Shown here: one piece after another, positions 1 to 64,000 of the stretch
Numbering within the stretch: the stretch's first letter is position 1
Layout of the letters: every line of letters starts with the position of its first letter
DNA from: Acidimicrobiales bacterium
GTDB taxonomy: Bacteria; Actinomycetota; Acidimicrobiia; Acidimicrobiales; SZUA-35
Length of the DNA: 64,000 nt
NCBI GenBank assembly: GCA_020629155.1
Contig: JAHDDW010000012.1
Span: 1-64,000 of the forward strand
Direction of reading: 5' to 3'
Made by a program: the position numbers and the translations under genes
The notes under the pieces: generated by a model
What the model saw: only the letters and a program-made list of their open reading frames with translations
The model's database searches: none
What the model was told of the DNA's origin: nothing

Positions 1-63
1 ACGAGGACGCAGCTGGGAAAGACGAGGACGCAGCTGGGAAAGACGAGGACGCAGCGGAGAAAG
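1..63 (+). repeat. 21-bp tandem repeat, three copies, in coding sequence
   Basis: Three head-to-tail 21-bp units start at 1, 22 and 43. Units one and two are identical. The third differs at two positions (GCGGAG in place of GCTGGG). The array may continue upstream of the window. It encodes the heptapeptide tail of the partial gene. Confidence 0.85.
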
Positions 64-77
64 AGGGCTCGAAATAG
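1..77 (+). CDS. C-terminal end of an unidentified protein with a charged heptapeptide repeat
   Basis: The plus-strand frame beginning at base 3 is open from the window edge to a TAG at 75-77. It encodes two exact copies of Glu-Asp-Ala-Ala-Gly-Lys-Asp, a third degenerate copy and a Glu/Lys/Ser end. The 21-bp DNA repeat is a whole number of codons, which supports it being coding. Such Ala/Glu/Lys/Asp-rich tails are common on actinobacterial cytosolic proteins, but the body of the gene lies outside the window, so the product cannot be named. It converges with the exporter operon, leaving 34 bp between the stop codons. Confidence 0.55.
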   Translation, partial: EDAAGKDEDAAGKDEDAAEKEGSK

Positions 78-95
78 ACTATCTAGCCAGACACG

Positions 96-113
96 CAAGA
101 AAAATTCTTGTTT
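96..113. terminator. Possible bidirectional terminator between convergent genes
   Basis: CAAGAA (96-101) and TTCTTG (105-110) form a 6-bp, A/T-rich stem with a three-base loop, followed by TTT on the plus strand and preceded by A-rich sequence. It sits between two convergent stop codons. The stem is weak, so this is tentative. Confidence 0.3.
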
Positions 114-1464
114 AGGAACTGCTTCGTAAGGCGGCGATGGGTTCAATACTTGCTGCTTTCCATGCAGGATAGGTGCCTGCAAGCAAGCCAGTGAGAGCAC
201 CAACAGCAGGCGCGGCAAACGGGAGCCACGTTTCTAACACAGGTGACCATTGACGAGTCGCTGAAACAACAACAATTGTTATAACTCCAAGACTTGCGCC
301 AAGAATGCCAGCGAGAATCCCTAATGCAACCGACTCCCCCAAGAACTGTGCCGCCACATGTCGACGAGTCGCACCAAGCGCCCGACGCAACCCTATCTCA
401 CCTGTACGTTCCAACACGGACACAAGCGTCACGTTTGCTATCCCGATAGCTCCGACAAGCAGCGAGATGCCGCCAAGGACAAGGAACAATGCATTCACAT
501 CAGACGCAACATCTTCTTTAAGACGCTTCGGCGATGTTGGTACGGCAACCCTCAGTTTGTCGGGCTCACCAGGAGATAATGCCGTCGCTGCTTGCGTACC
601 GATCAACTCAGCCGCACCAACCTCAACGTCGATAAGCACTTCAGCTGGTGCCTGCAACTCATAGGTTTGCCTCGCAACACCATTAGGGATAAGCAGCGCA
701 TTTAAGATAGAGGGCTCTCGTGCAGTATCGGCCAGAATACCTATGACAGTGAACGGTTTATCGCCAATAAAGATAGCTGGCGTGTTATCTACCCTTGTTA
801 TTTGAAGACGCTCAGCAGCTTCGGGACCTAACACGACGACAGAATCGTTGCGTTCGCTATGGCCTTCATCAAAAAATCTTCCAGTAGCCAACGACGAACG
901 GGCAGCATCAAAGAAACCTGGGCTCACTGCTTGTACAGGAATCTGAAACTCGCTTTCGTCCAGAGGGTCGTCAACTGGTACCGAGCGAACGCTGTCGCTA
1001 ACGTTGACGCTAGAAAAAATACCAGCCGAGCGAACCCCGTTGAGACGAGTAAGGCGATCTTCGCTGTCCCACGGAATGACACTTGTCTGCTGCTGCTCGC
1101 CAAAGCCTCGCTGCTGCTGAGGTTCAACCTTCACTTGTGTTGCTTCAAGTTCATCAAACCTAGAAACAATTTGATTTCCAGCTGTTTTAGCCAAACCGAG
1201 TGTTGCGACAAGTGCAGCCACACCAAGGATCGTACCCATTGCCGTTAGAAGCGTGCGTCCAGGACGGCTTGTCAACGCAATCGACATTTCACTAAACAGA
1301 TCACGAAAAGTAAGCGCCGACGTTGCTACTGGCGTTGCTGGCTGCGCTATCTCTATCTCAACAACGTCTTCGCTTCGCTGAAAATCATCATCTTCTAACA
1401 ATTTTCTCTCCCATGCTGCACAAGGCAACTGCTGAACAGGCCTATAACAGAACCCATCATCCAC
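112..1464 (-). CDS. MacB/FtsX-type ABC transporter permease
   Basis: This is the 450-residue permease of a MacB-type (type VII) ABC system. About 50 N-terminal cytosolic residues precede a first membrane helix near residues 68-90. A large extracytoplasmic MacB-PCD-like domain follows (about 95-310), then an FtsX-type region with three predicted helices to the C-terminus. The family couples ATPase motion to an extracytoplasmic adaptor for export or envelope remodelling rather than moving substrate through its own pore. The start is a GTG at 1464 that overlaps the end of the ATPase gene by 8 bp, consistent with translational coupling. It is last in a four-gene operon (lipoprotein, adaptor, ATPase, permease). 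The substrate is unknown. Confidence 0.88.
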   Translation of the reverse strand: MDDGFCYRPVQQLPCAAWERKLLEDDDFQRSEDVVEIEIAQPATPVATSALTFRDLFSEMSIALTSRPGRTLLTAMGTILGVAALVATLGLAKTAGNQIVSRFDELEATQVKVEPQQQRGFGEQQQTSVIPWDSEDRLTRLNGVRSAGIFSSVNVSDSVRSVPVDDPLDESEFQIPVQAVSPGFFDAARSSLATGRFFDEGHSERNDSVVVLGPEAAERLQITRVDNTPAIFIGDKPFTVIGILADTAREPSILNALLIPNGVARQTYELQAPAEVLIDVEVGAAELIGTQAATALSPGEPDKLRVAVPTSPKRLKEDVASDVNALFLVLGGISLLVGAIGIANVTLVSVLERTGEIGLRRALGATRRHVAAQFLGESVALGILAGILGASLGVITIVVVSATRQWSPVLETWLPFAAPAVGALTGLLAGTYPAWKAASIEPIAALRSSS

Positions 1465-2140
1465 TCGTTTCTAAAGAGGTGACAACTCCGTCTCTGATGT
1501 GAATCTGCCGTTGCGCTCTTTGCGAAACTTCGTCATCGTGTGTGATCACCGCAAGTGTCAAACCTGCCTCGTGCAGATCATCAAACAATGAAAGAATTTG
1601 CTCACCAGTTCTTGTATCTAAATTTCCAGTCGGCTCATCAGCAAGGAGTAGGCTCGGTTTGCCAACAAGTGCCCTCGCAACAGCGACACGTTGACGTTCA
1701 CCACCAGAAAGTGTCGTCGGATACGCGTTAAGGCGATGCCCAAGACCAACTTGTTCCAGTGCATCAACCGCACGCTGCTTACGGTTTTTTGAAGAACCAG
1801 GTTTATAGACCTCAGCTAGCATAACGTTCTCAACATTTGTGCGGTGAGAAAGCAGGTGAAACGACTGGAATACAAACCCAATAGCGGTTGCTCTCATACC
1901 AGCTCGCTCTCGTTCTGAGAGAGCGCTTGTGTCTATGCCATTGAGATAGTACGTGCCGCTCGATGGCGAATCTAACAAACCGAGAAGATGCAGTAACGTC
2001 GATTTACCAGAACCAGACGGGCCGACAATTGCAATATATTCATTCTTTTTAATATATAAATCGGTTGCTTGTAACGCTTCAACCGCAGGCGGCCCTTCAA
2101 AAACCCTTTGCACTTGGTCAAGCTCGACGACGAACGACAT
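1457..2140 (-). CDS. ABC transporter ATP-binding protein (MacB/LolD family)
   Basis: This 227-residue stand-alone ATPase has a Walker A GPSGSGKST near residue 40, the signature LSGGERQR, Walker B LLLADEPTG and a switch histidine in VITHD. The length and the DEPTGNLD sequence are typical of the MacB/LolD/FtsE branch. It should energise the permease encoded immediately downstream. It starts with ATG at 2140, two bases after the adaptor stop, and overlaps the permease by 8 bp, so the genes are almost certainly co-transcribed. Confidence 0.93.
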   Translation of the reverse strand: MSFVVELDQVQRVFEGPPAVEALQATDLYIKKNEYIAIVGPSGSGKSTLLHLLGLLDSPSSGTYYLNGIDTSALSERERAGMRATAIGFVFQSFHLLSHRTNVENVMLAEVYKPGSSKNRKQRAVDALEQVGLGHRLNAYPTTLSGGERQRVAVARALVGKPSLLLADEPTGNLDTRTGEQILSLFDDLHEAGLTLAVITHDDEVSQRAQRQIHIRDGVVTSLETSG

Positions 2141-2142
2141 AC

Positions 2143-3594
2143 TTACTCGCTGTCTTCAGAAGTATCTTCGTCAGAATTTTTCTCGCCAGGCAAAACAAGA
2201 TCACGACCAACAACTAAACGATCGCCTTCTTGCAAGCTGCCTTCAAGCACGTTTACTTGCACAAAACCTTCAGCTTTCAAACCTGGTTTCACCGTCACCG
2301 TCTCGATGACTCCCTCGCCTCGTTCCACTTCGACTCGTACGTTACCTGACCCAGTTGACGACAATGCTGCAAGCGGAACAGCCAGCACTTCCCCACCTGA
2401 AGAAACGATAGGGATTTCAACTTTCATATTCTGCCCGACGGCTTCATCAGGAATTTTGCCGATAGGTTCTAGCTTCACAATAAACCGACCGTTCTCTGTT
2501 GCCGTATCAGCTATTGAAACAATTTTTGCTTCTAACGTCACGCCGAGACTGTCTTCAGTCACGGTTGCGATATCATCGACCGTTAACAGCTTTTTATCGC
2601 TTGCTGATACACCACTTGTAATAGTAAGAGCAGACCCGCTAATCGACATAGCCGAATCTGTTGCGGTGTCGCCAACATCGACGTTGACGCTTTGCACTTT
2701 TTGCGGCAACGCTGCAAAAAACTGCACTTCACTTGCAGGCAAACGAACTAGTGCAGAAGATTGCGCTGTAGCCAAGTCTGCCTTCGCCTGGGTTAACGCA
2801 CGCTGTGCGGCTGTAACATCTCGCTGTAATTGATCAAGATCAGGCACAGCTTCTGGTTCGTTTAGAGATTCGTCTTCTGACTCGTCTTGCTCAGGAAGTT
2901 GCGGCTCTTCTGTAAGTATTTTGTTCTCACTGTCTGAAACATGAAAAGAAACAGTAGCCAGTGATGAACTGTTTTGCGCATCTGTTAACGCTTTCTTTGC
3001 AAGCCGAACACCTTCTTCGTTTTCTTCAACGTTTTGCGTCGCAGAGATAACAGCCTGCGTTGCTTCAGTAGAAACTTTCGGCGCAACATAACCAGCTCGT
3101 TTATAAAGCGCGACCACTGCTTGAGCCGTTGCGCTGTCATAGATCTCATCAACTGTTCCAGGACGCAAACCTAGCCGCTGTAGCGATGTTTCTAGCTGCT
3201 TAACGTCTGGACCTTCAACCTCTGGCCCGAGATCACGAAATGCTGGCAGCACACCTTCAAGCGTGATCACAGGTCGACCAACAACTTCAATCGCTACATC
3301 ACCTTCTTTAAGCTGATCGCCGACCTCTTTGGGCGTCGCCGTTATAATCGCTGTCAAATCTCCTGCGCTGATAGTGATGTCAGATGATTCGCTTGCTTCC
3401 AGCGTCCCTCGCACCACAACGCTTTGAGAAAGGGTTTTCTTTTCTACAGGAACAGTTATGAGCGAAGCTACTGGCGCAGATTTCTGCGCAGCAGCATCTT
3501 CTGGAGAGGTTATTGTACGTCCAACGAACCAGCCGACCATAGCAAAGAACACTGCTATAGCTGTCACTGCCGCCAACAGTGTTCTATGCTTCAT
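2143..3594 (-). CDS. HlyD/MacA-like adaptor with a peptidoglycan-binding domain
   Basis: This 483-residue protein has one N-terminal membrane anchor (residues 6-26) followed by an exported body. A lipoyl/barrel-like segment surrounds a peptidoglycan-binding type 1 motif at about 128-172 (VKQLETSLQRLGL ... ATAQAVVALYKRAGY). A charged, Ala/Gln-rich predicted coiled-coil hairpin spans about 185-300, and a beta-rich C-terminal half ends in an acidic tail. Membrane-fusion adaptors of this shape partner MacB-type permeases. The inserted wall-binding domain, known in Gram-positive versions, suggests the complex is tethered to peptidoglycan. It lies 2 bp from both the upstream lipoprotein and the downstream ATPase genes. 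Confidence 0.85.
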   Translation of the reverse strand: MKHRTLLAAVTAIAVFFAMVGWFVGRTITSPEDAAAQKSAPVASLITVPVEKKTLSQSVVVRGTLEASESSDITISAGDLTAIITATPKEVGDQLKEGDVAIEVVGRPVITLEGVLPAFRDLGPEVEGPDVKQLETSLQRLGLRPGTVDEIYDSATAQAVVALYKRAGYVAPKVSTEATQAVISATQNVEENEEGVRLAKKALTDAQNSSSLATVSFHVSDSENKILTEEPQLPEQDESEDESLNEPEAVPDLDQLQRDVTAAQRALTQAKADLATAQSSALVRLPASEVQFFAALPQKVQSVNVDVGDTATDSAMSISGSALTITSGVSASDKKLLTVDDIATVTEDSLGVTLEAKIVSIADTATENGRFIVKLEPIGKIPDEAVGQNMKVEIPIVSSGGEVLAVPLAALSSTGSGNVRVEVERGEGVIETVTVKPGLKAEGFVQVNVLEGSLQEGDRLVVGRDLVLPGEKNSDEDTSEDSE

Positions 3595-3596
3595 TT

Positions 3597-4820
3597 TTAG
3601 CCTGCGGTTTCCTGATTCGCTTCTTTAATCTCGTTTGCTCGGTCTATATTTTTCTCTAAAAACTCTCGCTCTGCTTCGGCATATACCTCGGTGTAGAGAT
3701 CGAAGACATCTTTTAATACACCGTCGCAGTCAACCACAGCCTTCGCAAGTTCTAACTCTTGTTTCTGCAGTTCAGCTAATTTCGTTTTCGACTCTTCGCT
3801 AAGTTCAGGCTCTTCAAAACCTTCTTCTGGGTCTATTGACTCGGTGATATCTTTATCAAGATCATTCACTGATAAAGCTTCTTCTTCGATACTGTCTTCT
3901 TCAAAACCTTCAGCAACTACTATTGTCGTAACACTATCAAACTCTTCCATAGCCACGTCATCAAATGAACCATAGATTTCTTCTTGTATTGATTCAGTAT
4001 CGAAACGTTTTTCTAACTCTTCAAAACCAGCATCGTTGTAGCCTGGGAAATCAAGGCCTTTATCTTTGACACAAGCCTGAATCTCTTCGTTTTTCTTCAC
4101 CAACGTAGGGTTTTTGTCTATATCGTTTTCAAGAGCGTCAAGTTCGTCAGAAAACTCTTCTCGAAATTCTGAATAGGCTCCAGATCGTTGATTGCTGTAA
4201 GCCTTCTCTGTACACCCTTGCTTGTTTTTATCTTCAGCTTGCGCTTCAAATTGTGCCTCAATTTCTTCCTCAGACATCGACTCGCCAAACTCGATTGATT
4301 CGAAATCGCCGTATAAAGCTGTTTCGTATGCTTCACGTTCGTTATCGCTCATCGCTTCAAGCGCTTTTTGGTTAGGGTCATTGTCTGCCATGTCTTGCAC
4401 TTGCTGTTCGGACACATTGGAATATCCCACAAGTTCAGGCCCTACTTGTTCCTGAGAGAACATCATCGTTGTCAGACCAAAGCCGTATTTCTCTGACCAC
4501 TCCTTTGTTCCGTAGCTCTCCAGCTCTTGCGAGAAAACTTCCATTTGAGCTGCGTTATCAACAACGGTGTAGTCAAACCCTTGCTCTTTCATACAAGAAG
4601 CTATCGCTTCTTGCGCTTTACGTTCCTGTGCAGCAAAGTCTTCGTTACCGATATCGAACCCTACACCGATTTCCTCGCCGAAGAACTCAGCTATAGGCGA
4701 AGCAGCTTCTGACTCGTCAGATTTTGCTTCGGTTGAACCACTGCCACATGCCGACAGTAACATAACCGAAACAGCCGAAATGGCAAGGCCTTTTTTACGC
4801 ATCTTTTTAGTCAATTTCAT
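3597..4820 (-). CDS. Acidic secreted lipoprotein, first gene of the exporter operon
   Basis: A lipoprotein signal runs from MKLTKKMRKK through a hydrophobic stretch to the lipobox LLSAC (lipidated Cys25). The mature part is about 380 residues, strongly acidic and probably helical. It has four widely spaced cysteines that could form two disulphides (in SCMKEQ, GCTEK, ACVKDK and DCDGV). The start chosen is ATG 4820, preceded by GGGAGA about 7 bases upstream; an earlier in-frame start at 4853 would add 11 residues before the signal peptide. No known domain was recognised. Its place at the head of the operon suggests it works with the exporter, as an accessory or as cargo. Confidence 0.7.
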   Translation of the reverse strand: MKLTKKMRKKGLAISAVSVMLLSACGSGSTEAKSDESEAASPIAEFFGEEIGVGFDIGNEDFAAQERKAQEAIASCMKEQGFDYTVVDNAAQMEVFSQELESYGTKEWSEKYGFGLTTMMFSQEQVGPELVGYSNVSEQQVQDMADNDPNQKALEAMSDNEREAYETALYGDFESIEFGESMSEEEIEAQFEAQAEDKNKQGCTEKAYSNQRSGAYSEFREEFSDELDALENDIDKNPTLVKKNEEIQACVKDKGLDFPGYNDAGFEELEKRFDTESIQEEIYGSFDDVAMEEFDSVTTIVVAEGFEEDSIEEEALSVNDLDKDITESIDPEEGFEEPELSEESKTKLAELQKQELELAKAVVDCDGVLKDVFDLYTEVYAEAEREFLEKNIDRANEIKEANQETAG

Positions 4821-5021
4821 GGAAGTCTCCCTGCTTCTCTTGTCTAGAACCATACCTCATCTAACAAGCGATACCAAGTAGCGTCATCGGTTCGCGATAA
4901 AGCAATAAATACCGTTCAAGCGAACAAATAGAGATAGCTTCAAATAATTCTTCTTCCTGATAAGCATTCTTACAGAAAAGCCGATTATTATAAGGTCGAC
5001 ATCGTATCGTAAGGACTAGTT
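4821..5021. promoter_or_regulatory. Divergent promoter region between exporter operon and gltA
   Basis: These 201 bp separate two divergent genes and must hold both promoters. AAGGA (5011-5015) is the ribosome-binding site of gltA, six bases before its TTG. An A/T-rich stretch TTATTATAAG at about 4985-4994 could contain the -10 element for gltA. No convincing -35 element was seen for either gene. Confidence 0.4.
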
Positions 5022-6293
5022 TTGACTGAATCAGTAACAATTACAGACAACCGCACAGGCGAATCAGTAGAAGTTCCCATCGTTAACGGTGGCGTTGATG
5101 CTTCTGCATGGAAGAAGCTTATGCCAGGCACCTGGTTTCTTGACCCTGGTTTTAGCGTTACCGCCTCGACAGCAAGCGAGATAACCGACCTTGATGGCGG
5201 CAACGGCATTCTGCGTTATCGAGGTTACGCCATTGAAGATTTAGCCGAAAACTCTAGCTTTCTCGAAGTTTGCTATCTTCTTCTGAACGGCGAGCTGCCA
5301 ACACAAGCACAACATGACACATGGGTTCATGACATTACCTTTCACACCTATATTCATGAGAATATGCGCCGCCGTTTCTATGAAGGGTTTCATTATGATG
5401 CACACCCGATGGGCATGCTCGTTTCAGCCATAGCGGCACTGTCTACCTTCTATCCAGAAGCAAAAGATGTACGGGACCCCGAAAATCGCTATAGACAAAT
5501 TAACCGCCTCATCTCAAAGGTGCCGACGTTGGCTGCTATGGCTTATCGCAACACTATCGGCATGCCGTTTGTCTATCCTGACAACTCGTTAAGTTATGGC
5601 GCTAACTTTCTTTCGATGATGTGGAAAGTCGCTGAGCCTGATTATGAAGCAAGTCCGGTGCTTGCTAAAGCAATCGACACGCTCTTTATCCTTCATGCCG
5701 ATCACGAGCAGAACTGTTCAACAACAGCGATGCGAGTTATTGGCTCGTCACTCGCTGACCCATACAGCGCAGCTGCGGGCGCAACCGCAGCGCTCTATGG
5801 CCCACGCCACGGCGGTGCAAACGAAGCTGTTATTCACATGCTCAACGACATTGGCAGCTATGACAACATTCCAGCATTCATTGAATCTGTCAAAGCTGGC
5901 AAACAACGCTTGATGGGTTTTGGCCACCGAGTCTACAAAGCCTATGACCCACGGGCTCGCATCGTCAAAAACCATGCCGACGAGGTGTTTAAGGTGACTG
6001 GCCGCAATCATCTAATCGATATTGCGCTAAAACTCGAAGAAATAGCGTTAGAAGACGAATATTTTAAGAGCCGAAACCTCTACCCTAACGTCGACTTTTA
6101 TACAGGTCTCATCTATCAGGCGATGAACTTTCCATTAGATATGTTCACCGTGCTCTTTGCGATAGGCCGCATGCCAGGTTGGCTTAGCCACTGGCAAGAA
6201 TCAGTCGAAGCTGAAGCACGCATTTCACGACCACGCCAGGTTTATACGGGCTTACCAGAACGCAAATACGTACCTATCGACCAACGAGTGTAG
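5022..6293 (+). CDS. gltA: Citrate synthase
   Basis: This 423-residue citrate synthase condenses acetyl-CoA and oxaloacetate in the TCA cycle. The three catalytic residues sit in recognisable contexts: His in LHADHEQNCST, His in GFGHRVYK and Asp in PNVDFYTGLIY, with the conserved YGPRHGGANEAV loop between. The length fits the hexameric type II bacterial enzyme, which has an N-terminal beta domain; the segment up to about residue 60 matches that. The start is TTG at 5022 with AAGGA at the proper distance. It is monocistronic, diverges from the exporter operon, and its 3' end overlaps the convergent gene at 6274 by 20 bp. Confidence 0.97.
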   Translation: MTESVTITDNRTGESVEVPIVNGGVDASAWKKLMPGTWFLDPGFSVTASTASEITDLDGGNGILRYRGYAIEDLAENSSFLEVCYLLLNGELPTQAQHDTWVHDITFHTYIHENMRRRFYEGFHYDAHPMGMLVSAIAALSTFYPEAKDVRDPENRYRQINRLISKVPTLAAMAYRNTIGMPFVYPDNSLSYGANFLSMMWKVAEPDYEASPVLAKAIDTLFILHADHEQNCSTTAMRVIGSSLADPYSAAAGATAALYGPRHGGANEAVIHMLNDIGSYDNIPAFIESVKAGKQRLMGFGHRVYKAYDPRARIVKNHADEVFKVTGRNHLIDIALKLEEIALEDEYFKSRNLYPNVDFYTGLIYQAMNFPLDMFTVLFAIGRMPGWLSHWQESVEAEARISRPRQVYTGLPERKYVPIDQRV

Positions 6294-7110
6294 GGCTAGC
6301 CCCCAATAATTCTTGCTGCAGTAATGTAGAAACTTGAGTAGCATCGAAATAACCAAGAAAAATCTCACCTGACTTCTTAGAAGATCTGGATAGGCTCTCG
6401 TCGGCCTTTCTTCCTAGATCTGTGAGCCTAATACTAAGCCTTACTCTCTCAGTAGAACTTTCTGTTATCACAAATATATCGATGAACTCTAAACGCACTA
6501 TATGGGCGGGCTCCACTTGGTTCGTTGGAAGGACTCTTTTTTCATCGATAACACTACGAATTCTCGATACCAAGTTCGGATTCGCGAACCAGATATAAAG
6601 GAAAGAATTATTTCTGACCATAAAAATTTTTTTCGTTCTAGGTCTTTTAGGTTCTGTAAGATCAAACATCTCTATGATTTTACAATCTTTAGAAACCTCA
6701 ATTGGCTCTAAAAAGGCTGATTCTCGCTTAAGTTTTCTAACTGCATCTACAATATTTAGCAAACATGCTACGGTCCCTACCGCTATTGCGATTACTCCAT
6801 AAGTAGGGTCTTCTTGATAAAGCGGCAAAGAAATTCCTAAAGCAACTACTCCAATACCTAGAAGAGAAAACTCTTCCAAAGTAAAGCGATCCCATATCCT
6901 CAGAACACTAGATTTGCTTCGCTTAGTAAACCGTTTTCTTACTAACCCCCAGATCAGAAATCCACTACCGATGCTGCTTAAAACAATTGGAGATTCAAGG
7001 CTTTTTTCTGCATCAGCAGGGTTCAAATACTCTTCCCAGAATTTAAACAAGGCTATGCTGAAGAAAAATAAAGAAACAGACTTCGGGAATTTATGCAACA
7101 GTATATCCAC
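6274..7110 (-). CDS. Orphan membrane protein of unknown function
   Basis: The protein has 278 residues from a GTG at 7110. Four hydrophobic segments are predicted at about 11-25, 41-57, 80-97 and 103-123. A cytosolic part of about 150 residues follows and includes VRLSIRLTDLGRKADE, which resembles the tail of a winged-helix fold, but this is not a firm assignment. No family was recognised. Codon use is visibly richer in A/T than in gltA next door and no clear Shine-Dalgarno sequence precedes the start, so it may be a recent arrival. Its 3' end overlaps gltA by 20 bp in convergent orientation, and an intergenic repeat array lies directly upstream. Confidence 0.55.
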   Translation of the reverse strand: MDILLHKFPKSVSLFFFSIALFKFWEEYLNPADAEKSLESPIVLSSIGSGFLIWGLVRKRFTKRSKSSVLRIWDRFTLEEFSLLGIGVVALGISLPLYQEDPTYGVIAIAVGTVACLLNIVDAVRKLKRESAFLEPIEVSKDCKIIEMFDLTEPKRPRTKKIFMVRNNSFLYIWFANPNLVSRIRSVIDEKRVLPTNQVEPAHIVRLEFIDIFVITESSTERVRLSIRLTDLGRKADESLSRSSKKSGEIFLGYFDATQVSTLLQQELLGASPTLVGR

Positions 7111-7197
7111 AACATAGAGTATCGTTTACATTAAGCAGTTTCTTAATACCTTGCGCTAGATGGTTTATTTCAAGCCCTCTTTCTCAGTCAAACACGT

Positions 7198-7264
7198 GTC
7201 ATTCCCAGCCAAGACCACGTCATTCCCAGCCAAGACCACGTCATTCCCAGCTACGACTGGGAAT
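7198..7264. repeat. 21-bp direct repeats ending in an ATTCCC/GGGAAT hairpin
   Basis: This lies in the 406-bp gap between 7110 and 7517. Two identical 21-bp units beginning GTCATTCCCAG start at 7198 and 7219. A third, diverging unit at 7240 leads into a perfect palindrome, ATTCCCAG (7243-7250), six-base loop, CTGGGAAT (7257-7264). No gene is evident here. Confidence 0.9.
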
Positions 7265-7278
7265 CTAACCAAGGAGAG

Positions 7279-7423
7279 ATCCCCAATCAAGTTGGGGATG
7301 ACGGTATTAAAATGGGGATGACGGTATTAAAATGGGGATGACAAGATCAAGTTGGGGATGACGGGATTAAGATGGGGATGACGGGATTAAGATGGGGATG
7401 ACAAGACCAAATCGGGGATGAGG
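7279..7423. repeat. 20-bp tandem repeat array (six units plus a partial)
   Basis: The array opens with the palindrome ATCCCCAA-TCAAG-TTGGGGAT (7279-7299). Units beginning GGGGATGAC start at exactly 20-bp intervals: 7294, 7314, 7334, 7354, 7374 and 7394, with a truncated copy at 7414. The second half of the unit varies in three flavours (GGTATTAAAAT, AAGATCAAGTT, GGGATTAAGAT). GGGGATGAC is close to the reverse complement of the GTCATTCCC of the neighbouring 21-bp units, so both arrays look like expansions of one palindromic element. The rest of the gap (7111-7197, 7424-7516) shows nothing recognisable. Confidence 0.9.
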
Positions 7424-7516
7424 AAATCGGGTGTGAAGAAATCGACGAAAGTTGTTTTTGCTACATCTTGAATAGCCTAGAATACACAAACACCTTAGAG
7501 TAAACTATCTAGATGC

Positions 7517-8644
7517 TTACGCTCGTATCTCGATTCCGTTTGGAAGAGTGTTGAGCACTTCGGCACCGTTTTTTGTTGCATGTACCATGTTTTCAATACG
7601 CACTCCCCCCACATCTGGCACGTATATTGCGGGCTCAAACGCAACAAGTTCACCTTCTAGAATTTCTCGTGTTTCGTTTAACGAAAAGAACGGGTATTCA
7701 TGAATTTCTAGGCCGACGTTATGACCAAATGGGTGGGCGATATAGTCAGCAAGCGTGGTACCCTCATGGTCGTAGCGAGCAAGAACGCTGTAAGCGGCTT
7801 GCATAACTTCGCCATAAGTAGTTCCAGGAATAATCTTCGAGGTAACAACTTCTACAATTTCGGTGATCGCTTCAAAGAGAAGTTGTGCCTCTTTAGAAAG
7901 ACGGCCTTGAAACACTGTGCGACTTGTATCAGAACGATAGCCATCGAGTTGCGCGCCCCAGTCCACAATAATAAGTTCGCTTTTTTCGATTCTTTTTTTG
8001 CTCGGTTGCCCATGAGGCTGCGCAGCATTCTTTCCAGAAAGCACCATCGTATCGAAACCAAAACCTTCAGCGCCGAGCCGCAACATCTGAGCATCTAATG
8101 AACGACGGAAAGAGCGCTCGCTTTCTCCTATGCATTTCGCCGAAAGTGTCTCTAAGAAAGCTTGCTCTGCGATGGCGACGGCTTGCTTCGTTAGTGATAT
8201 TTCATAGCTATCTTTTACACGACGCAAGGTTGTGACACAGTGGCTTTTTACAATCTCCACCTGCCGGCAGCTTTCCTTCAACTGCACATACGATGCTGCA
8301 GCGAGCGAGGGTTCTACTCCTACCGCTTTATTCGAAACTCGTTGAACAACTACGTCTGCCGTAGCGCCGCCTCGAACTATAGAAAGCTGCGCTACCCCAG
8401 ATTGTATTGCAGGTAAATCGTTTGCATATTCTTCGTAGCGAGAATCTACAAACAGTTCCACGCCGTTGCTACCTATCTGTGCACTAGCGACCGAACCAGC
8501 AAAACCCGTCAGCCACCTAATAGAGGCAAGATTTTCTAGATACAAAACGTCATACGATTGCTGTGACTGCAGGTGAGTAGCGTCAGCAACCCGACGGGCA
8601 AAGTTTGGTTGAGACATCATCGGCTTAAGGTTAGCGTTTCTCAT
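7517..8644 (-). CDS. M24-family Xaa-Pro peptidase
   Basis: This is a proline dipeptidase/aminopeptidase P-type metalloenzyme with a creatinase-like N-terminal domain and a pita-bread catalytic domain. The five metal ligands are visible: two Asp in VDWGAQLDGYRSDTSR, His in HPFGHNVGLEIHEYP, Glu in FEPAIYVPDVG and Glu in VRIENM. It should cleave the X-Pro bond at peptide N-termini in the cytosol. The frame is open upstream to 8689, but that extension lies inside a dispersed repeat. I therefore prefer ATG 8644, giving about 375 residues; ATG 8620 is also possible. No strong ribosome-binding site is seen for either start. Confidence 0.9.
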   Translation of the reverse strand: MRNANLKPMMSQPNFARRVADATHLQSQQSYDVLYLENLASIRWLTGFAGSVASAQIGSNGVELFVDSRYEEYANDLPAIQSGVAQLSIVRGGATADVVVQRVSNKAVGVEPSLAAASYVQLKESCRQVEIVKSHCVTTLRRVKDSYEISLTKQAVAIAEQAFLETLSAKCIGESERSFRRSLDAQMLRLGAEGFGFDTMVLSGKNAAQPHGQPSKKRIEKSELIIVDWGAQLDGYRSDTSRTVFQGRLSKEAQLLFEAITEIVEVVTSKIIPGTTYGEVMQAAYSVLARYDHEGTTLADYIAHPFGHNVGLEIHEYPFFSLNETREILEGELVAFEPAIYVPDVGGVRIENMVHATKNGAEVLNTLPNGIEIRA

Positions 8645-8650
8645 TGATTT

Positions 8651-8720
8651 TTGTGAACAATTGGGATCTTGTCTAGCAGAGATTCCCACTTTCGTGAGAA
8701 TGACGACCTGAATAGACTAG
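8651..8720 (+). repeat. Dispersed repeat, copy 1 (ATTCCC core)
   Basis: About 70 bp are clearly homologous to 54757-54827 in the same orientation. The last 44 bp (8677-8720) differ at only three positions from 54784-54827. The core ATTCCCACTTTCGTGAGAAT is an imperfect palindrome here. It fills the gap between the peptidase and the Rpf-like gene, and its last bases supply the stop codon of the latter (8717-8719). Confidence 0.85.
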
Positions 8721-9451
8721 CTAAGCAGCTGGCTACCGCATTCTGGCCATGACTGTAGGGTATAGCCGCCATAGTAAAGTTCTAACGCTAAAAAATCTTG
8801 GTCCTGAGGCGTAGCTTTATCTGGCCGCACATCAACAAGATCGGGCCGACCCGACGATTCTGCCATCGCATTCCAAGAGCTCTGCATAAAATCGTATGCG
8901 CCGAAGTTAACGCCGCTGGCATTTACCTTTTTGTAATCACCGCCTGTTTGACAGTGACGCAACGCGTTCAACTGATGGGCTGAAGGTGTCGGCAGCCTTT
9001 CGGTTGTAGTCGTTTTTTCTGTTGTCGTAACAGATTTTTTGGTTGTCGACGGCTTTGTCGTTACAACTACTTTTTGAGATGTCGTCGTTTCACGTTTCTC
9101 TACTTCATCTTCCTTTTTCTTAGCTACTGTAGAACTTGTTGTCACCTCAGGGATAAAACTTCGTTTTTCTTCAACCTGTTCCACTGTTATGGCAGAACCT
9201 GTACTGTCAAATTGCATACTAGAGAGTTGATCAACTTCTGTTGAAGAAGCGGCAGGAGATTCAGGCTCTTCTGGGCCAGCTTCTAGAGTAGTGACACTCA
9301 TAGTTTGAGAAGAAAGGCTTCGTGATGCAGGTGCCCAAAGAACTAAGATCGCGACGATGGCAAGGCAGACGGGTACAGCAATCCATACAAATTTTTTGCC
9401 TTTAGAAGTCTCAAGCTCGATAAGCTCAGACCCGCTAAACAACTCGTCCAT
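8717..9451 (-). CDS. Membrane-anchored Rpf-like protein lacking the catalytic Glu (paralogue A)
   Basis: The 244 residues comprise a short cytosolic N-terminus, one membrane helix (about 21-40), a Thr/Ser-rich extracytoplasmic linker (about 45-155) and a C-terminal domain (about 157-242). That domain resembles the Rpf transglycosylase-like fold: LRHCQTGGDY, GAYDFMQSSWNAMA, QDQDFLALELYYGG, WPECG. Cys167 and Cys238 match the family disulphide. Active Rpf enzymes have Cys-Glu-x-Gly-Gly, with Glu as the general acid for cleaving peptidoglycan glycan strands; here the position is Gln168. A binding or regulatory role is therefore more likely than hydrolysis. It follows the paralogue at 9555 on the same strand with a 103-bp gap. 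Confidence 0.75.
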   Translation of the reverse strand: MDELFSGSELIELETSKGKKFVWIAVPVCLAIVAILVLWAPASRSLSSQTMSVTTLEAGPEEPESPAASSTEVDQLSSMQFDSTGSAITVEQVEEKRSFIPEVTTSSTVAKKKEDEVEKRETTTSQKVVVTTKPSTTKKSVTTTEKTTTTERLPTPSAHQLNALRHCQTGGDYKKVNASGVNFGAYDFMQSSWNAMAESSGRPDLVDVRPDKATPQDQDFLALELYYGGYTLQSWPECGSQLLS

Positions 9452-9554
9452 ACGGTTAAGGGTACACCTAAAAGCTTTGTTTGAAAATCGGCTAGAAATA
9501 GCCCACCATCAACGACTCAGATCCGATTTCTTAGCACAGCTTTAGGCGTACTAG

Positions 9555-10229
9555 CTATTTTAAGTAACGACCGCATGTCGGCCAAGGCTGAGCGCCCCGT
9601 GACCGATACAGTTCCAAAGCCATCGCATCTTGATCTGCAGGATCAGCCTTAGCAGGCAATATTCCTACCAAATCTGTTCGACCAGCCTTTTTGGCTGTCC
9701 CATCCCATGTGCTTTGATCGAATTGGTACGCACCGTGATACAAGCCATTTCTGCTTGAAATCTGATAGTTGCCGCTTGCTTCACAATCTCGAAGTTTGCT
9801 CCAATCATCAGCTGAGGGCTCGGTATCAGTCGCAGGTTTTAATGACACCGTAGACGCAGGCGCAGCAACAGTTGTCGTAGGCAATACAGTTGTTGACGAG
9901 GCCACTGTCGTCGTTGCCTTAGCAGATGTGGTAGGCGCCTCGGTCATTGTTGTCTGCTTTTTCACAGTTGTCGCAACAGTAGTAGAAACCGATTGTATGC
10001 TACGAGCTGTCGTCGATTCTGCCTCTGTAACGCTGCCAAGCACATTCGTTTGACTAGCAGCGGTTGTTGTTGGTTTAGCAGCTGTGCTGACTTGACTATC
10101 GTCGTTCCCGAAATAAACCACACCTGCGATAACCGCAATAAACAAACCAGCGACAAGACATGAAAGAACAACTTTCGAGACTTCTGGAGCTGGAGCAAGC
10201 GATGACGAACTATCTTTTTCGTTAGACAT
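9555..10229 (-). CDS. Membrane-anchored Rpf-like transglycosylase (paralogue B, catalytic Glu present)
   Basis: This 224-residue protein has the same architecture as paralogue A: a membrane helix at about 20-40, a Thr/Ser/Val-rich linker and an Rpf-like domain at about 141-223. The active-site context is LRDCEASGNY with Glu150 retained, followed by HGAYQFDQSTWDGTA, DQDAMALELY and WPTCG; Cys149 and Cys219 match the disulphide pair. It is the only one of the three paralogues in the window likely to cut peptidoglycan. The start is ATG 10229; no Shine-Dalgarno sequence is seen, and a TATCAT box ending about 8 bases upstream would fit a leaderless transcript. Confidence 0.8.
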   Translation of the reverse strand: MSNEKDSSSSLAPAPEVSKVVLSCLVAGLFIAVIAGVVYFGNDDSQVSTAAKPTTTAASQTNVLGSVTEAESTTARSIQSVSTTVATTVKKQTTMTEAPTTSAKATTTVASSTTVLPTTTVAAPASTVSLKPATDTEPSADDWSKLRDCEASGNYQISSRNGLYHGAYQFDQSTWDGTAKKAGRTDLVGILPAKADPADQDAMALELYRSRGAQPWPTCGRYLK

Positions 10230-10237
10230 ATGAGCAA

Positions 10238-10375
10238 ATGATAGAATATTTCACAGGTTCTCAAGCAGATCTTGGAGATTTACCCAACAATCCACCACCA
10301 AGACATCGAAGGGCAATAAAATCAGTTCGTGAATCGACACCTGACTTTGACCAGCAGCAAAACAGACAAGCCTGA
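10238..10375 (+). CDS. Possible N-terminal piece of the gene at 10329, out of frame
   Basis: An ATG at 10238 opens a 45-codon frame ending at TGA 10373-10375. It starts only 8 bp from the divergent start of paralogue B. Its sequence (MIEYFTGSQADLGDLPNNPPPRH...) is protein-like and runs into the coiled-coil gene in another frame. Removing one base from AAAA at 10359-10362 would join the two frames into one protein of about 190 residues. This is probably the true N-terminus, separated by a single-base insertion or sequencing error. Confidence 0.4.
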   Translation: MIEYFTGSQADLGDLPNNPPPRHRRAIKSVRESTPDFDQQQNRQA

Positions 10376-10814
10376 CGTTTCACTCCAGACGCCATCGCCT
10401 CTAGAAGCACCTTCGCTAAGTGAGATACTTGACGTTGCGCTACTTGATAAATTACTTGAAACGCAAGAGAAAAAAGCTGAAGCAAAAGCATACGCCGAAC
10501 AAAACAGCTATGCGCTGCAAGTTGCCACCATACAAAGAAATCGTGCTGAGAAAGAACTACATGTAGAACGATCTGAGCGGGAAGCTGCTTTAGAAAAATA
10601 TAGAGAACAGAAATTTGCTCTACGACTCGCTGACGCAAAAATAGTTGAACTTAAAGAAAAGCTTTACAAAGAACGCCACCTTGCAAATGTTGAACGGCAG
10701 GAAAGACAGAAAGCAACAGAAAAGCGCTTAGAAGCAGAAACTGAAACTGTTAAAGCTGTGGCCGCAATGGGTTGGCTCGCTCGCAGAAGATTCCGTAGCG
10801 CTAAAGCACGTTAA
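10329..10814 (+). CDS. Coiled-coil protein of unknown function
   Basis: From GTG 10329 this encodes 161 residues. After about 30 loosely structured residues it is almost entirely a charged helix (about 45-145, rich in Glu, Lys, Arg and Ala with heptad spacing), ending in a basic tail (GWLARRRFRSAKAR). No signal peptide or membrane helix is seen, so it should be cytosolic. No family was recognised. The GTG is a weak start, and the real gene may begin at 10238 in another frame. The 3' end overlaps the convergent gene by 14 bp. Confidence 0.55.
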   Translation: MNRHLTLTSSKTDKPDVSLQTPSPLEAPSLSEILDVALLDKLLETQEKKAEAKAYAEQNSYALQVATIQRNRAEKELHVERSEREAALEKYREQKFALRLADAKIVELKEKLYKERHLANVERQERQKATEKRLEAETETVKAVAAMGWLARRRFRSAKAR

Positions 10815-11766
10815 AAAGTACCCACACTGCGACGGCTGCCACACATACAATAGCCAGAGCATAAAAAATTATGCCCATCGATCCTTTACTGGGCTCTTCC
10901 TCGATCGATTCAAGCAGCTGACCCACAGGGTCTGAAACTTTTTCTTCATGTTCAACAACGGGAGCTAAAGATGCAATCTCTAGTGGCTCTTCTTCAACAA
11001 CAGTCACTCGTTTCTGCACTTCTTCAGTCAGCAGATTACCTTCGCTAGCGTTTTCCACTAAACCAAGCGCAGCACCAGCTGCTATCCAAATCGAATCGAT
11101 ATTGAGCTGATATTTTTCTAGAAACTCTTCGCTTACAGTGACCCTTTCAGAGGTCGAAAGGACTTTTTCTTTTTTACCTTTTTCATGAACGATAATCCCT
11201 CTTTGCGAAAGAACATCTGGACTCATTTTTGTTTCGTACACTTTTCCATCAACAGCATCAGTTTTCCAACCAGCGCCAGAAGCAAAGGTAAATTCGCCAG
11301 TAAATTTAGTCGGCAGAACTCGCATGATTGCGTGTGCTGATAGTTCTAGCCGATCAATTGAAACACCTAGCGAACGAAAAGCTTCTACCGTGTCTACAAC
11401 ATGGTCAAGGCAGGCATAAGAAATACTGTCAGTTTCATTGCTAGCGACAAGCTGCAAACCAACCTCTGTTTGCACTGCGGCAAGCACAACACTTTGTTCA
11501 TTTACACTTGCTTGCTGCACACCTGAACCAGACGGCGCAAAACTAACAGCCACGTTCACTTCATCGTCTTCAGCTAAACGTAGAAGACCCCACACAGCTT
11601 CAACAGCCTCTGCTGGATCCAGGAAGCGAGCATCAGCACGTGCCACAGAACCTAGGTTGACTTTGTCTGCATAGGTCGTTACCGCCATCGTGGCCTCGTC
11701 AAGAACAACAGCTCGCACGACGTTCCAGTCTATTTCGATACCAACCAATTTTTTGTTGTCACTCAC
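10801..11766 (-). CDS. Single-pass membrane protein with a possible PilM-like actin fold
   Basis: About 320 residues with an N-terminal VGIEIDWNVVRAVVLD strand-turn-strand that recalls the phosphate-1 loop of actin/Hsp70/PilM-like proteins, but without the full glycine-rich motif. Later segments (LVASNETDSISYACLDHVVDTVEAFRSLG; IDSIWIAAGAALGLVEN) also fit that fold loosely. The C-terminus is an acidic stretch and one membrane helix near 300-320, giving a tail-anchored layout with the bulk inside the cell. GTG 11766 is favoured because GAGG lies 8 bases upstream; TTG 11772 is also possible. There are no pilus genes nearby. The function is unknown. Confidence 0.55.
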   Translation of the reverse strand: MSDNKKLVGIEIDWNVVRAVVLDEATMAVTTYADKVNLGSVARADARFLDPAEAVEAVWGLLRLAEDDEVNVAVSFAPSGSGVQQASVNEQSVVLAAVQTEVGLQLVASNETDSISYACLDHVVDTVEAFRSLGVSIDRLELSAHAIMRVLPTKFTGEFTFASGAGWKTDAVDGKVYETKMSPDVLSQRGIIVHEKGKKEKVLSTSERVTVSEEFLEKYQLNIDSIWIAAGAALGLVENASEGNLLTEEVQKRVTVVEEEPLEIASLAPVVEHEEKVSDPVGQLLESIEEEPSKGSMGIIFYALAIVCVAAVAVWVLFNVL

Positions 11767-11914
11767 GTGCAATGCCTCAGAAAATAGTCACTAGCTGTCG
11801 CCGATCGAAAATAAAGACCGATCTACAACTATACCCAACCACATGCACAATTGTTAACATCGTGCACATAACTTACAATAGATACACATCCCAAATAGCC
11901 GCAATACCTTATCA

Positions 11915-13579
11915 TCACAGACGAACCGAAGACGATTTTTTGCGCTCAACAACCTTTAACCATCGTTCTGCACATCTAATTCTCTTATTCAGCTTCATCA
12001 CTGATGCCTGAGCAATTGATGTGATGCCAGCTTGTTTATTTAGTTCTTTGTTTACTTCGGCATGACCCATACCAGTATGTTTCGCAAGGTCGCTAGCAAG
12101 CGAAGCGTTTACTTTACGCAAACGTTCTCGCTCTTTCGGCCCAGCCACTTGACCATTACTTCCACCAGCAATACCCAAACCAGGCAACTCTCCCAGGTCA
12201 AGCACTAGGCTTTCATCCAGAACGATTTCTTGCTCAGGCTCTGCGTCACTTTCTTCATCTGCTCCTTCAAGAAAAATATCTGCTGATTCTGTTTCTAATG
12301 CTGTTGAAGAAAGAACTTCGAAAAGATTCATTTGATCTGCGACCCCACCGTCATCATCGGCAGATAAAGAATCAAGCTCTCCACCTAGATCATCTTCCTC
12401 TTTCTCAGTTTTCTTCAAACTATGGCGACGAGATTCGGCGATGGTAGCCCCAAAATGTTTAAGCCGGGGATCATCTGGCACGAACATATACGCTCGCTGC
12501 CTTCCACGACTTTTTACGTATCGAACGAGTCTTCCTACTGCTTGGCGGAAGAAAAGTTCTGTTGTTGTGGTTGTGGCATAGACACCAACACGAAGCCGAG
12601 GAATATCAACGCCCTCAGAAACCATTTTTACGGCAACAATCCAAGGCGTAGCGTTCTCTGAGAAAGCGACAATCTTTTCCGACGCTTTTGGATCTTCGCT
12701 TGTGACTACTACTGGCGTTGTTTGAAGGTTCGTTCGCAACCACGAAGCTATGCCATGTGCATGTTCTTTATCAGTCGCAAGCACCAAACCACCAGCCTCT
12801 TTATGGTTCTGGCGTACTTTGAGCAACTCAGCGTGCGCCTTTTTAAGCACTGTAGGCAACCAGTCACCATCAAGACTGAGCGCCGCACGCAACCGCTGAT
12901 TGCTTAACGACTTCGTGAGTTCATCTTCGAAAGAAGCAGAAACCACCGAACCGTCCGATGACGACCATTCCATGTTTCCGCCATAACGAGGAAAGAAAAC
13001 TGGTCGAACCACCTTTGTGTCGGCTAAAGCATCACCATAGCCATATTCATAGTCTGGAACAGCAGTATCAAAGTGATACTTTACAAACGGAATAGAGCAC
13101 GTATCACTACGAAACGGTGTACCCGACAATGAAAGACGTTTTGCAGAAGCTGCGAACGCTTTTTGAATACCATCACCCCAGCTTCTTTCAGCGCCTGCAT
13201 GGTGGACCTCGTCAAAAATTGCGAACCCGCCCTGTGATAGCGCAAAAAACCCTTCAGGCGACGACCCGATTTGTTGATAGGTTGCCACAACTCCATGAAC
13301 ATCGCTCGGCACAGGATCGCCAGTAGACCAATCAATCATGAGACTAAACCCAAACCGCCGAGCAGATTCAGCCCACTGCACTTTAAGGTGCCGAGTAGGC
13401 GCAACAATAACTAGCCGACCAGGCAGCGTAGGCATTGAAATGCGTGCAGCAGCTAACGCAAAGGTTGTTTTGCCAGCCCCTGGTGTCGCAACAGCAAGAA
13501 AATCTGGCTCTGTTTTAGTTTGAAACGCATCCAAAGCTGCGCGCTGCCATTTTCGTAAATGTAGACGTGTAGAAGCCAT
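11915..13579 (-). CDS. Superfamily II DEAD/DEAH-box helicase
   Basis: This 554-residue SF2 helicase has a Walker A ATPGAGKTTF (residues 31-40), motif Ia around IVAPTRHLKVQW, motif II DEVH (123-126), motif III LSGTPFR (151-157) and motif VI QAVGRLVRYVKSRGRQ in the second RecA domain. The short form with an acidic C-terminal third resembles the RadD/UvsW-like branch found singly in many actinobacteria. It probably unwinds or remodels nucleic acid in the cytosol, perhaps in repair. The start is ATG 13579, and it appears monocistronic. Confidence 0.88.
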   Translation of the reverse strand: MASTRLHLRKWQRAALDAFQTKTEPDFLAVATPGAGKTTFALAAARISMPTLPGRLVIVAPTRHLKVQWAESARRFGFSLMIDWSTGDPVPSDVHGVVATYQQIGSSPEGFFALSQGGFAIFDEVHHAGAERSWGDGIQKAFAASAKRLSLSGTPFRSDTCSIPFVKYHFDTAVPDYEYGYGDALADTKVVRPVFFPRYGGNMEWSSSDGSVVSASFEDELTKSLSNQRLRAALSLDGDWLPTVLKKAHAELLKVRQNHKEAGGLVLATDKEHAHGIASWLRTNLQTTPVVVTSEDPKASEKIVAFSENATPWIVAVKMVSEGVDIPRLRVGVYATTTTTELFFRQAVGRLVRYVKSRGRQRAYMFVPDDPRLKHFGATIAESRRHSLKKTEKEEDDLGGELDSLSADDDGGVADQMNLFEVLSSTALETESADIFLEGADEESDAEPEQEIVLDESLVLDLGELPGLGIAGGSNGQVAGPKERERLRKVNASLASDLAKHTGMGHAEVNKELNKQAGITSIAQASVMKLNKRIRCAERWLKVVERKKSSSVRL

Positions 13580-13688
13580 AAGAGTCTTTTAGACTACATC
13601 CCTCTTTTGCTTTTTGTTTCAAGCGATTGCACAAGAAACCCTAGCTGCGTGCTGCTGCCATAGCTACAAGACACCGCTGGGACCTGAT

Positions 13689-14672
13689 CTACTCTTGTAG
13701 CCACTTCGACCAGGTTTCTCCGTTTGATTCAATCCATGCCGCAGCAGCATCGTCGACCGTCATTCCTTCGCTCTCAACTTGGCGCAACATAGTGAGAATA
13801 TCTTCGTTTGTCATCATAAAGTTTTCAATAAATTCTTCTGCTTGTACCGACGTGCTAGCCAACTGCGTCGACACCAATTTCACCAGCTGCTCTTCTTTAT
13901 ATTCACAAGCTACCGAAGCAGCATCAACAATTCGACAATTGTCGATAGTAGGAGTTTCAACGATTTGTAAATCAAATTTTTCAACCAAAGAGTCTAGTGA
14001 AGAGGCATGCAACACAATAGGAGTCTGCGAGATAACACTTTTTTCGAGCTCTTCTCTAGTTGCTTCCAAACCGCCCGAATAGACAACTTCTAAAGGAAGT
14101 TCTGTATTACGGATAATATCTGCGTCAAATTCCTTCGCCTCGTCAGTACCCAAAAATCGACCGTTAGGAGCAGTTGCAATGCTAGCAAAATTCCCTGCAA
14201 TGTCTGCATTTTCAAAACCTCGCCAGTTCTCCAAGCCAGGGTATGATTCAAGAACATACCCTGGCACGTACCAGCCTTTACGGGCAGCAACACCTAGCGG
14301 AGAAGAACGTATCAATTCACTTTCAAGCAGCTCTTGGTCTTCTACTCGTTCCACTTCAGAGGGCCAAACTTCGATACTAGCATCGACATCGCCTTTTTCT
14401 AAAGAACTAAGCATCGAGGAAACATCAGAGAAATTCCGAATTTCGACAGGGTAACGAATAGCCGATTCAATCAATTTTTTGACTACAGCAGTAGAAAGCT
14501 GAGCACTTAATGATGTTTCGTTTTGCGCTATAACTATTGTGGGTTTAGAAATAGCAAGATCTTCTTGCGTTACTTTTTTATCGATAGCAGACGAACCGCC
14601 ACCACAGGCAGCCGCCAACAGCACTGCTAAGCAGCCAAGCAGAAAAATTACTGTAGTAGATCGCTTAAACAC
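13689..14672 (-). CDS. OpuAC-type substrate-binding lipoprotein (glycine betaine/quaternary amine family)
   Basis: The 327 residues begin with a lipoprotein signal and lipobox LLAAAC (Cys about 23). The body matches the OpuAC/ProX periplasmic-binding family: IVIAQNETSLSAQLSTAVVKKLIE, a segment around EVWPSE, GWYVPGYV, and a tail with VDDAAAAWIESNGETWSKWL. Such proteins deliver betaine, choline or proline to an ABC importer. No permease or ATPase gene for this import class is in the window, so it is either an orphan receptor or works with a distant transporter. Confidence 0.82.
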   Translation of the reverse strand: MFKRSTTVIFLLGCLAVLLAAACGGGSSAIDKKVTQEDLAISKPTIVIAQNETSLSAQLSTAVVKKLIESAIRYPVEIRNFSDVSSMLSSLEKGDVDASIEVWPSEVERVEDQELLESELIRSSPLGVAARKGWYVPGYVLESYPGLENWRGFENADIAGNFASIATAPNGRFLGTDEAKEFDADIIRNTELPLEVVYSGGLEATREELEKSVISQTPIVLHASSLDSLVEKFDLQIVETPTIDNCRIVDAASVACEYKEEQLVKLVSTQLASTSVQAEEFIENFMMTNEDILTMLRQVESEGMTVDDAAAAWIESNGETWSKWLQE

Positions 14673-14747
14673 AGTTGAAGTCTAACATCGAGACGAGAAA
14701 CTCTGACACGCAGAACTCTCGCAGTAGCCAGCAACTAGTCATACGTG

Positions 14748-16370
14748 CTAGTTTGGCGCAAGCTCTCGCGCAGTACAAGGGGTAGCGCCACTGTCTTTAC
14801 AATATGTGTCTGCAGCTTCTTGCGATTCAAACCCACCAACGAAAAGAATATAATGTTCTGCTTGAAGTTCTTTAAAGAAAGAAGACTCGTTAAGTTCTAA
14901 CGCATCATGATTTGTCTTTAAACCATCGAACTGCGTTAACGCATCAGCTAAGGACGTATTTTCTTTATCAAGAAGTGCTAGTTCTGCTACAAACTCAGGC
15001 GCTACTTTAGGCACAAACGCATACTGTGCGATAGTTATTGTGCTCTCACCTTCAGCTTTAACTTCAATAGTGTGTCGCCCTGCAGTATTGAACCCGATTG
15101 GAAAACTATCGCCCACCGGTGCAACAGGCTGACCGTCTAAAGTAACTTCTGCTTGCACGCCATCGGGCAGGTTAGAAGCCTGCAGCTTGTATGGAGTTGC
15201 ATCAGAAACTTGCACTGGCCCATTTACTTCAGAAATTTGCAGCGCTCCAGAAGCATCTGCAACTTCCACCATCAATTGAGCTGAGAACGCTGTACTTGCA
15301 ACAGCATCAGTAGACGTTTCTGAACCGCTTCGCGAGTTAAAAATAAACCAACCTGCTGCCACGCCAGCTAGTAAGACAAGCACCAAGCAGACAATAAGGA
15401 CAACTAACGGCAACTCTTTTGGCTTCTGCTGCTGTTTGTTTTGCAGTTCTGGGGGAATAAAAGAACGTTCAGCTGTCGGATCAACCACATTTGCTGTTGA
15501 CGTAGGCGTAGAAACAGCACCGTAAGACTGGGCGAGTGACGTAACACCAGTTGCCGCATTAACATATGCTTGGTTTGGCGTCGGAGCCGCCAAAGGCCCT
15601 GTTGCATCAGCTGGCGGAACGAACTGAGGAGCAGCTGGAATTGCAGTGGTTTTTGCTTGCGGTGGGACTTCTCCTAAGGCATCTAAACCGAATCTATCTC
15701 GACGAAACTGGTTCGTGTAAATACCTGTGTCTTGGCTTGCAGCTGGGCCAGGCACACCATTGTGTTGCCCCGAAGAAGCAACTTGCGATGCTTGTTTAAA
15801 ACTATCGGCAATTGTAGCTGGCGCGGAAACAGCTGGATTATTCAACGCTTGACGGTACTGGCGCCCTTCTATATTTCCAGGAGTGGAATCAGCTGGCTGG
15901 GCATTGTTTTGAGTGCCGTAGGAAGATGTTGTTGTATGCGCAACTTGTTGCTGTAACCCACTAGCCACACCTTGTGCCCGCTGCACTTGGCCTGGTGGGA
16001 CACCTGGACCACTACTTTGTGGCTGCTGTTGCATTTGTTGCTCGGCAGCAATCATATCTTGCTGCCAAGGACCAGATTTTGCTGCGTCGAGTGCTTGTTG
16101 AACCGCAGAAGGTCGATGCTGTTGAGAGGCTTGATGCTGACTTTGCACAGCTTCAGTAGCTGCCTGAGCGCTATACCTGCCGGCAGTGTTATCATATCCA
16201 GACTGTTGTTGAGGTTGAGCAGCCGACTGTTGCTGCGCAGGCTGTTGAGCAGGTTGCACAATCTGTTCAGCTATGCCAGCTTGTTGAGCAGCTTCAAGAA
16301 TTTCTTCTTGGCTGATTTGTGATGTTCTTGACTTCCACGACTGCATCTCTGGGATATATTGTGAACTCAT
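14748..16370 (-). CDS. Gln/Ala/Pro-rich single-pass membrane protein
   Basis: 540 residues. The N-terminal 330 or so are low-complexity (QQPAQQQ-type runs, Gly/Pro/Ser) and presumably cytosolic and disordered. One membrane helix (about 334-358, LVVLIVCLVLVLLAGVAAGWF) follows, then about 180 extracytoplasmic residues. The outer part has a short Ig-like beta segment (VQAEVTLDGQPVAPVGDSFPIGFNTAGRHTIEVKA) and a terminal stretch YILFVGGFESQEAADTYC with SPOR-like spacing. That resemblance is suggestive only. The layout fits an envelope or division-associated factor; the function is unknown. Confidence 0.6.
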   Translation of the reverse strand: MSSQYIPEMQSWKSRTSQISQEEILEAAQQAGIAEQIVQPAQQPAQQQSAAQPQQQSGYDNTAGRYSAQAATEAVQSQHQASQQHRPSAVQQALDAAKSGPWQQDMIAAEQQMQQQPQSSGPGVPPGQVQRAQGVASGLQQQVAHTTTSSYGTQNNAQPADSTPGNIEGRQYRQALNNPAVSAPATIADSFKQASQVASSGQHNGVPGPAASQDTGIYTNQFRRDRFGLDALGEVPPQAKTTAIPAAPQFVPPADATGPLAAPTPNQAYVNAATGVTSLAQSYGAVSTPTSTANVVDPTAERSFIPPELQNKQQQKPKELPLVVLIVCLVLVLLAGVAAGWFIFNSRSGSETSTDAVASTAFSAQLMVEVADASGALQISEVNGPVQVSDATPYKLQASNLPDGVQAEVTLDGQPVAPVGDSFPIGFNTAGRHTIEVKAEGESTITIAQYAFVPKVAPEFVAELALLDKENTSLADALTQFDGLKTNHDALELNESSFFKELQAEHYILFVGGFESQEAADTYCKDSGATPCTARELAPN

Positions 16371-16691
16371 ACCTCGTCCTCGTCACCTATGCACATGCTT
16401 GACATTGATCAACAAGCACTCTATAAACTATACTATCGCTAGCTGTAAGAAATTATCGTTCGGTCATTTCACTGCAAGAGTGGGCTGCAAGGGCACAACA
16501 AAATAGGCAATAAAACCCAACTTTTACCCTGACCAAATCAACAGCCTACTAATGGTTCGAAAGTTGCTACAGTAAGAAGAGTTTTTCAGCCGTTTGGAAG
16601 AATATGGGTTTTCTAGCTATGACAGAAACAGATTTACTGCTCGCCGCAAAGCTAGTTACTGCCACGATGACCAGAAAGTACGCAAAGCAAG
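16371..16691. other. Intergenic region between divergent genes
   Basis: A 321-bp gap holding the promoters of the Gln-rich membrane protein (minus) and the lipoprotein (plus). Apart from the small frame at 16604-16708, nothing convincing was seen: no RNA gene, repeat or clear promoter pair. Confidence 0.5.
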
Positions 16692-16708
16692 ATGCTCACA
16701 TTTCGTAA
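16604..16708 (+). CDS. Possible 34-residue leader-type ORF overlapping the next gene
   Basis: ATG 16604 is preceded by GGAAG (16596-16600) and opens a 34-codon frame (MGFLAMTETDLLLAAKLVTATM...) ending at TAA 16706. It overlaps the start of the lipoprotein gene (ATG 16692) by 17 bp in another frame, an arrangement used for translational coupling. Spacing to the first ATG is short; a second in-frame ATG at 16619 is better placed. No homologue is known to me. Confidence 0.25.
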   Translation: MGFLAMTETDLLLAAKLVTATMTRKYAKQDAHIS

Positions 16709-17762
16709 GATTTCGTTGCTCGCAACAGTGGCTCTACTATCTGTTGCCTCTTCATGCAACGGTAACGCAACCGAGCCGAATCGTTCTTCAACAGCGCAAA
16801 CTCAGCTGTCGCCAGAGACACCTACTACCATTGAGCAGTCTGTTTCCACAACTGCCCGTGTAAATTCAGCAGCACTTTGCGAATCATTAGAAACAAGCGT
16901 TGGCGGCACTGTAGCAACTAGCCAGCTGCAAGAAGCTTCTGGGCTTGTTGCTAGCGCCACACACCAAGATGTCTTTTGGAGCCACAACGACTCTGGTTCT
17001 GAGACAGGGATTTTTGCGTTTAACCAGAAAGGTGAAGACCTGGGGTTTTACCCACTTGCGATCGAAGGAATAGATATAGAAGCGATCTCGTTGCATGACG
17101 GCAAAATATACCTTGCAGATATCGGTGACAACATAAACAGTAGTCAGCGTCGTGATTCTGTTTTTATTTATGCATTCGATGAACCTTCACCAGGTTCTAC
17201 TTCTAACCAGATTGAGGCAATCACCACCTACGAGCTCCGCTACCCCACTGGATCTACCGATGCAGAGGCTTTTTTTATTGATCCTCTTAGCGGAGCATTC
17301 GTAATAATAGAAAAAGCATTTGGCATATCATTCACTAACGGTTTTGGTGCAAAAGCAAGCAATGCAACTATTTACATGGCTAAACCAGATGCACAAAGTG
17401 TCACCGTTCTAACTGAAGTAGGCGAGTTGAACGTTGAGGCATTAGAAAAACTGAGCACCGCTCCTCTACCTGAAGGTCAAGCTAAAGACTACGGTGTCAC
17501 AGGAGCCGTAACGGCAGCAGATATAAGCCCTGACGGCAAGATTATTGCCCTGCGCACGTATGCAACCGTGTGGCTTTATGATCGCGACCCGCAGCAATCA
17601 ATTGCTGCGACCTTAGCTTCACAACCTTGCGAAGCTCCATCTGCGCTTGAACCTCAAGGAGAAGCAATAGCACTACGCACTACTGCTTCTGGTCGGTATG
17701 GTTTTGTAACAATTTCAGAAGGCCAGAACGTCCCTATCCACTACGCACAGACACGCAACTAG
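16692..17762 (+). CDS. Secreted lipoprotein with probable beta-propeller fold
   Basis: 356 residues with a lipoprotein signal (lipobox SVASSC, Cys about 22) and a Thr/Ser-rich linker. The body has repeated beta-strand patterns: ASGLVAS...FWSHNDSG, IEGIDIEAISL, KIYLADIGDN, STDAEAFFID, AADISPDGKIIALRTY, GEAIALRT. These resemble the esterase-like/SdiA-regulated and phytase-like beta-propeller proteins that sit on the outer surface. No catalytic residues can be assigned with confidence. Two Cys (AALCES and SQPCEAP) may pair. It has its own divergent promoter region. Confidence 0.7.
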   Translation: MLTFRKISLLATVALLSVASSCNGNATEPNRSSTAQTQLSPETPTTIEQSVSTTARVNSAALCESLETSVGGTVATSQLQEASGLVASATHQDVFWSHNDSGSETGIFAFNQKGEDLGFYPLAIEGIDIEAISLHDGKIYLADIGDNINSSQRRDSVFIYAFDEPSPGSTSNQIEAITTYELRYPTGSTDAEAFFIDPLSGAFVIIEKAFGISFTNGFGAKASNATIYMAKPDAQSVTVLTEVGELNVEALEKLSTAPLPEGQAKDYGVTGAVTAADISPDGKIIALRTYATVWLYDRDPQQSIAATLASQPCEAPSALEPQGEAIALRTTASGRYGFVTISEGQNVPIHYAQTRN

Positions 17763-17857
17763 CTTTTTAGTGCAGAAGGCGAACTCTGTCCACTTTCTGA
17801 CCGCATAGATACGAAGATATACAGTATCATAAACAACAAGGTTCTAGAAGCAGGTGA

Positions 17858-18517
17858 ATGATGACAGAATTTGAAGATATAGAGCGTTGGGGCAAGCCAC
17901 AACCGTCTGTGCAAATGTCGGAAGGCAACACAGAGAAAAAGAAACGATTGCCCGTAGTTCTCTATTCTTTCCTTGTACTCCTTGGCGTATCGATACTTAC
18001 TTTTTCTCTTTATTATGCCTTCGTTAGAGATTCTGGATCAGAAATTGATGCTGCTGGCCAGCCAGACACCACACTATCTTCGCCCGAGAACACAACTGAT
18101 CCTGTCACGAATGTGCCAGCTCAGAAGCAAGCTGGCACATCAGAAGATGCAGATCCCTCGTTAGAAGTTACTGTTCTTGACCTAGAACTTCTTTCAGGCA
18201 AAGGCGATCCAAACAATAGCGGCACAGCTACTTTGGAGATTAATGCCATGACGGGCGAAGTTTGCTATGAGTTAAACACAGAAAGTTTCCCAGGACCTAG
18301 CCGTAGCCATATCCATGTCGGCACTTCAGATATCACAGGCGGCGACATTATCCTTGAGCTTGACAATCAAGAGAAATACCCAGCGAAAGACTGTGTCCGA
18401 CGAGACACTAGAGATATTGATGCTATTTTGTCGGATCTACCTGGCCATTACATAGAGCTTCATAGCCCCAAAAATGACCAAGGTGAAGAGACACAATCTG
18501 TGCGCGCAACTCGGTGA
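17858..18517 (+). CDS. CHRD-domain membrane protein, N-terminal part of a frame-broken gene
   Basis: 219 residues: a cytosolic N-terminus, a membrane helix (about 32-54), an extracytoplasmic linker, then a CHRD domain (about 103-216) recognised from GTATLEINAMTGEVCYEL, SHIHVGTSDITGGDIILEL and GHYIELHSP. CHRD domains occur in chordin and in many bacterial surface proteins; the role here is unknown. AGGTG precedes the tandem ATGs at 17858 and 17861. The family usually ends in a V-R-G-Q-L-like strand, but here the frame reads VRATR-stop. The other frame reads AQL and continues into the OmpA domain, so this is probably the front half of one protein broken at GCGCGC (18502-18507). Confidence 0.75.
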   Translation: MMTEFEDIERWGKPQPSVQMSEGNTEKKKRLPVVLYSFLVLLGVSILTFSLYYAFVRDSGSEIDAAGQPDTTLSSPENTTDPVTNVPAQKQAGTSEDADPSLEVTVLDLELLSGKGDPNNSGTATLEINAMTGEVCYELNTESFPGPSRSHIHVGTSDITGGDIILELDNQEKYPAKDCVRRDTRDIDAILSDLPGHYIELHSPKNDQGEETQSVRATR

Positions 18518-19070
18518 AGGTACTAGCGCCGCCCCCGATTCAGACCTAGTTGACGCTGAAGACGGCGAAGCTACAACTATCATCGAGAAAGATTCGATAG
18601 TGCTTCAAGGTAACGTGGCTGACCAACAGACCGTTGACCGCCTTGTCAACGCATACAAAGATGTCAACATGGGCAACCTTACAGTGGTTAACAAGTTAAA
18701 GATTGTAGCTGGCTCGCCAGCTCCAACAGGCAAAATCGAGATCAGCGATGCAATTTTGTTTGAAACTAACTCAGCTGAGTTAAACCAGTTTGAAGGCACC
18801 GTTCTAGAAAACTTTGCCACGTTACTTGAAGCTCGACCTGATTGGAAAGTAAGCATCGTAGGTCACACTGACAGCCGTGGCAGTGATGTACTTAACCTCG
18901 AACTTTCTAAACGCCGAGCCAATGCAGTGCGTTCTGCGTTTGAAGAAGCCGGTCTAGATGGCGATCGGTTTATTACTCGCGGCGCAGGTTTTCGTGATCC
19001 TGTCGCAACAAATGAAACAGAAGAAGGGCGCGCACAGAACCGACGCATTACACTTGAAGTCACCCCATAG
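18474..19070 (+). CDS. OmpA-family C-terminal domain, back half of the frame-broken CHRD gene
   Basis: The frame is open from about 18474 to TAG 19070. It encodes an acidic linker, a BON/OmpA-type lead-in (VVNKLKIV) and an OmpA-like peptidoglycan-binding domain (about residues 90-198): FETNSAELN, VSIVGHTDSRGSDVLNLELSKRRANAVRSAF, RAGFRDPVATNETEEGRAQNRRITL. The binding Asp and Arg (HTDSRG; NRR) are present, so it should bind peptidoglycan peptides. The nominal ATG lies inside the CHRD coding sequence without a ribosome-binding site. I read this as the C-terminal half of a membrane CHRD-OmpA protein separated by a shift of one reading frame. Confidence 0.75.
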   Translation: MTKVKRHNLCAQLGEGTSAAPDSDLVDAEDGEATTIIEKDSIVLQGNVADQQTVDRLVNAYKDVNMGNLTVVNKLKIVAGSPAPTGKIEISDAILFETNSAELNQFEGTVLENFATLLEARPDWKVSIVGHTDSRGSDVLNLELSKRRANAVRSAFEEAGLDGDRFITRGAGFRDPVATNETEEGRAQNRRITLEVTP

Positions 19071-19105
19071 CCAAAAGATATCTTAGTTGTTGCTAAGCTG
19101 TGCCA

Positions 19106-20017
19106 ATGAGCTACTTTGGCATGGATCTTGGCGGCACGAAAATTGAAGGTATTGTTTTAAAAGAAGCATCTATTGATTCTGAAGTTTGCAGACTCAGAAT
19201 TTCCACAGAGGCAGCTAAAGGCTATGAACATATTGTTTCACAAGTTGCTTTGCTGCTCGCACAGTTGGAGGAAGCTTCTGGCTGCAAAGCTACAAAACTT
19301 GGTATTGGCACACCTGGCTGCGTCGACCCTCCAACACAGGTATTTAAGAACAGCAACGCGACTTGTCTAAATACTAGGCCTTTCCATAAAGACCTCTCTG
19401 CTGCCTTAGGCGTTGACGTTGAAGTAGTTATTGCAAACGACGCGAACTGTTTTGCTCTTGCTGAACACAACTGGGGTGCGGTGCGCCAAGTCATACCAAC
19501 TGCAACTACTAGTTTTGGTGTGATCATGGGCACAGGCGTCGGTGGTGGCCTAATTATAAACAATACAACTGTTTCAGGTGCCATGGGCATTGCTGGCGAA
19601 TGGGGCCACAACGTTTTAATCCCTGACGGGCCAGACTGTTATTGCGGCAAAAAAGGCTGCGTCGAACAAGTTCTTTCAGGACCAGCGGTAGAAAAATTTT
19701 ATGCAGAGCAAACAGACCTACTGCTACCGCTACAACAAATATATCAGCGTTACCTTGACGCCAGCGATGAAGCAGCAACGGCTGCTATAGAGCGACTGCT
19801 AAACTATTTTGGCATGGCAATAGCAACCATTATCAATATTGTTGACCCAGATGTCGTCGTCATAGGCGGAGGCGTCAGCAATATCGCTGAGCTCTATACC
19901 ATTGGGTACGAACATGCTAAGAACCATGTTTTTAACCCGATATTGACCACCCCTATAGTGGCACCGTTACTTGGAGACAGTGCAGGGGTCTATGGCGCAG
20001 CTGCACTTGTGATGTAA
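19106..20017 (+). CDS. ROK-family sugar kinase (glucokinase-like)
   Basis: About 303 residues from ATG 19106; a GTG at 19100 is also in frame. It has the ATP-binding GMDLGGTKIEG motif, catalytic Asp in NDANCFALAE, the glycine-rich GTGVGGGLI loop and the ROK zinc motif CYCGKKGCVEQ (CxCGxxGC). Bacterial ROK kinases phosphorylate glucose, fructose or amino-sugars at the entry to glycolysis. The absence of an N-terminal DNA-binding domain makes it an enzyme, not a repressor. The exact sugar is not readable from sequence. It ends 4 bp before the convergent gene at 20022. Confidence 0.9.
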   Translation: MSYFGMDLGGTKIEGIVLKEASIDSEVCRLRISTEAAKGYEHIVSQVALLLAQLEEASGCKATKLGIGTPGCVDPPTQVFKNSNATCLNTRPFHKDLSAALGVDVEVVIANDANCFALAEHNWGAVRQVIPTATTSFGVIMGTGVGGGLIINNTTVSGAMGIAGEWGHNVLIPDGPDCYCGKKGCVEQVLSGPAVEKFYAEQTDLLLPLQQIYQRYLDASDEAATAAIERLLNYFGMAIATIINIVDPDVVVIGGGVSNIAELYTIGYEHAKNHVFNPILTTPIVAPLLGDSAGVYGAAALVM

Positions 20018-20021
20018 GCGG

Positions 20022-20498
20022 CTAAGCAACTGTTTTCTTTAACAAATATTGTATGAATAGGCGGTGCATAGGTTTCACAAGTGCGAAATAGAACTTTCCC
20101 GCACGACGCCATAGATACTGAACCGAAGTAGCACCTTCAACAAGTTGGTTATTGTCTTGAAGCCGAAGCGAGAATCGGTATTCCATAAACCCCATCGAAT
20201 CGCCAAACACTATTTCTTGGTCATCACGATCAATAACTTTCCATGAGCCTACCGAAGAGCCCTCGCTATAGCCACCGTTCTCTATTGCTTGCGTAACGCC
20301 TTTTTTCGTAACAGTGTTTGTACTTAGAAGGCGAATCCAGGCTGGTTGTTTCACAAACCAATCAGAAGCCACCTCGTCCACACTAGTGTATTGACCTGGT
20401 TTACATGAGATCTGGAAACGGTCAAGATAATCAGCATTTGGATGTATTGATCCAACAATTGAATTATCATCTGGCTGACATTCAGTTACGCGACTCAT
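20022..20498 (-). CDS. DUF2867-like protein
   Basis: 158 residues without signal peptide or membrane helix. The pattern HPNADYLDRFQI ... FVKQPAWIRLL ... VFGDSMGFMEYRFSLRL ... LWRRAGKFYFALVKPMHRLFI fits the DUF2867 family of small beta-barrel (START-like) proteins, often found alone or fused to NAD-binding epimerases. Biochemical function is unknown. It converges with the ROK kinase and lies downstream of the siroheme genes, 72 bp from cobA. Confidence 0.6.
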   Translation of the reverse strand: MSRVTECQPDDNSIVGSIHPNADYLDRFQISCKPGQYTSVDEVASDWFVKQPAWIRLLSTNTVTKKGVTQAIENGGYSEGSSVGSWKVIDRDDQEIVFGDSMGFMEYRFSLRLQDNNQLVEGATSVQYLWRRAGKFYFALVKPMHRLFIQYLLKKTVA

Positions 20499-20570
20499 TA
20501 CACCTCAAAGCTAGTGCAGAAACATTCACAGCATAGCGAAAGAAACCGCCATCTGTTCGACCTTGTGTAA

Positions 20571-21317
20571 CTATGTTTCTGGCGATAGAACAGCGTTTTC
20601 TATATCAATGGATAGGCAATCGTTTGCTGCGACTTCGCCAATAACGATGACTGCTGGGTTAGCGATTGGCTGCTCCCCCAGCTCAGACAAAAACAACCGC
20701 TTAATCGACTGCTTTTGTGTCATTGCTGAAGAAATAATAGCAACAGGCATCTGTTTTCTCATGCCAGAAGCGAGAAGGTTCTGACGAATATCCTTTGCCC
20801 GTTTCGCTCCCATCAATACGACCAATGTTGAGCCTATATCGACAAGGGCTTGCCAGTTCAACCCGCTATGGGGATCGATCATCTGATGGCCTGTCACAAC
20901 GGTAAACGCGCTAGAAACGTTGCGCTGCGTTACAGCTATTCCAGCTGCTGCTGGCGCTGCAATAGCAGACGTTACGCCAGGCACAATTTCCACATTAATA
21001 CCATGAGCACGCAGTGCTGCAGCCTCTTCGGCACCTCGCCCAAAGACAAACGGATCGCCACCTTTAAGCCGCAGCACGGTGTCACTCTTTTTGGCTCTGT
21101 CAATCAGCAGCTCATGGATAGTTTCTTGCGAAACACTTACTCCATTGGGATCTTTCCCGACACAAATCGACTCGGCCCATGGAGCCAGCGTCGCTAGGAT
21201 TTCTGCGCTAACAAGCCTGTCGTACAGTACCACTTCTGCTTTTGCACACAGCTGTGCAGCTTTCACGGTAAGCAATTCAACGTCACCTGGGCCAGCGCCA
21301 ACGATATAGACAGTCAT
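20571..21317 (-). CDS. cobA: Uroporphyrinogen-III C-methyltransferase (SUMT)
   Basis: 248 residues with the SUMT hallmarks VYIVGAGPGDVELLTVKA, VLYDRLVS and LRLKGGDPFVFGRGAEE, and the later PGVTSAIAAPAAAGI. It uses two S-adenosylmethionines to convert uroporphyrinogen III to precorrin-2, the branch point to siroheme and cobalamin. The start overlaps the stop of the upstream dehydrogenase gene by 4 bp, so the two make a siroheme operon: separate proteins here, where enterobacteria have one CysG fusion. Confidence 0.95.
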   Translation of the reverse strand: MTVYIVGAGPGDVELLTVKAAQLCAKAEVVLYDRLVSAEILATLAPWAESICVGKDPNGVSVSQETIHELLIDRAKKSDTVLRLKGGDPFVFGRGAEEAAALRAHGINVEIVPGVTSAIAAPAAAGIAVTQRNVSSAFTVVTGHQMIDPHSGLNWQALVDIGSTLVVLMGAKRAKDIRQNLLASGMRKQMPVAIISSAMTQKQSIKRLFLSELGEQPIANPAVIVIGEVAANDCLSIDIENAVLSPET

Positions 21318-21976
21318 GTTTTTGCCTCTACAGATTCGTCAACAACAACCTTTTCTGGCAAGCCAAGATGTGAGCGCACTATCGATTTCGCTTCGTCTAC
21401 ATTACCCTGTGCGACAAGTTGATCGACCCCAGCATCCATAGCGCTGCGCCAACCAGGCAGTTCACTAGTGCCTAAAACACTTTTCGCTTCGCTTCTGATT
21501 TCGGCTAATACATAAAGGAGTTGCAAGTAGCCATCTAATTTTTTCTCAAAGCCACGTCGCATCCATGAAGCCATCGCAGGGCTTTTGCCCGATGTTGAAA
21601 TAGCAATCGACAGTTCGTCTTTGCGAGCCACAGCTGGCAAGATCCACGCGCAGTTTTGTATATCGTCTGCTGAGTTGACCCAGACGCGCGCTGCTTCGCC
21701 TTCGCTGAAAACTTGCGCATTGACCGCAGGGTCATCGGTGCAGGTAATTGCAAGCCAATAATCGCCCACTTCGCCGCTGCGATATGGCCGCTGCTCAACA
21801 GTTACATCCATCGCTGCAATATCTGGATGCACCCAAGGGCCAACAACCGTAACAACTGCTTTCGAACGCACTAACCCTCGAATTTTTCCAACAGCAACAT
21901 GGCCAGCGCCCACAACAAGGCAAGGTTTGCCTTCAACGAGCAAATTCACCGCATATGAGTTTGCTAGGGTAGGCAT
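21314..21976 (-). CDS. Precorrin-2 dehydrogenase (Met8/CysG N-terminal type)
   Basis: 220 residues with an N-terminal NAD-binding fold (LVEGKPCLVVGAGHVAVGKIRGLV) and the conserved AISTSGKSPAMASWMRR motif of the dimerisation/chelatase region. It should oxidise precorrin-2 to sirohydrochlorin and may also insert iron, giving siroheme for sulphite or nitrite reductase. A 4-bp overlap couples it to cobA downstream. It starts with ATG 21976 and is the first gene of the pair. Confidence 0.9.
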   Translation of the reverse strand: MPTLANSYAVNLLVEGKPCLVVGAGHVAVGKIRGLVRSKAVVTVVGPWVHPDIAAMDVTVEQRPYRSGEVGDYWLAITCTDDPAVNAQVFSEGEAARVWVNSADDIQNCAWILPAVARKDELSIAISTSGKSPAMASWMRRGFEKKLDGYLQLLYVLAEIRSEAKSVLGTSELPGWRSAMDAGVDQLVAQGNVDEAKSIVRSHLGLPEKVVVDESVEAKT

Positions 21977-22154
21977 AGACGACCAACTTTCAAAAGAATA
22001 ATCTTGACCAGTTTAGTCGGAATTAAGACGAACCGCTAGCGTTTTTTAAATGAACTACAATCATTACCACATGAGACAGATCTCTTACGCCGCCGCAAAG
22101 CAGGCACTGACAGTACTATTTCCACTTCAGATGGCTACACAGTTGGAGTTGGAG

Positions 22155-22913
22155 CTATTCATACAACAAAGAACCGCAAGATGGCCACCCAGTCCTTGCA
22201 TGCCCTTGGTAATAAAGCTCTAACGCTATTGCATCTTGATCTTGTGCGCTAGCCTTATCGGGCCTGACATCTACCAAATCAGTTCGCCCAGAAACATTTG
22301 CCATGTCATTCCAAGTGCTTTGTATGAAATAATACGCACCATAACTGGCATGTTCTTCATTGGCAGTGGCATAATCTCCACCAGTTAAACAAATACGCAA
22401 TTTTTCTAAAGCTGTTCCTGGTGGTGAAACTAAACTTGTTGCTGCCACCGGCTGCGTTGTAGCTACAGGCTGCGTAGTAACAGGAATCTTTAGTGTCGTT
22501 TGTGGTCGCGTTGTTGTCAAGTTTACTTCTGGTTTCAAGGCTGTCGAATTGTTCTCCCCTTGCTGCGCAGTCACCATCGGAGGTCGATTTGAGGTTCTAG
22601 AGATCTGTTGTTGACCCAACTGTACTGTCGTGGACGTCTTCATAAAGGACGTGGTGATTGAGGTATCAGCACTTTTTAATGAAGTGGCCGGAAATGACTG
22701 ACTATAAGGCTGTGGCCCTTCACCAGCCTGCGAGGTCGTTGAATTTTTCATCGGTTGAGAAGAAAGAGTTGAAGATGAGGAAGGTGTCCAAAACACAAAA
22801 AAGCATACGATGACGAAAATAATAAAACCTGCGAACAACCACATCGATTTCTTTCTTGCCTTTTGAAATGTTTCGAGTTGCAGAAACTCAAATTCGTCTA
22901 AACCGCCATCCAT
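22155..22913 (-). CDS. Membrane-anchored Rpf-like protein lacking the catalytic Glu (paralogue C)
   Basis: 252 residues with the same plan as the pair at 8717-10229: N-terminal cytosolic segment, membrane helix (about 24-42), Thr/Gln/Ser-rich linker, and a terminal Rpf-like domain (about 168-250). The domain reads LRICLTGGDY, YGAYYFIQSTWNDMA, DQDAIALELYYQG, WPSCG. Cys175 and Cys246 are kept, but the catalytic Glu position is Leu176. It resembles paralogue A more than B (shared RTDLVDVRPDKA-like stretch), so A and C probably descend from one inactive ancestor. It stands alone, about 12 kb from the other two. Confidence 0.75.
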   Translation of the reverse strand: MDGGLDEFEFLQLETFQKARKKSMWLFAGFIIFVIVCFFVFWTPSSSSTLSSQPMKNSTTSQAGEGPQPYSQSFPATSLKSADTSITTSFMKTSTTVQLGQQQISRTSNRPPMVTAQQGENNSTALKPEVNLTTTRPQTTLKIPVTTQPVATTQPVAATSLVSPPGTALEKLRICLTGGDYATANEEHASYGAYYFIQSTWNDMANVSGRTDLVDVRPDKASAQDQDAIALELYYQGHARTGWPSCGSLLYE

Positions 22914-23095
22914 ATATATAGGTTACAGCATCTGACACAATATGTCGTCGCTCCCCTATAGCCTGTAGGACACGCTTATACAACGGCAATAGCCACAGCG
23001 AACTAGCAAAGACCCGCAGATACCTAGAGACAGCAGGAATTTTGTACTGCTGCTGTGTGCACACGCTAGTCAATCATTTTAGAGATCGGCTATCG

Positions 23096-24751
23096 TTACA
23101 AGATAGTTAACGCTTGAGCCGCAGCGTCCAAGATCGAGTCACCTAGGTTAGGGGCAACACCCCACACAATAGTTGCGGCAACGCTTAACGTTACTGCTGT
23201 TAGACCCATTGCCCGTGCGCTACTAGAAACATTGCGCTTTTTCTCAGCATGTCGCTCCGTAATGCTTACTGTCTCGGCTGGACCCTTGAGATACATTGAC
23301 ACAACAACACGTAGATACAACACCGCAGCGACAACAGCCGCCAACATAGCAAGACCAGCGAGCAGATACGACTCGTTCCGAGCAGCCGACCAGATTACCT
23401 GAAATTTGGACCAGAACCCTACGGTGAATGGAACACCAGACTGGGCAAACAGTAAGACAGCAAGCAATCCAGCCAGAAACGGCTTCTGCTTCGCTATACC
23501 TTGATAATCAGCCAAGCTGTGCATGCCATCATCACCTTTTGCAAGTAACGAAAGCACGCCGAATGTGCCTGAAACCATGACGGTATACGCCGCTAGATAG
23601 AACAAGAACGATCGAACATCAGAAAAATCGGTCAAAGAACTACCCCGATCAAGTGAGGTATCTGTTTTCGAGCCATTGACAGCTTTAAAGGCCAGCGAAT
23701 GAACACTAAGTAACAAGAAACCAGCGTGCACTATGGAGGAATAGGCCAGCATACGTTTTACGTTTGACTGCCCTAAGGCAAGCAACGAGCCAATGATAAG
23801 TGACGCTATAGCCAGACCTGCGAGCACGGGCTGCCAGTCAGCAACATAGTTACCAAAGCCAGCGATGAACACTCTTGCCATTGCAGCAAACGCAGCGACT
23901 TTGACGCCCGAAGCCATGTAGGCAACAACAGGTGTTGGCGAACCTTCATACACATCAGGAGCCCAGAAATGAAACGGCACAGCGCTTACTTTGAAAGCAA
24001 AACCAGCGAGTAAAAGGCCCATCGCAACTAGAATCATCGACGCATTCACTTGTGGGCTCAGACCAGCAGGGTTCACACCAGCTTCTGCGATACCAGCAAG
24101 CGACAACGATCCAGTTGCTCCATAGGTTAACGCAATGCCATAGAGAAAAATAGCTGATGCCAAACCGCCGAGAATAAAATATTTAAACGACGCTTCGCGT
24201 GATGTTTCACGACGTGGATGCATTGCTGCTAATACGTAGACAGCGATAGAAAGCACTTCAAGGCCGATGAAAAGCAAAATAAGATCTTGCGCCGAAACTA
24301 AAAGAACACCACCAGCAGCCGAAATAAGCAACAGCACATACCATTCAACCATCGCTATATGTTGCTCAGATGTATAGGCAGCCAACGATAACGCTGCAAA
24401 GAAGACAGCAGCGCACAGCACACCAGTTACAAACAGGGTGAATGCATCAACCTGAAACGACCCAGACAAGATAAGTTCTGCACCACCGAGATTGTCGACC
24501 CGTCGCCAAACAAAGAAGAGTGAAGCAAACGAACTTGCTGCTGTCACTGCTGTTATAACCGCTGGGACATTGCGAGTTTGCAGAACACGAAATAATGAGG
24601 TGAATGTGAGCAGCAAGATAGCGCCCACGGCAAGAATAAGAAATGGCATCAACAAGAACCAGTCATAGCCGCTAGAAACCTCTTCGGGTACTGCTCCTTG
24701 AGCTAGCGCTTCTAAAATTTCTGCTTCACTTTGAACTAGTAAAGTACTCAT
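23096..24751 (-). CDS. nuoN: NADH-quinone oxidoreductase subunit N
   Basis: A 551-residue, roughly 14-helix antiporter-like subunit of the membrane arm of complex I. It shows the typical broken-helix region with conserved Lys (FAFKVSAVPFHFWAPDVYEGSPTPVVAYMA) and LAYSSIVHAG. It pumps protons as part of NDH-1. A hydrophilic insertion of about 30 residues rich in Ser and Asp (around VNGSKTDTSLDRGSS) separates two helices. It is the last gene of the nuo cluster and overlaps nuoM by 4 bp. The 182-bp gap beyond it holds a 7-bp stem (ACAGCAG 23030-23036, CTGCTGT 23050-23056) without a U-run. Confidence 0.95.
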   Translation of the reverse strand: MSTLLVQSEAEILEALAQGAVPEEVSSGYDWFLLMPFLILAVGAILLLTFTSLFRVLQTRNVPAVITAVTAASSFASLFFVWRRVDNLGGAELILSGSFQVDAFTLFVTGVLCAAVFFAALSLAAYTSEQHIAMVEWYVLLLISAAGGVLLVSAQDLILLFIGLEVLSIAVYVLAAMHPRRETSREASFKYFILGGLASAIFLYGIALTYGATGSLSLAGIAEAGVNPAGLSPQVNASMILVAMGLLLAGFAFKVSAVPFHFWAPDVYEGSPTPVVAYMASGVKVAAFAAMARVFIAGFGNYVADWQPVLAGLAIASLIIGSLLALGQSNVKRMLAYSSIVHAGFLLLSVHSLAFKAVNGSKTDTSLDRGSSLTDFSDVRSFLFYLAAYTVMVSGTFGVLSLLAKGDDGMHSLADYQGIAKQKPFLAGLLAVLLFAQSGVPFTVGFWSKFQVIWSAARNESYLLAGLAMLAAVVAAVLYLRVVVSMYLKGPAETVSITERHAEKKRNVSSSARAMGLTAVTLSVAATIVWGVAPNLGDSILDAAAQALTIL

Positions 24752-26403
24752 GAATGCTCACCTTCGCTTGATTCACTGTCACCTGATCCGTGGCTTTCTT
24801 TTTCTTCTTTATGCTTCTTGTGCGCTTTTTCAGCTGCATCGATAAGCCCACTTGTTCCAACACGTTCGAGTTGCTTAGGCTCTGATTCTTTAAAGTCACC
24901 GTCTGATTTATTCTCAACATGGTCGATCAGCACATCAACGCTTGGTTCGATGCGATCAAGCACAGGTTTTGGATAGACGCCCATGAAAACAATTAGCACG
25001 AGCAGTGGTGCGATTGCTAAAAACTCGGTCGGTTTCACATCTTCCATTTCGGCATTTTCACCCTCAGCAGGGCCATGAAACACACGTTGATATGCCCAAA
25101 GAAGATAGAGCGCAGCCAAAATAACACCAGTGACTGCGATCACTGTCCACCATCGAGCTGATGAGAAACCACCAAGCAGGATGAGGAACTCGCCAGGAAA
25201 ACCATTCAACCCAGGTAGGCCAACACTTGAAAGCATCACAAGTGTGAAAATCGCAGCCATCACTGGAGCAGATTTTTGCAACCCACCAAGCTGCGAGATC
25301 TGGCGAGTATGCCGTCGTTCATAGATCCAACCCACCAAGATAAATAGCGCACCTGTTGAAATACCGTGGTTAACCATCTGCAACACAGAACCTTGCAGGC
25401 CTTGTGAGTTAAATGCAAAGATACCCAAGACGATAAAGCCCATATGTGCAACAGAAGAATAGGCAACTAAACGTTTTAGGTCGCGTTGCATCGTCGCCAC
25501 TGCAGCACCATACACGATGCCAGCAACGCCAAGTGTTAAGAAGATCGGCGCTAAATCACGCATCGCATTCGGGAAAAGATAGAGCCCGAAGCGTAAGAAA
25601 CCATAAGTGCCAAGTTTAAGCATAACACCAGCAAGGATGACCGACCCAGCAGTGGGCGCTTCTGTATGTGCATTCGGCAACCAAGTATGCACGGGAAAGA
25701 CCGGCACTTTAACCATAAAGGCTAAAGCAAACGAGAGGAAGATTAGTGTTGCAGCTGTGCCACTGACGTTGTGGTTCTCCGCCAACTCGACAACATCAAA
25801 GGTAATCTTCTCACCAGTATCTTCCTGTGCTAGAACTGCTAACGACACGATGCCAACAAGCATGAGTGCAGACGCTGCCATGGTATAGAGGAAAAACTTC
25901 ATCGCTGCATAGACACGGTCGCCATGGCCCCAGCCGCCTATCAAGAAATACATAGGCACTAGCACAATTTCGAAGAACAGAAAGAATAGTAGTAGGTCTT
26001 TTGACAAGAACGCTCCCATCGCTCCTGTCATTAACAACATAATAAACATGTGGTACGACTTCGGATCATGTGAAGGTTTTGTGGCCACAAGTGTTATTGG
26101 GAACAAAATCCCTGTTAACACAACAAGGAAGAGTGAAATGCCATCAACACCGAATGACCATGACAGGCCAAGCGCTGGGAGTAACTCATAGCTCTCTTCA
26201 AACTGCATTGTTCCCATTGCTGGGTCGAACTGTACGAGCATGTAGAAAGATAGTGCGCCACTAGCTAGTGCACCAAATAGGGCAACATATTTTGTGTACT
26301 TCGCTGGCGTCGCCAGCAGTACAATCGCAGCTAGCACTGGGATAGCAATAAGAAGAGGCAACAACGGAAACGACGCCTGCGCCGCGAACAAACTAAAACT
26401 CAT
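24748..26403 (-). CDS. nuoM: NADH-quinone oxidoreductase subunit M
   Basis: A 551-residue antiporter-like proton-pumping subunit. Conserved features include the Lys region VKVPVFPVHTWLPNAHTEAPTAGSVILAG and LVAYSSVAHMGF. The last 75 or so residues after the final helix are hydrophilic, ending in a His/Lys/Glu/Ser-rich stretch (HKKHKEEKESHGSG), longer than the usual subunit. The start ATG 26403 has AGGAG about 9 bases upstream. It is separated from nuoL by 118 bp, the only sizeable gap in the nuo cluster. Confidence 0.96.
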   Translation of the reverse strand: MSFSLFAAQASFPLLPLLIAIPVLAAIVLLATPAKYTKYVALFGALASGALSFYMLVQFDPAMGTMQFEESYELLPALGLSWSFGVDGISLFLVVLTGILFPITLVATKPSHDPKSYHMFIMLLMTGAMGAFLSKDLLLFFLFFEIVLVPMYFLIGGWGHGDRVYAAMKFFLYTMAASALMLVGIVSLAVLAQEDTGEKITFDVVELAENHNVSGTAATLIFLSFALAFMVKVPVFPVHTWLPNAHTEAPTAGSVILAGVMLKLGTYGFLRFGLYLFPNAMRDLAPIFLTLGVAGIVYGAAVATMQRDLKRLVAYSSVAHMGFIVLGIFAFNSQGLQGSVLQMVNHGISTGALFILVGWIYERRHTRQISQLGGLQKSAPVMAAIFTLVMLSSVGLPGLNGFPGEFLILLGGFSSARWWTVIAVTGVILAALYLLWAYQRVFHGPAEGENAEMEDVKPTEFLAIAPLLVLIVFMGVYPKPVLDRIEPSVDVLIDHVENKSDGDFKESEPKQLERVGTSGLIDAAEKAHKKHKEEKESHGSGDSESSEGEHS

Positions 26404-26521
26404 GAGATGACACTCCTAAATAACTTACCTCGTTGATTAGTCTGGCTAGCCACAGACGAGAACCTGCGTGGCAACGCTCCAAGCGAAGCGGATAAACAGA
26501 GTGAGCTATAATTTTCTAAGC
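26404..26521 (-). promoter_or_regulatory. nuoL-nuoM intergenic gap with two palindromes
   Basis: In this otherwise gapless cluster, 118 bp separate nuoL from nuoM. It holds a 7-bp stem GTGAGCT/AGCTCAC with an 11-base loop (26501-26525), overlapping the nuoL stop, and a 10-bp palindrome TGGCTAGCCA (26443-26452). These could mark a processing site, an attenuator or a secondary promoter. The function is inferred from position only. Confidence 0.35.
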
Positions 26522-28594
26522 TCACTGAAACAACCTCGTGACGAACCAGACTGCAACAAGAAGTGAGCCAACTGAAATACCAAGTGCGTAATGGCGAATA
26601 TAGCCAGATTGTGTTACTCGTAAACCGCTACCGAAGAGAGAAGATACCTTTGCAACACCACGAACGCCGCCATCGATAACTGTTTTATCGAACCAGGTAA
26701 GCACTACAAACAGCATCCGACCAGGGCCGCCGAAGAAAGCCGCATAGCTAGAGTCGATTCGCCATGCATCGGCCAGAATCTTGCGCTCTATCTTCTCAGG
26801 TGGATATTTACCTCGCAGATACACAGCGCCAGCAGCAGCTAAAGCAGTACATGCAATAGCAATCGCTACGATCGCTAAAATCCATTTTGTGGCTGCACTC
26901 AATTCGAGGTGCGCTTCGTTTGCAAATAGCGAAGGCTCTAACCAATGGCCTAAGAAATGCAAGTCTTTCGAGAACGGCAAGTTGATAACACCCGCTGTAA
27001 CGCTCAACGCTGCAAGAATAACAAGCGGTGCGGTCATCGTCCAAGGCGACTCATGCGGCACATACTCTTGACGATCACGATAAGAAGCAGGCAAGTACTC
27101 GTCCACTTCATCAGTCTCTGGCGCCTCGCTCAACGCTGTCACGTACTGCTGCTCGACAACAAGTGGGAACTCGGTTGTATCATTTTCAGAAATACCAGGT
27201 GAAGCAGCCATTTTCGCACTATGGGCATGCGCTAGTTCTTGCGGTGTCGCGTCATAGAAACGAGTGCGTCCAAAGAATGTCAATATGACCTGACGTGTCA
27301 TATAGAACGCTGTCAATAATGCTGTAAGCAGACCAATTACCCACAGACCTTTACCGCCTACACCATCAGCATTCCATGCATAGGCGAGAATTTCATCCTT
27401 TGACCAGAAACCGCTGAACGGTGGCACACCAGCGATAGCTAGCCAACCAAGAATAAACGTAAACCCAGTGATAGGCATAAACGCTTTTAACCCGCCCATT
27501 TTGCGCATGTCTTGCTCGTCGTGCATACCGTGGATAACAGAACCAGAACCTAAGAACAAAAGCGCTTTAAAGAAAGCGTGGGTAATCATGTGGAAGAGCG
27601 CTGCTACATAGCCGCCAACACCGACCGCTAAAAACAGATAACCGAGCTGCGACACAGTAGAATAGGCCAATACTTTTTTGATATCGTTTTGCGCTACGGC
27701 AGCCGTTGCAGCAACTAACGCGGTAATAGCACCGACCCAGGCGATTGTTCCTGTTGCCCACACATCGGCTTGCGCCAGAATTGGGTTTAGGCGAGTAAGT
27801 AAGAACACGCCCGAGGTGACCATCGTGGCTGCGTGAATCAACGCAGAGACAGGTGTTGGGCCTGCCATTGCATCTGGAAGCCAAACAAATAGTGGCAGCT
27901 GCGCAGATTTACCTGAAGCGGCAAGAAGAAACAGCAGCACAATGGCAGTCGCTGTCCCAGCTGAAAGTTCAGACGAGCCAGCGACGATATCTGCATAGTT
28001 GATAGAGCTAAATGAGGTGAAGACAAGGAATGTGGCAAGCATAAAGCCGAAATCGCCAACACGGTTCGTTACAAAAGCCTTCTTCCCAGCGCTCGCGTTT
28101 GCTTCATCAGTAAACCAGAACGAGATCAACAGATAGGAACACGCGCCGACACCTTCCCATCCAAGGAAGGTAAGCAGCAAGTTATCGCCAAGTACCAGCA
28201 GAAGCATCGAAAAAACAAACAAGTTGAGGTACACAAAAAACTTTGAAAAGTTTTTGTCGCCATGCATGTAGCCAATTGAATACAAGTGAATGAGTGTGCC
28301 GACGCCCGTTATAAAAAGACACATAGTGATCGACAGCGGATCGGCGAGAAAGCCCATATCAACCGAGAATGATCCTGCTTTGATCCAGGTGAACAAGCTC
28401 TCAACGTGGAAACGCTCCTGCGCTGGCAAATCTTTCAGAGCGAAAAACACCAAGACAGTAGAAATAAAGCTTCCTAAGCTAGCTATTGTCGCTAGCCAAC
28501 CCGCCATAGGCTCACCTAGTTTTGAGCCGAACGCTGTTAAAAGGATAAATCCAAGCAGAGGAAAAGCTGGTATCAGCCATACAAGTTCAAGCAT
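26522..28594 (-). CDS. nuoL: NADH-quinone oxidoreductase subunit L
   Basis: The 690-residue distal pump subunit of complex I, with about 16 helices and a C-terminal region corresponding to the lateral helix. Typical motifs are LTFLGWEGVGACSYLLI, GKSAQLPLFVWLPDAMAGPTPVSALIHAATMV and LAYSTVSQLGY. A hydrophilic loop of about 85 residues (around residues 430-515: TPQELAHAHSAK ... YRDRQEYVPHESPW) is longer than in the E. coli protein. It starts 6 bp after the nuoK stop; its stop overlaps a stem-loop. Confidence 0.96.
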   Translation of the reverse strand: MLELVWLIPAFPLLGFILLTAFGSKLGEPMAGWLATIASLGSFISTVLVFFALKDLPAQERFHVESLFTWIKAGSFSVDMGFLADPLSITMCLFITGVGTLIHLYSIGYMHGDKNFSKFFVYLNLFVFSMLLLVLGDNLLLTFLGWEGVGACSYLLISFWFTDEANASAGKKAFVTNRVGDFGFMLATFLVFTSFSSINYADIVAGSSELSAGTATAIVLLFLLAASGKSAQLPLFVWLPDAMAGPTPVSALIHAATMVTSGVFLLTRLNPILAQADVWATGTIAWVGAITALVAATAAVAQNDIKKVLAYSTVSQLGYLFLAVGVGGYVAALFHMITHAFFKALLFLGSGSVIHGMHDEQDMRKMGGLKAFMPITGFTFILGWLAIAGVPPFSGFWSKDEILAYAWNADGVGGKGLWVIGLLTALLTAFYMTRQVILTFFGRTRFYDATPQELAHAHSAKMAASPGISENDTTEFPLVVEQQYVTALSEAPETDEVDEYLPASYRDRQEYVPHESPWTMTAPLVILAALSVTAGVINLPFSKDLHFLGHWLEPSLFANEAHLELSAATKWILAIVAIAIACTALAAAGAVYLRGKYPPEKIERKILADAWRIDSSYAAFFGGPGRMLFVVLTWFDKTVIDGGVRGVAKVSSLFGSGLRVTQSGYIRHYALGISVGSLLVAVWFVTRLFQ

Positions 28595-28600
28595 CGATGA

Positions 28601-28906
28601 TCAACCTTTCAACACTGACAGATCGTCAATCGTGGCTGACGCTCGATAACGCATCAGCATGACCACAAGCGAAAGCCCCACCACGACTTCGGCGGCAGCC
28701 ACCACAAGCACAAAAAAGACAGCGCTTTGGCCTGCTATATCGTTGAACGCACCAGAAAAAGCAACGAAAGAAATATTGACAGCGTTTAACATCAGCTCGA
28801 CACACATAAACATAACAAGTGGGTTACGTCGTACAAGCAGACCGATAAGACCTATCGAAAAAAGAACGGCACTAAGAACGAGGTACCACGTTTCGGTAAC
28901 TTCCAT
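28601..28906 (-). CDS. nuoK: NADH-quinone oxidoreductase subunit K
   Basis: 101 residues forming three membrane helices, the normal size. It carries the conserved membrane Glu residues in MFMCVELMLNAVN and AAAEVVVGLSLVV, which form part of the proton route between the quinone site and the pumps. It abuts nuoJ with no gap. Confidence 0.96.
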   Translation of the reverse strand: MEVTETWYLVLSAVLFSIGLIGLLVRRNPLVMFMCVELMLNAVNISFVAFSGAFNDIAGQSAVFFVLVVAAAEVVVGLSLVVMLMRYRASATIDDLSVLKG

Positions 28907-29548
28907 TTATTCGTCTACCTCATTTTCAGCGTCGAGTTCAGTATTCTCACTGGAGTTTTCACTATCTGCAGCGCTATGCGCCGCTACAGATGCAGGTACT
29001 GGCTTCTTTTGATTTTTTACAAGCACGACAGCGCCTACTGTTGCGATTGTTAATAACAGTGCGGTTGCTTCAAACGCAAGCACATTACGACCAAATAAGT
29101 CTGTTGCTAATTGGTTGATATCTGGCGTAGTGGCATCGATGATACGAGCCTGTTCTTGTGTTGGGGTACCTGTTAAGGCGACAGCGCCATCTTCTCCACC
29201 AGGGCCTGAAAGAAACAAACCAGCGCAGATAATTGCGCAGAATCCGACGCCTGCGAGCACACCAGCATAACGTTGACCGACTAACGGCTCGATACGAAGA
29301 TTTTCTGCTTTATCGACACCAAGTAGCATGATGACAAAAAGGAACAGCACCACGATGGCACCGCCGTAAACAACAACTTGTACCAGCGACAGAAAGTGCG
29401 CTTCTTGCAAGACAAACAAAACGGCAACACCGAAGAACGAAGCGACAAGGCTAAGGGCTGCTCGAACAGGGTTCTTGCTGAGAATAACACCAAGCGCACC
29501 AAGGATAATAATGGCGGCTGAAACAATAAAGACCGAAGCATCAACCAT
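28907..29548 (-). CDS. nuoJ: NADH-quinone oxidoreductase subunit J
   Basis: From ATG 29548 (AGGAGA six bases upstream) this is a 213-residue subunit with five membrane helices, including the conserved VYGGAIVVLFLFVIMLLG helix that contains a pi-bulge in known structures. A charged Glu/Asp/Ser tail of about 30 residues follows the last helix. A longer frame from 29602 would add 18 basic residues and is less likely. The start overlaps the end of nuoI by 8 bp. Confidence 0.94.
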   Translation of the reverse strand: MVDASVFIVSAAIIILGALGVILSKNPVRAALSLVASFFGVAVLFVLQEAHFLSLVQVVVYGGAIVVLFLFVIMLLGVDKAENLRIEPLVGQRYAGVLAGVGFCAIICAGLFLSGPGGEDGAVALTGTPTQEQARIIDATTPDINQLATDLFGRNVLAFEATALLLTIATVGAVVLVKNQKKPVPASVAAHSAADSENSSENTELDAENEVDE

Positions 29549-30227
29549 GTGGCGTCTCCTCTTGTGATGACTGGTCTTGAGATATACGGCTTTGCTTCGC
29601 ACGTAGTGACGCCTTTAGATCGACAGACTGGCCAATTTCAGGCTCGCGAACGCCGTAGCCTAATTCACCAGACCAGCCGACTTTCCCCTCATAGCTTGCA
29701 TCGCCACCAGGGGCAGTTGCTCGCATCCAGCCAGAAGTATGTTCATCTTCGCCGTCACGCCAATCTTCCCAAGGAAGTTGCTTAGGTTTACCCTCGTCAT
29801 CGACGAGCAGTTCGTCTTTGGTATAGATCGCATCGTCACGGTTCGTGAACGAAAATTCAAATAGCTTCGATTCAGTAATAGCTTGCGTCGGACATGCCTC
29901 AACGCACAGATCACAGTGAATGCATCGCAAATAGTTAATCTCATACACAAACCCATAGCGCTCACCAGGAGACACAGGATCTTGCGGCGAGTTCTCAGCG
30001 CCACGGACGTAAATACAGTTTGCAGGACACACACCAGCACATAATTCGCAGCCGATACATTTTTCCATACCGTCTTCATATTTGTTTAAGACATGGCGAC
30101 CATGCAACCGCTCAGGTTTCGGCGCTTTAACGTCGCTTTTGCCGCCCTTGCCGCCACGATAGTTTTTGGTGTTAACACCTTCAAACCATTTTTTTAGCGT
30201 AACTGGAAATCCACCAAGGTAACCCAT
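29541..30227 (-). CDS. nuoI: NADH-quinone oxidoreductase subunit I (2x[4Fe-4S])
   Basis: 228 residues carrying the two [4Fe-4S] binding motifs CIGCELCAGVCPANC and CIHCDLCVEACP that hold clusters N6a and N6b in the peripheral arm. The N-terminus (GFPVTLKKWFEG) is the usual amphipathic membrane-contact segment. A C-terminal extension of about 60 residues beyond the core has no known role. It overlaps nuoH by one base and nuoJ by 8. Confidence 0.96.
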   Translation of the reverse strand: MGYLGGFPVTLKKWFEGVNTKNYRGGKGGKSDVKAPKPERLHGRHVLNKYEDGMEKCIGCELCAGVCPANCIYVRGAENSPQDPVSPGERYGFVYEINYLRCIHCDLCVEACPTQAITESKLFEFSFTNRDDAIYTKDELLVDDEGKPKQLPWEDWRDGEDEHTSGWMRATAPGGDASYEGKVGWSGELGYGVREPEIGQSVDLKASLRAKQSRISQDQSSQEETPHG

Positions 30228-31507
30228 TAGTTCACCTCCGCAGATTCTATAGCCACAGCTTTAAGTCCCATCGATTTGAGTCTATCGTCACGAGCATTTT
30301 TACTCGCAACCATCAACAATAAAGCACCAAGTGCGAACACTGATAACGCAGCACCTAAGAAATAGGCTGTGTTAATCGTCGGGTTGTCTGACACCTGCAG
30401 CAAGGACACACCATTTTCATCAGGTTGCGCAAGACGGATGCCAGCGAGGATAAGCAGCCATACAAGTGACAACGGGATTAAAACTTTCCAACCAAGATCC
30501 ATCAGCTGGTCATAACGAAGACGAGGTAACGCTGCCCGGAACCAAACAAAGAGGAACAAGAAGACGATAAGTTTACTAAAGAACCAGATAAAGCCCCATA
30601 CCCAACCAGGCAACAAACCAAAGGCTGGACCTGCCGGGCCGCCGAAGAACAACGTTACCATAATGGCTGAGAGTGTCACCACGTTCATAAATTCGGCTAA
30701 GAAAAACAGAGAGAATCGAATCGAAGAGTATTCAGTATGGTAACCACCGACAATTTCTTGCTCGGCTTCAACAAAATCAAACGGCGGACGATTCAGCTCA
30801 GCGGTGCCAGCAATCAAGAACACAATAAACGGCACAAAACCGCTCACAATCACATTCCAGTTAGGGACGACGCCAAGAAAACCTTCACCAGCTTGCACCT
30901 GCACAATTGCGTTTGTACTCAGCGACCCTGAAAGTAAGAGCACCGACGCTAACGAAAGGCCAAGTGCTGCTTCGTAACTGATAGCTTGCGCAGATGCACG
31001 TACTGATCCAAGCAGCGGATATTTTGAGCCTGACGCCCAACCAGCGAGCATAACACCATAGACAGCCAAAGAACTCATCGCAAGAAAAAGCAGGATGCCG
31101 ACAGGTACGTCAGCGACTTGCATAAAGGTTTCTCGCCCGAAAATAACAACTCTACCTTCGCTACCACCAGGCGAAAAATCGCCAGCAAGAGGCACAATCG
31201 TAAAGGTAAGAAACGCTGGGATCAACGAAAGATACGGCGCAAGCTGAAATACAAAACGATCAGCTTTTGTAGGAATAACATCTTCTTTGAAAAACAGTTT
31301 AATTCCGTCAGCAAGCGTCTGAAATAAACCAAAAGGGCCAGCGATATTTGGCCCGATACGGTTTTGCAAGCGGCTCACTACTTTGCGCTCGAACCACACC
31401 ATCAACATCACAGCAACAAGGAGCACAGTAAAAGCAAACACCGCTTTGCCAGCGGCAAGTAACACATCGCCTAGATCAACCCCATCGCTTAAATACGGAT
31501 CACCCAT
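30227..31507 (-). CDS. nuoH: NADH-quinone oxidoreductase subunit H
   Basis: The 426-residue membrane subunit that forms much of the quinone-binding cavity at the junction with the peripheral arm. Conserved stretches are ERKVVSRLQNRIGPN, LADGIKLFFKED and ELNRPPFDFVEAEQEIVGGYHTEYS. The acidic loop residues proposed to start the proton-coupling signal are present. It overlaps nuoG by 8 bp. Confidence 0.97.
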   Translation of the reverse strand: MGDPYLSDGVDLGDVLLAAGKAVFAFTVLLVAVMLMVWFERKVVSRLQNRIGPNIAGPFGLFQTLADGIKLFFKEDVIPTKADRFVFQLAPYLSLIPAFLTFTIVPLAGDFSPGGSEGRVVIFGRETFMQVADVPVGILLFLAMSSLAVYGVMLAGWASGSKYPLLGSVRASAQAISYEAALGLSLASVLLLSGSLSTNAIVQVQAGEGFLGVVPNWNVIVSGFVPFIVFLIAGTAELNRPPFDFVEAEQEIVGGYHTEYSSIRFSLFFLAEFMNVVTLSAIMVTLFFGGPAGPAFGLLPGWVWGFIWFFSKLIVFLFLFVWFRAALPRLRYDQLMDLGWKVLIPLSLVWLLILAGIRLAQPDENGVSLLQVSDNPTINTAYFLGAALSVFALGALLLMVASKNARDDRLKSMGLKAVAIESAEVN

Positions 31508-33998
31508 CTGTTGACTCCAAAGACATAATACGAACGAAACTTACCGGCGTATCCAACGAAATAAACGACCGAATATCGAAACCAGCCAAGTGTACTGGTG
31601 CCCACAACGTGCCGACAGGCACCCGAGCATCGGCGACAAAAGCAACTTCTGCACTTAGACTACCAACTTCGATTACGACAGTATCGCTTTTTGTTAACCC
31701 AAAATTGCGGATATCTTCTGGCGAAATCCGCACATAAAAATCTTCGGCTAAACCAGCGAGCGACGACGAATTTGCCACCATTGTGCCTTGATCCCACAAT
31801 TTGTGATCAACAAGAAGTCGCAAACCATAGCCAGGATCTGCTGGCAACGACGCCACCTCGCTGAACTCAAGATTCCATGTTCGATCACTAGAAAGAACAG
31901 GGCCATCGTCTGCGCTGTGAAGTTTGCTCCAGTCGATATCGGCGAATGCTGGCACGGTTGCACTAATTTCAGATCGCAACTCTTCGAGAGTTTCAAACCC
32001 AATGTTGACACCTAAACCAGACGCAATTTCAGCAGCCCAAATCCAATCAGCCTGAGCGTTATCAGGAGCGGTAACCTTCGCCAGCAGCGGGCTCAGTCGA
32101 CCTTCAAGATTTAAGAAAGAGCCCTGCACTTCGCCGAGCATTGCAACAGGCAAAATAATATCGCTTTGTTTCACCGATTCGTTGAAGAAACAATCAACAG
32201 CGATCACGGTGGCAACGTTCTCAAACGCTTTCTTCGCTAACGCTTTATCGGGGAAATCGTCTAACGGGTCCGCGCCAAGCAACACAAGTGTTTCTAGTTT
32301 GCCAGCCGCTGCTGCTTGCAAGATCCCTTGTGTATCAACACCAGCTTTTTCTGGAATGCTCGGCCAGGCACTAGCAAAGTTGCTTTGTAAACGCACACCG
32401 CCTGGCAGATAGCCAGGAGCGAGACCCATTTCGACTGCTCCGATCGTGTTGCCACGACGAACCGCAGGCAAAAACTTTGCTGCTGGCAAGTGTTGTCTGA
32501 ACGCACCAACAGCATCGGCGACATAGCGAGGAGATTCAGCAATATTAGGGCGATTCAGAACAACTGAAACGGGCGCTTCACCTCGCACCAGCGCTGCCGC
32601 TTTTTTAAACACTTTATTAGAAACAGATTTTAACGGACTCGCCGTGCCAGAAAGAAGCGCCGTTGTGAACTGGCCCACGGTCCCAGCAGGTAGCTGGATC
32701 GAGACGGTCGCTAGCTCGCTTAGCGATGTTTTGCGAGACGTCAACTCAATAAGCTTCACGCCATCTTCCATCACTGCGTGACGAAGCCGTAAGAACAACG
32801 TTGGTACGTCTTCTTTGAGGTCAGAGCCCAGAAGCACGACTGTGCTGCCGGGGGCAAAGGCCGTGTCTATTGTCGTTTTAGGTAACGAAAGCAACAGTGG
32901 CGCTGGCAAACAGTCACCCAGTTGTGCAGCAACGTTATCGGTGCCGACTATCGCTTTAAAAAGTTTCGCCCACGCATACTGGCCTTCCAACGGTGCACGA
33001 GCGCCGCCGATAACACCAATACGATCGCTTCGAGAGTTACGCAAGGCCTCAACTGTTTGAGCAACAGCAGCCGTCAACCGAACCTTTGTGTGGGAATCTT
33101 GCCCCTGCTTACTAAGCGGCTGGGTGATACGATCTTCGCTGTTATTTGCCTCGTAGATAAAACGGTCTTTATCTGAAAGCCAGCTCCAATTCACCGCGTC
33201 ACTATCAAGACCCAAAATGCGTATCATTTTGTCTTGTGAAGATTGTAGCACTATGCGTGCACCAGATGAGTCAACCGTAGAAGTTGACTCTGTTGCTTCG
33301 AGGTCCCACGGGCGAGCTTTGAAACGATACGGCTCTGCTGTTAGCGCTCCAACAGGACAGATTTGCACGGTGTTTCCGCTGAAATAAGAAGCAAAGGGAT
33401 GATCAGGGAACGTGTTGACCTGCGTTTGCGAACCACGATCGATGAAGTGGATCAATGAATCACCAGCAACATCGGAAGCAAATCGGGTACAACGGTCACA
33501 CAAAATGCAGCGCTCACGGTCAAGGTTGACAAGATCGCTTATAGGGATCGGTTTTTCGAAATGGCGTTTCTCTTCAACAAAGCGAGATTCGCCAGGGCCA
33601 TAGGCATAGGCGTTATCTTGCAGCGGACATTCGCCGCCTTTGTCACATACTGGGCAATCAAGCGGATGATTCGCCAGCAACAACTCTAACACGCCATCTT
33701 GCGCATCTTTAGTAACTTGCGTTTCAGTCTCAACCTTCATTTCAGGCGTCACAGGCAGCATACAACTTGGCTGCAACGATGGGCCACGGCCAGTGTCAAC
33801 TTCGACGAGACACATGCGACACATACCTACTGGCTTCATACGGTTGTGATAACAGAATCGGGGAATGTGCACATCGTTGCGATCGCACGCGTCGATAAGC
33901 AGCTCGCCTTCGTTTGCAACAAGTTCTTGCCCGTTAAGTGTGAACGGAACACCTGTGACCGCTTCTACCTGATTAGCATTTTTATCGGCGATAGTCAT
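31500..33998 (-). CDS. nuoG: NADH-quinone oxidoreductase subunit G
   Basis: An 832-residue iron-sulphur subunit. An N-terminal ferredoxin-type domain has Cys49, 60, 63 and 79 for a [2Fe-2S] cluster. The His/Cys motif NHPLDCPVCDKGGECPLQ and CILCDRCTRFASDV bind [4Fe-4S] clusters. The long C-terminal part (about 230-832) is the molybdopterin-oxidoreductase-like domain without cofactor. It carries electrons from NuoF towards NuoI. ATG 33998 overlaps the nuoF stop by 4 bp. Confidence 0.96.
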   Translation of the reverse strand: MTIADKNANQVEAVTGVPFTLNGQELVANEGELLIDACDRNDVHIPRFCYHNRMKPVGMCRMCLVEVDTGRGPSLQPSCMLPVTPEMKVETETQVTKDAQDGVLELLLANHPLDCPVCDKGGECPLQDNAYAYGPGESRFVEEKRHFEKPIPISDLVNLDRERCILCDRCTRFASDVAGDSLIHFIDRGSQTQVNTFPDHPFASYFSGNTVQICPVGALTAEPYRFKARPWDLEATESTSTVDSSGARIVLQSSQDKMIRILGLDSDAVNWSWLSDKDRFIYEANNSEDRITQPLSKQGQDSHTKVRLTAAVAQTVEALRNSRSDRIGVIGGARAPLEGQYAWAKLFKAIVGTDNVAAQLGDCLPAPLLLSLPKTTIDTAFAPGSTVVLLGSDLKEDVPTLFLRLRHAVMEDGVKLIELTSRKTSLSELATVSIQLPAGTVGQFTTALLSGTASPLKSVSNKVFKKAAALVRGEAPVSVVLNRPNIAESPRYVADAVGAFRQHLPAAKFLPAVRRGNTIGAVEMGLAPGYLPGGVRLQSNFASAWPSIPEKAGVDTQGILQAAAAGKLETLVLLGADPLDDFPDKALAKKAFENVATVIAVDCFFNESVKQSDIILPVAMLGEVQGSFLNLEGRLSPLLAKVTAPDNAQADWIWAAEIASGLGVNIGFETLEELRSEISATVPAFADIDWSKLHSADDGPVLSSDRTWNLEFSEVASLPADPGYGLRLLVDHKLWDQGTMVANSSSLAGLAEDFYVRISPEDIRNFGLTKSDTVVIEVGSLSAEVAFVADARVPVGTLWAPVHLAGFDIRSFISLDTPVSFVRIMSLESTDG

Positions 33999-35371
33999 AC
34001 AGTTACCTCAGCAATTTTAGCTTCAAATTCGTGTCTGAAACGACGTAGTGCAGAAGTGATTGGCGCAACAGATGACGGACCGAGCGGGCAAATTGTTGTT
34101 TGTTTTGGAGGGAACGACACCGCTTCCAACCCTTCTTCTTCCCACGCAGCCATTGGGTATGGCCCTGGGCTAATTTGCGACCCGATAGAAAGCAGCAGGT
34201 CAATATCTTCCTCGCGGCCTTTGCCGTCGTTGATACGTTGCAGAATTTTTTCTTCCCAGCTGGTGCCTTCTCGACATGGCGTACATTTGCCGCACGACTC
34301 ACGAGCGAAAAACCTGACAACACGCAAACACGCTTTAACCATGTCTGTTGTTGAGTCCATCACAACAATAGCGCCAGAACCAAGCATCGACCCAGCAGCA
34401 CCAACCTCTTTTGCTTCAAGCGGCAAATCGAGCTGCTCTTCAAAGAACCATGGGGCAGAACCGCCACCAGGGATAAACGCTTTCAGATCATTATCATCCC
34501 TAATGCCTTGGCAATAGTCGTCGCCATAGAAAAGCTCACGGAACGTGACAACACCTTGTTCAACTTCATAGACACCAGGACGTTTCACATGGCCACTGAT
34601 TGCCAGCATTCGCGTACCAGGCGACGCTTCAGAGCCAAATTTTTTGTATGCATCAGCGCCGTTGTTGACGATCCACGGCAAGTTCGCCAACGTTTCGACG
34701 TTGTTAACAATGGTCGGCTTCATGTAGAGGCCTTTAGCAGCAGGAAAAAACGGAGGCTTTAGCCGAGGCATCCCACGGTTGCCTTCGAGGCTTTCAATCA
34801 GCGCTGTCTCTTCGCCAACGATGTATGCTCCAGCACCCCAGTGCAGAACAATGTCGATACTCACGTCGGTGCCTAAAATATTTTTGCCAGCATAACCAGC
34901 GTCATAGGCATCATTTAAGGCCTGACCGATACGCTCTTGTGCTAAAGCCATTTCGCCACGGACATAGAGGAAACAGGTGTTGAGTCCGAGTGCATAACAA
35001 GTGATCAGGCACCCTTCAATAAGTTGATGCGGGTCACGTTCCATCAAAAGACGGTCTTTATAGGTGCCAGGTTCTGACTCGTCGCCGTTGACAACAAGGT
35101 AACGCGGCCAGATGGGCGGCAAGAAACCCCATTTAACGCCAGCAGGGAAACCAGCACCACCACGGCCGAGCAGGACCGCTTCTTTTACGTCTTTTGCCAC
35201 TTCGCTCGGCGATTTGCGAATCGTTTTACGCAGCGCGCTATAGCCGTCAGTCGCTTCGTAACGTTTTAACGTGAAGCTGTCACGATGTTCAAAACGGCTC
35301 GTCACGATTTTCGGGCTTTTGCTATCTACAAACCCAGGCGCATGCACCACATAGTCGTTAGTAGCCATCAT
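33995..35371 (-). CDS. nuoF: NADH-quinone oxidoreductase subunit F (NADH/FMN subunit)
   Basis: A 458-residue NADH-oxidising subunit. The FMN/NADH-binding glycine loop is GRGGAGFPAGVKWGF, with NGDESEPGTYKDR, and the [4Fe-4S] N3 motif is ESCGKCTPCREG near residue 355. It takes hydride from NADH and feeds the iron-sulphur chain. It has 4-bp overlaps with both nuoE and nuoG. Confidence 0.97.
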   Translation of the reverse strand: MMATNDYVVHAPGFVDSKSPKIVTSRFEHRDSFTLKRYEATDGYSALRKTIRKSPSEVAKDVKEAVLLGRGGAGFPAGVKWGFLPPIWPRYLVVNGDESEPGTYKDRLLMERDPHQLIEGCLITCYALGLNTCFLYVRGEMALAQERIGQALNDAYDAGYAGKNILGTDVSIDIVLHWGAGAYIVGEETALIESLEGNRGMPRLKPPFFPAAKGLYMKPTIVNNVETLANLPWIVNNGADAYKKFGSEASPGTRMLAISGHVKRPGVYEVEQGVVTFRELFYGDDYCQGIRDDNDLKAFIPGGGSAPWFFEEQLDLPLEAKEVGAAGSMLGSGAIVVMDSTTDMVKACLRVVRFFARESCGKCTPCREGTSWEEKILQRINDGKGREEDIDLLLSIGSQISPGPYPMAAWEEEGLEAVSFPPKQTTICPLGPSSVAPITSALRRFRHEFEAKIAEVTV

Positions 35372-35985
35372 GCCTCGTCTTTCTTAGCGCGACTGGCGAA
35401 CCATACAGGCGTGTCGGTTACCTCAGGAGGTGTGATGCCAGCAGCTTTATCGGCAGGAATATGTTGACGAACACGGGCAAGCGTGCCATGTTCTGGAATA
35501 TCGTCGCGCTCGCCTTGGCGGAGCTGTTCGATAATACGATCGAAGTCGTCTAGTTCAAGGCGACCTTCATAACGATAATTGACTTGCATACACGGCGCTT
35601 CAGTACACGCTGCAATACATTCAACATCTTCTAACGTGAACATGCCATCAGCAGTCGTGCCGCCAGGTTTAATGCCCAGCGTTTCTTCTGCGTGATGCAA
35701 AAGCTCTTCGCTACCATTTAGCTGGCAGCTAATGTTCGTACAGATATTGACCATATAACGGCCAACAGGTTCACGTTTAAACATTTCATAAAAAGAACAC
35801 GTGCCAAGCACATCTGCAGGCGTCACGCCTACAAGTTCGGCAAGGTGTTCCATAGCATCATCGCTCACATAGCCATCTTGTTGTTGTGCAAGATGAAGCA
35901 AAGGAATCAACGCAGATTTAGGTTTTGGGTAGCGAGAAATAATTTCTTCCGCCAGATGCACATTGCTTGAACTTAAACGACTCAC
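35368..35985 (-). CDS. nuoE: NADH-quinone oxidoreductase subunit E ([2Fe-2S])
   Basis: 205 residues, thioredoxin-like. The four cluster ligands lie in CTNISC (with the first Cys four residues upstream of the second) and ECIAACTEAPC. It holds cluster N1a beside NuoF. A C-terminal tail of about 50 residues after the core is lineage-specific. It overlaps nuoD and nuoF by 4 bp each. Confidence 0.95.
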   Translation of the reverse strand: MSRLSSSNVHLAEEIISRYPKPKSALIPLLHLAQQQDGYVSDDAMEHLAELVGVTPADVLGTCSFYEMFKREPVGRYMVNICTNISCQLNGSEELLHHAEETLGIKPGGTTADGMFTLEDVECIAACTEAPCMQVNYRYEGRLELDDFDRIIEQLRQGERDDIPEHGTLARVRQHIPADKAAGITPPEVTDTPVWFASRAKKDEA

Positions 35986-37304
35986 CTATCAACCTCACCC
36001 AACACTGGGTCCACACTCGAAATAACAACAACCGCATCGGCAATCAAACCATTAGCCATCATATGGGGCATCACCTGCAAGTTGACAAAACTTGGACCAC
36101 GAATATGCATTCGATACGGTTTAGCAGAACCGTCAGAAACGATGTAGCAGCCAAGCTCGCCCCGAGGCGACTCGATACCAATATAGGTTTCACCTTCAGG
36201 CACTTTGTAGCCTTCAGTAAAAATTTTAAAATGATGGATCAATGCTTCCATCGACTCATCAATACGAGTTCGCGGCGGTGGCGTTACTTTCTTATCTTGC
36301 GCCTTATAGTCACCTACTGGCATCTTTTCGACGCATTGGCGGACGATTCTCATCGATTCACGAATCTCGTTTAGACGAATCGCATAGCGGTCGAATGAAT
36401 CGCCATAGCTGCCAACGATCACGTCAAAATCAACATCATCATAGGCTAGATAAGGCATATCTTTACGAAGATCCCAGCTTATGCCCGTTGAGCGAAGCAG
36501 CGGACCTGTGGTCGATAACGCTTGGGCTTCGGCCTGTGTTAGTACGCCAACACCTTGCAGTCGATCACGCCAAATAGGTTGCCCTGTCATCAAAATATCG
36601 TACTCTTCGAGACGCGGCGGCAACATGTCAAGCAAGTCAATAACGTCTTGCTCCCAGCCGTCAGGCAAATCAGCAGCCACGCCACCAGGGCGGATATAGT
36701 TGTGATTCATTCGCAGGCCTGTCACTTTTTGAAAGAAACGCAGCACCTGCTCACGCTCACGCCAGCCATAAATCATCATCGACACAGCACCAAGGTCCAT
36801 GCCGTTTGTTGCCATAAATAACAGATGCGATGCGATGCGGTTAAGCTCAGTCATCATCATGCGAATCCACACTGCTCGTGGTGGGATTTCGATGCCGATT
36901 AGGTCTTCAACAGCGAGCGAAAAAACAAGTTCGTTAAACAGCGGCGATGCATAATCCATGCGTGTCACATTTGTTGGACCTTGCAAATACGTCAGCGTTT
37001 CGGCTGTTTTTTCCATGCCTGTGTGAAGATAGCCAACAACAGGCTTTGACCGCACAACCGTTTCGCCGTCGAGTTCGAGCATAAGCCGTAAAACCCCGTG
37101 CGTTGACGGGTGTGCCGGGCCCATGTTCATCATCATGGTTTGGTCGTCATCATCGCTTACAGGCTGATCAGCGACTTCGGCGGCTCGCACTTCAGACATC
37201 CGCAACACAGCATCACGACGAGGCAGCAAATCTAGCTGCTGCGTTAGCGCATTCTCTATTTGCTGAGTATTCGGCGACTGTTTTTCTGGCGTTTGTAGCG
37301 ACAT
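35982..37304 (-). CDS. nuoD: NADH-quinone oxidoreductase subunit D
   Basis: The 440-residue 49-kDa-type subunit that lines the quinone pocket with NuoB. Diagnostic stretches are NMGPAHPSTHGVLRLMLELDGE, GYLHTGMEK, and the C-terminal ESPRGELGCYIVSDGSAKPYRMHIRGPSF. The quinone-site His is in PSTHG. It starts at ATG 37304, sharing one base with the end of nuoC. Confidence 0.97.
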   Translation of the reverse strand: MSLQTPEKQSPNTQQIENALTQQLDLLPRRDAVLRMSEVRAAEVADQPVSDDDDQTMMMNMGPAHPSTHGVLRLMLELDGETVVRSKPVVGYLHTGMEKTAETLTYLQGPTNVTRMDYASPLFNELVFSLAVEDLIGIEIPPRAVWIRMMMTELNRIASHLLFMATNGMDLGAVSMMIYGWREREQVLRFFQKVTGLRMNHNYIRPGGVAADLPDGWEQDVIDLLDMLPPRLEEYDILMTGQPIWRDRLQGVGVLTQAEAQALSTTGPLLRSTGISWDLRKDMPYLAYDDVDFDVIVGSYGDSFDRYAIRLNEIRESMRIVRQCVEKMPVGDYKAQDKKVTPPPRTRIDESMEALIHHFKIFTEGYKVPEGETYIGIESPRGELGCYIVSDGSAKPYRMHIRGPSFVNLQVMPHMMANGLIADAVVVISSVDPVLGEVDR

Positions 37305-37849
37305 TATGCGCCTTCTTTAGGTGAATCTTGGCGTGAATTTTTAAACTGCACAGGGATCGAGCCAACTGCGTAATCTTTGCGCAATGGGTGCCCTTGCCAA
37401 TTTTCTGGCATTAAGATACGGGACAGATCTGGGTGCCCTTCAAAGTTAATGCCAAACATGTCGTAGACTTCACGCTCTAGATAATCAGAACCTGGATAAA
37501 TTGTATAAAGCGACCCGATTGTTGGATCAGCCTCTGGTACCTGTATTCGCGCGCGTAAACGTTCTTTTCGTTCATAAGAAATAAACGTTGCGACTACTTC
37601 AAAGCGTTCAGCAGGAATGTCACTTGGCAACGCTGGATGTTTCTTGTCGAGATAATCAACGGCAGTAACGTCAAGACACATGTTCCAGCCATCTTGCAGA
37701 AGTGCTACGGCCGTTTGTAACCACATATCACGATGTGGAAAAATAACTTTTTGCTCGCCGTGTGCAGCATATGGAACGCCATAGCGTTGTAAATCTTCAC
37801 GCTGTGTCTCTGCTGGCTGCATTTCAGCTGCCTCTGTTTCTGCCGTCAC
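37304..37849 (-). CDS. nuoC: NADH-quinone oxidoreductase subunit C
   Basis: The 181-residue 30-kDa-type subunit of the peripheral arm. The signature is [37 protein letters not shown]. It is structural and holds no cofactor. It overlaps nuoB by 4 bp upstream and touches nuoD downstream. Confidence 0.96.
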
Positions 37850-38436
37850 GTTCGACTTCCTAACTCAACCATTTGCGATTGGCCTTGGCCGTCTAATTGC
37901 TCAACCGTAATGTTAGCACCAGCACCTGTTTCTTCGCGGCGACGTAGCAGTTCGCCATTTTCGATTTGTGTGTGTAATGTCGTAATAGCGTGTAGTAATG
38001 TTTCTGGACCTGGAGGGCACCCTGGGGCGTACACATCAACGGGCACGATCTGATCGACACCTTGGACAATGGCATAGTTGTTGAACATGCCACCGCTCGA
38101 CGCGCAAACTCCCATAGAGATAACCCATTTAGGTTCCATCATTTGATCATAAATTTGACGCAGAACAGGAGCCATCTTTTGACTTACTCGACCAGCAACA
38201 ATCATCACATCGGCCTGACGAGGTGATGCACGAAATACTTCCATGCCAAAACGAGCAAGGTCGTAGTGTGACCCACCAGTTGCCATCATTTCGATAGCGC
38301 AACATGCTAAACCAAAGGTTGCAGGCCACGACGAACGAGCACGAGACCAGTTAACAAGTTTTTCTAGCGGTGCGGTCACGAAGTTGTGTTGCAACCCTTC
38401 AAAACCGTCTTCGGCTACGTTATGTACTACGCCCAT
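37846..38436 (-). CDS. nuoB: NADH-quinone oxidoreductase subunit B (cluster N2)
   Basis: 196 residues. The tandem Cys pair in LACCAIEMM, Cys in MGVCASSGG and Cys in [10 protein letters not shown] are the four ligands of [4Fe-4S] cluster N2, the last carrier before quinone. The start shares one base with the nuoA stop and the end overlaps nuoC by 4 bp. Confidence 0.97.
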
Positions 38437-38936
38437 CAGCTTTCCACCTTTTCTGGCTCTTCAGCTTTATTGTCTGTTGGAACAACGTTTTCATAACGAC
38501 CTTCAGTGCCGACTCGACGGATCGTTGAATCAGCAGTGCGGTCTTGTGAACGCATTGCATCTTGTTTAAATGAAGCCTGTAATGGGCCCCAATCAAGCGC
38601 CCCTTTTGAGATGAGATAGACAAAGGATTCGAAGACAAGCGCCGAGAAAATCAAGATGGCGATAAACCCTGGCACACCAAGTTGCGCATGTGAGACCGCC
38701 CATGGATAGAGGAAGATAATCTCTATATCAAAGATGACAAAAAGCATAGCGACAAGATAGAAATGCACCGGGAAACGGTTCGGTGGTTCACGGCCTGGGA
38801 TAATGCCGCACTCATAGGGGGCGTACTTTTCAACGGTTGGCCGTCGAGGCGCTAAAAGTTTTGAAGCGGCAAAACTAATAGCCGCGAATAGAGCTGCGAG
38901 TATAAGAAGTACAAGTACAGGCAAATATTGTTGCAT
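38436..38936 (-). CDS. nuoA: NADH-quinone oxidoreductase subunit A
   Basis: 166 residues with three membrane helices and the conserved [29 protein letters not shown] and DWGP stretches. The usual NuoA is about 120-140 residues; here about 45 polar residues follow the core (from [19 protein letters not shown]), ending Glu/Lys-rich. It is the first gene of the nuo order, but begins only 5 bp after the stop of the membrane-protein gene at 38942, so the nuo genes appear to continue the bc-complex transcript. Confidence 0.96.
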
Positions 38937-38941
38937 ACTGA

Positions 38942-39835
38942 TTATCCTCCAGCGACTTCTTCATACCGTTTATCTCTTGAATGGAGCATCAGCACAAAAG
39001 CTAAGAAAATCATCCCCATTGCAACAGTGAATGCAAAAGGCGTGAAACGTTGACCACTAATCAACGAAGGCAACGGACCGCCTCTATCTCGTGACATAAT
39101 GACAGAATAGACAGGTTTATTTGGGTCAGCTTCAAGTGTTGCTGGCGCTTCGCCTGTTGCGTTAATAGCTGCTTTAGCTCCTTGAAACTGGATAACCACA
39201 AGTTTTTCTGGATGTGTCGGCGTTAGTACTGTTTCGTCAAAAAAGTGGGTTGCTCGGTCATACCAACGAGCGTCTTCTTTTAGTGTCGGTTTTCCGCCGA
39301 TAGAGAACGCTCCGAACTGCAACGGAACGTAGGTTTCACCGTTAGAAAGGAAACCACCATCTTCAGTCAAAAACGTTACTGCTGCAGACTGTGCATCGCC
39401 ACGAACCGCATCGGATGTGGGTAAATATTTCCACCCGCCGATATCTGTGTTTTTCGACTGTTCAACAACATCGAGCTGCGCTTCATCAGGGTCTGTCTTC
39501 TCAGAGGTGAATCGTATAGCGTCAAGTTCTGCGACTTCTTTGTTAGAAGCAAACAGCAAATCACGGTTCTCGCTAGAAAGCTGCTCTTCTTGATGCCATG
39601 TCGGCGCTTCACCAATCCACCCTTTTGCATACACTGTCCAGAAAATCCCCATAAGGAACATCCAGCCAAAGAACCCAGCAGAAGCGATCAAGAAACCATT
39701 GCGGACACCTATGTTTGTTGCGATTAATAGATATGTTCCTCCAACCAAGATAAGGAACAAAACAATAACGCTTAGAAGACCACGGAAAAAAATGTCGAAG
39801 GTAACACCATCGAGGAAAGCTAGCTGGTAGATCAT
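38942..39835 (-). CDS. Membrane protein of unknown function linking bc-complex and nuo genes
   Basis: 297 residues: two helices near the N-terminus (about 16-40 and 47-68), about 200 extracytoplasmic residues without cysteine heme motifs, and one C-terminal helix (about 265-285). No known domain was recognised. The start overlaps the di-heme cytochrome gene by 4 bp and the stop is 5 bp from nuoA, so it must be co-expressed with both complexes. It could be an accessory or assembly subunit of the quinol:cytochrome c oxidoreductase; that is inferred from position alone. Confidence 0.65.
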   Translation of the reverse strand: MIYQLAFLDGVTFDIFFRGLLSVIVLFLILVGGTYLLIATNIGVRNGFLIASAGFFGWMFLMGIFWTVYAKGWIGEAPTWHQEEQLSSENRDLLFASNKEVAELDAIRFTSEKTDPDEAQLDVVEQSKNTDIGGWKYLPTSDAVRGDAQSAAVTFLTEDGGFLSNGETYVPLQFGAFSIGGKPTLKEDARWYDRATHFFDETVLTPTHPEKLVVIQFQGAKAAINATGEAPATLEADPNKPVYSVIMSRDRGGPLPSLISGQRFTPFAFTVAMGMIFLAFVLMLHSRDKRYEEVAGG

Positions 39836-41475
39836 TGCAGACTCCGTTCATAGTCAACGGCAGCTTGAATGTAGTCTTCTGGAAGAAGCTTACCGAAACC
39901 TGGCATCATCCCGCTACCGCTTTGCCCACCGTTACCGTACCCTTGTGCAGCCTCAGCGCCTTCATACACAAAATCATATTGTGCTTGACTTGTTCGCTCT
40001 GGCATTTTAACAATCGTGCAGTCTTGTGCAAGCTTGCCGTTTTCTAGCTCATAGACAGCACCAGTCATATCTTCAACTAGAAGCTCTTCAGGCTCTACCA
40101 AAGCACCATTTTCTTCTTGGGCAACAGCATCTGGAGCTATCGGATATGTCGTGCCGTCAGCCGTGGTATAAAGCTTTGAGACAAAGTTACATTGTGCTAA
40201 ATCGCCTGCTTCACCAATTGGCGCAGCATCTGTAGCTCCTGACGTTGAGGACTGTTCCTCTGGCGCAGTGTCGTCTTCTTCTGCGTCATCTTCATCGTTT
40301 TCTTCAACAACTTGTTCATCAGTTACTGTTGTCGAAATCACATCAAGATCTTGCCCTAAGATTAGATAGGGCTGACCAGTAGAAGTCACAGGCACGCCTT
40401 TATCGTCTAAAGCAATTCTTGCTCCTTCTAAAGACTCGATATATTTGCCCTGTTCGTCAGTTAAACCGCCGACTGGCATCCACGTACCCTCGCTCGTTTT
40501 CCACGAGTCATCAGCAAATCGCTCTTTTAGCGAATCACCACATAAGTTGTAGCCAATACCCGACACGGCGCCACCACATGCTGCTATGCCATCTTGCAGC
40601 ACTTTCGTTTTTGCTTCGACCGACTGTGCTATCGACCAACCACCGGTGTGACAGCGTGCACAAGATAGTGCACCACCTTCATACTCAGAATAAAGCCCAA
40701 GGTTAAAGACTGCCTCGCCCAGTGTTTCGAACTCTCCAGATTCTAAAGATCGCTCAACTTCGGCTCTAATAGCCTTTTCAGCTTCATCAGCAAGCGCTTG
40801 GGCTTCGGCTGTTTCGGCATCGTTCGGGTCTTCAGTACCAGCAAGCATAATGTCGGCGTTATCCAAACTTTGCACATTAATTGAGTCTAAGTAGGCAATC
40901 AGTTTAGTTATGTCCTGCACCGTCATTGGGCCACCGCCAGGTGTTCCCCACGCTGCCATTGGTGAACCTGGACGGCCGTAGTTAAGCACGTGACGCACTT
41001 CTTCTTCGCTAAAGCGATTCATCACATTATTGATCGCTGGTGCTTTCCAAGAAGTCTGACGAATAAACTGACCATCAGCATCTTGCAAGACATACGGGGC
41101 GCTACCACCTGTACCACCTGCTGAGTGACAGGCAGCACAGTTCTCGTTGTAGAGCGTTTCGCCAGCTCGCGCAAAACCTGCTTGACGACCTTCTTGAGCA
41201 TTCTCAGCACGTCCAGGCTCTGCGACCATATACATAGTGAAAGCTGTTGACAAAATAAGTAGAAAGATAAGAGCAAAAGTTAACGCACGATCAAGCTTTG
41301 GACCTTCAAGCTCTTCATCAGAAAGGTATTCTTTGCGGTTAGCAGCAAGCGCAATTTCAGAACCTGCTTCATCGCGAGACTGTAAGTATCCTCGAAATAG
41401 AAATACAAGCAATATGACAATAACGGCAAGAAAAAAAGTGATACCAATAGCACCAAAATCTACAGCAACTAACAT
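39832..41475 (-). CDS. Membrane-anchored di-heme cytochrome c of the bc complex
   Basis: 547 residues. Two N-terminal helices (about 7-29 and 63-83) precede an extracytoplasmic region with two c-type heme motifs, CAACH (113-117) and CARCH (272-276). Between the second domain and the C-terminus lies a very acidic Glu/Asp/Thr linker (about 385-430). The tail MMPGFGKLLPEDYIQAAVDYERSL looks like a cytochrome c axial-Met segment. Extra Cys pairs (in IAACGG/NLCGD and AQCNF/AQDCT) may form disulphides. Its place beside Rieske and cytochrome b makes it the likely cytochrome c1/QcrC counterpart, though its two-helix anchor differs from mycobacterial QcrC. It overlaps the next gene by 4 bp. Confidence 0.85.
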   Translation of the reverse strand: MLVAVDFGAIGITFFLAVIVILLVFLFRGYLQSRDEAGSEIALAANRKEYLSDEELEGPKLDRALTFALIFLLILSTAFTMYMVAEPGRAENAQEGRQAGFARAGETLYNENCAACHSAGGTGGSAPYVLQDADGQFIRQTSWKAPAINNVMNRFSEEEVRHVLNYGRPGSPMAAWGTPGGGPMTVQDITKLIAYLDSINVQSLDNADIMLAGTEDPNDAETAEAQALADEAEKAIRAEVERSLESGEFETLGEAVFNLGLYSEYEGGALSCARCHTGGWSIAQSVEAKTKVLQDGIAACGGAVSGIGYNLCGDSLKERFADDSWKTSEGTWMPVGGLTDEQGKYIESLEGARIALDDKGVPVTSTGQPYLILGQDLDVISTTVTDEQVVEENDEDDAEEDDTAPEEQSSTSGATDAAPIGEAGDLAQCNFVSKLYTTADGTTYPIAPDAVAQEENGALVEPEELLVEDMTGAVYELENGKLAQDCTIVKMPERTSQAQYDFVYEGAEAAQGYGNGGQSGSGMMPGFGKLLPEDYIQAAVDYERSLQ

Positions 41476-42303
41476 TTAATGACCGCCTCCGTCACTCAAA
41501 CAGTTTGGACCTTCGGCTTCTTGACCTGTCGTGTTTGTGCCAAGCACCGGACCAGGGATGACCGTACCTGTATTAACCTCAAGCTCACCTTTTGCATTAA
41601 CTGTCATAGGGAACCTGTCCATACCGCGAGGTGCAGGCCCACCTTTTTGTTCACCTACACGGTTATATTGCGAACCATGGCATGGGCATTCGAACCACTG
41701 TGAGGTAGCACATTCAGGCACTCGACAACCCAAGTGCGGACAGGTCTGAAACAAAGCGACAACACCAGCTGATAACCCTTGCTCAACTTGATCATAAAAG
41801 GCAGCATATTGTGTTTCTGCCTTCGGCAATGCAGCAGCAGGATATTCGGTAATCCACATACGACCTGCTGGAAAGTAGAAGAAACCATTACCAGCTGCAA
41901 TGCCGTCTTTTATTTTTGAGATAGATCCAACATTTATTTTCGCGCCGAAGCCACCAACACCTGAAGGATACAAGTTTTGCACGACAACGATCCCCAAAAC
42001 GCTAAGACTGAAACCAAAAGTTGCGCCGATACTTCGGTTCAAGAACTGACGCCGAGTAACGCCAAGTGTTTCAGGATCAGGCGGGATGTAAACAGCAGGT
42101 GCAGCAGGAGGAGGGTCCAACGGCGAAATCGTTTGTCGAGCTGCTGCTTCAACTGCTTTACCAGCTTTACGCTGCTCACGACGAGAAGTTTTTTCGGGAA
42201 GGCCTAACGCTTGAGCTGTATCTTTCCGACGATACGACACAACAAAAGCCAAAACGGCAAGCAATGCCAACACCGCAATTGCAACTAATACACCAGTGGT
42301 CAA
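41476..42303 (-). CDS. qcrA: Rieske iron-sulphur protein of the bc complex
   Basis: 275 residues. The [2Fe-2S] ligands are in CPHLGC (Cys188, His190) and CPCHGSQY (Cys206, His209), with the extra cysteines Cys193 and Cys208 that form the stabilising disulphide. There are two hydrophobic segments: one at 4-25 and one at about 94-110 preceded by a twin-arginine-like TRRQFLNRS. The extra N-terminal helix and charged linker resemble the actinobacterial QcrA more than the single-helix proteobacterial protein. It transfers electrons from quinol to the cytochrome c partner. Confidence 0.95.
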   Translation of the reverse strand: MTTGVLVAIAVLALLAVLAFVVSYRRKDTAQALGLPEKTSRREQRKAGKAVEAAARQTISPLDPPPAAPAVYIPPDPETLGVTRRQFLNRSIGATFGFSLSVLGIVVVQNLYPSGVGGFGAKINVGSISKIKDGIAAGNGFFYFPAGRMWITEYPAAALPKAETQYAAFYDQVEQGLSAGVVALFQTCPHLGCRVPECATSQWFECPCHGSQYNRVGEQKGGPAPRGMDRFPMTVNAKGELEVNTGTVIPGPVLGTNTTGQEAEGPNCLSDGGGH

Positions 42304-42318
42304 CGTACTGCTCCAGTC

Positions 42319-43047
42319 CTACAGATCAAAGTGGATGCCGTCGATCCAAGGAAAAACAAAGTTAAACCCAAGACCTCGAAAGAACGACCCAATAATAGAA
42401 AGCACAGCCCAGAACATCATAAAGAATGTAAACAACGAGATAGCAAGCTTTCTATCTTCTGGCTTGTTGCTAACAGTTTTATCGATATAGGGGGCAAGAA
42501 TAAGAGCAAAAAGGCCAATACCTGGGATAGTCACACCAGCGACCATCGGGTGAAACAAGGTCAACAATTCCTGCAAACCAAGGAAGTACCACGGCGCTTT
42601 TGAGGGGTTCGGCGTTTGGTTAACGTTTGCCTGTGATAGAAGTGGAGCATTGACGAATACCGCAGAGAAGAAAAGGAACGTTGTCATCGCTAACATTGCA
42701 CCAAATTCGACCACAATAAGGTGAGGCCAGGTATGCACTTTGTTATGTGGTTTTGATTTAATATCTTGAATCGAACCAGATTTAACGACAGTCAAAAGAC
42801 GTTGCGTATGGCCAGCAGGACCCGTCAGAGAAACAGTAGGAGCTGAAGCCGTAGCAACTTGACCAGCAGACGAAGAAGCAACATCAGTTTTTGAAGCTTC
42901 GACCGACGTACCTTTTGCAGCTTTCGAACGCTTTAAAAGGTGCGCTGGAATCTTTGACGCAGCAGCATCAGAAGAAGAAGCCTTTTCTTCAGCCTTTTTC
43001 TTCGCAGCCTCGGCTCGCTTTTTAAGATGATCTGGAATCTCAACCAT
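42319..43047 (-). CDS. Cytochrome b C-terminal part (subunit IV/PetD-like)
   Basis: 242 residues. Residues 1-100 are a hydrophilic extension with two copies of a short motif: IPDHLKKRAEAAKK (4-17) and IPAHLLKRSKAAKG (33-46). The rest resembles subunit IV with three membrane helices. The Qo-site position usually reading PEWY is APWY here (KAPWYFLGLQELL, about 150-162), so the Glu is absent. It completes the split cytochrome b with the gene upstream (14-bp gap) and precedes qcrA by 15 bp. The same N-terminal motif appears in the cytochrome c at 45049. Confidence 0.88.
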   Translation of the reverse strand: MVEIPDHLKKRAEAAKKKAEEKASSSDAAASKIPAHLLKRSKAAKGTSVEASKTDVASSSAGQVATASAPTVSLTGPAGHTQRLLTVVKSGSIQDIKSKPHNKVHTWPHLIVVEFGAMLAMTTFLFFSAVFVNAPLLSQANVNQTPNPSKAPWYFLGLQELLTLFHPMVAGVTIPGIGLFALILAPYIDKTVSNKPEDRKLAISLFTFFMMFWAVLSIIGSFFRGLGFNFVFPWIDGIHFDL

Positions 43048-43061
43048 TACTTATCACCGAT

Positions 43062-43841
43062 CTAGAGAGGTCCTGAAATGCCGCCATCTTTACGAACTCT
43101 CCAGAAGTGAATTGCCATAAAGATAACAGTAACGAATGGGACAAAAAGAACATGCAACACATACCAGCGCAACAATGTAGCTGAGCCGATCACTGGACCA
43201 CCTAGAAGCACTGACTTGAATTGATCGCCGATAACAGGGGTAAAGCCCATCATATTTGTGCCTACGGTAACGGCCCAAATAGCAACCTGATCCCAAGGCA
43301 ACAAGTAACCAGTAAATGAAAGCAACAGTGTGAGTGTGAGAAGAATGACACCAATAACCCAGTTGAACTCACGAGGAGCTTTATAGGCACCGTGATAGAA
43401 CACGCGTGCCATATGCAAGAACACTGAGATCACCATCAGATGAGCACCCCAACGATGCACGTTACGAAGCATACGACCGAGCGACACTTCATCCATAAGC
43501 CCAGCAGTATTGTCCCAAGCGACTGTCGCATCAGGCGTATAAAAGAACATCAAAAAAATGCCTGTCAGCGTAAGAAGAATGAACAAGAAGAAACTCAAAC
43601 CACCGAGACACAAGGTGTAGCTGACCTTGACCGCATGACGCTTTACCTTGACAGGATGCAAGTGATAAAGCACGCTGTTCATGATCACATACGAACGGTT
43701 ACGTGGGCTATCAGTATAGCCTTTACGAAAAACAGAACCAGGCCTAAATATAGAACTCCATGCCTGCGAACCTTGAACCGCCTCGTACTGAGCGCCAAGC
43801 TTTGCACCCATCAGACCTATAATCTTTGTTAGTACACTCAT
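43062..43841 (-). CDS. qcrB: Cytochrome b6-type subunit of the quinol:cytochrome c oxidoreductase
   Basis: 259 residues, four membrane helices. The heme b ligands are His129 and His143 (HRW...FLH, spacing 14) and His230 and His245 (spacing 15, the b6f-type spacing). Cys78 in TLCLGG matches the cysteine that covalently binds the extra heme ci in cytochrome b6 and in Bacillus QcrB, so a third heme is predicted. GYLLPWDQ is the conserved Qo-side loop. With the separate subunit IV-like gene, this makes a b6f-like split cytochrome b, not the long single-chain QcrB of mycobacteria. Confidence 0.93.
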   Translation of the reverse strand: MSVLTKIIGLMGAKLGAQYEAVQGSQAWSSIFRPGSVFRKGYTDSPRNRSYVIMNSVLYHLHPVKVKRHAVKVSYTLCLGGLSFFLFILLTLTGIFLMFFYTPDATVAWDNTAGLMDEVSLGRMLRNVHRWGAHLMVISVFLHMARVFYHGAYKAPREFNWVIGVILLTLTLLLSFTGYLLPWDQVAIWAVTVGTNMMGFTPVIGDQFKSVLLGGPVIGSATLLRWYVLHVLFVPFVTVIFMAIHFWRVRKDGGISGPL

Positions 43842-43905
43842 CGAGGTTAAATCCTACTACTTCTCTTGTCTCTCAAGACACTCAAACCAAAATTAAAACA
43901 AAAAA

Positions 43906-44322
43906 TTATGCCAACCGCATGCCGTAACCATACCCATACGATGTTGTCCGTTGATGAAGCTCTCCCCCACCTTTAGGCTCCATAATTTTACCAAGAACAA
44001 TCACGCCCGTCGGACAACGATCAACGCAAAGAGCGCAACGGGTACAAACATCATCGTCGATTGTGAAAATAAACGCATCGTTAGGGTCATCACCTGGTTT
44101 GGCTATACCAAAACTTTTTTCAACAACATCAACTGGCTGCATATGAATGCATTTCCACGGGCAGATATCGACGCACCCCTCACAAGCAATACATTCAGAC
44201 TGATCAATATGAATAAACTGTTTTGGTTTAACAGCTCTGCCTAAATAGTCTGCGTCAACTTCGACGAGTAGATAATCGTCACGAAATTCTGGGAGTGGCG
44301 GATTAGCATCAGTCGTTACCAT
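43906..44322 (-). CDS. 2x[4Fe-4S] ferredoxin-like protein in the bc operon
   Basis: 138 residues. Two complete cluster motifs, CIACEGCVDICPWKC and CTRCALCVDRCP, are separated by about 40 residues, with 40 residues before the first and a Gly/Tyr-rich end. No signal peptide or membrane helix, so it acts on the cytosolic side. It lies 4 bp after the membrane protein at 44327 and 64 bp before qcrB. A ferredoxin is not a normal part of bc or b6f complexes; here it could donate to or accept from the quinone pool through the partner membrane protein. That role is an inference from context. Confidence 0.88.
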   Translation of the reverse strand: MVTTDANPPLPEFRDDYLLVEVDADYLGRAVKPKQFIHIDQSECIACEGCVDICPWKCIHMQPVDVVEKSFGIAKPGDDPNDAFIFTIDDDVCTRCALCVDRCPTGVIVLGKIMEPKGGGELHQRTTSYGYGYGMRLA

Positions 44323-44326
44323 CGCA

Positions 44327-44812
44327 CTACCCTTGCTTCACAAGTGGGCGACCATAGGTGGTGCGCTTATTTTTTACAGCTAAGGCTTTTGCATCAGCAT
44401 CACGGCCACGGTTCTGCCATTTTGCAAAGAAAACTATTTGCCCACCAATAAACACCACATAAATAACTGTGGCGACAGTGTCTGAAATTGCGCGGTAGGT
44501 AATATCCATTGGGAAGAAGCCACCTTGGTTCTGCGGCTTAAACAATTCAAACGGACCGTGGAAAAACTTATCGGCGCGCCAACCCAGTTCATTCTCGGCC
44601 AAGGTTAGCCATTGATGAGGAACAACACCATAAAGAATGAACACTAAGAAAAAAATGTACGCAGACCCCAACATAGCCTCTCCCCAAGAAACGGGTGTCC
44701 CCACAGGGCGCTTACCTGCGTACCACATAATGGCGCCGCTCATAAGCAAAGAAACAACTATTGACGCAACAACAGCGACCATCTGGTAGCCACTCCTTAA
44801 ATAAAAACGCAT
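44327..44812 (-). CDS. Membrane protein, first gene of the bc/nuo run
   Basis: 161 residues with three hydrophobic segments (about 10-27, 43-65 and 109-127) and basic ends. No cofactor motif is obvious, and I recognise no family. It begins the long co-directional run and is followed after 4 bp by the ferredoxin gene, so the two probably act together, for example as membrane anchor and electron carrier. The 236-bp region upstream is shared with the divergent cytochrome c gene. Confidence 0.6.
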   Translation of the reverse strand: MRFYLRSGYQMVAVVASIVVSLLMSGAIMWYAGKRPVGTPVSWGEAMLGSAYIFFLVFILYGVVPHQWLTLAENELGWRADKFFHGPFELFKPQNQGGFFPMDITYRAISDTVATVIYVVFIGGQIVFFAKWQNRGRDADAKALAVKNKRTTYGRPLVKQG

Positions 44813-45048
44813 GGCTGCGAATCAGCCACCAACAAATCTACTCGGTAAATTCTTAGGAAAGTCTACTTTCTAACAAAAAATGTTGAAGTAGATATCTTTT
44901 ATTGCATACTCGTTAACTAGCAACTGACCCAACGAAAAAACTGATAGAAAGACCCACGCAGATCCAAAGAAATCAAGATAGTCTACTACAGGAGATGTCT
45001 ACACTCGGCGCTAGTCAGCCAAGATATACGTACGATAGGTTTAGTTAA
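44813..45048. promoter_or_regulatory. Divergent control region between bc/nuo run and cytochrome c
   Basis: 236 bp, A/T-rich in the middle, must hold promoters for both directions. TACGAT (45031-45036), 12 bases before the TTG at 45049, is a possible -10 element for the cytochrome gene. A short inverted repeat GAAAGTCTACTTTC is seen near 44860. No confident -35/-10 pair was found for the minus-strand run. Confidence 0.35.
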
Positions 45049-45906
45049 TTGAGTAACATACCAGAACATTTACTACAACGAAGCAGAGAAGCCAAGGCAG
45101 CGAAGTTAGGTGGATCTGTCCCAGAAGCAACCTCTTCTTCAAGTGAAATCGCGGCGACTGCCGCTTCAGCTGCAACTGCAACATCAGTTGAACCAGCAGG
45201 ACCCCCAGCGATCGTCGAGTTAACCCAGCACTTACCCTACCTAGACGATAAAGACGATTCTGATGCAAACAAACCAGAACCTGTAAATGTCCAAGCATTC
45301 AAAAAACGCAAACGAGCGCCTTTCTGGGCAATGCCTGTTGTCGTAGCATTACCGTTTTGGGCATATGGCTATGCAGGCACACTACAAGAACCCGAGACCG
45401 ATGACCCTCTCTATACTCACGCAGCTGAGCTCTACGAAACGTGCGCAGGATGCCACGGAGCAACTGGTGGCGGCGGTTCAGGCTATCCATTAGCAAACGG
45501 CTCTGTAAACGAAACGTTCCCAAGCCCAATCGACCAAATGGTTCACGTTGCAAGAGGTTCTGCTGCTATCAGCGGGCAAGAATACGGCGCACAACGCAGT
45601 GATGGAACACGCAAAGCAGGCAACCTTGGCGTCATGCCAGCACAGCTTGGCCAGCTCAAGCAAAACGATCTTGAAATGGTCATATTCCACGAACGTGTCG
45701 TGCTAGGCGGCGAAGATGCAACGGCGCCTGAATATGAAGCATGGATGGAACATATGCGTGAAGCATACGAAGCAAACGACGAGACCGATATCGACCTTGA
45801 TTTCTTGCTTGCCTGCGCAGATCCTACTATAACTCCAGAAGCGACAGGTGTGGGCAGCGACGACCCAGAAGGGCGACCATGTCCAGGTCCTTTAGCAGAA
45901 TCCTAA
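45049..45906 (+). CDS. Membrane-anchored mono-heme cytochrome c
   Basis: 285 residues from TTG 45049. The N-terminus NIPEHLLQRSREAKAAK (3-19) repeats the motif seen in the subunit IV-like protein. An Ala/Ser/Thr linker, a basic stop (KKRKRAPFW) and one membrane helix (about 91-110) put the heme domain outside: CAGCH at 132-136 and a probable Met ligand in NLGVMPAQLGQL. An acidic tail with two late Cys (LACADP, RPCPG) follows. It is divergent from the bc run and is the likely electron acceptor or a further complex subunit. Confidence 0.85.
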   Translation: MSNIPEHLLQRSREAKAAKLGGSVPEATSSSSEIAATAASAATATSVEPAGPPAIVELTQHLPYLDDKDDSDANKPEPVNVQAFKKRKRAPFWAMPVVVALPFWAYGYAGTLQEPETDDPLYTHAAELYETCAGCHGATGGGGSGYPLANGSVNETFPSPIDQMVHVARGSAAISGQEYGAQRSDGTRKAGNLGVMPAQLGQLKQNDLEMVIFHERVVLGGEDATAPEYEAWMEHMREAYEANDETDIDLDFLLACADPTITPEATGVGSDDPEGRPCPGPLAES

Positions 45907-45992
45907 CACTACCAGCCATAGCTTTGTAATCTCATTTTAGTTTCATCTATTCGTAGCCGAAGATAGTAACACACATCCACTTCGGGGCGGAA

Positions 45993-48317
45993 ATGAACTT
46001 TAAAGGCATTCTCGCAGTTAGCTGCGTTTCTCTTTTGGCGATGGCGACATCGCCCACACAGTCACAAGCGACTGAAAACAGTGCTACCTTACCTGACCTA
46101 CTCGAAATAGAAGCGCCAATTGTTGTAGAAACAGACGATCATCGCCCTGTTGATCAAGCGACCCAAGAAAAATTTGAAGAAGAAGCACGAACGCTGGATT
46201 CAGATTTTGCTGATAGACAAGCTTCAGCAAAAATTCCTGCAGGTTTTGCTGGCTCAGGCGGCGGCATATCTGTCACATTCAACTCGACAGATCTAGCACC
46301 ATCGAACGTGCAAACAGTTGTCAATAACGCTGTCAGCCAGTGGGATGACGTGCTAGCTACAAACCCAAACGGGCCTATTGAGATAGAGTTTTTCTGGCGA
46401 TCGCTTGGAAGCACTAGCCTATTAGGCTATGCAGGACCAGATGGCCTTTACCAAGGCTCGTCGCTACCAACAAATTATGTGTACCCTGCTGCGCTTGCAA
46501 ACACGTTATTAGGAACTGACGCAAACGGTCCTTCAAGGCCCGAGATACAAGTTGTCATAAACTCTGATCTTGCTTCAACAAACCGCTGGTATATAAGCAG
46601 CGACACCAACCCCGCTTCTTACCAGATAGATCTTCACTCGGTAGTACTTCATGAAGTAGGTCACGGTCTCGGCTTTTTAGGTTCGGCGCAAGACAATGGC
46701 AGCGGCCCCGCTTTAAACTCTTCCCCATATATCTATGATTCTTTGGCATACAAAGATTCAACGCAACTGGTAGATCACAGCGACCCTAATGGGCAATTAA
46801 CGTCAAACGATCTCACAATAGATATTGGTGGAAATAACCGCTGGGAACTCTATAGTCCGACGAGTTGGATGCAAGGAAGTAGTTTTTCACACTTCAACGA
46901 ATCCACCTATCCGACAAGCAGCCCTGGTTCGTTAATGACACCAATTCTTTCAAGCGGAGTCGCTAACCGTGATCTTGACGCCCCTATTCTTGGCTTACTC
47001 CAAAGAGAAGGCTGGACGATTATTCCAAAAGCCGCCAAACCTACACTCACGAAAGCAACAACAAGCGGAGACGACATTACCTTGCAGTGGAATAGAAACT
47101 TTAACGAGACAGGTTTGCCACCGACGTTATATTATGTTGAGGCGTTCGAGGGGACAGACCGTGTAGGGTTGAAGACCGTTTCAGGGAGCTCTACTTCATC
47201 CACTTTGACAGATCTAGATAACGGAACATACCGTGTCAGACTTACGCCAGCGGCTTCTAATGGGCTAGGAACGCCAGTCGATACGATCGTGACCGTCGAG
47301 GCAGGCACACAATCAACACCAGGGAAACCTTCTGGCGTCTCTATAAGTGGATCAGGCACCAACAGAACGCTACACTGGAACGCCCCTACAGGCGATGTGT
47401 CGGGCTATAGAGTTGAGCGTTCGTTTAACAACGGCAGTTGGGACTTCCTCAAAAACACTACGAGCCGCAGCACAGCACTTGCGCTAAACAGCAACGGCAC
47501 CTACAAATTCAGGGTGCACGCATACAACAGCTCGGGAGCAAGCGCCTTTGCAACATCGCCAACTGTAACAAAAAGTACGACCACAACGACGCCGACCACA
47601 CCTAGCGCACCGTCATATGTTCGACAAGTGCCACTTGACGGGCAGATAAGCCGTCTCTATAAAGCATACTTCTTACGCTTCCCAGATAAAGACGGTTTTA
47701 CCTATTGGCGCACGCAACGAGCTAGCGGCATGAGCCTTGAGGCTATTTCGCAGTCGTTCGCGAACTCCCCAGAATTCAAACAACGCTACGGCAACCTCAC
47801 AAACACCGCCTTCGTCAACCTCATCTACAAAAACGTCCTCAACAGAACCCCAGACAACACAGGCAAAACCCACTGGACAAACCAACTCAACAAAGGCACA
47901 ACCAGAGGCCAAGTAATGACAGGATTCAGCGAATCACCAGAATACATCACGAAAACGAAAACAGTTGCACCGAACACAACCCAGCAAGGAGAAATTTCTC
48001 GGCTTTATAAAGCATATTTCTTGCGAGCACCCGACAGTGCTGGCTTAACATACTGGCTCGGGGTCCGCGAAACAAGCTCTCTTGAAACTATTTCGCAGTC
48101 GTTCGCGAACTCCCCAGAATTCAAACAACGCTACGGCAACCTCACAAACACCGCCTTCGTCAACCTCATCTACAAAAACGTCCTCAACAGAACCCCAGAC
48201 AACACAGGCAAAACCCACTGGACAAACCAACTCAACAAAGGCACAACCAGAGGCCAAGTAATGACAGGATTCAGCGAATCACCAGAATACATCATCAAAG
48301 CAGGGTACGTTCCATAA
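45993..48317 (+). CDS. Secreted metalloprotease-like protein with FN3 and DUF4214 domains
   Basis: 774 residues. After a signal peptide (cleavage near 25-27) comes a metzincin-like region with HEVGHGLGFLG at 220-230: His220, Glu221 and His224 fit HExxH, but the usual third ligand position (230) is Gly. Two fibronectin type III domains (about 350-440 and 447-535), a Thr/Pro linker, and two DUF4214 repeats (about 548-650 and 665-772) follow. DUF4214 is common on surface and S-layer-associated proteins. The two DUF4214 copies share an exact 207-bp DNA segment. The product is secreted and probably retained at the surface; proteolytic activity is uncertain. Confidence 0.8.
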   Translation: MNFKGILAVSCVSLLAMATSPTQSQATENSATLPDLLEIEAPIVVETDDHRPVDQATQEKFEEEARTLDSDFADRQASAKIPAGFAGSGGGISVTFNSTDLAPSNVQTVVNNAVSQWDDVLATNPNGPIEIEFFWRSLGSTSLLGYAGPDGLYQGSSLPTNYVYPAALANTLLGTDANGPSRPEIQVVINSDLASTNRWYISSDTNPASYQIDLHSVVLHEVGHGLGFLGSAQDNGSGPALNSSPYIYDSLAYKDSTQLVDHSDPNGQLTSNDLTIDIGGNNRWELYSPTSWMQGSSFSHFNESTYPTSSPGSLMTPILSSGVANRDLDAPILGLLQREGWTIIPKAAKPTLTKATTSGDDITLQWNRNFNETGLPPTLYYVEAFEGTDRVGLKTVSGSSTSSTLTDLDNGTYRVRLTPAASNGLGTPVDTIVTVEAGTQSTPGKPSGVSISGSGTNRTLHWNAPTGDVSGYRVERSFNNGSWDFLKNTTSRSTALALNSNGTYKFRVHAYNSSGASAFATSPTVTKSTTTTTPTTPSAPSYVRQVPLDGQISRLYKAYFLRFPDKDGFTYWRTQRASGMSLEAISQSFANSPEFKQRYGNLTNTAFVNLIYKNVLNRTPDNTGKTHWTNQLNKGTTRGQVMTGFSESPEYITKTKTVAPNTTQQGEISRLYKAYFLRAPDSAGLTYWLGVRETSSLETISQSFANSPEFKQRYGNLTNTAFVNLIYKNVLNRTPDNTGKTHWTNQLNKGTTRGQVMTGFSESPEYIIKAGYVP
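47743..47949 (+). repeat. 207-bp perfect direct repeat, copy 1
   Basis: Identical by eye to 48088-48294, offset 345 bp (115 codons, in frame). It encodes the SQSFANSPEFKQRYG...GFSESPEYI part of the first DUF4214 domain. Codons are mostly C-ending, unlike the rest of the gene. Confidence 0.92.
48088..48294 (+). repeat. 207-bp perfect direct repeat, copy 2
   Basis: Second copy, in the C-terminal DUF4214 domain. The flanking halves of the two domains have diverged clearly (FPDKDGFTYWRTQRASGMSLEA against APDSAGLTYWLGVRETSSLET), so only this part has been homogenised. Confidence 0.92.
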
Positions 48318-48548
48318 GAAGTTACACCCTTCGCTTTGATGTTTTGATGCACAGTCGGTTCAACAAAAACACGCCTAGGCTGCAAGCACACGCATCAGCC
48401 GCAGCAGAAATGCAGAGGGTGCAGCAGAAAGAGGCATCGCACTTTCAGTAATCTCTTGCCATTTCTAGTGGAAGTTTTGCCTATATTTCGATAGATTCGT
48501 AAGTAGCTTTACGCTCCATAGCAAAAATTGAAGGCGGAGGGACGCAGT

Positions 48549-48962
48549 ATGGCAGGCGAAACAAAAACATCTATGTCACAAAATCATAAGGAAGCCTTAG
48601 CTCTTGGCAGAGCTGAAGGCCGTGTTGTTCGAGCGTATTTAGAAGCTTTAGAAGCACAAAAACCCAAACGTGGACGCAAACGCACGAAAGAGTCAGTGAG
48701 TAGTCGACTCGAAGATATCGAAACAGAATTACAACAAGCTGACCCAATTCAACGGCTTCAATTAGTGCAAGAAAAGCTTGATCTTAACGAAGAATTAGAA
48801 CAAATGGAATCAGTGACAGACCTCCAAAGTCTTGAAGAAGAGTTTCAAAAAGTTGCGAAAGGGTATGCGATGCGCAAAGGCATTTCGTATGCAGCTTTTC
48901 GTGAATTAGGCGTACCACCCGCTGTTCTCAAAGAGGCAAACATTAGCCGCACTGAAAACTAG
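48549..48962 (+). CDS. Conserved actinobacterial coiled-coil protein
   Basis: From ATG 48549 (GGAGGG at 48536-48541, seven bases away) it encodes 137 residues. Basic KPKRGRKR at about 46-53 is followed by an acidic heptad helix (SRLEDIETELQQADPIQRLQLVQEKLDLNEELE) and a terminal helical part with GISYAAFRELGVPPAVLKEANI. From memory this resembles a small family widespread in actinobacteria with no assigned function; the basic patch would allow nucleic-acid contact. It lies 47 bp before the PLP-enzyme gene on the same strand. Confidence 0.7.
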   Translation: MAGETKTSMSQNHKEALALGRAEGRVVRAYLEALEAQKPKRGRKRTKESVSSRLEDIETELQQADPIQRLQLVQEKLDLNEELEQMESVTDLQSLEEEFQKVAKGYAMRKGISYAAFRELGVPPAVLKEANISRTEN

Positions 48963-49009
48963 GCTTGAAAACCTCTAAACTATGACAGAGCATACTGATT
49001 GGAGACGTT

Positions 49010-50569
49010 GTGGCATTCAAAGGCAGTGAGAACTACACAACGATGTTGAACAACCTAACCATGTCTCCAGGAGATGTCATTGGTTTTGTGGATATCGAAA
49101 AGGAAATGGATCTTACCGTTACCGAAGCTAACACAAACTACCATAACCGGTTGAGAGAGTCCGCACGAAATGACTATGTAATTATTCCAGACAATACAGA
49201 TTCTTCGTACATCAATGCTAACTCTCCTGTGAAGCGTCGCAAAATGGTTAACTATAGAATTGACACCTATCTTGACATCGCTTTGTGCAACGGCAACATC
49301 TTTACGGCTGAAATACAGGGTAACCAAATCATAACGTCTGAATCAAATGACCCTCTACTTTATGACTCATTACATGCTTTAATGACCAGGCTATGGATCT
49401 CTGCTGATAATAAATATCTTGAAGAGAACAATACGTTCAACCACACGATGGACGAGTTAAAAGCGCTCAACACCAAGTACAACTTATCTGACGCTCACAC
49501 CCATCAAGCATTACCCGAAAGTTTAAAAGCGTTACTACCACAACTGCGTACTTTTTGGGAGGACTCGCACTATACGCAGCAAGCAAATTTCGAAAAGAAC
49601 TTCTTGCAATCTTTCTTTGCTTTCCGAAAATGCCCACATGCTCTTTTGCGAGGCGATAATTTTATTAACTATTCTGCTTCCTCCATCACCTCTTTACTTG
49701 CAAACTTTTTCTATACCAACGATTTAGAGGTTAGCCTTATCGAGCCTTGTTTTGATAACCTTCCTGATCTACTTAAAGATGGAGGAACTATTCCCAAACC
49801 CCTTCCTGAACGGCAGATCAAAAAAATTATTCAAGGAGAAGACCCAGATATTCACATTGGTGATGTCATTTTTTTAGTTAACCCGAATAATCCAACTGGC
49901 TTTAGCTTAGAGAACTACGGCGCATCTGCGTACCATGCTCTTGCCCAGTACTGCGAGGCTAACAACAAGATACTTGTCCTAGATTTTACCTTTATGCCTT
50001 TTATCCTGGAGGACGAAGATAGAGCAGTATGCGATATTTATGAACTATTTAATGGCTACTCTTTTAACTATTTAACAATAGAAGATACTGGCAAAATTTT
50101 GCCAGTGATGGATACAAAAGCGTCTATTCTTCATGCAAGTGATGGGCTCGTCGCTGAAATTTCTAGAGCACACACAAACTATATCCTTCGAGTTTCGCCA
50201 TTTATTCTACAAGTCTTGACCTTTATCCTAGATCGCCTTGCACAAGACGGATTAGGGCCGCTGTATGACCTGTATAGATCCAACAGGCGCTATCTTCGAC
50301 AAATGATTAGACAGCATGACCTACCGCTTGAAGTAACGCCTGCCCCTGATAGCTTATCTATCGCTTGGATTCGAATAACTAACGGATTGTCTGCGAGCTA
50401 CTTGCAGAATGCGCTGAGACGCAACAACATCGAAATTCTTATAGGAAATAACTTTTTTTGGTCAGACAAGAGTCAAGGCGGCGGCTATATCCGAATCGCT
50501 CTTGCACGTGAACGAAAAGAATTTATTGAATCAATCGATACATTTATCCACACACTGAAGGTTCTTTAA
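49010..50569 (+). CDS. PLP-dependent aminotransferase-like enzyme, fold type I, unknown substrate
   Basis: 519 residues from GTG 49010 (GGAG at 49001-49004). The last 330 residues are a class I/II aminotransferase-like domain: NPNNPTG (291-297), Asp325 in LVLDFTF as the pyridine-N partner, Lys362 in EDTGK as the Schiff-base lysine, and an Arg in GGGYIRIALAR for the substrate carboxylate. The first 180 or so residues are a separate, unrecognised region with DLTVTEANTNYHNRL and HTHQAL. No biosynthetic genes flank it. Codon use is richer in A/T than in neighbouring core genes, which suggests transfer. Confidence 0.75.
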   Translation: MAFKGSENYTTMLNNLTMSPGDVIGFVDIEKEMDLTVTEANTNYHNRLRESARNDYVIIPDNTDSSYINANSPVKRRKMVNYRIDTYLDIALCNGNIFTAEIQGNQIITSESNDPLLYDSLHALMTRLWISADNKYLEENNTFNHTMDELKALNTKYNLSDAHTHQALPESLKALLPQLRTFWEDSHYTQQANFEKNFLQSFFAFRKCPHALLRGDNFINYSASSITSLLANFFYTNDLEVSLIEPCFDNLPDLLKDGGTIPKPLPERQIKKIIQGEDPDIHIGDVIFLVNPNNPTGFSLENYGASAYHALAQYCEANNKILVLDFTFMPFILEDEDRAVCDIYELFNGYSFNYLTIEDTGKILPVMDTKASILHASDGLVAEISRAHTNYILRVSPFILQVLTFILDRLAQDGLGPLYDLYRSNRRYLRQMIRQHDLPLEVTPAPDSLSIAWIRITNGLSASYLQNALRRNNIEILIGNNFFWSDKSQGGGYIRIALARERKEFIESIDTFIHTLKVL

Positions 50570-50799
50570 AGCGTAGAAACAGGCTAGAGAAGTTGCTCTT
50601 TGCAAAAGCTAAGATTGGTTGAGTAATCAGAAGAGCTTTTCAGAAAATTTGTATAAACCTGCGTCTGATAATCTCTTCTATATTCCACGGCACAACGAGA
50701 TTAATGAATGATTAGCGAGAGGACTGAGACGAGATGCTAAACACGAACAAAATCATATGATGTAGTCACTAGCTGTGAACCTGACGGGCTTTGGGTTAG
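50570..50799. other. Intergenic region with nothing recognised
   Basis: 230 bp between the PLP-enzyme stop and the broken toxin gene. No ORF, RNA gene or repeat was seen in it; both neighbours converge here. Confidence 0.4.
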
Positions 50800-51176
50800 C
50801 TATAGTAAAGCGTCGATTGTTTCTACAGCATAAAGCTTAATCTGCTTGTCGGCAGTGGCTATTTGAAGCCTTTCAACTTTTGCTTGTGCGATAAGCATCC
50901 GATCGAATGGATCTTTGTGGTACATTTCTACTAAAGGGGCTAGCTCAGCATGTGCAGCGGTGATGTTAAGTAAGGTAATTCCAGAGGATAGTAAAGCATC
51001 AACGAGGCCCTCAGGGTAGTCAATTTTTCCTAATGCTTTTTAATGCCAAGTTCCCAAGGTGTGACAACAGAAAAAAATACTTCAGAATTTAAAAGTAACG
51101 ACTTGCATTTAGGACCTAATCTGTTGTTGTTACTCATCCACCATAGCGCCACATGGCTATCGATAAGGGTTCTCAT
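50800..51176 (-). pseudogene. PIN-domain (VapC-like) toxin, frameshifted
   Basis: Starting at ATG 51176, the minus strand reads MRTLIDSHVALWWMSNNNRL ... VVTPWELGIKKH and stops. In the next frame it continues ALGKIDYPEGL ... HKDPFDRMLIAQA ... to TAG 50800-50802. Together they match a PIN ribonuclease of the HxxPFDR type: first Asp in IDSH, Glu in WELGIK and Asp in DPFDRML. One extra base in the T-run at 51037-51041 (A-run on the coding strand) would restore IKKALGK and give 125 residues. The start overlaps the antitoxin stop in ATGA. As read here the toxin would be inactive. Confidence 0.75.
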
Positions 51177-51430
51177 AGCTCGCTACTAACAGATTCTTCA
51201 AACATCTGTTGAATATCTTCGTCAGACCCGATTGCATCATTAGAACTTCCGTTGTACGTCACTAGACCCTCCCAAGCCCCTGGAGTTTTTGTTTTGTTAG
51301 CGGCCCATGGGATGATTCTTACGACAGGTTTGCCATTGCGAGCAACAGCCACATCTGCGCCGTTTTCCACCTTGCGAATAATCTCGGAAAGTCGACTTTT
51401 TGCTTCATGTGTATTTATTAGTTCAGTCAT
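51173..51430 (-). CDS. Phd/YefM-family antitoxin
   Basis: From ATG 51430, 85 residues: MTELINTHEAKSRLSEIIRKVENGADVAVARNG is the standard Phd/YefM N-terminal DNA-binding part, with KPVVRIIPWA closing the fold, and a flexible acidic tail that would wrap the toxin. The frame is open to 51499, but residues before the ATG do not look like the family. It is coupled to the PIN toxin by a 4-bp overlap. It should neutralise the toxin and repress the operon. The toxin is frameshifted, so the antitoxin may now be free of selection or act alone. Confidence 0.85.
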   Translation of the reverse strand: MTELINTHEAKSRLSEIIRKVENGADVAVARNGKPVVRIIPWAANKTKTPGAWEGLVTYNGSSNDAIGSDEDIQQMFEESVSSEL

Positions 51431-51606
51431 ATAGCTAAGTTTTGTTTCTGGGTCAATGGTCACCCCAATAACACATGCAACAAAAGTAGGACTAGACAAA
51501 TTTTCTGAAAGCTATTGAGTAAATCCGAAAAATTTTTTACACAAGAAGAAATTAAAAGACGATATCTAGTAAAGGATTAGGCTTTCCGAACCCAGGCGTC
51601 TACCTA

Positions 51607-53031
51607 TTAGGTCTTTAGCTCTTTGAAAGCGGCGAGGGCTTTCTCTCGTGATTCTTTCACATCGACAAGCGGCTCGGGGTAGGTTTCGCCAAGGGTAACG
51701 CCTGCTTCAAGCAAAACAAGGGGCGGCGCTTCCCAAGGTTTATAAAGATATTTCTTCGGCAGCTGTGCCAGCTCTGGCACCCATTTTCTTGTGTACTCGC
51801 CTTCAGCATCAAACTTTTCTCCCTGCGTTATCGGATTGAAAATTCTGAAATATGGTGCAGCGTCAGCACCGCAACCAGCTACCCATTGCCAACTCGCGCT
51901 GTTATTCGCTTCATCGGCATCGACGAGTGTGTCCCAAAACCAGGCAGCACCGTCACGCCAATCAAGCAACAAGTTTTTGACCAAAAACGACCCGACAACC
52001 ATACGCACACGATTATGCATATAGCCTGTTTGCCACAGCTCACGCATGCCAGCATCAACAAGTGGGTACCCTGTCTGACCCTTCTGCCATGCAGTCAGTA
52101 AACGATCGTTTTTTTGCCACTTGAACCGATCAAATTTTTTCTGAAAATTCTCTTGCGGCAAGGTCGGAAAATGAAACAGCAGAGAGTAGGAAAATTCTCG
52201 CCACCCAAGCTCGGAACAGAAGTGATCTAGGTTCTCGCTCGGTTCGGCTTGGCAGGTTTCATACCAAATCTGATGCGGCGATATCTCTCCCCAATGCAGG
52301 TGCGGCGACAGTCGAGATGTGCTCTGCAAGCTCGGAAAATTTCGACCTTGTTTATAATTGGTGAGACCATCTTCCAAAAATCGATCCAACGCCTGCTTAG
52401 CCCCTTCCTCACCTATTTGCCAATGAGGTTCAAGCTGTTTATCCCAGCCAATTTTGGGCAAAAGGTTCAGCTCTTCAAGACCCACAGCAGCACTATCTTT
52501 TGCAGCGATAGCAAGAGTATCTGGCGCTGGCAACGGCTCCCTAGGAGGTTCTGCATGCAGACAGCCACGCTTGTAGAACGGAGTGAAAACCCTATATGGC
52601 GTTCCATCTTTTTTCGCTATTTGGTTAGGCTCCCATAACAGCGACCCATTAAAACTTTTCGCCTCTATCCCCTGATTTATAAGCGCGGCTTTAATTTTTG
52701 AGTCACGTTCAACACGCCACGGCTCATAACAACGATTCCAATACACACCTGCTGCTTGATGCTGCTTAACGATAGTAGGGATAATTTCAGCTGCATCACC
52801 AACATACAGATTCAGTTTGCCGTCAAGGCTTTTGTTAAGGTCAGCTAGGCTGTGATGGAGCCACCACCTGCTGGCCGCACCCTTGCGCAGCGAACCAGCC
52901 GATTTGTCATCGAGGATAAAAATCGGCAGCACCCGGCTTTGCTGCGCTGCATTGCGCAACGCTAGATTATCACCAACGCGTAAATCTTGACGAAACCAAC
53001 AGATAACAAGCGGACGTTCTTTCTCGGACAT
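51607..53031 (-). CDS. phrB: Deoxyribodipyrimidine photolyase (class I type)
   Basis: About 474 residues from ATG 53031; a GTG at 53052 would add 7. The N-terminal alpha/beta antenna domain (VICWFRQDLRVGDNLAL) is followed by the FAD domain: LHWGEISPHQIW, ELGWREFSYSLLFHFP, TGYPLVDAGMRELWQTGYMHNRVRMVV, DADEANNSASWQWVAGCGADAAPYFRIFNP. The Asn and Trp positions fit CPD photolyases. It uses blue light and FADH- to split cyclobutane dimers, so the organism probably meets sunlight. It is flanked on both sides by toxin-antitoxin modules. Confidence 0.93.
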   Translation of the reverse strand: MSEKERPLVICWFRQDLRVGDNLALRNAAQQSRVLPIFILDDKSAGSLRKGAASRWWLHHSLADLNKSLDGKLNLYVGDAAEIIPTIVKQHQAAGVYWNRCYEPWRVERDSKIKAALINQGIEAKSFNGSLLWEPNQIAKKDGTPYRVFTPFYKRGCLHAEPPREPLPAPDTLAIAAKDSAAVGLEELNLLPKIGWDKQLEPHWQIGEEGAKQALDRFLEDGLTNYKQGRNFPSLQSTSRLSPHLHWGEISPHQIWYETCQAEPSENLDHFCSELGWREFSYSLLFHFPTLPQENFQKKFDRFKWQKNDRLLTAWQKGQTGYPLVDAGMRELWQTGYMHNRVRMVVGSFLVKNLLLDWRDGAAWFWDTLVDADEANNSASWQWVAGCGADAAPYFRIFNPITQGEKFDAEGEYTRKWVPELAQLPKKYLYKPWEAPPLVLLEAGVTLGETYPEPLVDVKESREKALAAFKELKT

Positions 53032-53074
53032 GTCTGACAGCCTAGTGGTCACCTTCGATCCAGCGACATCTTTT

Positions 53075-53500
53075 CTATCTTGTTCGAAGCGCAGCCAAAG
53101 CGTGCAGAAGCTGCAAAGGCTGATAGATAGGCAACGTAGCGTGTTTGAAGTCTTTTACATTGCGTGTGACTATGGCATCGAGATTCGCTTGCATTGCTGC
53201 TTGATGAAGAACAGCATCTTCATAGTCTAAAAATGAACTTTGCGTTGCATCTAGCAACGTTTTCTTATCTACCGCTGCAATGTTAAAAATCTGAAGCAGC
53301 TTATTGATAGCTTGACCTGCTACCTTCTTGTTCCTGTATTTAGAAACAAGATAATGAATTGTCGTGACAGTTGTAGATCCCAAACAACCATCGATTTCAC
53401 CATTCTCAGCCTTTACCATTAAAGAAACACTGGACTCGGCAAATTCTTCTCTGTCTAATAGAACATCCAAAATAACATTGGTATCGAACAGAACTTTCAT
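53075..53500 (-). CDS. PIN-domain toxin (VapC-like)
   Basis: 141 residues. The acidic triad/tetrad of a PIN ribonuclease is visible: Asp6 in FDTNVILD, a central Glu, DYEDAVLHQAA and IVTRNVKDFKHA. It would cleave tRNA or other RNA when freed from its antitoxin. ATG 53500 overlaps the antitoxin stop by 4 bp (ATGA). The sequence is intact, unlike the PIN toxin at 50800. Confidence 0.88.
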   Translation of the reverse strand: MKVLFDTNVILDVLLDREEFAESSVSLMVKAENGEIDGCLGSTTVTTIHYLVSKYRNKKVAGQAINKLLQIFNIAAVDKKTLLDATQSSFLDYEDAVLHQAAMQANLDAIVTRNVKDFKHATLPIYQPLQLLHALAALRTR

Positions 53501-53748
53501 ACGTACTTTGCTTCAAGATGTTCTCTATACGCTTCTTTATCTTCTGCAGACGAAACCACACCTCTCAAGGATGCCGTTATAGGCCCATGCATGACAGCCT
53601 TCTGATTGCGATCGTTCACAAGTAGTTGAAAAAACTTTGAAACCAAACCCGAGAGAGATTCCTCATGTTTCGAGGCATGCTCTTTCGCAGCATCTATAAG
53701 ATCTTTCTCGACTCGTAGCGTAAGTTTAGTTTTCACAACCTTCTCCAT
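53497..53748 (-). CDS. Ribbon-helix-helix-type antitoxin
   Basis: From ATG 53748, 83 residues: KTKLTLRVEKDLIDAAKEHASKHEESLSGLVSKFFQLL is a ribbon-helix-helix pattern of the DUF6364 type often paired with PIN toxins, followed by a toxin-binding tail (AEDKEAYREHLEAKYV). The frame extends upstream to 53874, but that part runs through the operator and promoter, so it is not used. The predicted dimer should bind the adjacent inverted repeat and autoregulate the module. Confidence 0.82.
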   Translation of the reverse strand: MEKVVKTKLTLRVEKDLIDAAKEHASKHEESLSGLVSKFFQLLVNDRNQKAVMHGPITASLRGVVSSAEDKEAYREHLEAKYV

Positions 53749-53794
53749 CTGTGACGTATATAAAAATAATACACCATACGTCACAGACAGGCAA
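53749..53794 (-). promoter_or_regulatory. Promoter and inverted-repeat operator of the toxin-antitoxin module
   Basis: CTGTGACGTAT (53749-53759) and its exact reverse complement ATACGTCACAG (53776-53786) make an 11-bp perfect inverted repeat with a 16-bp spacer, ending one base before the antitoxin ATG. On the minus strand, TTGCCT (53789-53794) and TATTAT (53766-53771) are 17 bp apart and make a good sigma70-type promoter. The -10 lies in the spacer and one arm lies between -35 and -10. This is the expected layout for an autorepressed module. Confidence 0.75.
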
Positions 53795-53927
53795 CCAATT
53801 TTCCGCAACCCCGAGAAATAGTTAGACTTTGTGCTTGATCGGTGTTGATCCCAATTTATGGATCCTTTACACAATCAGGCAACAAAGAATACTAGAAGGC
53901 ATAACCTAAGCGTTACACTTTACCTTT

Positions 53928-54356
53928 ATGGAATCAAATGAAAACAGCCATACTGATTACAACAAAGATGGCAAACATGATCTCAAAGATGCTGCGATCT
54001 ATGCAGAATTAGAAGTAAGCAACACACAAGTTTCAGAACAAACGTGGAAAGCAGTGCTTTTCCGTCTAGCGCGCATGACTGTTGGCGGTTTGCTGATTCT
54101 TGCTGGTCTAGCGATGATGGTACTACCTGGGCCTGGCCTCGCTGTTCTTGCAGCTGGTCTTGTTGTTTTGTCGAGAGACGTTGTTTGGGCTGATAAAGCG
54201 CTCCGCTATTTACGCAAAAAAGCGCCAGGGCTAAACGAAGAAGGCCCTATCCCCCGATCCACGCTTATTGTTTCAGCAATGCTCATGGTAGCGGCCATCG
54301 CTGCAAGCACATGGTGGTTCACAGGCGGCGACGAAACAATCAAGGGGCTGTTTTGA
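53928..54356 (+). CDS. PGPGW-family transmembrane protein
   Basis: 142 residues. An acidic N-terminus and two close helices carry the family's Pro-Gly motif: GGLLILAGLAMMVLPGPGLAVLAAGLVVLSRD (about 52-83), then WADKALRYLRKKAPG and a third helix near the end. The family is widespread in actinobacteria; its function is unknown. It diverges from the toxin-antitoxin module, with the start at ATG 53928. Confidence 0.8.
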   Translation: MESNENSHTDYNKDGKHDLKDAAIYAELEVSNTQVSEQTWKAVLFRLARMTVGGLLILAGLAMMVLPGPGLAVLAAGLVVLSRDVVWADKALRYLRKKAPGLNEEGPIPRSTLIVSAMLMVAAIAASTWWFTGGDETIKGLF

Positions 54357-54357
54357 G

Positions 54358-54717
54358 ATAGATTCGCTTTACACACAGCACCCCAATTGCTCCAGGAAAG
54401 CCTTACTTGTAGTCGAGACAGATGGAACAGTCAGGTCTGCTGTTGCCCACTTGAAACTCAAGGTTCCCGACATCATCGTGGATAACATTGAGTATGCCGA
54501 TTGATTGGAAGTTCCCATAGAAGTGAAAACAAGCATCGAATTGTTGTTGCTATCGGAAATGCCCAATACTCGCCTAGTGGGAAAAGCTCTCATCGCGCTT
54601 GAATCAAATACCTCGGAACTGGAAACTTTAGCCGAATATGTAGGGGCGATCGGTCTCGATCCTAGATGGTTGATTCCAAGAACATGTCGAATTTTAAAGT
54701 ATTTTACAAACAAGTAG
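54358..54717 (+). pseudogene. Possible gene remnant with one in-frame stop
   Basis: This plus-strand frame follows PGPGW directly and reads as plausible protein for 120 codons: LYTQHPNCSRKALLVVETDGT ... KLKVPDIIVDNIEYAD, a TGA at 54502-54504, then LEVPIEVKTSIELLLLSEMPN ... GLDPRWLIPRTCRILKYFTNK. No start codon is obvious. I recognise no family. It looks like a decayed gene, but chance cannot be excluded. Confidence 0.3.
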
Positions 54718-54756
54718 CGCTGCCGTTTTTACTCTATCTTGATTCCAGATGGTCAT

Positions 54757-54827
54757 CTGTGAGAAATCGGGGATCTTGTCCATCAGAGATTCCCACTTTC
54801 GTGGGAATGACGACCTGAGTAGGCTAG
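54757..54827 (+). repeat. Dispersed repeat, copy 2 (ATTCCC-N8-GGGAAT)
   Basis: Homologous to 8651-8720 in the same orientation. The core is a perfect palindrome here: ATTCCC (54789-54794), eight bases, GGGAAT (54803-54808). It lies in the 813-bp gap 54357-55169. Confidence 0.88.
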
Positions 54828-55169
54828 GAATCAACCATCTAGATTCTCATACTTCTCCCAAATATTACCCTTGCTTGGCCCTGGCGAACGAGATGTCAAA
54901 ACGCTACGAAGTGGCGAGTTATCTTAGCCGGCTACAAAATTCGAATACCTAGGAACTAGAGTTTTCTGATTCTACAGCGCACACAAAACGCACACAGGAT
55001 TTCCACCAAACTAAACTCCAACGACTTCTAGCCAGTGACTTAGCGAAGCCCGCAACACAGAATTTCGGAACTTTGCCCGAACCATTTAGCAAAACGCACA
55101 CGTCTTCGACAAATTAACGATTTCTTTCCTCTTTAAACATTTCTGCCCCAAACGCACTAGCGTAGAAGT
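54828..55169. other. Intergenic region upstream of hemE
   Basis: 342 bp without a credible gene. AAAACGCACAC occurs twice, at 54985-54995 and 55091-55101, as a possible direct-repeat protein site upstream of hemE. No promoter could be fixed. Confidence 0.35.
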
Positions 55170-56201
55170 GTGACACAATACGATTCTTCTCCGCTGATCC
55201 AAGCCGCTCGCCAACAAAAGCCAAGCCATATTCCTGTGTGGTTTATGCGTCAAGCTGGGCGTTCACTGCCTGAGTATTTCCCTGTCAGAGGAGACGGCAC
55301 TATCTTGAATGCCATACAAGTGCCAGAGCGTGCGGCTGAAATCACGCTGCAACCCACAAGGCGCTATGACGTCGACGCTGCAATATTGTTTTCGGATATT
55401 ATCACGCCGCTATGGGCGATCGATTTTGGCATCGATATAACCCCAGGCATAGGGCCAACCTGCGAAAAACCATTTCGCAGTGAAGATGACTTGCAACGTT
55501 TACGTCCGCTTGATCCAAGCAGCGACCTTGCCTTCCAACATGATACCATCAAGATTCTTACCGAAGAACTGACGATCCCACTCATCGGTTTTGCTGGAGC
55601 GCCATTCACGCTTGCCACCTATATGATCGAAGGTAAACCGTCAAAAACGCATCACAATACAAAATCGCTGATGTTCTCTGAACCTGCGTTGTGGCACAAG
55701 CTTTGCGACGCACTCGCCGATATCGCTATCGCATCCTTGCAAGCACAGATCGAAGCAGGCGCAAGCGCCGTCCAACTTTTTGATTCATGGGCAGGCATTC
55801 TACATCCGCAGCATTATCGCGAATTTGTATTTCCGCACAGCCAAAAAATCTTAGCTGCTCTAAAAAGTAGCGGCGTGCCGTTATTTCATTTCGGGACAAA
55901 CACTGCTGAGCTGCTCGATCAGTTCGCCGACGCAGGCGCTGATGTGGTAGGCGTCGACTGGCGCACTCCCCTGTCAGCCGCAAGACAGCGAACTAATAAC
56001 CGAGTCGCGTTACAAGGAAACCTTGATCCGTCAATTTGTCATAGTCCATGGCCTGTCGTTGAACAAGAAGTGAAGCGCATCCTTAATGAAAACGACAATA
56101 CCCCTGGCTATATTTTCAACTTAGGGCATGGCGTGCAACCAACCACGAATCCAGACATTTTGGCTGCTATCGCCAAACTCGTTCATAGCTATGGCTCATA
56201 G
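55170..56201 (+). CDS. hemE: Uroporphyrinogen decarboxylase
   Basis: 343 residues from GTG 55170. The N-terminal signature PVWFMRQAGRSLPEYFPVRG holds the conserved Arg, and the FSDIITPLWAIDFG region holds the catalytic Asp. GFAGAPFTLATYMIEG and the C-terminal NLGHGVQPTTNPD are also typical. It removes four carboxyl groups from uroporphyrinogen III to give coproporphyrinogen III, for the cytochromes encoded nearby. Its stop overlaps the hemY start by 11 bp, so the two are an operon. Confidence 0.96.
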   Translation: MTQYDSSPLIQAARQQKPSHIPVWFMRQAGRSLPEYFPVRGDGTILNAIQVPERAAEITLQPTRRYDVDAAILFSDIITPLWAIDFGIDITPGIGPTCEKPFRSEDDLQRLRPLDPSSDLAFQHDTIKILTEELTIPLIGFAGAPFTLATYMIEGKPSKTHHNTKSLMFSEPALWHKLCDALADIAIASLQAQIEAGASAVQLFDSWAGILHPQHYREFVFPHSQKILAALKSSGVPLFHFGTNTAELLDQFADAGADVVGVDWRTPLSAARQRTNNRVALQGNLDPSICHSPWPVVEQEVKRILNENDNTPGYIFNLGHGVQPTTNPDILAAIAKLVHSYGS

Positions 56202-57546
56202 CGACGTTACTGTTATCGGCGGCGGCATCGCAGGATTAGCAGCAGCCCTCGCATTACAAGATGCTGGACGCGATGTCTCAATCTATGAAGCAAGCAGCCG
56301 TTGGGGCGGCAAAATCAAATCTTCACTTGTTGGCGACACTATGGTTGATGCAGGCCCTGACAGTTTTCTCGCAAGAGCACAACCGACAATCGACCTTTGC
56401 GAACGACTCGGTTTAACCTCTCAGCTGACAACGCCAGTTGCGAAAGTGCCTGCCTATATATATAGAGAAGGCAAGCTCTATGAGTTACCAAAAAAAACGC
56501 TCGTTGGGTTTCCAGTCGACGCTGATGCTGTAGCTGCTTCTGGTCTTGTCTCAGACCAAGCCGTTGCGATGGTCCGCAACGAACCAACACTGCCGGCTCA
56601 CGAAAACTCTGTTGAGACTATCGGTGGGTATTGTAGGCAACGCTTCGGCGACGAAATTACTGACTATCTGATCGATCCGCTTGTAGGCGGCATCAATGCC
56701 TCAAACGTGGATACGCTCTGCCTTCATTCAGCGCTGCCGCTGTTGCAAGAGTCGTTACGCCACAGCCATTCGTTGGTTTTTGGCATGCGACAGGTGCTTG
56801 AAAAACGACGTAAAGAAAGCAGCAGCATTCTCGGTGGCTTAGACACAGACGCCCGCAAACGCAAGCCAACGTTCTATAGTTTTTCAACTGGTATAGCGAG
56901 CTTTATCGAAGCGCTCGTCACCGAGCTACACAAAAGCAAGATGCATCTTGAAACGCCGCATGAGCCAATACATCCTCGTGACTCCAACCGCTATGTTATT
57001 GCTACGCCTGCCTATGGCGCTGCTGAGTTACTCAAGAGCACCAACCCTAAAGCTAGCGAACTGCTTACTCAGATTCGCTATGCAAGCGTTGCGCAAGTGA
57101 CGCTAGCATTTCCGAAAAAGTCAGTTACGCCACTTCTAGATACGAGCGGCATTGTCTTCCCGCGGGCAGACAACATGTTGCTAAGTGCCTGTACTTGGCT
57201 TAGCTCTAAATGGAATCATTATGCTACCGATGATTCTATTTTGTTACGACTAACAACAGGTCGCTACGGCAACGATTCGCACACTGCTGCGCTGAGTAAT
57301 GATGAGCTAACAACTACACTGCTGAAAGACATACAACAAGTCTTGACTATACATGCCGACCCTACGGCAGTTAGAGTCCAACGCTGGCCTCGATCGTTCC
57401 CACAATATGAGCCTGGGCACAATAAACTAGTGGCAGAAATCCGCCAAAGCCTACAGCACAAAACACCAAATATTACTCTTGCTGGAGCAGCCTATGACGG
57501 CATCGGCATACCAGCGTGCGTTCATAGCGGCATAGAAGCAGCTTAG
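56191..57546 (+). CDS. hemY: Protoporphyrinogen/coproporphyrinogen oxidase (HemY/CgoX type)
   Basis: About 451 residues from ATG 56191. The FAD-binding Rossmann motif VTVIGGGIAGLAAALALQDAG is at the N-terminus, with RWGGKI, DAGPDSFL and LIDPLVGGINASNVDTL; the end AGAAYDGIGIPACVHSG is the C-terminal FAD contact. In actinobacteria this oxygen-dependent enzyme generally makes coproporphyrin III (CgoX role). It overlaps hemE by 11 bp. A longer frame begins within hemE (56128) but adds nothing family-like. Confidence 0.93.
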   Translation: MAHSDVTVIGGGIAGLAAALALQDAGRDVSIYEASSRWGGKIKSSLVGDTMVDAGPDSFLARAQPTIDLCERLGLTSQLTTPVAKVPAYIYREGKLYELPKKTLVGFPVDADAVAASGLVSDQAVAMVRNEPTLPAHENSVETIGGYCRQRFGDEITDYLIDPLVGGINASNVDTLCLHSALPLLQESLRHSHSLVFGMRQVLEKRRKESSSILGGLDTDARKRKPTFYSFSTGIASFIEALVTELHKSKMHLETPHEPIHPRDSNRYVIATPAYGAAELLKSTNPKASELLTQIRYASVAQVTLAFPKKSVTPLLDTSGIVFPRADNMLLSACTWLSSKWNHYATDDSILLRLTTGRYGNDSHTAALSNDELTTTLLKDIQQVLTIHADPTAVRVQRWPRSFPQYEPGHNKLVAEIRQSLQHKTPNITLAGAAYDGIGIPACVHSGIEAA

Positions 57547-57696
57547 GCTGCAAACTGCCGCTGTGAATGGAGCATTCCTTTCGTTAAGAACCACAGCTGA
57601 AAGAGCATGTCGACAATGCTACGACAACCTACCTCTAGATAAATTGATGTCGGACCTACCGCTTAATTCCAATGTCGTTAGTCCGATCTGTAAAGC

Positions 57697-59637
57697 ATGA
57701 CCGAACACCATCGATCAGCTTCTCGATGGGATGCTACACAACTCTATACAACAGCAGGAACTGTTTTTGGTTTACTCTTTCCGCTGCTCGCAATTCCTCT
57801 AGATACGATGTTGCACAGCAGCCGAAGTTTTACCTTACTAGCGTGTTATCAGCAGTTTATTGACAACCCCCTATTATGGATTATTGCGACTGCGCCGCTT
57901 TTCCTGGGGACATTTGCCAGATTCATCGGTATACAACAAGATCAACTCAGTGAAGTGGTTCAGCAGCAAGACAAACTGCTCGAAGCTCAAACCGCTGAGC
58001 TTTCTGAAGCTCTTGAAAATGCCCAACAAGCTGACGCAGCGAAAAGCCTCTTCCTTGCCAATATGAGTCACGAAATCCGCACGCCTATGAATGGTGTAAT
58101 CGGCATGGCTGACGTCCTTCTCGACACTAAACTTAACCCAGTCCAAAGCGATTATGTTCGCACGCTGCGATCGAGCGGAGAATCATTACTGGTTATCCTC
58201 AACGAAATACTGGATTTCTCCAAGATCGAAGCTGGCCAAATGGATTTAGAACATGAACCATTCGATCTTTCAGAAAGCGTCATGTCTGGTGTCGAGCTAT
58301 TAGCGGCTAAGGCTCAAACTAAAAACTTGGAACTGCTTTGTATCCCAGATCCAAAACTAGATTTTATGGTCAGAGGAGATACCACCAGGTTACGACAGAT
58401 TGTTATGAATCTTGTCGGCAACGCAATCAAGTTCACAGACCAAGGCGAGATAACAGTTAACGTGCAGTCAGAGTCAATTCCAGCTGGCCAAGTTAACAGA
58501 GCGCCAAACACTGGAGGGCTGAGAAAGGTCTCCATCTCAATACGTGACACAGGAATTGGGCTCTCGCCGCAAGACAAACAACGGCTCTTCACCGCTTTCA
58601 CACAAGCAGACGCTTCAACAACTCGACGTTTTGGCGGCACAGGCCTTGGTTTAACGATCTGCAAGTCACTAGCAGAGATAATGGGTGGGGGCATTCAAGC
58701 GACGAGCAACGGCAAAGGTCATGGCTCAACCTTCACATTTTGGATCACCGTCGAAGATACTGACATACCGATAGTCACAGGTGAAGACCAAACACAGAAA
58801 CAAACCCTGCAAGATCGAAATGTTCTTATCGTTGACGACAACACAACAAACAGGCTGATTCTTCAAACAGAAACTAAAGCATGGGGCATGCGACCACTAA
58901 CGTTCTCTTCCGCTGAAGATGCACTGCGCAGCCTAGACCTTGGAACCTCAAAAATCGATATAGCACTCTTAGATATGGAGATGCCAGCCGTTGATGGTGT
59001 CGAACTTGCGCAAAAACTAAGTTCTCGATTCGAGTTAACGCTTGATCCGTTCCCACTAGTGCTGCTCTCATCATCGGGTCGTTTATCAGATGAGGCCAAT
59101 TCTTATTTTGCAGCGTCGCTGATGAAACCAATTCGTAATCACCGTCTTCGCACAACAGTCGCTGGCATTCTTCAAACATGGAACCAGCAGACAGCAGGTG
59201 ACGCTGTGGGCGATCAGAAAAAAGATTCTCGTCCTTCGCCTCAGCCGCAACAACACAGAATTCTTATCGCAGAAGACAACAAAGTGAATCAGATGGTTGC
59301 ACAAGCGATGTTGGCAAACTTAGGTTTCAAAGCGACTATCGCCAATGACGGAGTTGAAGCACTAGCTGCTGTCAACCAAGCTGATGAACCTTGGGATATC
59401 ATTTTGATGGACATGCAAATGCCGAACCTTGATGGGCTAGGTGCTACCGAAAAAATTCGCCAACTAGACCTCGATCAGCAACCACACATCATTGCGTTAA
59501 CCGCTAGTGCTCTACCCAATGACGTAGAAAAATGTATGGCTGCTGGGATGGACGACTTCGTCACGAAACCGATAACAAAAGAAGTTCTTATTCAAGCGCT
59601 AGACCGTGCTTCAGCCAAGTTGCAGCCTATGGCATGA
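57697..59637 (+). CDS. Hybrid sensor histidine kinase with two receiver domains
   Basis: 646 residues. Two N-terminal helices (about 18-36 and 58-76) with almost no outer loop suggest it senses something in the membrane or in the cytosol. A coiled coil (about 82-115) leads to the HisKA domain with His125 in [10 protein letters not shown], then a HATPase domain ([24 protein letters not shown]). Receiver 1 is at about 375-490 (Asp426, Lys477) and receiver 2 at about 521-638 (Asp572, Lys624). There is no Hpt domain and no response regulator nearby, so phosphate must pass to partners elsewhere. Confidence 0.92.
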
Positions 59638-59702
59638 CGGTTCTACAACGTCTCATTCTTTGTTCCTGCTATAACTAAACTAAGCCACGGACTTGGCATC
59701 GC

Positions 59703-61571
<1,869 letters not shown>

Positions 61572-62561
61572 ATGAACGAGCAAACCTTACCGCATTCTCT
61601 CGACTCAAGATTTACAGATCGATCAATCGGCTTGGGAACGTTTCCTTTCTCAAACATTTTTACTGAAGTAACTCAAGATGAAGCTGAGGCTATCGTCGGC
61701 GAATTTATAGATGCAGGTGGCTTTTACATAGAAACAGCCCCGATCTACCCGCAGTCGCAAGTACATCTTGGCGACATTCTGAAAAATTTCAATCGAGATT
61801 CTTTTTTGCTGGGAACAAAATGCGCGTTAGCCCCAGGTCCAGACAAAGCGCCAACTTTGTCGGGAACAAGCAAAGCAATCGAGTCACATGTACAAAGTGA
61901 GCTTAGCCGTCTTGGACTTGACTATGTAGATCTGATCGCCACACATACCACTCCCACAAACGTATCGCCTTCGCAAGCAGCTGCAGCTATGGAATCGATC
62001 CGAGAAGCGGGTCTCGTCAAACATATTGGAGTCTCAAACGTCACACCTGACGAGCTGCGTAACTATCTAGAAGGTGGACAGATCAATCTCATCCAAAACA
62101 GATATTCAGTTCTGCACCGCAGCGAAACAGAGTATCTACTCGACCTCTGCAATGAGCAGAACATTTTTCTCAACCCATACCAAATAATCGAGCGAGGCCA
62201 GTTATTAGAAGGCACAACTTCTCGCCGCAACAATGATCTACGAAACCAGAAACCAGAATACATCGGCGACGCTGACAAACATGTTCGCAACTGGGTGAAG
62301 ACAGCGCTTGCCCCAATTGCTGAAGCGAGCAATACCTCTCTAAAGGCTCTTGTCATACGTTGGGCCTACGGCGTCGACCGAGTAACGCTTCCTGTGATCG
62401 GCGCAACAAATAGACAGCAGGTACGAGATACTATGAAGACCGTTCAAGAACCGCTTGAAACATCGGTTTATGAACAAATCGAGAACGCATTTGCCGACCT
62501 TGAAACGCAAGTACAACGATTGTTTGGCGTTAGTGTCCCAGAATTTAGAGGCTTAGACTAG
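61572..62561 (+). CDS. Aldo/keto reductase
   Basis: 329 residues with the family's barrel pattern: GLGTFPFSN at the start, Lys in LLGTKCAL, His in DLIATHTTP, GVSNVTPDELRNYL and NRYSVLHRSE. The general-acid Tyr is in APIYPQS. The usual Asp of the catalytic tetrad (in a D-T-A motif) appears as Glu (YIETAPIY), a conservative change. It would reduce aldehydes or ketones with NADPH; the substrate is unknown. The last 25 residues are variable. It is monocistronic and convergent with the phosphatase gene. Confidence 0.88.
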   Translation: MNEQTLPHSLDSRFTDRSIGLGTFPFSNIFTEVTQDEAEAIVGEFIDAGGFYIETAPIYPQSQVHLGDILKNFNRDSFLLGTKCALAPGPDKAPTLSGTSKAIESHVQSELSRLGLDYVDLIATHTTPTNVSPSQAAAAMESIREAGLVKHIGVSNVTPDELRNYLEGGQINLIQNRYSVLHRSETEYLLDLCNEQNIFLNPYQIIERGQLLEGTTSRRNNDLRNQKPEYIGDADKHVRNWVKTALAPIAEASNTSLKALVIRWAYGVDRVTLPVIGATNRQQVRDTMKTVQEPLETSVYEQIENAFADLETQVQRLFGVSVPEFRGLD

Positions 62562-62645
62562 CTGCTTTTTAATTATTTTTGCAATCGGCTATACATGGTT
62601 ACAGTCGATCGTAGGCACAGCAGTGTTTAGAAAAACCTCTACTGG

Positions 62646-63476
62646 TTACGAAAATTCAGGTGGCAAGATTTTTTGCAACTTAGGGAGCAGCGCAGGGTTG
62701 GCGACCGAGAAACCATCGCCGACGCTACAGTCTTGCTCGTCAACGCCATGATGCACTGCGCCTGCCTCATTTGCAATAATCACACCAGCAGCACAATCCC
62801 AAAAATTTACACCCGTTTCATAATACGCATCGACCCGACCAGCGGCGACTGCACACAGATCTAGGGCACAAGAACCCATACGGCGAATGTCCCGAACTTG
62901 CGGCAAAACTTTTGTAAGAGCTTGGGCCTGAGCAACTCGACGCTGCGTATCATAACCAAACCCTGTAGCGATCAATGCTGTCGCTAACTCATCTTTTGCT
63001 GAACAATGCACTAATGTTTCAACATCGCCGAGACGAAGGGTCGCTCCCCCACCTTTCGAGGCACAATAAAGTTCGTCCAACACAGGATTATAGACCGCAC
63101 CAGCAACAATGTGGCCATCAGCCACAGCAGCTAAAGAAACAGAAAAAGCCGGGATACCATACAGATAATTGACAGTGCCATCTATAGGATCAACAGACCA
63201 AAAAACACCGCTTGACCCTTTGATATCAACACCCTCTTCTCCACCTATCGCATCATCTGGCCTCATTTTTTGCAGCTCAGCGGTAATAAATTTTTCGACT
63301 TCAGTATCGCCATAAGTAACAATATCAACATCAGATGATTTTGTATTCACGCTGCGAGCAAGCGCTTCTTCACGTAACGCAACCGCCAACTTGCCAGCTT
63401 GCACCGCAATCGTTGCGGCTGTTTCTCGCAAATCTGTATACGTTTTCAAATCTTTGTTTGACATAATCGCCGTCAC
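62646..63476 (-). CDS. Inositol-monophosphatase-family phosphatase
   Basis: 276 residues. The metal-binding motifs are GGEEGVD (Glu), VDPIDGTVNYLYGIP (Asp, Asp, with Thr) and the late WDCAAGVIIANEAGA (Asp). The family hydrolyses inositol phosphate, fructose-1,6-bisphosphate, histidinol phosphate or PAP; the first is a reasonable default in an actinobacterium, which needs inositol for lipids or mycothiol. GTG 63476 overlaps the stop of the upstream dehydrogenase gene (GTGA), so the genes are coupled; ATG 63464 is the alternative start. Confidence 0.88.
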   Translation of the reverse strand: MTAIMSNKDLKTYTDLRETAATIAVQAGKLAVALREEALARSVNTKSSDVDIVTYGDTEVEKFITAELQKMRPDDAIGGEEGVDIKGSSGVFWSVDPIDGTVNYLYGIPAFSVSLAAVADGHIVAGAVYNPVLDELYCASKGGGATLRLGDVETLVHCSAKDELATALIATGFGYDTQRRVAQAQALTKVLPQVRDIRRMGSCALDLCAVAAGRVDAYYETGVNFWDCAAGVIIANEAGAVHHGVDEQDCSVGDGFSVANPALLPKLQKILPPEFS

Positions 63477-64000
63477 TTCCGCTTAAATAGTTTGTTTACT
63501 TTGTAAATCAACCGCACAGGAACGAACTTCAGCACCTTGGTGTAGACCTTATATTTAAAGGTTGGAACATACAAAAACTTTGCTTTCTCTATTCCTTCGA
63601 GACCACTCGCGGCGACCTCATCAGCGCTGAGCCACAAACGATCAGGCACACCTTTCGAATCAGAATTAGATCGCTGTTGAAATTCTGTACGGGTTAAGCC
63701 TGGGCAGATACAACTGACTGTGACGCCTTTAGGTGCAAGTTCAACCGCTATCGCTTGGCTGAACGAGCTAACAAAAGCTTTCGTTGCTGCATAGGTAGCC
63801 ACTGTTGGGCTGGGGCCAAAAGCCGCGACCGACGAAACATTCAAAATTTTTCCTTTGCCCCGTTTCGCCATGACAGCAGCCACTGCATGCGTCAAACGTT
63901 GCACTGCTATAACATTTACTTTCACAACGTTCACTTCATGGTCGATTGAAGATTCATGAAATTTGCCGTGAGAACCCATACCTGCATTGTTGACCAGCAA
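63473..64000 (-). CDS. Short-chain dehydrogenase/reductase, truncated by the window end
   Basis: 175 residues of the C-terminal part; the gene continues past base 64000, so the N-terminal nucleotide-binding glycine motif is not visible. NNAGMGSHG, the catalytic Ser in NVSSVAAFG and Tyr/Lys in YAATK are present, with PGLTRTEF after them. The C-terminus is basic (LIYKVNKLFKRK) and could contact the membrane, as in SDRs acting on lipids. It is coupled to the phosphatase gene downstream. Confidence 0.9.
   Translation of the reverse strand: MLVNNAGMGSHGKFHESSIDHEVNVVKVNVIAVQRLTHAVAAVMAKRGKGKILNVSSVAAFGPSPTVATYAATKAFVSSFSQAIAVELAPKGVTVSCICPGLTRTEFQQRSNSDSKGVPDRLWLSADEVAASGLEGIEKAKFLYVPTFKYKVYTKVLKFVPVRLIYKVNKLFKRK

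What the first reader, a model, noticed from the sequence alone, without database searches (positions are those of the whole stretch)
17858..19070. CHRD-OmpA membrane protein broken at a GC dinucleotide run
The CHRD frame ends at VRATR-stop, but the overlapping frame gives AQL (matching the family's V-R-G-Q-L ending) and continues through a linker into a complete OmpA domain. Adding one GC to GCGCGC at 18502-18507 restores V-R-A-Q-L and a single protein of about 400 residues. The CHRD-OmpA pairing on a membrane anchor is itself unusual: it would tie a CHRD domain to peptidoglycan. The dinucleotide run could allow switching by slippage.
Basis: partly seen in the sequence, partly recalled or inferred. 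Interest (0 to 1): 0.55.

Follow-up and report, generated by a model that had tools for sequence, protein, structure and literature searches.

The report
Broken wall-anchored CHRD-OmpA membrane protein
One gene for a membrane protein that ties a barrel-shaped CHRD domain to the bacterial cell wall is whole in related bacteria but is cut in two by a small frame shift in this genome, most likely a private mutation or an assembly slip and not a genetic switch.

Summary
ORF 17858-18517 ends in a CHRD domain (PF07452). ORF 18474-19070, in another frame, holds a BON-like stretch and an OmpA domain (PF00691). They are halves of one gene. A profile of fused relatives finds 25 full-length CHRD-BON-like-OmpA copies, each in one open frame, in 14 of the 38 other genomes held of the family. 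A CHRD profile over the same genomes, with the unfused loci checked, shows no second split pair. The FEDIExW tag at the start of the CHRD ORF heads seven other frames in this genome and one in G001, all eight with an OmpA domain. Slippage switching is not supported: (GC)3 is short, commonplace (9 in the window, 27.3 expected) and absent at the junction in 17 of 17 relatives read. No other broken gene was recognised among 61 window ORFs. A real private frameshift seems somewhat likelier than an assembly error; reads would decide. The cut lies in the last CHRD strand, and the truncated barrel is still predicted complete, so the product would be a membrane-anchored CHRD without its wall anchor. 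The intact architecture resembles mycobacterial ArfA/OmpATb with a CHRD barrel added.

The parts
17858..18517 (+). First ORF (219 aa): short cytoplasmic part, one transmembrane helix, linker, CHRD domain; ends VRATR-stop (start may be 17861)
17870..17890 (+). Codons for the FEDIExW tag, shared with TM-OmpA paralogs of the same genome
17954..18010 (+). Predicted transmembrane helix (aa 33-51, mean hydropathy 2.36)
18206..18487 (+). CHRD domain, Pfam match aa 117-210; SOD-like eight-stranded barrel predicted
18502..18507 (+). (GC)3 run at the favoured place of the frame break, inside the last CHRD strand
18515..18517 (+). TGA stop that ends the first ORF early relative to the family
18474..19070 (+). 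Second ORF (other frame): end of CHRD, linker, BON-like stretch, OmpA; its ATG at 18474 has no clear ribosome-binding site
18573..18710 (+). BON-like stretch (approximate limits) before the OmpA domain
   Evidence: no Pfam BON match in the window ORF itself
18756..19043 (+). OmpA C-terminal, peptidoglycan-binding type domain (PF00691, profile 1-98 of 98)

Best explanation
This is one gene. It encodes a bitopic membrane protein: a short cytoplasmic tag, one transmembrane helix, a CHRD (SOD-like) barrel, a BON-like stretch and a C-terminal OmpA domain that should hold the outer part to peptidoglycan. In this sequence a private net frame shift near the end of the CHRD code splits it, so that translation stops two codons after V-R-A. 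The expected product is a membrane-anchored CHRD barrel without its wall anchor; the OmpA half has no clear start and no signal of its own and is probably not made. Shown: the two frames, the domains, the fused state in relatives, the shared tag. Inferred: peptidoglycan binding, topology, loss of the OmpA half. Between a real recent mutation (about 60%) and an assembly error (about 35%) the tools cannot decide, and that split is my judgement; the rest is recoding or switching.
For: Both domains over Pfam cut-offs. 25 full-length fused copies in single open frames in 14 of 38 other family genomes; the window copy matches only model positions 131-310. A CHRD profile finds 37 matches in 18 of 39 family genomes; the unfused loci fetched show no OmpA in any of six frames, with the window locus as positive control. 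17 of 17 relatives in frame at the junction. Frame-joined reading scores 296.2 bits against 216.4 and 72.1 for the halves. FEDIExW tag: 8 of 9 pattern hits in the genome lie at the start of open frames; seven of those eight frames carry a hydrophobic helix and an intact OmpA domain over the cut-off, the eighth is the CHRD ORF; the G001 hit is also TM-OmpA; reversed-pattern control 0. No other broken gene recognised among the 61 ORFs scanned. Truncated CHRD still predicted with all eight strands, pLDDT 83.5.
Against: The two other genomes of the genus have no CHRD match, so no close relative shows the intact gene; the nearest fused copies are about 50% identical over the OmpA half. The OmpA frame has no further lesion over 184 codons, which would also fit an assembly error or read-through. 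The break position is favoured by only about 2 bits.
Confidence: 0.9

Rival explanations
1. Assembly or sequencing error: the organism's gene is intact and fused, and the assembled consensus lost two bases. (This shares the one-gene reading with the best explanation.)
For: The OmpA frame is otherwise undamaged and no relative in the family shows a split pair. The genome is a draft in 59 contigs.
Against: No other split gene recognised among 61 window ORFs, so the assembly is not rich in indels; completeness 97.44%.
Confidence: 0.35
2. Phase-variable switch: slippage in the GC run toggles the protein between wall-anchored and unanchored CHRD forms.
For: The favoured break lies at a dinucleotide run, and the truncated CHRD is predicted to fold completely, so both forms could be made.
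Against: Three units only; GCGCGC is rarer than chance in the window (9 against 27.3); none of 17 relatives has GCGCGC in the five junction codons; no second allele seen.
Confidence: 0.03
3. Programmed ribosomal frameshifting makes both a short and a full-length protein.
For: The two frames overlap and the downstream frame stays open; an RNA stem in 18480-18600 has z -1.51, with 13 of 200 shuffles as stable.
Against: The 25 full-length relatives need no shift; no homopolymeric slippery site at the junction; the stem is not significant.
Confidence: 0.03
4. Two genuine separate genes, with the OmpA half translated from 18474 or 18600.
For: An ATG at 18474 and a GTG at 18600 exist in the OmpA frame.
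Against: No clear Shine-Dalgarno before either, start at 18474 inside the CHRD code, no evident TM helix or signal peptide in the second ORF (read by eye), fused state in relatives.
Confidence: 0.02

Closest known systems
ArfA / OmpATb (Rv0899) of Mycobacterium tuberculosis
   Same: Membrane-anchoring N-terminal part, BON-type central domain, C-terminal OmpA domain (PMC6151718, passages). Best solved-structure match of the family profile: 2l26, E 1.4e-32, profile positions 148-309, i.e. BON-like and OmpA parts.
   Different: No CHRD domain in the published description. Here a CHRD barrel sits between membrane helix and BON-like stretch, and this copy is frame-shifted. The arf operon partners were not looked for.
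CHRD domain (PF07452), e.g. [quoted passage not shown]
   Same: Pfam cut-off met. Predicted eight-stranded barrel; the 50 rows listed by VIA-align are Cu,Zn SODs or SOD-like chaperone domains, Z up to 9.0, as reported for chordin (PMC13382577, passages).
   Different: Single bacterial CHRD tethered to membrane and wall; chordin CHRDs are extracellular, in fours, and bind glycosaminoglycans. Foldseek alone gave no match at E 0.001 or below (best 0.028).
Fused TM-CHRD-BON-like-OmpA proteins of other genera of the same family (e.g. L003/L098, L007/L100)
   Same: Same domain order with an in-frame junction.
   Different: Most have a longer cytoplasmic part: of 7 scanned with Pfam, 3 carry DUF937 over its cut-off (L003, L005, L007), 2 weaker (L006, L009), 2 none (L004, L024). 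The window protein has only a short FEDIExW tag.
TM-OmpA paralogs in the same genome (e.g. L097:3925-5262)
   Same: FEDIExW tag, one TM helix, C-terminal OmpA over the cut-off; one passes the BON cut-off (L127).
   Different: No CHRD; the genome has one CHRD match only.

Membership tests
CHRD domain proteins (PF07452) | Profile match over the curated cut-off | tested here: met
   34.5 bits against 24.1
CHRD domain proteins (PF07452) | SOD-like eight-stranded barrel | tested here: met
   Predicted model with eight strands; VIA-align Z 9.0 to human SOD1 3h2q, rmsd 2.6 over 103 residues; Foldseek's best E only 0.028
OmpA C-terminal domain family (PF00691) | Profile match over the curated cut-off, full length | tested here: met
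   75.7 bits against 27.2, profile 1-98 of 98
OmpA C-terminal domain family (PF00691) | Binding of peptidoglycan | not testable with these tools
   Inferred from the family only
ArfA/OmpATb-like proteins | Membrane helix, then BON-type domain, then OmpA in one chain | tested here: inconclusive
   Order present in relatives and, across two frames, here; BON in these CHRD proteins stays under Pfam cut-offs or is not reported; the profile covers BON-like and OmpA parts of 2l26
ArfA/OmpATb-like proteins | arfABC operon context | not tested
   Neighbours here are an unassigned 356-aa ORF and a ROK-family ORF; arfB and arfC were not searched for
Phase-variable (contingency) loci | Long, hypermutable tandem repeat in the reading frame | tested here: not met
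   Three GC units, rarer than chance in the window
Phase-variable (contingency) loci | Alternative repeat lengths in a population | not testable with these tools
   No reads; no second genome of the species held
Programmed frameshift genes | Shift site conserved in relatives | tested here: not met
   25 full-length relatives in one frame; no second split pair among the family's CHRD loci checked
Programmed frameshift genes | Stimulatory RNA structure downstream | tested here: inconclusive
   z -1.51, 13 of 200 shuffles as stable

The most novel reading that the evidence does not exclude
The break is a real, reversible length change. The population carries both lengths and so displays a CHRD barrel either clamped to peptidoglycan or free on a membrane stalk; the cut falls just where the barrel is already complete, so both forms would be functional.
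Probability: 0.03. Interest if true: 0.6.

Novelty: new variant of a known kind. Interest (0 to 1): 0.27.

Why it matters
The break itself is ordinary. What is worth keeping is the intact family: membrane-anchored proteins of an Acidimicrobiales family that put a SOD-like CHRD barrel in front of an ArfA-like BON/OmpA wall anchor. I know of no settled role for bacterial CHRD domains (recalled), and this architecture places one at a defined site between membrane and wall, which makes a role testable. It also warns against reading split CHRD and OmpA genes in drafts as two proteins.

Tried and rejected
Slippage switch: rejected on repeat length, frequency and lack of conservation. Recoding: no conserved site, weak RNA fold. 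Separate translation of OmpA: no clear start signals. Indel-rich assembly: all 61 ORFs (60 aa or more, overlaps thinned) were scanned with Pfam. 48 had a match and 13 had none; a break in those 13 could not be recognised this way. No second split domain was recognised. The adjacent cytochrome b N- and C-terminal ORFs (43062-43841 and 42319-43047) I take as a natural petB/petD-like split (recalled, not tested). Overlapping ORFs at 28907-30227 and 55170-57546 proved to be different genes.

A weak point found on re-checking: the threshold (1e-30) would have missed the CHRD half of a split relative, as it missed the window's own. I therefore ran a CHRD profile over the 39 family genomes: 37 matches in 18 genomes, of which 26 lie in the 25 fused frames (L005 has two) and one is the window. 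Of the other 10, three touch contig ends (G021:C131, G023:C181, G035:C78), three are separate small or other proteins (G012:C71, G034:C311, G036:C133), and four lie in two very long frames (G024:C166, G012:C185), which I did not examine. Around the first six, no BON/OmpA-half match was found in any frame of the stretches held, with the window locus as positive control (G034:C311 also read).

Synteny: a ROK relative in genus member G002 lies on a contig where I saw, by eye, no OmpA or CHRD ORF beside it. Ten ORFs chosen from the flanks of L098-L103: seven have a Pfam match, none a family in common between loci. DNA search of the genus with 16600-20100 gave only a 98-base weak match in G002, in the ROK region. 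Order and class searches (397 and 395 genomes, drawn samples that overlap; threshold 1e-50; at most 5 candidates scored per genome) gave no full-length match outside the family, and one partial (model 113-309, G079): a limited test. The first scan of the genome collection, with the CHRD ORF, found no relative. The six loci of the second scan are not independent: L098, L100, L101, L102 and L103 have the contig lengths of G019:C2, G033:C22, G027:C9, G014:C394 and G011:C102, already counted.

Fold search of the three-domain model (pTM 0.43) is dominated by OmpA, so CHRD was folded and searched alone. phmmer of the CHRD ORF against solved structures gave nothing up to E 1.

Papers: all of 'CHRD domain', 'OmpA', 'peptidoglycan' together: one paper, PMC3608174, whose single CHRD passage does not mention OmpA; 'DUF937' with 'OmpA': none; 'CHRD domain'/'bacteria'/'OmpA' any two: 20 of 7,429 listed, none of the listed titles on such a fusion. 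Open-access library only. Other listings.

Full report
ORF 17858-18517 and ORF 18474-19070 lie on the + strand in different frames and overlap by 44 bases. The first carries a hydrophobic helix (aa 33-51, mean hydropathy 2.36) and a CHRD domain; the second carries a full OmpA domain. The genome is a draft of 3.17 Mb in 59 contigs, 97.44% complete, with this one CHRD match.

Relatives settle that these are halves of one gene. The CHRD ORF finds matches in 18 of 61 genomes searched, its own included; reading the open frames shows long proteins with TM, CHRD, linker, BON-like stretch and OmpA in many, and plain CHRD proteins in some. In the 17 fused relatives read, the junction is [IVL]-R-[AGS]-[QR]-[LIVM] in frame, and none has GCGCGC in those codons. 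A profile of 16 of them, run over the 39 genomes held of the family, finds 25 full-length copies in single open frames without inner stops, in 14 of the 38 other genomes; the window copy is matched only from model position 131 on. Because that threshold would hide the CHRD half of a split copy, I searched again with a CHRD profile: 37 matches in 18 of 39 genomes. 26 lie in the 25 fused frames, one is the window, and ten lie elsewhere. For the six loci of those ten that I held, no BON/OmpA-half match lies in any of the six frames, while the window locus is found as control; the other four matches lie in two very long frames not examined. So no second split pair was found.

A profile score for joined readings of the two frames is 289-296 bits for joins from 18463 to 18514, against 72.1 and 216.4 for the halves, and is highest for a join at 18505 or 18508. 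Other join points are only a few bits lower, so the exact position is the best guess, not a proof.

A second, independent line comes from the start of the CHRD ORF, MTEFEDIERW. A DNA pattern for F-[ED]-[ED]-I-[ED]-x-W gives nine hits in this genome, one in G001 and none in G002, with no hit for the reversed control. Eight of the nine begin within the first 17 residues of an open frame. Seven of these frames have a strongly hydrophobic 19-mer (mean 2.05-2.52) after the tag and an OmpA domain over the Pfam cut-off; the eighth is the CHRD ORF. The G001 hit is of the same kind. The ninth, on C15, is at residue 131 of a DUF3800 protein. A tag that otherwise heads TM-OmpA proteins thus heads the CHRD ORF, whose OmpA lies in the other frame.

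The architecture recalls ArfA/OmpATb (Rv0899) of M. tuberculosis: a membrane-anchoring N-terminal domain, a BON-type central domain and a further C-terminal domain (PMC6151718, passages read), which solved entries call OmpA-like. The family profile's best solved match is Rv0899, 2l26, E 1.4e-32. BON hits in the CHRD proteins stay under Pfam cut-offs, though one tagged paralog passes. The addition is the CHRD barrel. A predicted model of L098's CHRD-to-end part (mean pLDDT 79.8, pTM 0.43, six sequences) has eight CHRD strands, a BON-like unit and an OmpA fold. The last CHRD strand is residues 112-116, T-I-R-A-Q, which is where the window frame breaks. The window's own CHRD, as it stands, is still predicted with eight strands (pLDDT 83.5, last strand 120-124, S-V-R-A-T). 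The 50 rows listed by VIA-align are Cu,Zn SODs or SOD-like chaperone domains with Z up to 9.0; Foldseek's best E is 0.028, and its list holds some other folds too. A CHRD-SOD likeness is reported for human chordin (PMC13382577, passages read).

What the break does. If real, translation ends at 18515, leaving a membrane-anchored CHRD without wall anchor. The OmpA frame offers an ATG at 18474 and a GTG at 18600 without clear ribosome-binding sites. The OmpA frame has no further damage over 184 codons, so the event is recent, or is an assembly error. All 61 window ORFs were scanned with Pfam and no second split domain was recognised; 13 had no match and are uninformative. I give about 60% to a real private mutation and 35% to an error; this division is judgement.

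Switching by slippage is the weak part of the finding. The run has three units; nine such hexamers occur in the window where shuffles give 27.3, and no run has four or more units. The relatives read do not keep it. An RNA stem nearby is not significant.

Spread. In the family, fused copies occur in the genera labelled g3, g8 and g10 and, broken, in the window's genus g1; the two other g1 genomes have no CHRD match. No full-length match was seen outside the family in samples of 397 order and 395 class genomes, with the limits noted. Six named loci in the genome collection, all with the CHRD-to-OmpA region in one frame, are titled Acidimicrobiales, Acidimicrobiaceae or Acidimicrobiia MAGs; at least five are contigs already counted under unnamed handles, and it is from them that I infer the window's order.

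Noticed in passing
window 17870-17890; G000 C1, C3, C5, C20, C30, C48 (two); G001 C45 (L125-L134): A short N-terminal FEDIExW-type tag is shared by seven TM-OmpA genes of this genome, the CHRD ORF, and one TM-OmpA gene in G001, although the outer parts differ. It may be a docking or localisation signal on the cytoplasmic side.
   Followed up: partly
L003, L004, L006-L011, L013, L021, L023, L024: 12 of 17 fused relatives have a YPPP motif before the CHRD domain, in place of the tag; 3 of 7 scanned also have DUF937 over the cut-off.
   Followed up: partly
G027:C9, G034:C406, G061:C35, G000:C48: Copies of these OmpA-type genes lie close together on the same contig, suggesting tandem duplication.
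   Followed up: no
L005 (G009:C10): One relative has two CHRD domains in tandem before the BON-like and OmpA parts.
   Followed up: no
A1 and A6 alignments of the CHRD domain: An HIH-type motif (second His invariant in A1), a later His (90% or more) and two invariant cysteines mark these CHRD barrels, which recalls metal ligands of Cu,Zn SOD (recalled); not tested.
   Followed up: no
G024:C166 and G012:C185: Two CHRD-like matches each in open frames of 2294 and 1885 aa, very long proteins of another kind.
   Followed up: no
window 42319-43841: Cytochrome b is encoded as separate N- and C-terminal ORFs next to a Rieske ORF and a cytochrome c ORF.
   Followed up: no
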